Positions 1-64,000 of a stretch of 64,000 nt of DNA are shown here, one piece after another (the first letter of the stretch is position 1; each line of letters opens with the position of its first letter). Under the pieces are notes generated by a model. It worked only from the letters and a program-made list of their open reading frames with translations. It was not told where the DNA came from and searched no databases. This stretch comes from Apostichopus japonicus (taxonomy: Eukaryota; Echinodermata; Holothuroidea; Aspidochirotida; Stichopodidae), in NCBI RefSeq assembly GCF_037975245.1, contig NC_092574.1, positions 21,663,713-21,727,712 on the forward strand, in the 5' to 3' direction. The position numbers and the translations under genes are program-made.

Positions 1-941
1 CTCAGCTATTAAGTTTACTTTGCACATTACATATTAAGTAAGAAACAATGGAAATAAGTACTATGCTCTCATAGAAAAATTATTGAATTATTTGATAATT
101 CAAAAAAAAAAATGAAAAAGAAAGGATAAGTTTTCATATTTTCTTCTTGCAGAAGAATGTCATAACTTGCAATGACAGATCAAGACAAATACAAAAAAAA
201 CACCCTCGTTTTTGTTGGGGAAAAAGTCATGAAAATCAGAACATTGACATATTTCTCCTAATGCTTCTTCCACAGAAGATCACCAGCATCGCAGACTGTT
301 TCTTTTGCAAACAATTTTAATATGGAACGCCATTCATGTAATCTCCAAGGAATAAATGTTTTTATATTAGAGTCAGGCAAGAGATTAGTAAAATTAATCA
401 CAGTTACTCAATAGATTTGAGTTTCAAATGTTTTGGTCATTTAAGAATGGCAAAAACAACATTGGCACATTTTTACCAAAGTTAACAGATTGGATAAGTT
501 TGAGAGTGGTCTGCATTTTAGCAAGAAACGATGAAAATAAGTGCTATGCACTTTTAGAAAATCACTTGAAAAACAAAGAGCAGATAGTTCAAGTGGATAA
601 ATTTTGGACAACTTTCTTTTGAAGAAGAATGTTATAATTGGAAATGCATGCCCACCCCCACCCCTCATTCTTTGGGATAAGGTGGCTATGGTGCAGTCAT
701 AACGGCCAGATGGACCACCCCAGCATCCCCCAACTCCCCTTTTGCACCACTATTGAAGACAGCATTGTGTGAGCACCTTCATCATGGAATGACGATCAAA
801 TCATCTCCAAGTTTCATGTTTTTATGGTTTTTGTCTGGCAAAGATTGGCACATTTTATCAGTTACTCAATAGATTTGACTTGCAAAGACAACCCAATTCC
901 TCCCCCCCCCCTGTAAAAAAATTCTTAGCAAACTAAGGTGC
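1..941. other. Intergenic, no gene seen
   Basis: AT-rich sequence with short C-rich and T-rich runs. I find no convincing coding exon. Short ORFs here have no recognisable motif. Confidence 0.5.
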
Positions 942-1077
942 CTTAATAGGGACAAAGGAAAAAAATAAGTGTCCACAAATCTCAAAATTTTGACTTTTTA
1001 TCTCAAACTTTTGACATTTTAAGTCAAAATTTCGACTCTGGTCTCAATTTTTTTCCCTCTCCTTTGTCCCTATTAAG
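942..1077. mobile_element. MITE-like foldback element
   Basis: Both ends carry CTTAATAGGGACAAAGG in inverted orientation. The similarity continues inward through an A-rich run and AAATTTTGAC, so almost the whole ~136 bp can fold into one hairpin. No ORF is present. No target-site duplication is clear. Confidence 0.65.
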
Positions 1078-2639
1078 TCCCCGTAGCAAACAGCTGGGCT
1101 GTGTCCCAAACAACATGTTCAACTTCAGCTCCATTGCCTCGATAACATCATTCACTCTGTTGTTGCCATATGCATTCATAAAAAATATAACTTTGCAGGA
1201 ATTTTACATCTTCATGACACAAAGTGCTATGTGGATGTGGTTTGATTTGACCTGACAGGAGGCCAAAAACAAAAACAAAAAATTGAAAAAGTAAAAAAAA
1301 ATACCAGCAATTTTGAATGAACAGTAAACTTCAGCCACGGAAAATATTCATTTAATGATTAATGGCTGACAACAGTCCTGTAATAATGAGTCGACTTCAG
1401 GTCGAGACTACATCACCTAAAATGAATCTGACATATTGTCTGAAAGTGGAAAATGTTCTTGGAAATTGCTTTCAATTACAATGTGAAGGACTGATTTCTG
1501 TGTAAACAAAAGTTTGTTAATGTGATGAACAATACTGAAGGGTGAAGGGCATATTGTAACTACAGCTTACTATACAAGAAAAGAACCCTGTTTAAACTAA
1601 GCATAAAAGATAATATATATTTCAGATTATTATCTATATATTCCATATTTCTACGTTCTCTAGTTACATCCCTAAATGTTAAGATATATTTATAGCATCA
1701 AATCTACTTTAATGCCACATAGCTTCTCTCTTGCAAAACTTTAATAAAAATAAAAATATCTGTTTTATTATATTTTTTATTATCTTTGTCAGCTGCTGAT
1801 ACAACCTTGTAGAACAAAGGGATATTGCTTTTTTTTCTTTGGAAGTAGTATAGAAAGCTAAGCACACTCTGTATCTCTTTGGTTGCTGTGAAATCAAAAA
1901 TAATTTTTACATTTTTAAGCAGTTTAATGGGTTTGTTTGAAATTTTCCCAACAATTTTATCAGACTTACCTACTACTACCTGATATAACATCAGTTTTCA
2001 ATCAAACGATTACAAGATAAAATTGTAACCCAAGCAATAATCAAATCACTATTCTGTTTTTGTCATTGAGGATGTCTTCAATTCAAGGGTGCATCCAACA
2101 AAACAGACCTACCTTTACTCATATAGCAATTATCAATAGTATAACATAGATATCAAAATCCACTGACTCATCTTTGGTTTGGTCTTAATATGGAAGTGAC
2201 CCTCCACCAGGTGTGACACCACACATACCACCCCCCCCCCTACAACCCCAATTAAATACAAGGGGTGCTCAGCCACCACTGAAAGACAAAATGTACACAA
2301 AAAAGTCCTAGTGTACAGTACATCAATATATAGGATCAATATATAAAAAGCAGAAAATTCTTTATCGTTTCAAAATTTGCATAAACATAGCATCTGTGCA
2401 TGGGCCAGGAGACCTTACACCCCTTCCCCAGGATGACATAAGAAGTCAGCCTCCCTGTAACATAAATTTTGTAAATTTGGTCCTTGCCTTCAATTATCTT
2501 TATTAATTCATTGCTATACTTCTAGACATACTAGTCACACTTGCATACTAGCATAGTTGCCTTTACTTGTAGGCACTCTCATGGACTGGATCTCGTACTT
2601 GAGGCATTCTGTAAATCTAGTATGTGTTCTAGTGCATGA
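1078..2639. other. Intergenic, no gene seen
   Basis: AT-rich sequence with overlapping minus-strand ORFs at 1704-1991 that have low-complexity, lysine/isoleucine-rich translations. I regard these as chance. Minus-strand AATAAA motifs here (for example near 1763 and 2499) could serve a very long SLC36-like 3' UTR, but nothing proves it. Confidence 0.4.
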
Positions 2640-3225
2640 CTCAGTATTTGTACTCCTGCTTGTAGCTTTGTACTCATATTTGTAGTCATACCAATGGGAA
2701 GTTAACTTGTATTCATGTTGTTGTACTCCTGCTTGTAGCTTTGTACTCATATTTGTAGTCATACCAATGGGAAATTGACTTGTATTCATGTTGTTGTACT
2801 CCTGCTTGTAGCTTTGTACTCATATTTGTAGTCATACCAATGGGAAGTTAACTTGTACTCATGTTGTTGTACTCCTGCTTGTAGCTTTGTACTCATATTT
2901 GTAGTCATACCAATGGGAAATTGACTTGTATTCATGTTGTTGTACTCCTGCTTGTAGCTTTGTACTCATATTTGTAGTCATACCAATGGGAAATTAACTT
3001 GTACTTATGTTGTTGTACTCCTGCTTATAGCTTTGTACTCATATTTGTAAGCATACCAATGGGAAATTGACTTGTATTGAGGTTGTTGTACTTACAGCTT
3101 TGTACTCATATTTGTAGTCATACCAATGGGAAGTTAAATTGTACTCATGTCGTTGTACTTACAGCCTAGTAGTCATATTCATGCCAATGGTAAGTTAACT
3201 TGTACTCATACTCATGTTTTTGGAC
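2640..3225. repeat. 73-bp minisatellite, about 8 copies
   Basis: The phrase TACTCCTGCTTGTAGC recurs at 2651, 2724, 2797, 2870, 2943 and 3016, exactly 73 bp apart. A 6-nt deleted form follows at 3089 and a decayed copy at 3156. Successive units alternate between a GTTAACTTG and an ATTGACTTG version, giving a 146-bp higher-order period. Confidence 0.95.
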
Positions 3226-3379
3226 ATGCAGATAGTATATTAAGTTAATTTTAATTACTTAAGGAATTGACCAATAGGGATCTCCAGCCATCCCTAAATC
3301 AACTGAGGGCAATGTTCATGAAAGTGCTAAACTGTTATCTGTTTGAAAAAGTGTACTGCAATTCATTTCATGTAACTGT

Positions 3380-3455
3380 CTCTTAAGACCTTTGAACAAC
3401 TGTCGTTGATATTGGCACTATGTAAATGTTTTCTGATTGATTGATTGATTCATAT
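3380..3455 (+). mobile_element. LINE/SINE-type 3' tail with GATT repeats
   Basis: GGCACTATGTAAATGTTTTC followed by four GATT units resembles the 3' ends of CR1/L2-like retroposons, which end in 'GCxCTATxTAAAT' and a short tandem tail. Only the tail is recognisable. Confidence 0.4.
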
Positions 3456-4314
3456 CAGTCCTATCTAGTTCCGCAAAACTTGACAGGCCGCAGTCTCTGA
3501 AATCACTAAAAATTCCTTTAAATGAAGAATATCTGCAGACACTTCCTGGGCCAACTGACTGCACATTCCCTAATGCACACAAAGTGTGACATATTCAAGC
3601 TAACATATGGTTTCTACCACTCCTTAAGTAGTATGTTTTACCAACAAAATGCTGTTTGTTTGTTTGGCAGCTTTACACACGTCTCCTAAACTATACTGAA
3701 GTCATAAATGGGAATCCTAGTTGATCACTAGTGGTATATATATACAATTTCATTGTATCAAAGCCTCTGAAATATATTGGACTTTCACAGTCTGCAAATT
3801 CCTACTTTCAAGATCACTATTGGTATATGTAACCATTCATTCATAATTATACTTCATCCATAATTAATGAAGAGGATACATTTTTGAAACATATTTTCAC
3901 AACTCTCTCACATGGACTGAGTGAGATATACAAAATTTTTGGTGATCATATAAAAACTGTACATTAGGGCTGATATAACAGAACCCTTGGTGGAAATGTT
4001 GAAGATCCCCATTACGAAATTTATCATCCTTTTCAATGGTCACAATTTTGGTCGAGTGTCAAGAAAAAGAAAAGGCAACAAAGTTGACGGAAAATTATTG
4101 AAGTAAATATTTGGCAAGCATATCGCACTACAGCTCACAAAACACACCCTCAAGGGTGAGTTAAATAATGGAGTATTTAGTTTGATAGTAAAACACATTA
4201 ATGTGAAGTAAGCTTTCACAGACCTGAAACAAAACCATACATTATGAGCCATCCTGTAAGTACAACTGCAAAATATTTTCATGAAATTCTCAAAGCTTTT
4301 GTCTATGGTCCCTT
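3456..4314 (-). other. SLC36-like 3' UTR or downstream flank
   Basis: This is directly downstream (minus strand) of the transporter stop codon. It has no good AATAAA close to the stop, so the end of the transcript is undetermined. No other gene is seen. Confidence 0.35.
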
Positions 4315-13659
<9,345 letters not shown>

Positions 13660-15627
13660 TTCTGAAATTTTCTTTCCTCATCTTAAATATCCCATTCATA
13701 ACAAAAGAGACAAGAAAAGTAAAGAAAAAAAGAAAAAAAAATATAGATATATACAAAGTCTGTTTAAAGTGTCTCTTTCGAGATCTGGCTTTAGGAATCA
13801 AAAATGATTTTGAGTCGGTTGGCATCATGTTTGATCCCTAGAGTAAGGCAATATATACAATCAGCGTCCATAGCCTAGTGGTTAGGGTGTCTGCATATAT
13901 GGTGGGAGGCCCAGGTTCAAATCCCGGTGGAGGCTGGAAGTTTTCTCATTGTCCTGGATTTTCAACTCATTACAATTTCAAATAAATATATTTATTAAAG
14001 ACGTAATTCATCATTGTGAATGAAAAATTAACTTTACATGCCCCAATGTCTTCCAGATCCACTTTTCATTCAAAGATCACATTTGTGTTTATCAATAATA
14101 ACTGTTGACCAAAACTATATACACATACATAAAACTTATGCTGCTCCTAAAGGAACATTAATCTTGCAAATATATTTTTAGACAATTGGCAAATCCCAAT
14201 TATCCCAGTTTTAAAACTGGAATGTGTGCAGCATTTCTTTTTGCCACAGTATGGTATATTACTAATCCATAGTTCAAGAACAATGTGTTACCTGAAAACA
14301 TGTATGATCTGTTTTACTTTAGGCCACCAAACTTGTAGTACCAGACAGTCTGAGCTTGTTAAATATATGAAAACTGCAAAGGATGACTGCTGCAGTTGCA
14401 CATTTGGTGCTTTAGGTTAACCAAGAGATAAAACATCAGCTTCAGTTCGGGTGTGCAAGTCCTCTTTTCAAATGAACAATGGGTGCCCAAATGGAATACA
14501 CAGTATACACTCAAAAAATGGTAGCACATTTTGAGAAATGATTAGGCAACAATACCTCTGAAATTATTCATTCTTAAAGAATAGTTGTTTAATCGAGACT
14601 ATGCATAACATTAAATTATTTATGTATTTTTATTCTGCGACACTGATCCTGTATTTTGCCTCACACTGGATTTGGGTCAAATTTTCTGGTAACACTACCT
14701 TCATGCTACGCGATTCCGTCATGATATCGCTGAACTAGGCCTTCGCAAGTAATTAGTGTTAGGGACGTTTCCCCATAAAGGCTATAATGCCACTTATGTC
14801 TAGATGAATGGACTACTTCAGCCTTTAACCTGTCTGCATCCTATAGACTGTTGGGATATCCTCCTCTAGAAAATATACCGCCATCGTATCGAAAATTCCA
14901 TGAATTCTTAAAGAAAAACTTAAAACTTGCTAAATTTTTGCCCAACCTGTGTATCATAAACCTTTTGCGAAATCCAGGTCCGGGAGGGAATCTTCACAAC
15001 AGAATGAATGAGAATGCGCGACACGGTAGCACTAAGTAACACTAACAAGTCCGTCATCTGATTACACTGTCACGAGATTGAACATGGGATAGAACTTGGG
15101 TGGCAAGTTATAACTGTAGTTTTGGTCAAGTTCTACTTTTCAATATAAGCCGATCCGAAAGCCCATAACAAATAATGATGATATTTGTCATTACAACTTA
15201 CGAATGGTTAATTTCACATTGAAAGAGAATTGTCTGTTACTGAAAATGATTTATCCAATGCTACAAAATAAAACAAATATTTTTTTTTTCTTTAAAAAAA
15301 AAAACAGGAGAATGGACTCGTGCTTTCCGTATACACTTCCCGTTCACGTAGAACTGTAGAAGGACAGCAATGTTCTATGCAACAATTGTAACAAATCCTC
15401 TTGCCCTTACCCTTTCCAGTTCAAGCAAAGGTACAAAACTCACACTAAATCGTTCAAAAATTACAACGTTAAACAAGTTTAAATGTTTGTCTAATAGTTG
15501 CATGACCCCTCACACATTAGTTTGTCGTGGAAGTTTCTACCATCGTGCAGTAGTATACTATTATTACCGTAGCACACAGAGCAATTTTCGTCCAACTTAT
15601 TTCTTTATCGGACTAGCAATCGTCAAC
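13660..15627. promoter_or_regulatory. Shared upstream region of SLC36-like gene and RARS1 (divergent starts)
   Basis: The 1,968 bp between the two divergent start codons must hold the 5' ends of both genes unless extra 5' exons reach further. No TATA box is obvious next to either ATG. A tRNA-like sequence sits at 13864-13934, and a T-run and an A-run meet near 15282-15304. The region is not strikingly CpG-rich. Confidence 0.4.
13864..13934 (+). repeat. tRNA-like sequence, probably tRNA-derived SINE head or tRNA pseudogene
   Basis: 71 nt with an acceptor stem GCGTCCA/TGGAGGC (one mismatch), an A-box-like TAGCCTAGTGG and a B box GGTTCAAATCC. The T stem CCAGG/CCCGG has one mismatch. The anticodon stem does not pair, so a working tRNA is unlikely. 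Confidence 0.55.
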
Positions 15628-15672
15628 ATGGAACCAAAGCTGCATGAAATAAGCGAGAAAATGGCAAAACAG
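15628..15672 (+). CDS. RARS1: RARS1 exon 1 (start codon)
   Basis: 15 codons, [15 protein letters not shown], with donor CAG|GTGAAA. The phase 0 junction to [10 protein letters not shown] reproduces the QQEEEIKSL motif found at the same place in vertebrate RARS1, which fixes both start and splice site. Confidence 0.9.
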
Positions 15673-18600
15673 GTGAAAACTATGTTAAAGTTAAGCATAG
15701 GAGTGATTGTTGACGTTTGCGAAATAATTTCACGGCTAGTAACACTAGTACTAGAACTTAGTATTAGTAAGAATAAAGTAGTATTTAGTAACAGTGACAT
15801 ATGTTTACTGTTGTTGATTACGCTCATCCCTAACTTTACAACGGAAACGCTTCTTATTGGTGGTCACTTTGTCAAAGAGTTACTATATGGATTAATTTTT
15901 GAGAATCTAATAATAACATAGAAAAGAAACATACTGACAGCATTATGTGAAACGACAGTAGGCCTAGGCTAGTCAGGAAATATCTCTCTCGCAGATATCA
16001 GGAATGCTAGAGCCTAGACTAAGACCTATCTTTATGCTATGCTACAAGCCGGGCATAAGGCAGGATGCACATTTAGCCAAGCTTTTGCCTGGGATTGAAC
16101 CATTTAATTTACTTTGGTTTCTTCAAATTGGTCCTAAAATACAGTGCATGTGTGAAGAACCATGTGGTTAAGGGAGTCTGGTGGTGACATCTGTGAAGCG
16201 TATTCTAGTTATTGTTATTGTGAAGCGTATTCTAGTTATTGTTGTTATGACGTCACCCATGGCTCGCGCATTGGTGGTTTGCGCTGTGGTGTGGCGGGAT
16301 ATAAATCACGCGCTATTAGAAGCGTATGTTTTGTTTTAAATGATTCGGGGTTGGAAGACAGCCAAACTGGTTCAAATTGGTTGAGTGCCCATTTGCATAT
16401 GCTCATCTGCATATCAGGTTGGCACTCAACCAATCAAGAGTTTGGGAAGGGGTGAGTTAAAAGTTTACACCAATCGGGTTCAAGGGCAGAGCGTGTGCTC
16501 TGTGCAACGCGTCTTAATTTGTTATTTTAGAATCAGGGGTTTAAGTGTTTCATAAAGACATATCGAGGAGTTGAAGTTTATCTCCCGAAGTCTACAGACG
16601 TAGAACAGTAGGCTCCGTAATTTATATTTACGTCTGTAGACTTCGGGCTCTTTACATTTTAATTATCTAAAGTTACAGTTTTATTCAGAATCAGTAAAAG
16701 AAGACATATATTATCCAGTACCTGCTTTTCCTGATTATTTCACGTTTCACGCTCGGTTCGACATTATCAGTGTAAGGCCCGGCTTACCGTTCCCGAACTA
16801 CCTGAAATAAGCCTTACACATCCATGACAGGGGAGAGAAACCTACAGTACAGCACGAAAAGACATAATTCAAGTTTTATCATTCAAGTATCTGTTTGTAT
16901 TTGTTCCCTGTGCTTCGTAAAAATGCCTGATAAAATCACTAATTAACTTTAAACATTTGCATATTTCCTTTTTTAAGCCTTATAAGCCTTAAGACTGTGA
17001 GCCACTTTGTGATTGGTCTTTGTGTCAAACTTCTTCTGGGTTTTGTACCCTCAGTGTCAAGTAATGTTACAGTAGGGGCCAAAAATGCAAATAAACTACT
17101 GTAGTGCATTTCCCTATGCATGTGAATGACTGAAATGTTAAAATGTCAAAAGTGTCTTCACATAGGCCTAAGGGCTTCTACCTTAGAAAATCCTCTGTTT
17201 ATTTAGAGTTGACAACAGTGTCTACCATTACAAAGGAACATTACATTTGGAAGTATTATAAACATTCTCTCAGACGATATGTGCATGCTACAAATTTTAC
17301 AGTTAGTTGTAATATGAGTAAACATATATACTGGTCTGTCATAGAGATACAAAGCAGTCAAGGTTTGAAATGATGTTCTTAGGCTAAGTTGTTTTAACCT
17401 TTTGATTTTGTTTGATTTCTTTACAGTATAGGCCTTTCTTTTGTACAAGAGTGTTTAACATTTATTCATGTATCTCTTCCCTGTATACAGGAGGAAGAAA
17501 TAAGTTTCCTGAAGAAGGAAATTGCTAAAATACAAGATGGGCATGGAGATGAGAGAAGTGAAGGAACATCAGCAGAGCTGGAAAAGCTAAAGCAGCAGAA
17601 CCAGAAATTACTTTACCGCATCAAACATCTTAAGAGGGTCAGTAATGCTATGTGTTTTGTACTGTTACATTGATAAATTAGCACCAAAAGCTATTGGTTG
17701 AGTGGAGTTGGTCATTTATAACACATGCTTTATTTGCCATATGACATAGCCTTCATTTGACATACGACATATGACACATGATTCATGCTTTATTTGTTGC
17801 ATAAATTGCAACAAATAAAGGACTCTAATTATTCATTACCAACAGTTTTGTCAAGGACTCATTTCAACGCTGACCATTAACAGTTGGTCTGTTGGTGATC
17901 GTATGAGTAAATTTCTAACCCAGATAATTCAAATTTCCCTTGGGGTTGAGACGTTCCATCAATTTTACAGTCAAATAAGTCAGTTGGATATATGCGTTAT
18001 TCGTTAGTCAAGTCGGGCAAATTACTTTGTTGTTCACATAAGGTTGTTTAAAGAAGTTCTATGGCTGAAAAATTGTGGCTGGGGTTTAGGACAGTTTCTT
18101 ACAAAACCATTTTAAGAAGTGACCTCAATGAATTGTTTCAGTGACTGGACAGTGCGGTCGTGCCAGATTGAGCTCTGCATGGAAGCCGTCTTACATTGAG
18201 GTGCAAAAAAAAAACCAAAGTATTATTTAAAAATCTCAATCTTGCTGAAATAATACAGAGCCAGTTCTTTGGGTATCAATAAAATAATACTGTTTTTATT
18301 TGCAGTTTCACATTTCTCATGAAGTAAAAGATGTCAGACAAAACTGTGATTGCTTACCATTCCAGGCATTGTGTTTCAAAAGATATTTGAAACATTAATC
18401 AACAGGGATAAAGGTTATTTATGTCCTCAATTTCTCTTTCTTTACTACATAGAGTATCGATGAAGAGGGGGTCAAAAATAAATCGTACGCTGTCAACGTC
18501 AACCAAAGGTTGCAAGAAGTTTTCAGCCAAGCGATCAGACAAGCTTTCCCTGATTTACCTGGCGTCGTAGCATCGGTGCAACCTAGTCAAGGGGACAAAT

Positions 18601-20211
18601 TTGGAGACTACCAGTGCAACAGCTCCATGTCTCTTGTGAAGGTGATATTGATTTTATCAAAAGATGTAATGATTCTTTTCACAGCAAGAAAGAAATGAAA
18701 AAGAAAGCTACAGAAGGCTGGTCTATAAAGCTTGTGTTCACCTACTGTGATAGTATGGGTAGGGTTTAAATTGAGCTACCATTTTTAACACCTAGAATTC
18801 ACATAATTACTTTTAAACTAATGTATTGGTTATTGTTTGCATACATATCGTATGCTTGCCGTATAGATATTGTACGGACATATACATTGTGAACTTCAAT
18901 TTGTTTGAAATGTTTTGATGGTTTTCGCTTCGACAATCAAGCCATAATTTTAAGTCCATTAGAAATTTTGTCTGTGATTTCCCAGGCAGCTTTTCCGTTT
19001 ATGATTTTGCTTAACTACTCATTAATTTTTTGGTATTTAATATTTCACTCTTGCAGCTTCTGAAGGGAAAGGGTTTCAACTCTCCTAGAGATGTAGCACA
19101 GGCCATTTTGTCAAATATTCCTCAGAACGATATCATCGAGAAGGTAACAGACATGTTGAAATTTTATTAGTCTAAATTTACAAAGTTCCAAAAATCCTTA
19201 ACTTTTGTGTCCTCATGTTGTCTTTTGTCTCTGTATTTACGTAACAATTGTTGTTATTGAGCATAATTTCCATATTTTCATGCCCAAGTAAATTATTAGC
19301 TGATATCTTGTATTGTGTAAAGTTGTTCAAACTTAAGAAGTATTCTTAAGGAGTTTTGGAAAGTATCCATACACTTAACAGTACATGTCCCAGGAAGTAG
19401 TTTATTGGGTGATTAAAGGTGCTGCTTAAAATGACTCATGCTTGAAGGCTACACGCAAGCTTTATTTAAGATTGTGAATTTGTTTCGATCAGCAGTTACA
19501 TTAGCTAACTATCGAAAATCTGTTCGGAATCAGTCGAAAAAGGTCACTTCACTATGAAATGCAATAAATTTGATTAAAACCGCTTTACAGGTTGAAATAG
19601 CTGGTCCTGGATTCATCAACATACACTTGAAGAAGTCCTTTGTACGACCACTCATCTCTCGTCTGGTCAAAGAGGGCGTGGTCCCCCCTCCCGTGGGCAG
19701 AAAGAAGAAAGTATGTATTGACATGTCCTCCCCAAACATTGCCAAGCAGATGCATGTAGGTCATCTAAGGTCAACCATTATAGGAGAGAGTATTTCAAGA
19801 TTGCTGGCTTTTGTAGGTGAGAAAGAATATTTTATTCTTATTCTGACAAAAAAATTCATCATTGATTAGAAAACTAGTGGAAAAAAACAAATGTGGGCAC
19901 ATCTTTTTGATTTGTTCTCATTAGATTTTTATCTTGTGATCAGAGATGACATTTTTTTTCTTGATTTTTAGTTATGCATTTGTTCTGTATTTCAAGGTCA
20001 TGATATGCTGAAGATTAATCACCTTGGAGATTGGGGAACTCAGTTTGGTATGCTAATAGCACATTTGGAAGATAGATTTCCAAACTACACGACGGAAGTT
20101 CCTCCACTTCAAGATTTGCAGATGTTTTACAAGGTTTGTTTTCCTTATATATGTGTATATGTGTGTTATTCTTTATTTATATATATATTTATATATATAT
20201 TTTTATATATA

Positions 20212-20259
<48 letters not shown>

Positions 20260-23200
20260 TAAATAAAGAATAACACACCAGAAAAATTCCACTTCAAGAC
20301 CGATTTTGTCCTTTTGGGACTCATCAGGCAAAGGTAGAAATCTTATCCTGGATCTTGTGTCACGAACCGAAGTCCGTACCGCTCGACCCCAGTGATTCTA
20401 CTGGTGTGTGAAAGTGTATCAATTGGCTTTGTATAACTGTCATTGAAGGTGGTTATTCTGTGTAAATTGTCAGATTCAAAGCACCAGGGGTGCACTCTGT
20501 ACAATCATAACACTTGGGTACTACGACCTCAATGACAGTAATACAATTATCAAATGATCTGTTTAATATACAAATTATCATTGGATAAAGAGAGGGAGGA
20601 AACATGGTATCATCGTCTGTGGGGAATCAAGTTCTTTTACCAGTGATTTTCTCACAAATGAATATGAATTGAATCTGTTTGTTAAAGGAAAATGCTTGCC
20701 CTTAGATTATTTGCTTGAAATCATAGATGATTTTCCATTTCTTCTACCCAAATCATGTGAATTATGTTTGCCTTGATGTTTTCTTTTCCTCGCAGGAGTC
20801 CAAGAAAAGATTTGACGAAGACGAAGCCTTTAAGAAACGAGCTTACTCCCTCGTAGTGAGACTCCAAGCCAAGGATCCTGTCATCATCCAAGCTTGGAAA
20901 TTAATCTGTGACATTTCAAAGAGTGGTAGGTCATTTGGCTGACTTGTAATAATAATAATAATATGATTATTATTAATATCTATATATATTTATATAGGGC
21001 ATTACATGAAAAAATATCTCAAAGCACTCAAGTACATATTTAAGATACATACAGAGTAATAAAAGGAATAAAGTAGTCAAAGCAAAATCAGAAAATATAT
21101 AAATATAGAAAGCAATATATTAATGAAACTAATATATACAAGATAAATCATTAAAGTACATGATGAAAGATAAGTTTTTAGTCTGGACTTTAAACAACGA
21201 AAAGTGAGTAAAAGACGAATTGCTGGTGTTCCATCGATGTTGTACACAAATACGAAACACCCTAGCACCATAAAACTTAGATTTACTCAATGGTTGGTGA
21301 AGGGCCGGGGCTCTCGAGCGAAGAATGAGTCCACTTTAATGCCATGCCAACAGTTCACTCAGGTACATAGGTCAGAGAGTACAAATCTGTGATTACCGGC
21401 AAGTACCAGACTTACTGCAAGGTTTATTGTCTGCTGTTATCTGCACCTCACAAACATTCTACAGAAAATCAATGGGAACCATATTTTCATTGATGGTGCT
21501 GCTTTCAAAATTTTAGTCCCAGAGAAATAGAAGTGAAATTCATCTATGCTGTCCACTTTTAAACTAACAGAATATGTTTCACAAGGTAATGAGAAGTTGT
21601 AGAAAGAGTATAAATAGAGTCTTATTTTATTGTGCTGCCGTTCTCCAGTTTATGATACAGCGGCATTGCAGATGGTCTTAGTATTTCTAACGGTGAATAG
21701 CTTGAAACCGAGATAAATATAGTTCAGTCGACATCAGCTCAAGTTTTGATTCTGTGCTATAAAGACAAATCAAAAGTAGAAATTCTCTCCAAGGTGGTCC
21801 TTTAATTAGTTGCTCAGTAACAACCGTAGATATCGACGACATCTTACAAGATAAGTCTTCCGTTCATACTCTTAGTTGGTTGCGACGAATCGTCATTTAC
21901 AGAGGTTAAGAAGTCGTCCGGTTCATTTCACTCATCGACAAAGTCTAAATTTATTATAGCAGTAAATTGCATCATGTTTTGTCAAACTGGGCGAAAAATT
22001 GACAGGTTTTCATTTTATTTGATCCATTTTTAGCTCATACCAGCATGCTGGTGTGAGCTATTGTTACAGTGCGGCGTCTATCACTCTATCATTCTATCAC
22101 TCTATCACTCTATCACTCTATCCGTCAACAATTGGTAAAACCGCTCCCACTCGCACAGTGTTTGATGGAATTTCATGAAACTTGGACACAAGGACCATTA
22201 GGTATAGGTCCATCAGAGATGATCCAAAATTTGGGGTCAAAGGTCACCTGTGGGCCGTAATGGGCCATTTTGTGGAAATACGCAAAATGCTTCTTCTCCT
22301 ACAGATTCCATGGTACAATGTTGAGGGTTTGTCACGATAGTACTATGGTAGTTTTACCTTCAGGGTGTTCATGAATTTGAGATCAAAGATCAACTAGGGG
22401 TCTTTTGTGGCCCGGGCCGTGGCCCTATATTTTCAAATTGCTCCTGTTCGTACAGTGTATGGCCAATTATAATGAAACTTGGTCACAATGTTCCTCGGGA
22501 TGAGAGTTACGAGGGGTGTTCGGAAAATTGAGGTCAAAGGTCATTTAGGGGGTCATCGGGGGTCATTCTTTGTAATATTTTCAAATATCTCAATCTTCTC
22601 AAGATTTTGATGGATCATATTCAAAGTTGAACTGATGATTGTTGGATTGTGTATGAATAAGGTGATACCTAAAAAATTTTGGTCAAAAGTTAATTAATTA
22701 CAATTAATCCCCATTGTTTAAAAAAATCTGAGCCTTCACTTTTTGCCAAAGCTCCTTTAATTTGTCTCCCAGTGTCTGCAGTGTTTGTTTACATTTGTGG
22801 TTAAGCTCTGCAGAGGCTGTTAGTGGAATTAAAGCAGGACTGGGAGTTGTTATTAACTGTTGAACTGTAAGCATGAGAGCCCTATAGCCAATCAGCACTT
22901 GCCGATTCTTAGAAGTCTTTGAGCCTGAGGTATGTAGGCAGCTTGTGAAGTTATGCCTTGTAGGGAGTGCTTGTTATGTCTGCTAAGGTAGAGGGGAGAA
23001 AGTTTAATAGGGTAAGTCAGTGGTATTGTTTGAGAGAGTGGGTAAAATAGGATTTAAAGGGGAAAATAGGAATTATAGCCAGTGGTGTGGCCAGGATTCT
23101 GCTAATGGAGGGGGAGGGGGTGTCCCTCACGGGCCCAAAATTGGTTTTGTGGGCCCTACATTTTTAAGCTCGAAAAGGTATGAGCTTCTGCACCATTGGT

Positions 23201-26200
23201 GCTCTAGTTAATGATTCCCTTGTTGTTTAATGCTGATGCAAAACTGAAACAAATGGTATGTCCTCATCTGCTTCTCATTGATAACAGAGTTTAATAAGAT
23301 CTACAAGAGACTGGATATTTCAAACTTGATCCCGAGAGGCGAGTCGTTCTACCAGGAGAGGATGGAGGCCGTTGTCAGGGAACTGGAGGATAAAGGTAAC
23401 ACAGAGACACAGAGAAATAGATACTTTTTAAAGGACAGTGAAGATGACTGTTGAAAGGGGAACATATTTGAATCACACTGGTGAAACTTGCAATCCTTTC
23501 TAATGCACATTAGTAACCATGACATTGCATCAGTTCCTCCAATGTGTTCAAACCGTGGTGCAAACCGTGGTGCAAACCGTGGTGCAAACCGTGGTGCAAA
23601 CCGTGGTGCAAACCCTGACAATTTGATTTCTCTAAGGTCTGCAAAACTCCTCGTAGGAAATTGGAGGCATATTTCACCAGGATGCACAGAATATGAATCA
23701 TCTTGTATCAGTCAAAAAATAAATTTGAGATTGGACTAAATTTTTAAAATAATAGGTCATCATCTTTGTCACAAAAATGCTAGAAAGTCAAATAATGGGC
23801 AGTCACGGTCAAGACTTTTCAAGGAGCATGCTACTTCTATAAAAATGACAAAGTTTCTAAGATCACCCCTAATAACTGGCACAAAATTTCCAAAACAACT
23901 CATGGTTGTGGTCGCCATGAAAACATGAAAAGAAGAGGGAAAAAAATGATTCTGTATTGATTTGAATTCTTTCTTCCGAAATTCAGGATTACTGGAGTTA
24001 GACGAAGGAAGGAAGATCATGTTCATCCCGGGACAAAAAGTACCCCTGACTGTGGTGAAGTCGGATGGTGGGTTCACTTACGATACCTCCGACCTAGCCA
24101 CCATAAAGCAGAGGCTGCTGGAGGAGAAAAGCGATTGGTTGATCTACGTGGTCGACAGCGGGCAGGTCAGTAGATCGTTCAGAAACTAAATAATTATTTA
24201 TCGTAAAAAGCTGTACTGTCTGACTAGAAAACTGTTTTGTACCCTTTTCCCAACTCGTCATAGTGATCTTCAGACATGATCAGACATCATTTAGTCTTAA
24301 TTAAAATAAGAATTGAACATTCTTGCAGGCCTTGAAGACCGAAATGGCCAGAAAATCAGCTGCGATTTTTGTTTCATAATTTGTATTCATGTTTAGAGTT
24401 AAGTGCCAAATATGAGTGAGGTGACTTCGTATGCATAATGATTTTTTAACACAAATCCTGTATCCTGTCACATCTGCACATGTTTTGAATTTAATTGTCC
24501 TCCCTGTAGTAGCCAATATGCAGTAAAGTCATACAAGATGGAGAAAAAAAACAGGCTACAGCTGTAGCTACTATTTTGAGTATGGTGATATTTGGACCAG
24601 ATCTTTATCAAACTTATATTTCAAACTTGCAAAATTTGGGTCCAAAGTTAACAAGATGTACTAGATTTCCTGTATTCCCTGCTCATTTATTACTTATTTG
24701 GCATTTTACATACCCTCCCATTTGATGTTAACCATTTCACAACCCACTCACACCCCCCCCCCCCCCCCATATCACTCCTTGATAACCTTCAACTGATAAA
24801 TTGGTATCACAGAAAATGCTTGTTGGGCAGACTTCAGACAAGACAATTTGTTATTCTTATATACAGAGCTCTCATTTTGACCTGATAATTCCTGCTGCTC
24901 TGGCGATGGGGTGGTACGAGCCTTCGGTCACCAAAATACAATTTGTCGGATTTGGAGTTGTTCTTGGAGAGGACAAGTGAGTCCACTGAATAGTTCTTCT
25001 CTTACTTCTAGAAGATTCATGTTGTCAAAGATATAATTTGTTGTCTGTTAGGTTTTGGTGGATAACTTTGTATTCAATACCGAAATGAGACATTTTCTTC
25101 TTCTGGAAGTATTTTGGGTTTTTTTTCTTTCTCACGTGGTAGCTTGACATGGACAGATGCAAAAGTGACCTCATTTTGATCTTCAGTGTTATAGTTTCTG
25201 AGATGAAAATATTAATTTTTGTGTGTGTGTGTACAAATATTAAATATTGGATTAATATTAGATTGGTAAGGTTATCTCTGCACAATGTGGTTATAAGCCC
25301 TAGAAAGTCATATGTTGTCGTCACGGAAGTTATAACAAAGGGAAGAATGCAATGTCGTTTGAAGGTCGTTATAAATTAGTTTATCTTGATATTTGTGGGG
25401 ACAGCTGTTGATACTGAATAATCCTGTGTTGGTGTGTTGTAAAATACCCTAACATAAACAGGAGAATACAAAGTTGTTGTTCACATTTCTATATAATGTG
25501 CAGGATGTACGTCTTTTCATGATAACAAGGAAGCTGGTGCGGTATTTTCATTTTGAAAACAACCATTTTCTCTCTTGTGATGGGAAATGCTCAAACGAAG
25601 ACAATGTTTTGAATCCTAAATATAAAAATGTTTGTATTTATGAATAGAGTGATCTGCAGAGTCTTAAAAACTTTGTCAAAACTTTTGTCTGGTATGAATC
25701 AACAGTAGCTTTTCCCAAGGATAAGAGTTAACAGTTATCAGAATATGTCAACCTTAACTTGAGTGGAATCACTTTTTCCATTCCTCTGTCACGCCTTGCA
25801 CTTTTCCACCGTAGAAAGAAGTTCAAGACTCGATCGGGCGATACCGTGAAGCTCAGCGATCTCTTGGACGAAGGTCTGCGGAGGTCTCTAGAGACGCTCA
25901 AGGCAAAGGGTAGAGATAAGGTACGTATCAAGTTTTGCCAAGACTTAATTTATTCAATTAAAATTCCAACTTATTTCTCATAAGGCATTTAGAAAATATG
26001 TATTAACAATAAGCCATATAGACAAGAGTTAATTGTGGCATATGATGGGTCTACCGAAAGCAATAATGTTTAACATGGCAAGAGTCCAAAATTGTAACTG
26101 AGAATCATACCATATATACCAGAGCAGAAGAAATTTATTTGTTTGAATGTCTAGACCTCGTGTTCCTGAGAAGACGGGTTTGATTTCAGTTCTCTGCAGT

Positions 26201-29200
26201 AACTACATTGGTCCTTCCAGTGTTCTTCTGCTAAGGATTTTGTTTAAGGTTCTTTTCTACAAGTTCCACAGGATTTGAAACCAGGTGTATCAATGTTATG
26301 CATAAGGACAGATTACTCCTGTACAAAAGGATTTTCATATGTTAAATTTGGTTGCCAAATCGTGTCGCTTCCGTTATTAAACTTATATACATTGCCATAT
26401 AACTATCCACCAGACATTCACTCAAGGAAATGTTTGACGGTGCTCATGTATGTATTTTAGATCCTCCTGCGAGCAGGAACTCGCGAAGAAGCCTCATTGG
26501 CTTATCAAAGTCGCAAGCTGACCGAAGTCAATCTCTTACATTCATATTTAACGTCCATGATTATGAATTGTCAATTGTCAACAACTCTGTAACTGGACGA
26601 CATACATTAATCTTGGAATGACTCGAACCGGGGACCTTATGATTGGAAGGCACCGGCGTTAACCACTGAGCTAACACTCCAAAGCTAACACTCATGCAAC
26701 ACACTTTCGAGTGTTTCTGTAAACCGTGCACCAGAGGGGCATAGTTAGCCGATAGTTAGTCCTACTAGTTTAACAAACGAAACAAAGCTACCATCCCCAT
26801 GTATCACATGACTCTCGTTTAAGTGTTACATTCTAACACACAGTAAATCAACAGAGTGACGTATCTCTCCGAAGGTAGATTAGCTTTGTTACTTATCATC
26901 CGCTGTTAGGCTATCGCAAAAAGCTGACAATAATGTTGTGTGGATGGTGGTGTTACTATGGGAACCAACCTAGCTACTTTAAGCGTTAAATATTTTTCTG
27001 CCTAGGTCCTTTCTCCAGAAGAACTCGAAGCTGCACAGAATTCGGTGGCCTATGGATGTATAAAGTACGCCGACCTCTCTCACAACAGGAACAACGACTA
27101 TGTGTTTTCCTTTGACAAGGTAGGCAGAAGAAAATGCAAGATACTAATGCTACAATATGTCACGTAGGCTTACATTTTACGACATGCTCTAAAGCATTTT
27201 TAATGAAAACCTTAGTGAGGAGAGGTTTGTCTACTAAATGTTGCCATAGGATGCTAGAAAGTCATTCAATAAGACAGGATCATGGAAGATGATGGGGGGG
27301 GGGAGGGGTGACAAAACCACTTGTCAATGGAGAAACTTGCAATAATGGTTAATTTTATGTATACCATGAATGGCTATTAAAGAATGTATTCAGCCATTCA
27401 GGGAACTTGTGTTCCATTTGGTGGGGTGATTGTGGGGGGGGAGGTAAATGGGGAGCATGATGCATGCAGGGGACCGGTCAAGGCTAAGAGGGGTATGTAG
27501 TAGGTACTACAATAATCTCCTTTGGCTTTCCTGGTGATGGTAGTAGCATCACTTAATAGTGCTTTACATTTAATCAATTCCAACTGATGAAGCCTTGACA
27601 ACAGAAATTACATTACATTATATGACTGTCAAAAGGAACTTGCTTAAGAAATTGGAAATGCAACTTGCCAAGTTTTGTTTTATGGACATAAGTCTCTGTG
27701 AAAAGATGCGTGTAACCAAAGCAACTTCCTTCTTATTGTTATTTGTGTTTGGAGTGATGAATTTAATTTTAGTAAAGTATCCTACTATTTCAGATTTTAC
27801 TTCCTTTGGTTTTATTTTTACTTATGTTTATTTTATTTTATTTGTTTTGTTCAGATGTTGGATGACAAAGGAAACACCGCTGTTTATTTACTGTATGCCT
27901 ACACAAGAATAAGGTGAGAGAGACAAAGATCTTTTTGCTGTTAAGATGATGCTATTTGTCAAGAATTGTTGACAACATGACATGTTATTTAGCTTCGTGA
28001 AATTTGAGGTTCACTTAGTAATGGCAAAGTACACTTGGGATATCTGAAAGATTTTTAGGGCACTTGGTAATAGGAAATCTTGATCAAATCCAGGTGGGCT
28101 ATTAATTCCTTTTATTTTCGGGGGGGGGGGGGGGGGTTAAATCAACTCACAACACACATGTCTTCAGTAAGTTGCTAGTCACTGGTTGTCAAATCACATA
28201 GTCTAAAAATTAGTCTTTTGTCCTGCAAGTCAAAATTGCTCAATTCAAGTTGCGAGTCATTTGCTGCCAAGTCAGTCTCCATTCAAGTTGTAAGACACGT
28301 TGCAAGTTGTAAGACACATGTCTCTGTTCATGTTGTAAGACACATGTCGTCAAGTCACACAGTCTCAGTAACAAGTCGTAAGACACATGTCATCAAATAA
28401 CAGTCTTAATTCAAGGTTGAGAGTCATATGTTGTCAAGTTAGACTCAATTCATGTTGTCAGTCATTTGTGGTCAAATCCGTCTGATTTCAGGTTGTTAGA
28501 GACATAATAATAATAATAATAATAATAATTATAATAATAATAATAACAGCATCAGTTATTTTTATGGTGCTTAAGCGACTTCAAATGTGGGAGAAATCCG
28601 CAAGGGCTTATTGATTACAACTTTGTAAGTAAGACTTGCCATAAAGTCACAGTCAGTTCCAAGTTGCAAGTCTGTTGTCTTCAAGTCACATAGTCTCAAA
28701 TCAAGTTACAAGTCTGTCATTTATCATTGAATCATTTGTGTCTTGACTCCTGAGTTGTCAGTTACTCCTATTCAATGCCGGCATTTACATTTCAAAATAA
28801 ACTCAAAGAATTGAGAATTATGATTATTATAATGCAGTTCGCTATCTAAGTAGCAGAGCTTTATGCCATCGGGTTCCCTTTTGTCAGTTTCCATTTGTCT
28901 GGAGACTTTTCTTTGTCCTCTGTTCAAAGCCTTTATTTCTTCAAGATCTAAATCTGTTCACCATAGCTATTTCACCTCCCGAAGCAAACAAAAGAACGCC
29001 TTACCATTAAGAGAATTCTCTCAGCAGCTTTACTAGACCAGGTTTCATTTCTAATTCCCACAAAGGTCGATAGCAAGAACGGCTAAAGTCAGTTCGGAGA
29101 AGATACGAAACGCGGCCAAGGAAACACCTGTTCCTCTAGATCACGCCAAGGAGTGGAAACTCTCAAAGGTTTTAGTTCGTTTTCCTGAAGTTATACTTCG

Positions 29201-30237
29201 GACCATGGACGACCTGTGTATGCACACGCTCTGCGACTATCTCTACGAAGTGGCTAACACATTCACGGAGTTCTACGAAGTCTGCTATTGTGTGGAGAAA
29301 GACAAACAAACAGGTACTTTCATTGTTTGAGAAATTAATCAACGATTTGATGAACGATAAATGATGATTTAAAGCCGGCTAACGGAGGCTGGTTAACTCT
29401 TTTGATCTTCCACAGAGGAAAACCTGTAATAATGTTCGACATATTTTGAGTTTGTAGCCTAAACTTTGTACCTTGCTAGTACTTATTACTACAGCTAATT
29501 CAACTTTTTAATTTTTTAACATTGTTTCCGTGTTCTCGAGTACAACTTTTTAACAAGCTTCATGAATAATCAAAAACAAGGAATTGTTTCTTCCTCCATT
29601 TCATTGTTCACCTCTGCAATGTTCAAATATATTGTAATCCAATACTAGTGAAGGAATTAGTGTGCATAATCTGAAGATTCAAAAGTAAAATTTGAATTCA
29701 GTTCATTGGTCAGACTGAATGGGATTTCTGGAACTAGGAACCAGTGAGCCACTGGGTCTGAGATTCCAAAGGTGCCATCCGGATAATATGCCAAAGGTGC
29801 CATCCGGATAATATGCCAAAGGCGCCATCAAGACATGATGCGGAAGGCGCTGGCTTTGTTGGTAACAAATGGTGCTAATATTATCCAAGTGTGCAATTTC
29901 CAAAAAGCCCATCCATCATGACCAATTGATTGAACTCAAAGGAGAATTCAAAGGTGCCAAATGCACCACCGGCTGGATCGTTAAGCCGCTAAAATTTATG
30001 CCCCAGTTAGCTCATGGACATCTTGTATAGAAAGAGGTTCCATTCTTTGTACATATCTGTGATTTCTTGCCTGCTAACATTCTAAAATATTCTCTCTCTC
30101 TCTCCCTCTCTCTCTTTGCCTGTTTAGGTGAAGTGGTCAGCGTTGACATGGGTCGTCTGATGCTGTGCGAAGCCACTGCCAATGTTATGGCAGAATGTTT
30201 TGACATTCTTGGACTTCAACCTGTCCAAAAGATGTAA
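15628..30237 (+). CDS. RARS1: Cytosolic arginyl-tRNA synthetase RARS1, complete gene (15 coding exons)
   Basis: The fifteen exons join in frame to 664 aa (1,995 nt with stop), against 660 aa in human RARS1. The enzyme ligates arginine to tRNA-Arg; in many animals it belongs to the multi-synthetase complex through its N-terminal coiled coil. Seen here: a heptad-like N-terminus (residues ~5-64, [14 protein letters not shown]...[13 protein letters not shown]), and the ArgRS N-terminal domain ([10 protein letters not shown]). [15 protein letters not shown] follows, then the class I HIGH box as HVGH (211-214), [27 protein letters not shown] (382-394), and the degenerate KMSKS-equivalent KKFKTRSG (454-461). 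The C-terminal DALR anticodon domain is roughly 527-664, ending PVQKM. The start is GTCAACATGG, a good context. The gene looks intact, with no frameshift or missing core motif. Confidence 0.98.
16193..16246 (+). repeat. 27-bp tandem duplication
   Basis: GTGAAGCGTATTCTAGTTAT begins at 16193 and again at 16220, giving two head-to-tail copies 27 bp apart immediately upstream of a CRE. Confidence 0.85.
16248..16255 (+). promoter_or_regulatory. Consensus CRE TGACGTCA
   Basis: A perfect palindromic TGACGTCA (CREB/ATF site) about 575 bp into RARS1 intron 1, followed at ~16300 by GATATAAATCACGCG, a TATA-like sequence. Confidence 0.45.
16376..16434 (+). promoter_or_regulatory. CCAAT-bearing 14-bp inverted repeat flanking an octamer
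   Basis: ATTGGTTGAGTGCC (16376-16389) and GGCACTCAACCAAT (16421-16434) are perfect inverted copies, each with a CCAAT box. The 31-bp spacer contains the octamer ATTTGCAT and a near-palindromic GCATATG/CTGCATAT core. Confidence 0.6.
16584..16647. repeat. Perfect 19-bp inverted repeat (hairpin)
   Basis: CCCGAAGTCTACAGACGTA (16584-16602) pairs with TACGTCTGTAGACTTCGGG (16629-16647) across a 26-nt loop. It could be the remains of a small foldback transposon or a structured RNA; no family is recognised. Confidence 0.75.
17491..17637 (+). CDS. RARS1: RARS1 exon 2 (coiled coil)
   Basis: 49 codons rich in E, K and L with a leucine-zipper-like spacing, ending [10 protein letters not shown]. This is the N-terminal helix that binds the multi-synthetase complex in vertebrates. 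Boundaries are ACAG|GAG and AGG|GTCAGT. Confidence 0.93.
17638..18452 (+). other. RARS1: RARS1 intron 2
   Basis: Intron with a perfect 14-bp hairpin at 17788-17820 (CTTTATTTGTTGCA, 5-nt loop, and its reverse complement). The surrounding CATATGACA phrases are repeated. No coding sequence is present. Confidence 0.6.
18453..18641 (+). CDS. RARS1: RARS1 exon 3
   Basis: 63 codons including [19 protein letters not shown] and [17 protein letters not shown]. This is the start of the ArgRS N-terminal domain. The acceptor used is TAG|AGT, because the next AG downstream would give an immediate stop. Confidence 0.95.
18642..19590 (+). other. RARS1: RARS1 introns 3 and 4 (with exon 4 between)
   Basis: Apart from exon 4 this is plain AT-rich intron sequence with normal GT-AG ends. 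No repeat or regulatory element is recognised. Confidence 0.5.
19057..19143 (+). CDS. RARS1: RARS1 exon 4
   Basis: 29 codons, [20 protein letters not shown] then IPQNDIIEK, with phase 0 at both ends. It is the helix of the N-terminal domain that precedes [10 protein letters not shown]. Confidence 0.95.
19591..19816 (+). CDS. RARS1: RARS1 exon 5 (HIGH box)
   Basis: Carries [15 protein letters not shown], then [20 protein letters not shown] with the HIGH signature as HVGH. It ends one base into a glycine codon (GTAG|GTGAGA) that is completed by exon 6. Confidence 0.97.
19997..20133 (+). CDS. RARS1: RARS1 exon 6
   Basis: Encodes [20 protein letters not shown] then [10 protein letters not shown]...[13 protein letters not shown] is a near-invariant ArgRS catalytic-core motif. 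Confidence 0.97.
20161..20278. repeat. AT microsatellite inside an 18-bp inverted repeat
   Basis: GTGTGTTATTCTTTATTT (20161-20178) and its exact reverse complement (20261-20278) flank about 80 bp of TA-rich simple sequence. The right arm leads directly into the hammerhead-like sequence, so this probably marks the terminus of a mobile element. Confidence 0.8.
20290..20345 (-). ncRNA. Decayed hammerhead ribozyme motif (Penelope-like or retrozyme terminus)
   Basis: On the minus strand: CTGATGA (20327-20321), stem II GTCC/GGAC closed by CAAAA, AAAA where GAAA is required, then TCGGTC with a GTC cleavage triplet at 20300-20298. The upstream ACCTTTGC can pair with the downstream TTGAAGT as a short stem I. 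The CTGATGAGTCCCAAAAGGAC core is typical of type I hammerheads in animal Penelope-like elements and retrozymes. The lost G of GAAA should make it inactive. Confidence 0.65.
20346..20795 (+). other. RARS1: Rest of RARS1 intron 6
   Basis: This is probably the body of the element that carries the hammerhead, then ordinary intron. GGGGTGCACTCTGTAC and neighbouring sequence have no family that I can name. Confidence 0.35.
20796..20925 (+). CDS. RARS1: RARS1 exon 7
   Basis: Encodes [20 protein letters not shown] to [11 protein letters not shown], the ArgRS insertion and helical segment between GDWGTQFG and the substrate-binding strand. It ends in phase 1. Confidence 0.96.
20945..21400 (-). mobile_element. 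LINE 3' end fragment, minus orientation
   Basis: Read on the minus strand it contains [16 protein letters not shown], like the [10 protein letters not shown] end of CR1/L2-type ORF2. Then come GAGTGCTTTGAGATATTTTT, CATGTAATGCCCTATATAAA and an ATT-repeat tail ending near 20945. It is 5'-truncated. Confidence 0.55.
22030..23207 (+). mobile_element. Helitron-like non-autonomous element (Helentron/HINE type), candidate
   Basis: The left end is a 28-bp near-perfect palindrome (22032-22059) starting AGCTCATACC. Its inverted copy GGTATGAGCT lies subterminally on the right (23177-23186). A GCACCA/TGGTGC hairpin (23190-23202) follows, then CTAG. An 8-bp TCTATCAC microsatellite (about 22077-22122) sits near the left end. 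Asymmetric inverted repeats, a terminal hairpin and an internal microsatellite are hallmarks of Helentron-derived elements. No Rep/helicase coding remains. It occupies half of RARS1 intron 7. Confidence 0.6.
22531..22543 (+). promoter_or_regulatory. DR1 nuclear-receptor-like site in the Helitron-like element
   Basis: A perfect AGGTCAAAGGTCA (DR1, the HNF4/RXR-type half-site pair). A near match GGGTCAAAGGTCA lies at 22234-22246 and a weaker AGATCAAAGATCA at 22380-22392 in the same element. Confidence 0.45.
23288..23395 (+). CDS. RARS1: RARS1 exon 8
   Basis: Encodes [20 protein letters not shown] then [16 protein letters not shown]. It matches the N-KIY--L-V---RGES-Y motif of eukaryotic ArgRS. 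The preceding intron is the longest in the gene (about 2.4 kb) and full of transposon sequence. Confidence 0.96.
23550..23613 (+). repeat. 12-bp tandem repeat, 5 copies
   Basis: AAACCGTGGTGC is repeated five times without change in RARS1 intron 8. It reads as NRGA repeats in one frame but lies between splice sites with no exon evidence. Confidence 0.95.
23987..24165 (+). CDS. RARS1: RARS1 exon 9
   Basis: Encodes [16 protein letters not shown], then [20 protein letters not shown] and [21 protein letters not shown] shapes the arginine and ATP site. Confidence 0.97.
24166..24866 (+). other. RARS1: RARS1 intron 9
   Basis: Plain intron with a 16-nt C run near 24755-24768. Nothing else is recognised. 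Confidence 0.5.
24867..24976 (+). CDS. RARS1: RARS1 exon 10
   Basis: Encodes [20 protein letters not shown] then [16 protein letters not shown] plus a split lysine codon. It matches the VHF--IF-AA---GW motif, except that the usual Q-IF is DLII here, a modest substitution at a conserved strand. Confidence 0.95.
24977..25814 (+). other. RARS1: RARS1 intron 10
   Basis: AT-rich intron with a short GT repeat near 25220. No coding sequence or repeat family is recognised. Confidence 0.5.
25815..25920 (+). CDS. RARS1: RARS1 exon 11 (KMSKS-equivalent loop)
   Basis: Encodes [20 protein letters not shown] then [22 protein letters not shown] is the eukaryotic ArgRS replacement for the class I KMSKS loop. 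The acceptor is CCGTAG and the donor AAG|GTACGT. Confidence 0.96.
26455..26682 (-). mobile_element. tRNA-derived SINE, minus orientation
   Basis: Read on the minus strand, it starts GGAGTGTTAGCTCAGTGGTT (tRNA A box) and reaches CCCCGGTTCGAGTC (B box) with the 3' half of the T stem missing. A ~150-bp body without ORF follows. It sits in RARS1 intron 11. Confidence 0.6.
27006..27119 (+). CDS. RARS1: RARS1 exon 12
   Basis: 38 codons, [20 protein letters not shown] then [18 protein letters not shown]. The [19 protein letters not shown] block links the catalytic core and the anticodon-binding domain. Confidence 0.97.
27120..27854 (+). other. RARS1: RARS1 intron 12
   Basis: Contains two G-rich runs (near 27294-27308 and 27420-27450) and a T-rich polypyrimidine region before exon 13. 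Nothing else is recognised. Confidence 0.5.
27855..27913 (+). CDS. RARS1: RARS1 exon 13
   Basis: A 59-nt exon coding [19 protein letters not shown] plus a split arginine codon. It starts the DALR-type helical anticodon-binding domain (Y-LYA--RI motif). Confidence 0.95.
28140..28740. repeat. Degenerate tandem repeat in RARS1 intron 13, split by a retroposon tail
   Basis: Variants of TTCAAGTTGTAAGACACATG, TCGTCAAGTCACACAGTCTC recur about every 45-60 bp from 28140 to 28500 and again at 28640-28740. Between them are an ATA microsatellite (28506-28547) and TTTATGGTGCTTAAGCGACTT, a retroposon-like 3' end that seems to have interrupted the array. Confidence 0.6.
29066..29313 (+). CDS. RARS1: RARS1 exon 14 (DALR domain)
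   Basis: Encodes [14 protein letters not shown], then [40 protein letters not shown] and [20 protein letters not shown] and L--Y-YE-A--F--FY--C are ArgRS C-domain signatures. Confidence 0.97.
29766..29840. repeat. 25-bp tandem repeat, 3 copies
   Basis: CCAAAGGTGCCATCCGGATA... repeats at 29766 and 29791 without change, and at 29816 in diverged form, within RARS1 intron 14. Confidence 0.9.
30128..30237 (+). CDS. RARS1: RARS1 exon 15 (stop)
   Basis: Encodes [20 protein letters not shown] then [16 protein letters not shown] and a TAA stop. R--LCEA---V---GF-ILGI-PV-(R/K)M is the universal ArgRS C-terminus. A long CT-rich tract precedes the acceptor. Confidence 0.97.
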
Positions 30238-30339
30238 CATCCTAGACACATATACCACTGAAGAGAAATCTTGAAATTATGCTCTTTATAAACTTTGTTG
30301 CAACCTGAAAATGTATCAGCTCATATAACAGATGATTAC

Positions 30340-30345
30340 ATTAAA
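30340..30345 (+). promoter_or_regulatory. RARS1: Candidate RARS1 poly(A) signal ATTAAA
   Basis: ATTAAA lies about 100 nt after the RARS1 stop codon and is followed by a T/G-rich stretch. A canonical AATAAA at 31074-31079 is an alternative distal signal. The choice cannot be made without transcript data. Confidence 0.4.
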
Positions 30346-31099
30346 AATTCCTTTTCAATTTGTTCCTTTTGTCTGGCATCAAATTCATAGGTTGGATAAA
30401 TACTTTTGTTGTGTCTACTTATAAGGCAGTTATCTTATAGCAGCCAAAATGCTGTCACATTTGCCACTTTCTGGCAATAGTTAAGTGACAAGCAAACCCA
30501 AGTGTTACTAGACACAGGTTTTACAAGGGGATTTAAACTTCCTCTGTAAACTTAATTTGCATTGCCAGCAAATATCTTTGAAAAACCAAAAAGTGGGCAT
30601 CTGTGATTCTTCTTAACTTTTGTCAAACTCTTGAAGTTGTTGAACTGCTCATTTATAAAGGGTGTTACTGCACATAGACTCAGTTTTTGTCTTCACAAAC
30701 CTGCCTCAGCTTATTGGAATCATGAAAGGAGACACATGCCCAACCATCATATTTAGCTTATATAAGAGAGATTTATGTGAAGAAGAATTCCCATTAACAG
30801 CTAAGAAAAATCTTGCTGCAACTTGGGAGATATCCTATCTTTAAATGTTTTGACTGGGAATTGTCATATTATAAATCTGTGCTATCATAATGCCACTAGG
30901 ATCCAAACCATTCTTAATACTTTCTCTTTTTCGTTTTTTTTTTTTTTTTCCCTTTCATATTTTCAAGGTGACATGTTAACAGATTTGACACTGAAGTGAA
31001 TTCTGTCATTATTATTAGTTCATGTTAAGAGCTCCAATAGTTGTGATTCAACTGTTTCATCTTTATCACAGAAAATAAACTTGGTATCGAATTACGATA
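30346..31099 (+). other. RARS1 3' flank
   Basis: AT-rich, with a 16-nt T run near 30936-30950 and a canonical AATAAA at 31074-31079. It may be a long RARS1 3' UTR. No ORF of interest. Confidence 0.4.
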
Positions 31100-31325
31100 A
31101 AAATATAAAATAATGAATCATGTTGGCTTAATGGTGTCATGTTAGACTTTGTCAAGTCTTTTCAGGCGGTGTGTGAATAGAACATCAAATCTGTGCTTTC
31201 TCCCAGAATTGACATTGAAATTAGTTCTTTCATGATGAGCTCTTGTTAAGAGCTTGAAAAAAAAGTATAAAATAATGAAATCATGTTGGTTCAATGATGT
31301 CTTATTGAGACTTGGTCACAGACAG
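31100..31325. repeat. Diverged ~162-bp tandem duplication
   Basis: TATAAAATAATGAATCATGTTGG at 31104 recurs with one added base at 31266. Flanking GTTAAGAGCT and 'GACTTxGTCA' phrases also correspond, so a segment of about 162 bp downstream of RARS1 was duplicated. Confidence 0.65.
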
Positions 31326-31396
31326 CCGGTCTGTGGTATCTCCCAAATGGAATCAGATTTGATTTGACTGATTGGGGCTAGTGTCATGACAGAGTT

Positions 31397-31590
31397 ATCT
31401 CGGCCTTTTGGCTAAGATCATGTGTAGTATCTGTTCCATTTCGAGGGAATGGTGATGCACACCTGACGATGATCACACAGTCACAGTCCCGATGCAAGGG
31501 GACTGGGGTTGAGAGCGATCAGTCGTGTGGTAGTTTTGGTTTTCGTGCCCAGGTTCTTTCCTGGGCGACTTTTCCTTAAAAGAAAAGTAT
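31397..31590 (+). ncRNA. U2-snRNA-headed RNA-like sequence (SINEU-like element or U2-derived RNA)
   Basis: TCTCGGCCTTTTGGCTAAGA and the next 19 nt (31398-31436) match the 5' domain of U2 snRNA with one difference, including the branch-site-recognition GTAGTA. After GTTC the sequence no longer resembles U2. A large imperfect stem-loop follows (31459-31530, with CAGTCCC/GGGACTG inside). Then come AGTTTTGG (31532-31539, like an Sm site), a hairpin GCCCAGG/CCTGGGC (31547-31566) and TTTT. Total length is about 190 nt, close to U2 itself. It could be a short retroposon with a U2 head, or an snRNA-like gene. Confidence 0.65.
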
Positions 31591-31599
31591 CTCTATCAC

Positions 31600-33890
31600 A
31601 TGATAGATAATGATAGTTTGATTTGTGTCTCTACTTTAAAGGATTGGAGAAACCTCCATAAAAATGATTGGAGACCAATCTGCTGAAGGTTTGCCTCTGA
31701 TGAAGTATTTTTTGTTGGACATCAAAGTGGTGGAAAGCAGAAGTGGGGGAGGGGGAAGAACTGATGTGCCCTGTTACAACCTCCCCCAACCCCTTAAAGC
31801 AAACTGACAATTTGTGTCAGGGTACATTCCCCTCATTTATTGTGTGATGTTAAAAATACCACTGGGAAATTAGTCAGTAAGCAGGTATACTTTTATCAAA
31901 AGAAAGAATAAAGAATAGAAAACTACAAAGACAGTTTCATGTACTTTTTAGACTTGCCCAAGTCTTGAATACTTGGTAACCCTGATATTTGTTTAACCAG
32001 TTTTATCGAGCAGTTTCCTTTATAAATGTTCGTCAGATGCCCCCTCTTGCAAAAGTTAATGAGTCATCTTTGATAATCTCCCAACCCAATGCACCCTCCA
32101 TCCCTTTAGTTTTCAGTTTTATTTCAAATAGTCTGAAAAAAGTATGTCAAGTTTGTGCATTTATTTATTTGATTTATTTCACCTTTATTTTGAGAGGGTA
32201 ACTCGGTTACCAGAGGCTAATCTTCCCGAAACTCTCTTGCATATAATTGCTATAAAACAGATAGGTGTAAATGCAATAATAATTATGGGCATGACTAATA
32301 AAAGCAATAGTATGTATTCACAACCAATGCCTATCTAAGTATGAAAACACATTTTAAGTTATGAAGTGTTTATCCTCTTATCATATAAGCACATGACACA
32401 CACAAAAAAAATCGAAAAGCATCAAGTTTATTTTTATCCATATAACCATTTATTTTTTGCTTTGGTCACTGCTACCAGAAATATTTTACAACCTTTTTAT
32501 ACACAGAAGAATCCAAAGGTTCTCCCAAAGTACCAAGAAAATAATCTTTGTAAAAGTTAAAAAAAAGAAGGTAAAACATCATAGAAAAAGAATACATTAT
32601 CTTTGCAACCACTTGTGTTTTAAGAATACATTATTTTTAACTTTTAATCTCAAGGTAAACATAGAGAGAGATATGACATTAAAGAGAAACACTTGCAGAG
32701 AAATTTTCTGCTTTATTCAATTTGAAATTAGTAAGCTGATAAGCCAAGTATAGTCTGACAACAGTATTAGTGCCTGACATTGTTGCCATGGTAATCATGT
32801 AACATCTCGAGCTATATGCATAGTACAGTATAAATAAATGTTATGAGGTACTTGTTCTGCTTTGTGGTGGAAGACAGCTTTTGAAGACCAGAATACAATA
32901 GCCAGTTTTTGCAATTTTTTTTTATCATATTCTTTAAGGAAAAAAGAAATGCCAATTTATAGCCTTTACCGATGGATAATTCCTATCAGAAGAAACTAGA
33001 TTTATAGTCGGTTACATGAATGCGAAAATCATGTTACTTGCATAATAGTCTGGTTCTGTATGACTAGGATTGGGCTTTCATGTTTACAATTTTTCTGTTA
33101 ATGTGCAATAATTTATTCGACCAAGTTGCCAAAATTGCGTTTCAGACTGAAGCTCCTAGTTTGAGAATGAAAGGAAAGACAATACACATTGTGGCACATA
33201 AAACTTGATTGTCGTAAGTAAATATTACAGTTTAGTTAGAAAATATTAAGATGTTCAAAAAAGTGTTAAGAAATCACCACGCTTGCATGAAATGAATACT
33301 AAATGTAGATGAAACCAAAAGATTATTTAAAAAAAGTCTTACCCTGTATCTTGTGCAAGGCACATGACAGATAAAGGACATACATGTAAAAATGAATACA
33401 TTTGTGGTCATTCATTTGGCTACTTACATTTATAGCAAAATGCTTTCTTATTTAAACAAAAAAAACAAAAAAAACTTGAAGCAAAAGTGGTGCCGTTTTC
33501 TTAATTTACAAAAATATTACTTTGAATACAAGTTGGTCGGAAAGAAGATATCAATTTCATCTTTATGGAATATTCATGTCTAGTTCATAAAACATTTCCT
33601 AAACTACATGATCGCTACAAAAACAATCCATATTGGATATTTGCAAACAGAATATGATCAAAACAATTAGACTTTTTTTCAACAAAGTTTTTTCCAGTAG
33701 CAAATGGTGGTTGTGGCACAAAAAAAAAATCATTTACATGTTGATGTATCACTATGTTGCCACTAAAGATAGTCCATTCTTCGACTAACCTTGGGCAGTT
33801 TTGAGGTTGATGAAATGTACCAAATGTACCTGGCAACAAGCAGACATTTTATCTGGCAACAGCAGAATAGATGACATGTCAATTAAAATG
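31600..33890. other. Convergent intergenic region between RARS1 and FAT4
   Basis: AT-rich sequence with scattered T-rich and A-rich runs and several minus-strand AATAAA motifs (for example 33112-33117) that could end a long FAT4 3' UTR. No gene is seen. Confidence 0.45.
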
Positions 33891-33893
33891 TCT

Positions 33894-33956
33894 TCCCCCT
33901 CCCCCGCCCCTCCCCCGCCCCTCCCCGCCCCTCCCCCGCCCCTCCCCCTCCCCTCC
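33894..33956 (-). repeat. G-rich tract with G-quadruplex potential (minus strand)
   Basis: The minus strand reads repeated GGGG(C/A)GGGGGAG blocks: more than ten runs of four or five G within 63 nt. It lies just downstream of the first FAT4 poly(A) signal and on the transcribed-RNA strand. Confidence 0.85.
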
Positions 33957-34056
33957 ACTACAAAGCATCTACCACTCAGAAAGTCAAATACTTTTACAAA
34001 CTTTTTGCATATATATTTTAATCTAAATTCAGGCATACTTAAATAAGCAACCAAAA

Positions 34057-34062
34057 TTTATT
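34057..34062 (-). promoter_or_regulatory. FAT4: Candidate FAT4 poly(A) signal AATAAA
   Basis: This is the first canonical AATAAA on the minus strand, about 475 nt after the FAT4 stop. A G-rich tract on the same strand begins about 100 nt further on, where G-rich auxiliary elements are known to aid cleavage. Further AATAAA motifs occur at 33112-33117 and beyond, so a longer 3' UTR is possible. Confidence 0.4.
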
Positions 34063-34537
34063 ACATCTCAAAAAGAAAATCAACAGACAGGAGAGTACAT
34101 ATTGTGGAAAAAAATCTGTCATGATAATATTCCACTGTGCAAAGAGAAAAGTAAAACTGTGGAAGATGCCTTTTAAGTGTGACTAGCAATAGTACAAGGT
34201 TTCCTTATAAATTTACAGATGACATCTGCTTTGAACCAAGCAAATCTGGGACTTAATTCATATTTTTCTCATTTTCTTGTGGCCACTAAACACAGTTTTA
34301 AATAAGCAATTGCAAAGATAAAAGTTGAGATGTCCAAAACTTCTTTTCAAATAAGTTAAACAAAATTAAACGATACAACATCATACAACATCATATAAAA
34401 ACTAAATCAAAGAGACCGCAGCCGTTTGAACCGAACGGCTGCTTGAAAATCTCTTCCCCAGTTACCATAGAAACTAATTGCTGTCTTTTGTACAGATATC
34501 ATATGATGGAACTTTTAAAATATAGTCTTTATCTAAT

Positions 34538-36309
34538 TTACACAAATTCTTCGCCGTTAATATTTGCATCTAGACGAACCTTCGGGCTCTTCTTACCCCC
34601 GCTCAGATCATTCAGCATGGCTATATCCCTGCAAACCGGAGACAAATTCTGGAAGCTCGGTCCCCAGTTTAGCAGTTGATCGAGGGGGAAGTGAACTGCG
34701 GGTTCTGGGCCTCTGCCGCCCCCATTCTCATCCTCGGAGGAAAATGGCGTTCTCTGTGAGCCCCCGTCGGAGTCTAATCTGCCGTTTGAAACGGCCGTCA
34801 AGTTATCTATACTAGCGAGTTTACTCATGATGTAGGTCCCGGTATCGATATCTGGTTCCATCTCCGAACACGTGAAAGACGCTGCACTCTCGTCCGACGA
34901 CGATGTTTCTGGAGGCTCTAACAGAGCCGCCGGTCTGCTTAGATTGTTAACGTTTGCCTCGTCGCTGACCGAGGATAGATTGTCTATAGTGCTGGTGTGG
35001 CTATGGGTGCCGGACATGAGGTCCGGTCTGGCCGAGTTCAACTTTGCCACTTCGTCGGCCGTCAGGCCCAACTGTTGCCCTTTCTTACTTTTACTCGAGA
35101 CGGGCGTCTTGGACCTGCTCTTCCTGGAGTGTTGAGAAGGAACAGACACGGCGCTCATTGGGCTTTTAGTTCTACCCGTCCGCCCGCTGCGTACACTGCT
35201 TATGTCCGAGCGATGCGCGACGCTGCGAAGTTCGCTGTGCTCGGATCCCACTGGAGTTGGTATATTCCTTCCTTCGCTGTGGGTGTAGGGACTAGCGGCC
35301 CGCCGCACGTCCACACCGCCGTCCGGCGTTTGCATCAGCATTACACTGGGAGAGTAGCGATAATGGCTCGTTGGAACGGGGGTGCTGTTTCCAAACACTG
35401 AAGGGCTAACTCTACCAATGAAGGGGTTGGGGCTCTGCCTGGTCATGCTAATAGGGCTTTCACGAGACGGGGAGGCCTGTATTCGAGCCAACATTGGATT
35501 TGGGCTTCGGCGGTGTTTCTTCCTCCGCCCATCCCTGTCATGGTAATGTCTGTAATGATAGGCTACATCGATATCCGAGGGCGCTATACTACTGGCATTC
35601 TCGATATCGTAATGCTCGGGGCAGTTGTCGCTGTGCGTGTTGTCGTCGATCTTTTCCACCTCGGGGGAGCTGTTTGACGGTACCGCGCTGCTCTGCACGT
35701 TTTGATCGATGATGTCGGGTTGTCTCTGCATCGATGACAGGTGATCGTCCTCGGGCAGCTTGTCGGCATTGTACCCGATCATGGTCGCATCGTCGAAGGT
35801 ATCGTTGTTGATGAACGTGGGGTTATCCAGAGACCCATTTCCCGTGTACATGTTCGGTTTTGGAGACTTTGGCGGCATGTTGTAACGACGTCTCAAGAAG
35901 ACCCCCATCAGAATAACCACCAAGAGAACAATGATGACGATCACTGCTATGACTCCTATCAGTACCATATCAGGCGAGCCGTTGCCCGAGGCTACCTGGC
36001 TTGTACCCATGGTACACAGGGTACCTGTGTAACCTTCCCCGCAAGCACAGATGAACGAACCCTCTGTCTCGAAACAAGAACCGCCATTTTCACACGGAGA
36101 CGAGAGGCAGGGCCGATTGTAGCAGGTAAAGCCGGCACCGACAGAAGTGCAAATTTGGCCACTGCCACAAGGCATGGAAGCACAGGGGTCCACAGATTGG
36201 CAACCGTTACCGACATTCTCTGAGGGTACCACTTCAAACCTCTCGTTGGCACCACTGAATGGCATTGCCTCACCATCGAATTCAAACCCTTGGATACAAC
36301 CAGAGAAAC
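34538..36309 (-). CDS. FAT4: FAT4 last exon (laminin-G 2 end, EGF, transmembrane helix, cytoplasmic tail)
   Basis: Starts FSGCIQGFEFDGEAMPFSG (laminin-G ending). Next is an EGF-like module with fewer cysteines (CASMPCGSGQICTSV) and a regular EGF (CLSSPCENGGSCF...CACGEGYTGTLC). The transmembrane helix MVLIGVIAVIVIIVLLVVIL ends in RRR. The ~450-aa tail is Ser/Pro/Arg-rich. Blocks shared with vertebrate FAT4 are ENASSIAPSDID, SSSDESAASFTCSEME and LLNWGPSFQNLSPVCRDIA, the region linked to Fat signalling outputs. The C-terminal EEFV resembles a PDZ ligand. The whole tail is in one exon, so tail splicing isoforms of the FAT1 kind are not evident. Confidence 0.97.
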
Positions 36310-39300
36310 CTGCAAAAGGTGAACGAAGAAAAGAAAACAGTCTCAATATCAGTTCATAGCAAACAAGTTCACATTGTTTACAGAAAAAGATCTTGTGTTT
36401 GCCAAAATTCTAGTTCAAAAAAGAATCACGGCCAAGTAACATATCAAGCGATAAGTCACAACATTTGACCGCTCCAAAGTTTAACATTATCAAATCTAAA
36501 CAAAAATGATATTATTCCCAACTTGTCTGTTTCCTTCAGTACATCGATCAATCGATCAACCATAGGCAATAGCTCTCACCCTTCAATTCCTGTTCATCAA
36601 TCACGACGTCGGTGGCCGTACCGCCGAGAATCAACGTGTCCAGTTCCAGGCCGGTGAAATCGTGCGGCAGTCCGTTGAAGTTCCTCGTCTTTTCGGTGTC
36701 GTCCATGTGCAGTGTCACCGACCTGTCCTCACGTTCGAGAGTTACGTTATGCCAGAGCCAATCGTCTGCTTCGATACCGTACAGGAAGACCGTTCCCTGG
36801 GAGTAGTCCCCTATACCGTACGAGTAACGGAGCATTGAGTCTTCCACCTGCATCAGAAGCAAGAAATAGAAATTTAGATTATATCCTCTCGTGATGAAGT
36901 CCTTACCTAATGATTCCGTATATTCCTTAGCAGCAACTTGCAATGAATCTAAAAGACAAGAGTTTGGTGATCATCTTATCACACTGCAGTTCATCTCTCT
37001 GAAAGCACAAAGTACGAAAAGTCTAAAGTTTCGTTCTACCTCCTCACGATAGAAGAAGCTTAACCCTAATATTCTTTTTAAGTCAAACTTTCTTTACATT
37101 CATGCAGGAGGCATCTACAAAAAACAATACTACATTAATGTTCTATTTTCAGGGAATTTTGAGACTGCGGGAGTGAAATTTTATTTATTTGCATACACTA
37201 ATTGATAATGGACCATGCTATTTGTTTTTTTTTTAATTTAAGCTTCAAGGGAAGTTAAAATATGCCATACCTCAAGAAGAGTAAACTTTTGACCAGATTT
37301 GATAAAGATCAAGACGCCTTCAGCATTTCCGGTTCTGAACGAGAGTTTTAACTGTTGGATCTCTGTCGCCCTCTTTCTCCTTCCGCCCTCTTTTGCTTGA
37401 TTCAAGAGTTCCTTTCGACGGTAGTTGTCCCTCTGTCGATATTCCACGAAGCTATCTCCACCGAAGGATGACGATCCTTAAAAGGAAGAGGGAAAAACAT
37501 TGTTTTCCATTTAAAATAAAGTAAGAAGGTCAAAAATTATCTCCCAAAAAGGTTACCTCTGAAGTTACCTATGTTACCAAAAATTGTTACCGTCACTTTA
37601 TGTAATCTTACCTCCCTGTGCTTTTAACACTGTCAACAAGCTACCATGAATCATTTTGAAAAAAAAAAAGGTTGGTAACAAGATTCGTGGTTAATACTTA
37701 ATATTAGGATTCTCAATTTGGGTATTACATGTATTATATATGAAAGGACAAACAAATTTTGTTGATTCGAGTATTATTGTCTGCAATTCAGAGACTTATA
37801 CACTATTAGATTTAATTTTAAATTAAATTAAGCATTTCACTTCAGTATTTTTTTTTGGGGGGGAGGGGGGTAGGTAAAAGTATTTATTCTGTACAAATGG
37901 CAGTATAAACACAATATATTGTTTAATTACCTCTCTGGCAAGTACCGCTCTCGCATTGACACCGTGACTCCCACCAATCATCCACACAAGTACTCTCCAA
38001 ACCGCACTGCGATTCGGTGCAGGTGTCCTCATCTCGGTCGCAGCCTTCGGCCACGCCCTGAGATTGTACCGCTGATGTGATGCTCCGGTCGTCACCGTTA
38101 ATGCTGATCTGTCTCATGCACCCGACAAAGTCCACCGTGGAGGCCTGCCAGTGGCGCGACGTCAGCTGTTCCACAGTGTCGACGCCGCCGACGAACACAG
38201 GGTTGTCGTTAAAGGAGAACTCTCTGGAGACGCAAAGGAAATATCATCAGTTAGGTGTGTGAACATATCACATCTTAGGAAAGAAGAAAACTGCTAAAAA
38301 ACCGCATTAAACAATCTAAAAAACAAAACAACAAAACAAAAGATGACTTACTTGATTGACAAGAAATTAGTCAAAACTTTAATTAAAGTAATTCCCAAAC
38401 TTCCTGTATCTGACATATGGTCATTTAAAATTTAATATTTTTTTAAATCTTAAATTTTCTATTTTTGATTTCTCTCATTTTAAATTCACAATTTAGTGAG
38501 TATGCACTGAGAGCCAAATAAATTATTTCAAAGCTTTATGAACTACATTAAAAAAAACGTTATGTTGTGTGAAAAAACTTCTGTCAACAATTTGAAAAAT
38601 AACAGAGACAAACGCTACCAAATGTTAGACCACAAAACAGTAGGGTTCATATGCCAAAGTTCATCATCTTTGAAAGCTGCCACATCAATCTTGTCACTAT
38701 TGTTCAAAATTGATGAAATGAGCTGATAACTAGATTTTACAAATAATGAAGCCAATGATAACCTTTCTGAAGTTCCCTGGTAACTATCCCAGCAGTGTCA
38801 AAACATCAAACCATCTCGCCCCCCCTCCACCCAGGCCCCCCTCAATTATCCAACATACAGCTTGCAAGATGTTCATTATAAAGGAAACTTGGAATAGATG
38901 TCAATTTACATAGTTTAGATTTATTTTTGGAAAAGAATTACTTTGGGATAATTTCATTTTTTTATTTCATATTATAAATATTTATTTATATTGCAAAATA
39001 CTGTATGCTCTAGAGTATGAGAGGCAATTCTTTTCAAAATTTGCTTCGAGAAAATGTCAGTCTGAGTTGTGAGGAAATGCTGTGTATTTCACAGCCACTT
39101 TTGCTGGGTTTTTTTGTTGTCTAGTGGCGTATATGTAAATTAGCCAGTAAAGTTCTCACTCTAGATAAACCACATTTCAGACACAAGAAGAGAATAGTCG
39201 TTTTGGTTCTTTCTACAGCTTTTCTAGTTTTATTGTTGTTATTCCTTAAGTAACACCTAGGGATGCATAGCACATTGATGTACTACCATATAAACATGTT

Positions 39301-42300
39301 ACCATGGAAACAATAGCCTCCTTTGACCTAGGTTGATCACAGGCAATACACATGTGATCAATCAACCATAATTTCTAATGACAACAGTTAGGAAAGGTTT
39401 CTACCATTGTTTCACTTTCTGTGTCAAACAATTTCACAAACCTATCCTATCCGTGGTCCAGGGCAACGACCCTGACTAAATTTTTACTGTGCAGTGTCAG
39501 GACCGACCGTGAATCGGTGAAAATTGCGCTCTCAATGAAAACTTTACATGTGGAATTCATCGAGTACATTTGTTTCTTGTACATGGGGATGATTTGTGAA
39601 GTTGAATTTTTTAGCCAATTTTCTGAAAAGCTTTGAAGTTTTCAAGTCCAAAACATTTTTGAAATAATGTCAATTTCAAGACTGGATGGAGTTGATGTGA
39701 ACCTTATCACTAGGTTACAGTTTAACAAGGAGAGAGAGAGAGACAAGCTTTAAAAAGGCTTTATGGAACCCTAATGTATGGCACCTGGGCTATATAAGTT
39801 TAAGCACTGTGCTAAAAGAAAAGGAAATTGTTACAGGACACACTTTATATTTGAGTTCAGTGTCATTAATGTACATGAGAATGTGAAAGACCTGAAGGGA
39901 AGATATCTTTGACTTATTTCCACTTCCAAATAACAACTCCCCCTCCATCACCCCCTCCCCCCCAACACACCCCCCAACACACCCTACCAGCACATGTGCA
40001 TTACCAGCATTCTGTGCCATACAACGTTGGTCTCATTTTGTTCTGCCTCCCCCCTCCCCCTCCACCTCCCCACCACTTCCAGTTTCCTGGCAACATCACT
40101 GACAACCAGCAAAAAAAATGTAGCAGTTATGTAGCAGAAGGATAAGTAAACTTATGGAAGTCACATTAGAAAGGACACTATAACATTATTTATAAAAGGT
40201 AATGCTCACATCAAGGCCAGATTACTGGAAACACCGGTCGCACGACAAGCGTTTTCAGGCAAGGTGTTGCACACCTCGTCGGTGTTGAACAGTTCTCCGT
40301 TCTGAAACAGAAAACAGAAAATTTAAACAAGATTGCAAAGAGTTGTCATAAAACACTGCAATTTGGAGAAATGGAAACAAAAACAAAAAAAACAAAAAAG
40401 TAAACCTTGACTAAGACCTCAACCGGGTTTTACATTTTTCAAAAGGCTTGAACTTTGGAACTAATCCTTTCATAAGTAAGGAGTGACTGGATTGATTGAA
40501 AGCTACGACGACACAACACAAAAAGTTCTGTTGACAAATTTGCGGATCGGAGCATCAGAGCTGAGTGAAGAAGTGCACGTAACTCTTTGCATTTTGCGTA
40601 ATAAGAACAATTTTAAAATTTACCAGAGCGCTTTTATAAATGCTTTATCGTTTTAGGTTCAGCTGTTGTGACAGTGCTCAGAGGCTCGAAAAGATAGATA
40701 AGGCATGTATTCACATAAACCTTTCCTTGAAAGGTTGCCTTCACAACTATTCAATTGGGTCATAAATTTATCCAATTTGATGTTTCTCATTCTGCCTTGG
40801 ATCACAGCTATCTTGAAAAATTTAGTATAATGTTCAACAATTTCTGAAACAACGAAACTTCTGTTCCCCCCCAAAAAAAAAAATTGAGTTTATTACGATT
40901 TGTTTTGAATGAATGTGAAGTCTAGAACAGATGTTGGTGGTAGGTTTTGACATGGCAAATACGTGTTAATTGCACCCAAGTTAAACAAACAAAAAAACAT
41001 TTCTGTGTGATAACAAAAACACAACAAACAAGACCCATCCTCAGATTTTCCACAAATGACTTATTCGGCAGATATCTAAGAATGGTAGATGTTACCAGAT
41101 TATTAAGTTTTAATTAAATTAATTGTGTTAAAAACAAATTTACATTGAGATGATGTGTCATGAACAAACATAGCACCATGATGTACAATGCAAACTAAGA
41201 ATCACAGACTAACTAAACCATTAAAAGATGTTACCGAATGTCAAAGGTCAAATGTCAGAAGGTATTTGCAGTAAAAGTTATAAGAGTTTTCTCGATTTTC
41301 GCACAAGAAGAGCTCAATTTTTCCCTAGTGAATAACAGTCATGACTATGTTATAGTAGACAATAAATTTCAGCTCTGCGTGTGACATAATTTCTTCGACA
41401 AAGGTTTAAACCTTTGAGAACATATCCCATTGGGGTTTTGAGTGAAGAATTTTTTGTAAGAAGAACCTGGGTGAAGACTCTTCCCAGTGGTTAGTAGACT
41501 TGACAGTATAAGCAGAACAAGCATTCAAATAGTTTACTTCTTCAGGTATATGTCTTGCAGAATGTTATATCTAGGAACTCGACATAGGAACTAACTCTTC
41601 AAAAAATCCTTCTAAACCATGACCAGGACCTTAAATGAACTCTGAGCTCCTTTGACGTTCAGGTCCTAGAGATTTGCCTTCTGCTGACCCCAAATGACCT
41701 TTGACCTCCACACCCACTCCCACCAAAAGTCAAAATCAAAAACTTTGGTAGGGCAACCTTACATGCAGAATTAATTATAGATGTAATTTATTGTCTAAAT
41801 ATGCTCCAGAGTGCACCATTTCAGTCTAAAATTTTACTCTTTTTTTTTTTTCCTTCTTGGGAAGTACCACAAGAAACCACCCCCCTCCCCTTTCCCTCTA
41901 CATGATCTCAAGGCCACACTACAATAAAAAATTTGGAGCCCCTATAATGGCTTTTGTCAAATGTTCTTTTTGCATCTTTACTGATCATTGTCCTTTTACA
42001 TGTATCATAAATTTAGCTATACTACACAGTGGGTTGTTTTGTTTAAATGTCTTAGATTGAAATATGTGATATTTACAACTTTTTGATGAAAGTATCTATA
42101 TATTCTCAAGAGTAAATTACAGGGGGAACACGTGCAAACTCTTTTTGCCTTTAAGATACTGATCTTTGCCTATATTGATCTTTTAGATGGAAATGATTTA
42201 CCATCGTGTTAGACGAAACATCAGTAAAAATGTGACTGGTTTTATGAGCTTGTTGAAGTATGAATACCAGTAGTGCCCATCTGTGTACCTAAACTAGCTG

Positions 42301-45300
42301 TCAATCATCTCTGGTTCTTTAACAATAACTCAAAAAACAAACTGTAAAAACATATTGGAAATATTAAACAGGAAAGTTTACCAGATGTATGATATTATAA
42401 TCTCGAGGTGAGTCTAAGCAATTTATATAGCAAGAAATGGATTGGCTTCACCTACTCACACCTTCCAACAACTTTTCTTGTTCACTGGAATCTCAAACCA
42501 AACACACAAAACTAACTTGCTACTAAGATCTATTGATCCAAAAAGATCCAGAATAGTTTCAGAAAAAGATTTCAAAAGATTTCAGAAACAGCACCCTGTG
42601 GTCTTACTTTTTTAATTTCATAAAAGTCTAACTTGTGAGTATGTCTATATAGGATATATATTGAAACTGTTGATTTTTATGTCTGAAGCATGGTGCTCAC
42701 TCAGTCTGGTCACCATGGCAACCCAGTTCAACTAGTACCTTAACAAAATGATACCACACTCTCCCTTTCCCTTGTTGTTGTGCTCTTCACTAAAACAGTC
42801 TAACTTTCTGCCAAATGGGTTTCCTTAGAATTAATAAAAATAAAAATAGAATGAATAAAAATAGAATTAATAAAAACGTTTTAAGTACAAGAAATAAACC
42901 ATTACCTGTGCTTTCTGTAATGCCTGAATCCTGTGCCATTTGCCGTCGTCTACCCTCATTTCCGTTGCCATGGAGACAGTGCCAGCGCCGAGGTTGAAAG
43001 AAAAGTGGACTTGCCCATTCAGCACTTCAATGAGGAAGAAGTGTCCATTTTGATTGGTGGACCCATCGTGGTTGTAAACCAAGAGGGCATCGGGTAGCGT
43101 TGTAGCAAACTCCAAGATGATCGTATTCTCCACGGACGCTAGACTCTGGTACGTCAAGAAGGAGGAGCTCTGGAAGCTAATGCTGGAAAACTCGCATCTA
43201 GATCCCCAAAATCCAAACGGACATACGCAACTGAATTCGCTACCCGATTCTTCACAGGTGGCTCCATTCATACAAGGGTTGAACGCACAGGGTCCATCTT
43301 CACAGTTACTGCCAGAATAGCCGAGCAAACACTCGCACCTATAGCCGTTAATGAGGTCCGCGCATACGCCTCCATTCCTGCAAGGACCGGAGGAGCATTC
43401 ATCCGCGTTTATCTGGCACTGTTTTCCGCCGAAGCCAGGTAAGCACTGACAGGAGAAATCACCGAGGAGGTCGAAACACTGACCGCCGTTGTGACAGGGC
43501 TCCGAGTCGCACTGGTCGATCTGGGTCTCGCAGCGATCTCCGAAGAACTCCTGACTGCATTCACAAGTGAAGGTGTACTCACTGACTGGTCCGACTAGAA
43601 TTATCGGAACACTCTCCACGGCTGTCGCTGTGAAGTCGAGAACATGTTGACTCTGACAGATGCCTTGATTAAAACACTGGTTAGAGAAACATGCCGAGAA
43701 GTCAATCACGGTGATGGTGACTTCCGCTCTACTTTCAATACTAGCTTTGTTGTCCTGAAACAATCTCACCACACCGTCCTTGGACATGTGACCGTTTCCA
43801 CTCTTCACAGCCAGAAGTACGTTGAGGTCTGAGTCGTTGATGTCCGTCAAGCTGAGAACGATGACTTCCTCCCTGGATGAGAGGATGCTGGACATTGCTG
43901 CTAGCAGTTTATCGTAGTGGAATGTCAGGAAATCTTCTGCACTGACCGCGGAGAGTTGTATCGTGATGCTGGCGTCCAACGTGGCATCGTAGTAGTCCTG
44001 GAAGGACACGGTAAACGACGATAGCACGCTAGGGTGCACCCCGTCGCTCCCGGAAACATTGACAGTGTACTGTATCACCGAAGAATGGGCCTCTGCATGG
44101 AGAATGCAGTCCGATTCAATCCTGAACTTGCTCTGATCTCCGGACGATATGTCACAGTCGAAAGTGTCGCCTAAGTCATTGTCGATCGGTTTCACCGTTC
44201 CTAACGGTCCGCCTGGGAAAGACGACTGGTACATCTTGACTTCGATGCGAGCGTGCCTGGAGGCCGAGAGCTGGTCATTCTCGTCTTCTACTACGATGCG
44301 GAGAGTAGAGGTGGCGGCCATGAGTGGTGAACCTCCGTCAGTGATCTCGACCTGTAAATAATGATCCAGCTGATCCTCCCGATTCAGTCTCTTGCTAGTC
44401 CTTAGTTCGCCAGTGACAAAGTTCAACGTGAACGCATCTGACAGGGGTGACAATCGGTAACGGAAGCTGGCAGGATTCGAACCAGAGTCAGGATCGGTGG
44501 CATTCAGTGTCATCACGACGGTGTTCTCCGGCTGGTTTTCCGGGACCATTCCGACGGCATTGCTGCCAAGAAGAACGGGTCCGTTATCGTTGACGTCTTC
44601 CACGGTTACGATCACTTCGGCGGTGCCAGTCATGGGGGGAGTCCCGGAATCTACGGCCGCAACGGCGATGTTATAAACTGCTGTTGTCTCCCGATCCAAT
44701 GTTCCACGAAGGGTAATGCGCCCGGTAACCTCATTAATATCAAACAAATCATAGTGAGAGTTTTCACGAAAAGTGTAGATAAACTGACGAAATGCCGGGT
44801 TCTGGTCTTTCTCCTCGGCTGTTACCGTGGTGATGTAAGTCTGTGGATCTGCATCTTCTCGTACAGACGCAATGTACTGCTCTGAGTCGAACACCGGAGC
44901 ATCGTTAGCGTCGATGATGTGGACAGTCACCGTGGCTTCATCTATGTTGGATCCGGTCAGAGGGCCTTCGTTCTTAGCCAAAACGGACAAAATAACTTCA
45001 TCTGTCTTCTCCCGGTCCAAAATGCCATTTTCTTTTGAAACTATCAACTGGCCGGTTTCTGCATTGATTGTGAATCCCACGTCATTGCTCGCCCCGATCA
45101 GAAGATACAACACCTTGCCGTCTGTGCCAGAGTCTGAATCAAGAGCCAACACACTTCCCACGAGGGCTCCATCTGGGGCGCCCTCGCTTACTGTAAATTC
45201 ATACTCCGTCTGTAGAAAACGTGGGCTGAACTCATTGACACCGGTGATCTCCACGTGAAGATGGGCCGTGTCCCTTTGAGAGCCGTCGTTATTAGTCGCA

Positions 45301-48300
45301 ATTATGGTCACCTGGTACTCCAGCAGACCCTGTTCATAGTCCAGGTTGCCCTGCGTCCTGACCACTCCGTTGATCTCATCCAAAGTAAAGAAGTTTTCTC
45401 CACTGCCTCCGATAATGGCATAGGTGAACTGGGCGAACCGATCTGAGTCTGCATCTACGGCTATCACCTGGGTGACATACTCCGCACTGGCTGTGTTCTC
45501 AGGGACGGTCACAAAGTAGTCTCGTTGTTGGAAGATAGGAGGGTTGTCATCGACATCCTCGACGTTTACTACCAGTGAGGCGGTGGTCGACAGCGTTTCC
45601 CATGCACCGTCTGATGCCGTTATCTCAAGCATGTGTGCAGTCTGCATTTCATAGTCAAGCTCCCCTTCTAAGTAAATTTCTCCGGACGACGGATCCACTG
45701 AGAACAATTCCATTTCATTGCCCGAAGTTATACTGTAGGTGACTTGGCCATTGATCCCAAGATCCTGGTCGGTGGCGTGAAGGGTGGCTACGACGCCTGT
45801 CGTTTGATCCTCGGAGACAGAAGCAGTGAGACTACTCTGAGAAAACTGCGGTGAGTGAATATTAGCAGCTGTGATGACTAGCTCCACAAACGTCGTGGAG
45901 CTGAGAGGCGTTGGTCTGCCTTTATCTTGCGCTTGAATCTCAAGACTGTATCTGGTACCAATGCTGCCCTCTAGCGTGTTACCAAGGATCCTAACCCAAC
46001 CGGTTTCATGGTCCACCTCGAACCTGGAGGTACCGTTGCCGTTGATGATGAAGTAATTCACCTCTGCATTCGATCCTTCGTCCAGATCATCGTGAGCTTC
46101 TACTCGGATGACATTCACGCCCGAGGGAGTTCCTGCTGGTATAGGGGTAAAATAACGGTCCTTGTCAAAGATGGGGGCATGATCATTAGCGTCGAACACT
46201 TCGACCGTCACAGAAACTTCACTGTACATGGTAGGAAAGCCGTGGTCGACGGCAAGGACGTCCACCTGAAGCGAATTGGGATTTGCTGCAAACATGTTTT
46301 CAGGCTTTTGGTAACCGAGGACTTGACCGATTGTCAAGTGACCTGTTTCAGAGTCGAGATTGAACATGCTCGCTAAAGCCTTCAGCTGATAACGGATTCG
46401 GCCATTGTCTCCGAGATCCTGATCTGTGGCACTGACTGCCAAGACAAACGATCCCTCTGGGAGCAATTCTGAAATGTTGACTGAATAGCTTTCCATCAGG
46501 AAATGCGGAGGATTGTCGTTCACATCCATGACGTTGATGGTCACTGGAATGTCGATGTTAAACAGATCGTCAAATGCCTGTACGACCAATAGGTGCCCCG
46601 AACCTCCAGGGGACTCGCGGTCCAGACTACCGGTGACAGCAATATCACCAGAGACCTCATCGATCATGAAGAGCCCTTCTGCGTTACCGCTGGTGATCCT
46701 GTATCTGCTGATCGCGTTGTCACCGGTGTCAAGGTCTTCAGTAGAGACCCTCATCACTACTGTTCCCGGAGCAACGTTTTCTTCGACGATTCCCTCGAAG
46801 TTCTCTGTGGTGTACATTGGATTGTCATTGACATCGTCCACGTCAATGGTGACTACAACCGAGACAGCCTGGGCAGGACTGCCGTAGTCCTCAGCTTCCA
46901 CTATTAGCTCGTATCTAGAGGTCATTTCTCTATCAAACTCCCGTCTGGTGAAAATGGTCCCTGAGTCTATGTCGATGTTGAATGCATCTGCATGCGTGCT
47001 CAGGCTGTATCTGATGCGGCTGTTGCTACCCGAGTCTAGGTCAACAGCTGTGACCTGAATCACCTCTTGACCACTGCTCCCACCTTCAGTAACGTTACTA
47101 TGGTAACTCTCTTCTTCAAATACAGGAGCATTGTCATTTTGATCGACTACATCGATTATAATGTCTATAAATGAGGAGAGAGGCGGGGTATCGCCATCCC
47201 TGGCTTCGATCCATAAATGGAAGCTCTGCTGCACCTCGTGGTCCAAGGTCAGCTGGGTGGCCAGGTTACCCGTCTGGCTGTTCAACGAAAAGAAGTTCGC
47301 TTCGTTACCTCCGGCAAAGTGGAAGGTGATGTCGCCGCTGGTGCCGACTTTAGGGCTGTTTGCATTTATGATCTGAATTTCACCCGGAGGTTGATTCTCT
47401 ACGAGAGAGATCTGAGTTCTTCCCGAGACACTGAAACTGGGATAGTTGGCCTGTACGGTGAACTGGAATGTAACACGGACAGTGGTCAGATCGTACATCA
47501 CCTCAGAGCCCGGCCCGCTGCTGACACCGACCTGAATGATGAATTCTCCCGTCTGGTCCGAGAGGTTCTGGGAGACGGTGACGGTTCCGCTGGTGTGGTC
47601 GATGGCAAAGAGCGAAGTATCACCAGATTCAATGCTGTAGTAATTCTCTGCATTGAGACCTTCGTCCAAGTCAACAGCCCTCGTGACCGTTACCAAGGTA
47701 CCTGAGGAGATGACAAGATCTTTACATGAGTCTGAGAATGATTACCCCGTGAAAAATCTTTATGAACAAACAAACTCAAAGAAACTCATCGTTATATAGT
47801 ATGGAAGAGAGTAAAGAAATTTGAGGCTGGACGAAATTCAACTCAGCCACCTCTGGGTCACAAGCCCAGCGCTCTACTAACTGAGCTATCCAGCCCTTAG
47901 TTGGTGACAATCCCTACACAGCCGTTTCTTTGCGGTTAAGAGGTATGACAGTATTATTTTTGTGAATAACTATGACAGTATGAACTACAGAAATGTAAAA
48001 TACATGTCACCGCTTTATTTTTGTTTTGTATTTATTGTTACTAACCTGCCATAGCATTCTCGGGTATAGTGACTAGGTAAGATGGGATCTCAAACTGCGG
48101 TTGATTGTCATTTATGTCAGTAACCGTCACGAAAACGGTCGCAGATGCTGATATCTCCCCTGTGTCGGTCACCGTGACGACCAACTGATAGGACGACTGC
48201 TCTTCGCGATCGAGTCTGCCGGCCGTGACGATTTCTCCCGTCAGAGGATGGATGGTGAACTTGTTACCCACTTCACCATCCAGTTGATACCTGGAGATTA

Positions 48301-51300
48301 AAAGATAGAAAGTTTGATGAGCCAATGATAAATCAGAAACATGAAATTCATTTCCATTTGAAGGAAAAAGGCAATTATGAAAATTCTGCTTTGAGTACAA
48401 TTGAGCACCTTTGATGATTTCTGGTTACGATTGATTGCAGCCTTTTTTTCTTCTTTGATGATTCAACGTTTTAAGACTGTTAACACCATGTCGTCAGGCA
48501 TGTTGATTGCTCACAACGCAGTCCTGCAATCTGATTTAATTTAACAAAATAGATCTGATGACCTATAACTTGCTCAAAAGTCTCGTCTTCTATAGAAGAA
48601 ACCATACAATACTATTCTCGAAATGCAATAAGATTGGTCTCAGTTGTTTTAGGTATTTGGTAAGCTCGTCATTGTTGAACACCTCTTTTACATCCATTTC
48701 AATGTTTTACATCCATTTCAATGATGACAATTTTGGGCTTTCATAAGCTAGTCAGACCAAACAATGTCACATAATAATAGGACCTTGGACACCTAAGAGA
48801 AGGACAATGGGAGGAGGAACATGGCAGAATCATGCCCCCCCCCCTTCCACAGCACTGATTTTCTCAAGAGAGTAGTGCCCAGATAGAATTTAACACCTAG
48901 GATCAATGACTGGATTCTGCTGCGATTCTCCCCAATCTCAAATGTGAGTGAGAGTCCCTGTTTATTCTTCTTTTTTCTATCTCTATCTTATTTATTTGTC
49001 ATCTTCAGAGCACAATGTTATTATTCGCATATTCAGTTGTCTAAACATCTTCCTCTGCAATGTCCGAGAAATAAGTTGCAGGGTTAGAACCAGCAGTAAA
49101 AGTAAGTTTCCTTCGGTAAACTTTCTAAGCAATTTTGGCACTGCAACCCAATGTTTGTAGGCAATACTGTTGGCCTTTATTAACTTTAGTACTGTTTTTA
49201 ACTCATAGGGTCTGCTTCTACTCATTAATAACTTTTATCTATGGCTTGACCACAAAATATTGTTTGTGTTTATTTCTAGCACAATTCATCCCTAATGTGT
49301 GAAATTACTGGGCCCCTAGGGTATTGCCCGAATGGAAATAACTTCTTGCAACGTGACCGCCATTTTTCCCCGAGACTGTCAACACTTTCTAAGTTATGGA
49401 TATAGTTTTCTATAAATGATATGCTTGTGGCTGATACTTTTATTTAGTGGTGACCTACATCTTAAAAATGCTCATGGCATCTCTTGACTTTTTGTAATTC
49501 TTACACGAAATGATGTTTCATGATATAAATTCTTTGTTCTCTGCACACCAATGACTGTTTTACACTGACCTGAGCATTGCAGTGGAGTCCAGATCAATGG
49601 CTGTCACTCTGGTCACAGCAGTGTTGAGGTCTTGTTCCTCTTCGACCGACGCATAGAAAACATCGCTGGTAAAGGAGGGAGGATTATCGTTGGCATCTGC
49701 CACGGTTACCAACACCTGCGTCATTCCCAACAGAGGAGGAGAGCCTGAAAGAATAAAGAGGGCATAATCAGGCTAGTTTCATGAAAAACAAAAACAACTT
49801 ATATCTGTTTCAAATGATGTAACTGTTGAAACATTATACAGCTCACAAATTATTACATACAGACTGACAAATGGACGTTCAGTGTGAAAGTTCACAAGCT
49901 TCACAGGGTGTAGAATTTCGCAGAGTCACCTCCAAATACTAGCGAGATTTAAAAATAGAATAAAGAGCCCAATATAGCTTCAACCGATATTGGTGCCAGT
50001 AGCCCACTGTGAACACCATTGGATGGGCTAGCATAACCATCTTTACTAATATAGAAGTTGACTATATATACATATATGGTTAACCATTGGTATAGTAGGC
50101 ACACCACAGTTCTCCTACAAACCATGTCAGATAGAATAACAGCAGGTGGATTTGAAACCAACAAGTTTTTGTGGTTGAAACATACAGTAGTCCACAAAAT
50201 CAAACAGTATCAAACACAAACAAGTATGCAGTATATCAAGGCTGAAATTTGAAATGCATTTGTTGAAGTTCTCATAGTTACAGAAGAAGTTCAACAGTAC
50301 TGTAAGTATTGTGTTGTGTTGTTTTAATTTTATTATTTAATTTATATCTCTGTCTGGTGAAGGTGACTAGCGACTTTCATCAGCCGCACTTATATCACTT
50401 ATCACTTATATGAAATAATGTTGTCATGGCAACTATGAACAAAATCAGGACTGAGGGCGCCGTCACATCAGTCCTGACTAGTTCCCCGAAAACTGAAAAG
50501 CTGTTGCCATGAGGTTTAGTTAGTACTGTCTGCATGGCATCACCAGCAGTATTATGGCAGTAACATGAGCAAGATGATCACAGGGTAGTTTGTTCATAAT
50601 TTAAGAACAGATCTTCTGAAAGATTTGTCTGATCACACAGTAATTGTTTCAAGCACCTTAAATTGTGTTTTCTATGACATGTATGGTGTTCCTTTTCTGA
50701 AACTGCACAAGCAGAATCTTGGGTCAATCAGCCATCATGGTGACATATAAATTGGCCCAGCATGTTAACACGATTATTAGCATTTTCAATGCAATTGTGT
50801 TACTTTAAATCCGAGATTGGTATATAGTGTTATTCACACACTCTAGTCCATATGACAGTGTCCTCTGTTAAAATACCAAAATGATGATCGCAATATAACA
50901 AACTTTCAACTCTTTTTTTTTTCCTCTCTCTGTGTTTCTTACCAACTTTTTTTTTCTCACAAAAGGCACATAAGTTAACAGATTATTCATGACCGCTTTC
51001 CAATTTAAAAAAAATTGTCACCGAAACACTTTTTTTCCCCTTTTGCTATCAATCACAAGCAAAAAAAAGCGGTCATGAATCATAGATAAAAAAAAACATA
51101 TTACCAAATTCAACCCAAAATTTAAAGCATTGAAAACAGAAGCACTCCAATCTATGCTTTGCTTAATTAACACATAGTTTACTGTATTCACCATGGTTAA
51201 CAATGGTGAAATTTAAAACCCATTTTATTAGCCATAAATAATGGTTAACTCATCACCCAGTAACCTTTCCGACAGGCACTTTTTTCTCTTGGCCTCTTTT

Positions 51301-54300
51301 TTTTTACATTTTTTGGCAATAATTTTGTGACTCCTGAATTTATGCGTCCTAGTTTTTCTCTCCAGAATCTACATTCATGAGAGGGTCATGAGAGCAAAAC
51401 AGACTTATGCACCCCTACGTGACAACCACCGCCATGATGACAGATAGAACAAAGAGAATCAAGAAGAGAAAAATGATGGCAAAGATTGAAAAATGGTGTC
51501 CAGGAGAGCACAAATATGATGAAGAAACATACACTTCTTACTGCATTCTGCACATCATCACCTTATGGATGGAGGAGTCTGCTTTTTGTAGACTGAATTA
51601 CCTGTCCAAAAACAGTCCAAATTATGCACTTTAACTACAATCCATTTATATCTTGTGCTACTGTGACATGACATACATCTGGTAGCAATTCTTCAAATCA
51701 CTGACATTTGCTATGTCAGATTAATGTACAGTTACTACTTTACTGTACTGTAGTCAATATACAATATTTGACAATATTTTAGTAAATTTGTTTTTGAAAA
51801 TGCTTGGTTGTTTTTTAACCATAATGGTTGCTATGGGCTGCGAGCACTTTCATTCGAAAGTACATGGGACTCAATTTTGCGTTTCATTGGGTATATACAT
51901 ATGCAAACAGTTGATTAAGGATATAACCCAGGAAATGCAATGGGGATATGTTTGCTTGTGTGTGTGTATGTGGGGTGGGGGGTGGGGAGTGGGGAGGATG
52001 GGACTTGTGGTGAGTATGGAGGATACTTGCTTGCAATGGAAGTTATCATAAAAAATTAAAATGATACTATGAACTATTGGTCTTCACTCTCATAATACAG
52101 TTATATAAATCCTTTCAAACTTGCAATTTTCAGTGGAAATTAGAAAAGAATGCAACTTGGCAGAATCCACAAGAGTGATGAAGAAGGAAATGAATGTTGA
52201 ATGAAAAAAATGCTTTTACAAAGTAAACCATAAAGTGTAATGATAATGGGGGCAAGTATAATCCAGGAGCAATAATCAAAAACAGCTATTTTTATCCCCT
52301 TCCTTTTCTTCTTTTCATCAAATGTCTTTTTTGAACTTTTTTTGAACTTGAAGTAATACAATTCCCACCAGACAAGAAATCACACAACAGAGAGAGATCA
52401 AGAGCCCCTCAGGCCCCCCCCCCCCCCCTTATCGCCAGGAATTGGTTCCAGTATTATGGTTTAAGAAGTTAAAGAGATATCCTACAATAAAAGGCATGAA
52501 AACATCTTGTCAAGTCTCTGCATACTTGGTATACATCATGATACCTAATGATCTAAGGTTATCAAAGACCGGGATTTTTCCTGGCACGATCAGAAACCTT
52601 CCAGCTGCCGTCAGGGTTGGATTACACTTCTTTCACTCAACATGAAATTAGGAATCTAAATTGGGACACCTATAGGTGAATATCTCCATTGAGGAGGTTA
52701 AGCTCATCATTCCAGGCACAAAAGTTAACATTGTCAGTATTTTGTAAAAAAACTTACATAGTTAAATACTATGTCTATATATGTGTGAAGTGGGGCAGGT
52801 CACCTCTACATGTATACTGTCAGCCTTCCAGGCAGACAGAACTGTTATTTTGCAGTTGTTTTTTAATAATAACAAAAAATCGCAGATTTATCAAGTAGAT
52901 TTCTTTTCCTGTTTCATACATTGCAACTAGCATCTATGCATTTTTTGGTGACATGGACAATGTCATTCTACAAACTTGTCAAAACACAGCTTAGACACCA
53001 CCTGGACAATGTTGGTTTCTAACCACTATGCCTCTCAATATCACTGGAACAAACTGATTCATGAACACACATGATTGTGTCATGAGTCAAAAATGTTTGG
53101 AGAAAAATTTTCAATTTTACCATAACATATGTAAATATATTAGTGACTTACAAATGGTAACATTATCAGCAACACTGTAATCATTTTTAGTCTTGCTGTA
53201 GAAACTACATTATTTCCACACACAATTAAGCCACATGATTCTAGACTGGTGTACTAATTTCATGAAGGCTATCATTATATGAAAAATATCCAACTGTTGC
53301 TTCAAGTTGAAATGGCAACATGCTAATTTTCTGTTAGGGAATTGTCTTAATAGCTGAACGGTAAAAGACAAATAGCAAATTTATTCAACTGCAAGCTGTT
53401 ACAAATGCTTCCCTAATTAAGGCACAAGCCAAAATGAACTGTATCCCTTATTGATAAGCAGTAGCTCCCATACATTACAACTTGGCTGGAAAATCAAGAT
53501 AACCAGTAAATTTATGTGGATAGATTGCTGTTTAAAAACCTCACTGGGCAAACCGTGTGCAATCTGTACTAGGATAGTATTCCCACCCTTAAAATTCTGT
53601 TGCCATGGTTACATCTCTGACTTTATGGGCAGCAGGGACTGCGAATCAAGTGGAGATTGCATATATATAAGATTGCTAAACCATTAGGAATGGTCTCCAT
53701 TGAACCGTGCTGAATGTAAAGTCACAGAGAATCGAATCACTAATGAGCCCAGTGAAAGGCTAAAATCATAAATTCCTGTTGCTGTGTATTCATTACATGG
53801 TCACAGAGTCTACAAATATGCAGCTATGTTTCCATCTTTATGTTTAAGATGATGCAGAGTTAAAACTTTTTCCTATGATGATCATGTTGTCATGGATACC
53901 TGTTTAACTTGGAAAACAGAGTTGTGAATCATACATATTGTTTCAAAATCCTCTCCTTTTACCACCCCCTTCCCCATCCTTCACACCCACCCGCTGTCCC
54001 AACAAACCCCAGGCCAACATACACTGACCTATCGATCCTATTTGGAGGATAAAATTAATTAATGACTGACTCATATCATATGCAAGAACAAAATCGACAT
54101 TTAAAGATCCTTTGTAAAAATCCACATGAATTTTTGCCAAAGAGATGTTAGCTAATTGTTATCTTTCAACTACTGACTCATCTGACGACCAGAGGTAAAG
54201 CTCCATGTCTCGTTTAGAAGTTCTCTAAAACATTGTAACTACAGCTGAGCCGGTTAAATGAATTTGATACTAATCAAATCAAATTTAAATTGATTACTAC

Positions 54301-57300
54301 TATCTTTACCAATTGAAAGATTGTAGCATTGTGACTCTGTTATCCAGTTATTTATACTCTATGGCTTTGGCTCCCCAAATATGCTAGAGTCTAATACTGG
54401 TCATACATGCCCAGAACTCTATAGGCCATTTACTGTGTCACCATCTAAACAATAAATTGTCCTCACTGAGGTACAAAAACATGTATCATTTCACAGTTCC
54501 TCAATGTCATAATTGGCGTAACCTGAAATGTGAACTTTTCCAGAAAATTCTGAAAAGTAACATTTTCAGATTTTAGCTTGCTAATTAGATTTGTGGGGCA
54601 ATATTAATGACCTAATTAGTGCAGTAAGCTACTGAAGGACAACTTTATGTATCTGGCAAATACAGCTATTTAACCAGTGAGCATTATTCCTCTGATTCAT
54701 GACTAAACCACAAGTTTCCTGGATTGTTCCAGACAGACAATGGATTTGGGCAGAAAGAGGTTCCATTTTGGCTAAATCCTTTAATGGGAACTCTAATTTT
54801 GAGTTTCACTGACCGTGTAATTACCTGATGGCTTTAAGGGTTGTAAATGTGTCTGCAGGTCTTGCATACCAGTGATGAACTACTGATAGAATGTATTACA
54901 CCTTGCATTGCATGCTTTGTTCAAAAGTGTGAAGAAAATAATTCTCAAACATGATACCATGGTAACAGGGAGAAGTGGGCCAGGTAAAAATCCAGCACTC
55001 AAAAGGGTCTCATTCAACACCTCTTTTGTGTGAAGCAGGTGTGAAAGATGTGTGTTACTCTTTTACATGAGTAGTTCAAGGGCAGAAAGATTTTTGGTAC
55101 CCAGGAGAAATTTATTTTAGACTTAAAGGGGGAAGGGCAGAGATTACTACAGCAGATTGCAAACTGATTTCTTGTTTAACCTTGACCTAACAAAATACAT
55201 TCAAAAGTAACAAGTAATAAATAAACAATTTGTAAATTCTTCTAGCTCTGTGTAGACAGAAATACAATTTCATTACGTTGGCAAAGCTACTGAAGGATTT
55301 TGGTCATTCGTTTAAACAATTAACTTTATGTTCCTTTGCTTTTTACTCAAACATTCTGTACTGAATGGCCCACACAATTAGGTACATGTATACCATCATA
55401 GCACAAATGTCATATGTATGCATGTGCACACACTAGCAGCAATTGATCTCGATCACCTTAACACACAAGTTATCAACTTGACCGTGTAGTGTTAATTTAA
55501 GTGACAGCTTAGGTCTTTAGCTACACATACTCTTTGTTATGAAAGGGAATGGCCATGGCACATCATTGTTCAAGAACAACCGATATCCATTTCCCACAGA
55601 TCAAGTTGGCATTTCTTACTTGGTTGCCTGAGGCAACCACAATGTGACCAAAGTTGGAATCACCCACCAGTGAGATGAGACACATCCACGATCAGTTACA
55701 ACAAATGTAACCAACCAGTAGCAGTCATGATAACAGATCTTATTATGGGACAAAAGTCAACCAATGAGATACAGTGTCTCATTTGAATCTTTCACATAGC
55801 TGCCGGTAATTTCAGATGGATAGGCCATTACAATTTAGCGATTCTGTTACAACCAAGGAACCTTTTCATTTGTAGAAGAAAGTCACACACAGAGAATTGA
55901 CTCCAAAAAGACAAAACAAAATTGAAAAAATCATAGAATTTGTTGGCAAGAATGGAATTCAAAGCAGTGACCTTAGGAATTGACTCTAATTCCCGGCTGA
56001 GAACTTAAGTTGGTCCTAAAGTCATTGTTTAAAAGAGTTAAAAAACAATGGAAGCAGCAAATGGGTTGGGAGGAGGGGGTTGCATGGAGGAGCAGGGAAA
56101 GAGAATTGCCTTTCCGACTATTTCAGCGACAACCATCAAAATTATTGGTTCTGTGTTTCCATAGAAACAAAAGTTTACCTCACCTTCACTTTGAAATCTT
56201 GCCTGCACTAAGACACCATAACCACAAGTTTGATCTGATAGCTTGACTGGGCAGTTTAAAATCTCAGTGACATTACACACAAATCACTTGATAGATAAAA
56301 CTTGCAAAAAATAATGTATAATATTGCTATACTGGCAAAGAGACCAACAGTGCACCAATTGAGATCTAGCAACAGAGAGGCATGTGGCAGCCTAAACATA
56401 GCCATTCATCCATTCCAGGTCAAAAGCTTCATATTTCCACCCAAAAAAAAATTGGAAAAAAAGTTGTCATGGCTGACTTGAGTTTGCCACCAACAGTTTC
56501 AATGGCCCTCATCCCATTCATAACATCCTTAGCAGAGACAGTAGTTAACTTGATGGACAGTGCTCTGATAACTAGATGACAGGTCTTTTCCAAACTCTAT
56601 TCTATCATTTGACCCATGTTGACCCCTCACAATCAAAACTGTTTACATCTAATCAAAACAGTCACTTGATGGGAACTATTTTGCTACACAATGGATTGTA
56701 TTTTGCTCTGTTTTCATTGGGGGGAAAACTGTTAAAATACCTCCTTGTAAAATCTGGCAGGTTTCAGACTTGCTATATGTAAAACATGCTAAGAAGGATT
56801 TATGACTAACTAACTATATTTAAAAAGAAAATGGAAAAAAGGTGTAAAACCTAGCTTTGTTCAAACTCGGATGGCAGATTTGCAGCATCAACTTCCAAAA
56901 GCAAATTAATCCTGAAATCAAACTTTGCATTCCCACTGGAGAAATGTTTCGTTCGTTTCTTAACACAGCTATTTCCTTCTTTTTCTTTCACAGTGGACTT
57001 GGGGAGAGTAAGAATTTGGAACATAACGAAGTCGTTTCATTTCTCAGATTTCAATCGAGCCCTTTTTCTAACGTATCTCATATCAGAGGTAAAGACAACG
57101 TAGTCAAAAGATCAACGAGTTCGAGTTTAACTCTAACATCAAGCTGCTCTTTGCAAACATACAAAAACAGAAAGTTTTATTTCTTTACTTCTTCTGGTAG
57201 CTGATCGAGCATTGCACTTTTCCCAGAATGGAAATCAAGATCTCATATTACTTTCCACAGTAAATTTGTGCTTCTAAATTTGACCGTTTGAAAATAGTCT

Positions 57301-60300
57301 CCTTTTCATGCAGGCTATGCTCACAAGGGACGGCTAATCAAAGTTCTAGGTTATGGTGTCTGGGGCGATGAATGATGGCCCATGGTCAGGTTGTGGTCCT
57401 AGTGATAGATATACAGTATGTCACAGGTCAAAGGTCACATCAGTGCTTCCCCATAGCACATCTCTCAGTAATTTTCGGACAATACACTCAAAGCTACGCA
57501 TATAAATCCAAAATGAAATACCAACTATCGATCGCATGGTACATTATCATCTTATTAACTATCTTTTTTAAGGTTCTCACTTCATCATCAGATTATCCAC
57601 ATTTTTTTAGTTCTCACCTCATCATCAGATTAGTCTACCATAAAGACAGCAGTGCATTATTCAAGATTGTTATTATCAGGTAGAAAAATTGATAGGCAGC
57701 AGTGCATGCAATAATAGGTTTAACAGCACTGATAATGCTCTTCACGATTCAAGGCAGGTCGTATACTTTTAACTTGATCAGGGAACCATTCATGCCGGTC
57801 CCCTTGCATTTAAAACTCTAAAAGTTTATTTTTTTTCTCATGTCTCCTAAATGTATATTTGTAATCTGCATAATTTGGGATAAAAGAATTACATAAAGAA
57901 AATTGTACCATTAAAGTGAGATACTAATAATAGACTTTAATGGGAAGTTGCCTAAAACTATCTACCTCTCTCCCACTCAACCATCAAACCATCCTTCCTA
58001 GCCCAGTATTGTTCTCAGGTACGTTCTCAGACTGAGTGACCAGACCCCCACCCCATTTCCCCACCCTACCCTCCCACCCCCATTTGAGAAACAAAATTAT
58101 GGTAAAATTGATTGAAACCAGACTTGTTTCATTTAAAATAACAGAACTTGAAGACGTGGTTTACCAATGTTCCATATTTCCTTTTTATGGAGACCACTTG
58201 AAACTGCTAGGAAAATATATTAAGTTCACCATAGTGAACACATTACCAAGCACTAAAAGCTGAGAATGTCACCAACTAGCTAAGTACATAAATCTATAGG
58301 ATTTAATTGGCAATCTATTTAATGTAACATGTAAATGTTACGGTAACAACCGGATTGATCGAGTGAAGATAAATCATGAAAACAAGGCTTTTTTTTTCAT
58401 GTTCATAAAAGCATGGATACCCTTTCACTACCTAGACCTAGATCAAACATCCCACCAACAGATCTCAAATTGTTTACGTTTCATGCCAACAAGAGAAAAC
58501 ACTGCTGGGAGTCACCGCTCTCTAAATCGCTTTATATTTCTTTGCAGAGAAGTTTTCTCATCCCTAACAACAACCTGTCAACTCCAAACGATTAGAGTCG
58601 TAAATTATTAGTCCGCTTTGAATATTCTAGTCATTTCTTCCAGGGATCTTGCAGAATAAAGTTGAGGGGGGGGGGGGGAGGGGGGACTACCATGAATCAC
58701 GGTAACATTCAGTTCAGTTCCTTTAAATCAAGGGAAGAACAATTTTAAGATTCACATGATCTTTCTCAACATTCATGGATGAAACAATCAACTTTGACAC
58801 AGAAAAGAGGTGAAATAAGATAGTAGCCCGGGGTTACCCGACAGACCTACTTTTCTTTGGTGGGTTTGCCAACCTCTCGTTATGATAAGTTTCAAACATG
58901 ACTTGACTTACCCAAAAGATAAATTTATGCTCCTTTTAGTTTATATTTGGTCAACATTTTTAACAAACACCTTTTTCATTATTAAAAAAGAAAAGAATGA
59001 ATGTTGATTTGGAAGATATTAACAACCATGACTCCATTTTCAACAGTTGATCAACCAGACACATTTCATGTAAACTGTATATTAATTATGTACATGTCAA
59101 CAACAAGTCAGAAATCTGTAAAAAATTTGGACTTTTGTTCATTTATTCTTTAAAATGAAACTTGACTAAAGTAAAGCTAATGTGATACTTTTAACATTCA
59201 TTAGCATCTGAAAATGTGTTAAAATGATCATCTTTACATAGTAGTAATACTGTACAATTAAATCAATTTTTGATGGAATTTCTGAAAATCCAGGTGAAAA
59301 AACAAAACAGGATCCACGAGAGAACTTAATTACTCGTTAGGAAAACCGAAACTTTTCATTTATTCTGATGCTAATTAATGAGAAAGTAGCTGTTACTTAA
59401 AAGTGAAATATCATATATTATTATTATTTTTCTTTGGGAATTATATACTAAATCTTAACATACCATGCATGAAAGTGATTATTACAACACCCAATTTTGG
59501 AACATTGTAGCAAATTAGTTGATAAATTAGGTATAGCAGATGCATGGACTTGCACAAATTACAAATTTAAAGACAAAAGAGATAATTCTGGATCACTTTA
59601 ATTTCTTATTGTCCTTTGGAGTGGGTTTCAAGGCTCAGTGGGTCTGAGATTCAGTCTGGTGCCACCACACACAATCTTCTCTTAACTACTATCACCTGTT
59701 CATCTTACAAACTCTATGGTAATGGCTCTGAAAATGCCTCCAGACAGGCATAGAGCGGTTTACCGACAACTGGAGGGATGGAATTTTCACACTAGTAATC
59801 CATTACTGACAATCACATCAGAGCATGTTGTCTCCATGGTAACCAACAGGGTGTTACATCGGAAGTAGTGGGAAAGGCCAGAACACGGTTAATACTTCAA
59901 GATTTGAGATGTTGCAAACAAACAAATAAATCGTGAGACACATTTCATATACAGCATGCCTGCCCTTTTGCCCAGATTTTGATCAAGTTGGCAAATATGC
60001 TAGAATCTTCCATTATCTGAATAGCAATAAAGGTTCTCCACTTTACTATCGCAAATCCAATCAGTTTCAGACATTACACTTTCCAAAAACAAACATAGCT
60101 CTTCTCTTTTTGGTATTCTTGAATTTGATCACCTAACATAACTCAATCATAGAATCTATTTTCAAGAAAGAACTTTAATTGCTTATATGTGAACTGCAAG
60201 TCATCCAACTAGTGATGCCGTAATATAATTTTTTTTAAGCCTTATGTACAAACGTATTCAGGCAAATCAAAAATTCATATTATATACTGTTTATAAAAAC

Positions 60301-63300
60301 TTCACTTATTTCTGAGATCGCACTGTGACTTTAATTGAATTTGGTCAATATGTTGTTTTAAACAGTCAACTGACCATTTTGGCAGATTCTAGCAGAAAAA
60401 TGAAATAAATACATCCTGCCTTGATCACTCTGCTATTCTCTTAATACATCTATCATCCGCCCTTAATCATAGACATTCTCAGCAGTAATTGTAACCCCCT
60501 ACCCTGGGAGAGCTTACCAGCAGGAATCGGAGACAAAAGTTCCGGAGTTTGAAACCAATTATCAACGGCAAATTAAGGCGATCACGGTCCCTAATGGGAG
60601 CTGGATGTGACATGATTGGAAGCAGCACTCCTCTTAAAACTATCAACCTCAAAAAAAAAGATGGAATGTTTTCATTTATATCCATGCCATCCCAGGCTTA
60701 TAAAGATAATTATTGAGGATAATGGTCTCCACATTTTCATGTTAAAGTTTGTGACATATTTCCCTTGTTTCTTAATAAATTTCCCACATCTCTGAAAATG
60801 ATGCCAGTAGTCTTGGCAGTAATTGCTGGGAGGGTCTCAAACGGATGGAACCGGTCAATCCTCACCGTAAATGATCGTAACTGTCCTGAAAGTAATTGCA
60901 GACCGAGTAGCTACAAAACATCAAAACAGCAGTTTCAATGTGTCAAAAGTCGGACCCTGGGGAGGGGGAGGGGAGGGGAGGAGGGTTGGGAGGGAGCTAC
61001 ACATTAGGAACAATCTTTTGTGACTCGCATTTAATCAATTTACATCGCTTTAACTGGAAACTGCATCCTTGCCATAATGAGCTAAGTCTGTTGATACAAT
61101 ATCTGGAAGCATTGTGTGCAATATGTATATTATGAGCATTGTTGCCCACACTGCAGGCGCTGAGCATCTGATACAGAGGAAGTGTCTGCTGTGTATATAT
61201 GCATGGAGCTGCTATTCCCTGGTCCATGCATGAAGACATATATACATAGTTATTTCCCTCCTACAGATTCTATGAAAAGTTTGTTTTTAAGTGAATCCAC
61301 CAAATCAACCGACACACATTTTTTTCTTTTTTTTGCTGTTTGTGTTGTCATGTCTAGTGGTACAACGAATATATAAGATAGATCAAATAACCCATGTAGC
61401 ATTTGCATTATAATTCAACTTTGCCAATCGAGAACAGGAAATTTTATGTCCCAAACTTTGGGGACTGACTTTGCTAATGATCATATGTGCTGTAAAAGAG
61501 TAGAAGATGAATGTCTTTTCAACGAGATTTTTAAACATAGAAGTAAGATAAAGGTCATTTCAGCACACATCTGACTAATTTAGCAAGCCGAGATTATGCC
61601 AGATTTCATATAAACACCTGAGTCAACTCTTACACTATGAAACTGTTAATTCAAAAACAAAAAAAACAAAAAAATTATACTGTGGCAATCAAGTTTTCAA
61701 ACAAAACTTTTCCAACACTTTACTGTAGGTCACAGCACTTTCCATTGTTTTTTGTGTTCCTTTTCATTGATAATTTATATTGATTTAAATGGACAGGAAT
61801 ATTTTCAAAGAATATATGTGACACACAAAGTATAAGGGCAGGGAGGGAACTGCATGTTGCCATGGTGATTGACAGGCAGTATCAATGGGAGGTAGCAGGT
61901 GATGTGAGCTGGGTCTACAGCCATCTGTACTGGTATTCCAATATGACCTGTGCACTAACAATTAACATGGAATTCTCCATCGATTGGGTAAAAATACCAA
62001 AACAAACGGGTAGTCAGACAGACGGAATCTTGAAAGGGTACAGTACAATTGCTGAAAGGATTGAAGAAGGACCAGAAGGGAATAAAACACAAGGCTGAAA
62101 TATTTGCCATATCAATAATCCTCTTAGCCTTGTTGTGACAAATATTCATGTATGTAAGGTTTACCACTGTATGGAGAGAATCGGGCTAAACAGAAACATG
62201 ATTTTTCAATGATGAAGTGTGTGATGATCTAGAGACAAATTAACAAAGTGAGCAACAACAGTTTGACCACAAACAAAGTACATTGACAGTGACATTGATT
62301 GCACTGTACCATTCCCGAGAGCACTCAACAAATTTTGCACTTTCGTGGGTTACTTTGTGATCGAAAAGGTTACAAACAACAACAGCAGCAACGCTGGGTG
62401 GAATGGATATATGCACAACTTTAACACTGACTAACTTTGTTTTCTCTAACTTTGCAAATGACATAATTAAACAAATGCCACCCTCCTTTAGGACCTCTTA
62501 GGATACCTAGCCCAATTTATAAGCAAGTGTACTGAAAGACAATGCGCATCTTCCCTTCTGATACCTAACACTGATCGTTTCTGTCTGGACAATCTACCAA
62601 CACCAAATTTCTACTTTATACTTGAGCCCTGCTATGCTCCACGAGTTTATTGGTAGCACATCAGTTGAAGCGAAAGGTAAATTAACTGCAATATTGTTTA
62701 TCTATCGCAACGACAAACGGAGCTAAGATAATTAAGGAGAACTGACCTGCATCCTCGGCAACCACGGTCAACGTGTACTCCTTTCTTTCCTCGTGGTCCA
62801 GCCTTCCTTTCACTTTAATCACTCCGCTAGTCCTCTCGATTGTGAACAGAGAGTTGTAGGTATTTCCCTGGAGTGAATACGTCAGTGCTCCGTTCACGCC
62901 CTCATCCGCGTCGTCTGCAGCGACTTGTTCCACCGTTATCTCTGGGAGGTTGTTTTCAATCACGACGGGTCGGTAGACGTCGGGGAAGACTGGGTTATTA
63001 TCGTTCACGTCCTCTATGTCCAGGACCAAGGCACACATCGAGAATTTGGACCCCGGACCGCTGTCCTGGGCCCGAATTGTCAACTCATACGTGTGACGCC
63101 GCTCCCGGTCCAGGGACTTTGCCACGGACAGAACGCCACTCTCCAGATCGATCGCAAAGTCCGAGTTATAATTCCCGTCGACGATGGTGTAGCTGACCCA
63201 TGCGTTGGAGCCAACGTCGGCGTCTGTGGCGGTGACACGGAGGAATTCTAGTCCGACGGGGACATTCTCCGGAATGGTATCACGGTAGGAGTCGGACCCA

Positions 63301-63844
63301 AACACCGGGACGTTGTCGTTAACGTCATCGACGAAGACTGTGATTTCCATGGTGGCCGACCTGGCGGGCACCCCCTGGTCGGTGGCGACCACCGAGAGGT
63401 TGTAGACCGAGACAGTTTCTCTGTCCAGATGTTTCCAGACTATCAGGTTGCCGTCCACGGCGCCGATTAAAAATGACTCGTCCTCCGGCGCCGGTTCAAA
63501 TTTGTACTCAATGTAGCTGTTCCTGGCCACGTCCAGATCTTCGGCTATGACTTTCATGACGAAGGATCCGGGCGCGGCGCTCTCCAGAACGTGGATCTCG
63601 GGAGGCGAGATGAATACCGGGTCATTGTCGTTGACATCTACCAGGATCACCGGGACCTGAGTGGTGCTAAACCTCCGATCCTGAGGGTCCTCCGCCATGT
63701 CCTCCCCGCGGACTTCCAAGTTGTAGAACGACTGGGTCTCTCTGTCGAGCGGTCGCTCTACTACGACGGTACCGTTAGCTAAGATGGTGAAGCGGCCGGT
63801 CGGATCACCAGACTGGATGGTATACTGGATGGCACCATTTGGAC
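34538..63844 (-). CDS. FAT4: FAT4/Fat-type giant protocadherin, 3' part of gene (9 exons)
   Basis: Nine exons join in frame to the C-terminal ~2,980 aa; the 5' exons lie beyond the right edge (human FAT4 is ~4,980 aa). Fat cadherins bind Dachsous-type cadherins between cells and control planar polarity and Hippo signalling. Order seen: about 17 cadherin repeats with DxNDNxP linkers, a membrane-proximal degenerate region, four EGF modules, laminin-G 1, EGF, laminin-G 2, two EGF-like modules, one transmembrane helix (about 35968-35897) and a ~450-aa tail. The EGF-LamG-EGF-LamG-EGF order with this tail separates FAT4 from FAT1-3. The tail blocks NASSIAPSD, SFTCSEME and LLNWGPSF match vertebrate FAT4, and the end is EEFV. 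I see no disrupted frame. Confidence 0.95.
36580..36847 (-). CDS. FAT4: FAT4 exon (laminin-G 2 middle)
   Basis: Encodes VEDSMLRYSYGIGDYSQGTV, DDWLWHNVTLEREDRSVTLH and LILGGTATDVVIDEQELKG. W-(H/N)V-L-R and LILGG are laminin-G strands. The acceptor is GATGCAG and the donor AAGG|GTGAGA. Confidence 0.95.
36848..37930 (-). other. FAT4: FAT4 introns flanking the laminin-G 2 start exon
   Basis: Two introns of about 420 and 450 bp on either side of exon 37271-37476. They are AT-rich; a T-run and G-run meet near 37849-37871. Nothing else is recognised. Confidence 0.5.
37271..37476 (-). CDS. FAT4: FAT4 exon (laminin-G 2 start, basic cleavage-like site)
   Basis: Encodes SSSFGGDSFVEYRQRDNYRR, a basic stretch with RRKR followed by A, then LKLSFRTGNAEGVLIFIKSG. 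The last part is a laminin-G core strand pair. The RRKR fits a furin-type consensus. Confidence 0.94.
37931..38223 (-). CDS. FAT4: FAT4 exon (laminin-G 1 end and EGF 5)
   Basis: Encodes EFSFNDNPVFVGGVDTVEQL, then FVGCMRQISINGDDRSI, the classic laminin-G ending. EGF 5 follows (CTESQCGLESTCVDDWWESR then CQCESGTCQRG). Confidence 0.95.
38224..40209 (-). other. FAT4: FAT4 intron between laminin-G 1 exons
   Basis: 2-kb intron with a near-RFX motif at 39298-39311, a GA repeat near 39728-39743 and C-rich runs near 39940-39980 and 40050-40070. No coding sequence. Confidence 0.5.
40210..40301 (-). CDS. FAT4: FAT4 exon (laminin-G 1 middle)
   Basis: 92-nt exon, NGELFNTDEVCNTLPENACR then ATGVSSNLAL plus two bases of an isoleucine codon. 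It is in frame with both neighbours. It is short and cysteine-containing, as expected for the middle of a laminin-G domain. Confidence 0.88.
40302..42905 (-). other. FAT4: FAT4 intron after the large exon
   Basis: 2.6-kb intron. It contains a perfect DR1 (minus strand, 41695-41707) with a near match at 41238-41250, and a GTCACCATGGCAAC X-box-like site at 42709-42722. The stretch 41640-41850 has the look of an old interspersed repeat that I cannot name. Confidence 0.45.
42906..47701 (-). CDS. FAT4: FAT4 large exon (11-12 cadherin repeats, EGF 1-4, laminin-G 1 start)
   Basis: A single 4,796-nt exon. It runs through consecutive cadherin repeats with linkers DQNDNAP, DVNDNPM, DVNDNPP, DANDHAP, DVDDNPP, DANDAP, DVNDNGP and DENDQ, plus degenerate ones. 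A divergent membrane-proximal segment follows (LDASITIQLSAVSAEDFL). EGF 1 has a long inserted loop between its third and fourth cysteines. EGF 2-4 are regular (CDSEPCHNGGQC, CSSGPCRNGGVC, CAFNPCMNGATC). The first half of laminin-G 1 then ends DDGKWHRIQALQKAQ|GTAATG. Very large exons in the repeat region are typical of Fat genes. Confidence 0.97.
47825..47895 (-). tRNA. tRNA-Thr(TGT)-like sequence, probably pseudogene or SINE head
   Basis: 71 nt with a perfect 7-bp acceptor stem GGCTGGA/TCCAGCC, D stem GCTC/GAGC, anticodon stem CTGGG/CCCAG and a loop CTTGTGA, which places TGT at the anticodon. The T arm (GCTGA-GTTGAAT-TTCGT) pairs poorly and lacks a proper TTC, so function is doubtful. It lies in a FAT4 intron on the same strand. 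Confidence 0.5.
48046..48290 (-). CDS. FAT4: FAT4 exon (cadherin repeat)
   Basis: Encodes YQLDGEVGNKFTIHPLTGEI, GRLDREEQSSYQL, the linker DINDNQPQF and IPENAMAG. Boundaries are TCCAG|GTA and GCAG|GTTAGT, with split arginine and glycine codons. Confidence 0.95.
48291..49569 (-). other. FAT4: FAT4 intron
   Basis: 1.3-kb intron with a direct duplication TTTTACATCCATTTCAATG at about 48687 and 48706 and a C run near 48835-48844. No coding sequence. Confidence 0.5.
49570..49744 (-). CDS. FAT4: FAT4 exon (cadherin linker DANDNPP)
   Basis: 175-nt exon, SPPLLGMTQVLVTVADANDN then PPSFTSDVFYASVEEEQD and VTAIDLDSTAML. It joins the 13-kb-distant upstream exon to give AEDAG-SPPLLG, a normal end-of-repeat sequence. 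ORF scans miss it because both ends are split codons. Confidence 0.93.
50985..51080. repeat. 15-bp perfect inverted repeat
   Basis: ATTCATGACCGCTTT (50985-50999) and AAAGCGGTCATGAAT (51066-51080) are exact inverted copies, extendable to 18 bp with one mismatch. The ~66-bp spacer has its own TTTTGC/GCAAAA stem. It may be a tiny foldback element. Confidence 0.7.
51971..52002 (+). repeat. G-rich tract, G-quadruplex potential
   Basis: GGGGTGGGGGGTGGGGAGTG followed by GGGAGGATGGG on the plus strand, inside the FAT4 13-kb intron. Confidence 0.8.
60959..60994 (+). repeat. G-rich tract, G-quadruplex potential
   Basis: Runs of three to five G separated by single A or TT on the plus strand, antisense to FAT4, within the large intron. 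Confidence 0.8.
62747..63844 (-). CDS. FAT4: FAT4 exon (cadherin repeats, first in window)
   Basis: 366 codons containing the end of one cadherin repeat, three linkers (DVNDNDP, DVNDNVP, DVNDNNP) and most of a further repeat. LDRE/LDHE and A-D-D/DxGxNA motifs bind inter-repeat calcium. The acceptor is TTACAG|GT; the donor GCAG|GTCAGT leaves a glycine codon that is completed 13 kb away. Confidence 0.96.
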
Positions 63845-64000
63845 CTGTAAGACCAAAGAAAACAACAATAAACATTTTAGAGCCTGCAAATCATACAAGC
63901 TTTGATAAAATAGATAAATAACAATTCAAGTTATGCTGTGAGCTTCCTATCGATTAAAGATGAGAGAAAGGAAAGGGGGGGAGGGGGCAGATTGAGGACC
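63845..64000 (-). other. FAT4: FAT4 intron, cut by the window edge
   Basis: Polypyrimidine-like sequence upstream of the first exon's acceptor (minus strand), then AT-rich sequence. The next upstream FAT4 exon lies outside the window. Confidence 0.7.

Follow-up and report, generated by a model that had tools for sequence, protein, structure and literature searches.

A family of SINEs with a U2 snRNA-derived head in the sea cucumber Apostichopus japonicus and its probable decayed member downstream of RARS1

The feature studied here lies at about 31398-31588 of the window (the whole stretch of 64,000 nucleotides of Apostichopus japonicus DNA that was analysed) and is very probably a decayed, dead copy of a U2-headed SINE of about 195 bp that has hundreds of relatives in the genome. 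Copies of this family are of the retroposon type: they are dispersed, have common ends, target-site duplications (TSDs) and truncations, and carry a head identical to the genome's own U2. Considering that the RARS1 domains recognised on the forward strand (arginyl-tRNA synthetase catalytic domain, 19558-19866; DALR domain, 29055-29327) end at 29327, the element is located approximately 2 kb downstream of the last of them, in agreement with the position given in an earlier note on this DNA. Beyond the element, cadherin/EGF/laminin-G reading frames are found on the opposite strand. The parts of the window copy are listed in Table 1.

Table 1. Parts of the window copy and location of the LINE loci in the U2 array
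Feature	Position or loci	Strand	Basis or location
U2-derived head (U2 nt 7-45)	31398-31436	+	39/39 identical to own U2 gene; Rfam U2
Body, origin unassigned; bulk of the long imperfect stem-loop	31437-31529	+	Common to other copies; predicted fold
Sm-like motif GTAGTTTTGG (family version GTAGTTTGG)	31530-31539	+	GGTAG(T)nGG count across loci
3' hairpin TGCCCAGG-TTCTTT-CCTGGGCG	31546-31567	+	Predicted fold; kept across family
3' end ACTTTTCCTTAAAAGAAAAGT	31568-31588	+	Family ends ...CTTAAAAAGTA or ...CTTAAAAAAAAGTA
Putative 6-bp TSD TATCTC, upstream	31396-31401	.	Identical six letters at 31588-31593
Putative TSD TATCTC, downstream	31588-31593	.	Match to 31396-31401
U2-array LINE loci	L092, L093, L100, L102, L107, L115		C16 ~31.015-31.156 Mb

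The head was compared with one of the genome's own U2 genes (L042), and the 39-nt likeness to the U2 5' domain described in the earlier note proved to be complete identity. The sudden loss of U2 similarity described there was also found: past nt 45 the window reads CATTTCGAGGGA and U2 reads TTTTCAGCTTAA, with no U2 likeness thereafter. The initial 22 nt of the head had no match across 100 shuffled windows, and no second match with up to three mismatches was present in the window. The Rfam U2 model (RF00004, cut-off 46 bits), a check proposed earlier, gave the window copy 46.6 bits (E 1.8e-7), compared with 181.8-186.8 bits for genuine U2 genes, at least 46 of which were detected among the matches scored from 40,968 candidates; 42 of these are located at 31.015-31.156 Mb of contig C16, commonly 645 bp apart. 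No other Rfam family scored above chance level on a sister copy. The long imperfect stem-loop and terminal hairpin that had been noticed are supported by the predicted fold of the unit up to 31588 (-70.9 kcal/mol, z -3.19), which none of 200 shuffles equalled in stability. The T run was likewise seen correctly, as TTTT at 31570-31573, although it is not terminal and lies inside the 3' end before CCTTAAAAGAAAAGTA. Relative to the most complete family members, which start at U2 nt 1 and finish in one of the two family ends, the window head is 5'-truncated by 6 nt.

In the genome assembly (671,581,487 bases in 35 contigs), BLAST searches with the element returned at least 46 matches (40 of 2177 candidates scored), which are 91-96% identical, not counting the window copy and two fragments of ~40 bp. 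A 22-mer spanning the head/body junction occurs exactly 709 times genome-wide and its reversed pattern never, so the family shows the short, dispersed copies with common ends that define a SINE. TSDs were scored in a sample of 40 copies selected by position and exact junction (the first 40 places listed, 22 on C1 and 18 on C2) against a null of 971 mismatched-flank scores. The score exceeded the 95% level of the null in 27 copies and the 99% level in 22, and no TSD above the 95% level was found in the other 13; duplications in the 27 copies have a median length of 11 bp (range 5-23). For 27 of these 40 copies the match begins within nt 1-8; for the other 13 it begins after nt 8, which is read as 5' truncation. 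The TSD of the window copy itself is weak (score 4.7, with 95% and 99% levels of a like-built null at 3.95 and 5.39), and TCTC of its upstream repeat overlaps the head by microhomology. Since many copies with TSDs had been set beforehand as the outcome that would decide for a SINE, the earlier reading of the feature as a U2-headed SINE is upheld.

Alternatively, a single U2 fusion might have spread without retroposition inside larger repeats, such as segmental copies or DNA transposons, and common flanks of two copies (L063 and L064) as well as one 3' flank common to L065, L153, and L116 are what such a process would leave. However, the flanks of most of the 40 sampled copies are unrelated by eye and TSDs exceed the null in the majority noted above, which makes this explanation for the family very improbable. 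Some copies have nevertheless multiplied within larger duplications, and each copy is not always its own insertion. In L065, L153, and L116, CCCGGTATTCAATCA and variants of it follow the SINE tail, as in a copy carried inside a larger dispersed repeat.

Other arrangements of the unit were also observed. Tandem SINE units occur as a trimer (L023) and as dimers (L004, L025, and L040). L087 (316-701) contains three units that are cut at differing nucleotides and separated by repeats of the TSD letters, as though a single site had been re-used repeatedly; in L021, a second partial U2 start lies between the TSD and the head, as though a template switch had occurred during reverse transcription. With a body-only pattern that does not include the U2 junction, 30 matches were found, 29 of which retain an offset U2 head; the remaining one (L151) lacks this head and begins at nt 47. 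L120 was rejected as a sibling with a different head, its upstream part having matched itself alone (40 of 1357 candidates scored).

The earlier note had also considered a diverged U2-like RNA in which branch-site recognition and the Sm/hairpin layout were retained. The GTAGTA region is indeed intact in the head, the 3' hairpin is conserved across the family, and the stability of the predicted fold relative to shuffles would suit a structured RNA. The Sm-like site that was claimed is also present in the window copy (AGTTTTGG at 31532-31539). However, it is not a feature of the family, because 63 of 65 readable loci have AGTTTGG at this position: in the count of GGTAG(T)nGG, n is 3 in these 63 loci, 4 in one, and 2 in one, and the window copy has n=4, i.e., an extra T. 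In the 40-copy sample, TATTTTGG occupies the Sm place in one copy, and the position is unreadable in eight. Thus, compared with U2 snRNA (RF00004), the family has the same nt 1-45 and has neither U2 sequence after nt 45, including the U2 3' half, nor an Sm site.

Sequence divergence among copies also bears on this question. In an alignment of 111 copies of mixed origin, 38 had a tail of the CC type, 42 of T5, 8 of T4, and 23 of other types, and the median difference from the own consensus was 0.035 for CC, 0.044 for T5, and 0.085 for T4. In 23 near-full-length sampled copies, the difference from the subfamily consensus was 4.1% for head nt 9-24 (15/366; nt 25-46 served to pick the copies), 4.8% for the body (91/1889), and 5.6% for the tail (70/1262), and therefore no protection of the head was observed within nt 9-24. 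Considering the copy-specific Sm motif, the head that is no better conserved than the body in the part compared, the approximately 709 junction copies, and the intact U2 genes elsewhere in the genome, a functional U2-like snRNA is exceedingly unlikely, and we retain the reading as a SINE.

The element comprises a head of U2 nt 1-45, a structured body, and a 3' end made of the hairpin plus AAAAAGTA. As to how this SINE may have spread, its transcript would begin at the U2 start; a LINE reverse transcriptase would recognise the 3' end of the transcript and use target-primed reverse transcription to copy the RNA into a nicked site. Such an insertion would leave duplications of ~11 bp and, often, a 5'-truncated copy. 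The helper may be an APE-endonuclease LINE of a group present in this genome.

LINEs were found in the U2 genes themselves. Within the C16 array (~31.015-31.156 Mb, 645-bp spacing), at least three LINE families lie inside U2 genes at one site, and a LINE with a 961-aa frame sits between U2 genes of the array. One of the families, LINE A, encodes an ORF2 of 1162 aa with an APE-type endonuclease (Exo_endo_phos), a reverse transcriptase, and zf-RVT; it is preceded by U2 nt 1-50 and followed by U2 from nt 35 onward, and the same U2 3' flank was found on two more LINE families. All six family-A matches among 60 scored are at 31.02-31.17 Mb of C16. LINE A and the candidate helper group may be akin to Keno/Tx1.

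Keno and Utopia are described (PMC4640811) as LINEs that insert into U2 genes, Keno having an APE-type endonuclease. LINE A and the two further families occupy the corresponding U2 site and LINE A has an endonuclease of the same type, and LINE A in the U2 array thus fits Keno as described there. Unlike Keno and Utopia, the SINE lacks a reverse transcriptase, and its insertions lie outside U2 genes.

These insertions raise the question of whether the founder RNA came from a U2 gene interrupted at the U2-LINE site and transcribed from a U2-type Pol II promoter, a refinement of the SINE reading that we consider rather unlikely. The end of the SINE head at nt 45 falls inside the U2 interval of LINE A, and the internal T runs of the element (TTTT and TTTTT) would hinder Pol III. 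In addition, TTCTTTTC is present in 11 of 19 junction-pattern matches, with U2 unbroken to nt 50 in nine of them. The eleven copies (L138-L148) have TTCTTTTCGAGG at the head/body junction and mostly show U2 identity to nt 50. However, this variant is rare and U2 homology to nt 50 is not clearly ancestral, as older copies also read TTCCCCTTCGAGGGG. It is conceivable, if somewhat doubtful, that U2 is present at both junctions, with nt 1-45/50 in front and AGTAT, equal to nt 35-39, behind: AAAAAGTA(T) could be interpreted as the end of a LINE followed by U2 nt 35-39, yet the overlap is short and ambiguous, AGTA being short and the boundary between LINE end and U2 start falling at nt 35 or nt 39. 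A further argument against such a founder is that likeness of the body to LINE A or to the 961-aa LINE did not rise above chance. Comparison of the SINE tail with the U2-site LINEs revealed no match beyond AAAGTA.

A LINE family ~41% identical to LINE A is found mostly on C17 and also on C11, C16, and C7; one APE-type LINE family whose open frames are long is densely clustered at ~15.4-25.7 Mb of C17. The end of this C17-type LINE in L113 (GTTTGGTAGT...hairpin...TAAAAAGTA) is the closest to the SINE among the LINE ends seen, while most of the other LINE ends observed read GCA rather than GTA, some with GTTCGGTAGT. When comparisons were anchored at the end, the likeness to the SINE 3' end reached Z 4.7 for L113 and Z 4.2 for L110, beating 2000 of 2000 shuffles; when the last 10 nt were left unshuffled, p was 0.057 and 0.062, respectively, and the p values of six further LINE ends ranged from 0.026 to 0.62. 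The SINE and L113 also have a 10-nt run in common at a matching distance from the end, which 6 of 5000 shuffles reach. Unanchored likeness of the tails, tested on 35 sequences with L106 left out, was weak (15/300 shuffles), and L098 (9/300) and L103 (3/300) scored better, in flanking DNA. On the basis of these sequence comparisons, which are suggestive only, the helper of the SINE may belong to an APE-type LINE group present here.

No LINE bearing the SINE's own hairpin was found with two tail patterns (9 and 25 matches). Candidates with the tail and foreign upstream sequence turned out to be SINE copies or pieces (L089, L090, L091, L118, L119, and L121), truncated or old SINE copies (L117 and L120), or a tail-only match (L116, whose 3' flank is the one mentioned above). 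Inspection by eye of the 25 matches of the second pattern revealed no common upstream context except recurring SINE-like letters. The terminal 19-mer with foreign upstream sequence gave 18 matches and its reversed control 37, i.e., no signal; among its loci, L094 and L095 are SINEs, and L096 and L097 are not.

SINEU, reportedly described by Kojima in 2015 from crocodilians, is said to comprise SINEs whose heads derive from U1 or U2 snRNA, and a LINE of the Tx1 clade has reportedly been proposed as its helper. To our knowledge, snRNA-headed SINEs have been described from crocodilians only, and none was recognised from an echinoderm in searches of one open-licence literature library. Like SINEU, the sea cucumber family has a U2-derived head (nt 1-45 identical to its own U2) and dispersed copies with TSDs, and a LINE group akin to the one proposed for SINEU is the best candidate for its helper; the host is an echinoderm here and a reptile there. 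By its head and TSDs, the family joins the snRNA-headed SINEs, and it is probably of independent origin. The fuller proposal, which combines an independent echinoderm origin with a U2-gene founder, a Pol II start of U2 type, and a relative of the U2-LINEs as mover, is put forward as a possibility that we consider rather unlikely.

The family may also affect snRNA annotation. For an Apostichopus japonicus assembly, the genome report (PMC10344927) gives 996 'splicing' snRNAs identified by Infernal and Rfam and a SINE total of 159,644 bp. Because 16 of the 40 sampled copies exceed the Rfam U2 gathering score, the snRNA annotation is probably inflated, and part of the 996 snRNAs stated in that text are probably SINE copies. 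Separately, COX1 pieces were noticed on a small contig of the assembly searched here (L048, C29:14745-31219), with a full COX1 copy on C35.

Taken as a SINE, the feature is not a new splicing RNA and extends a rare type of element to a further branch of the animals. An echinoderm family would mean that snRNA-headed SINEs arise repeatedly, and with LINEs lying within the U2 array of the same genome, how snRNA heads get captured becomes testable.
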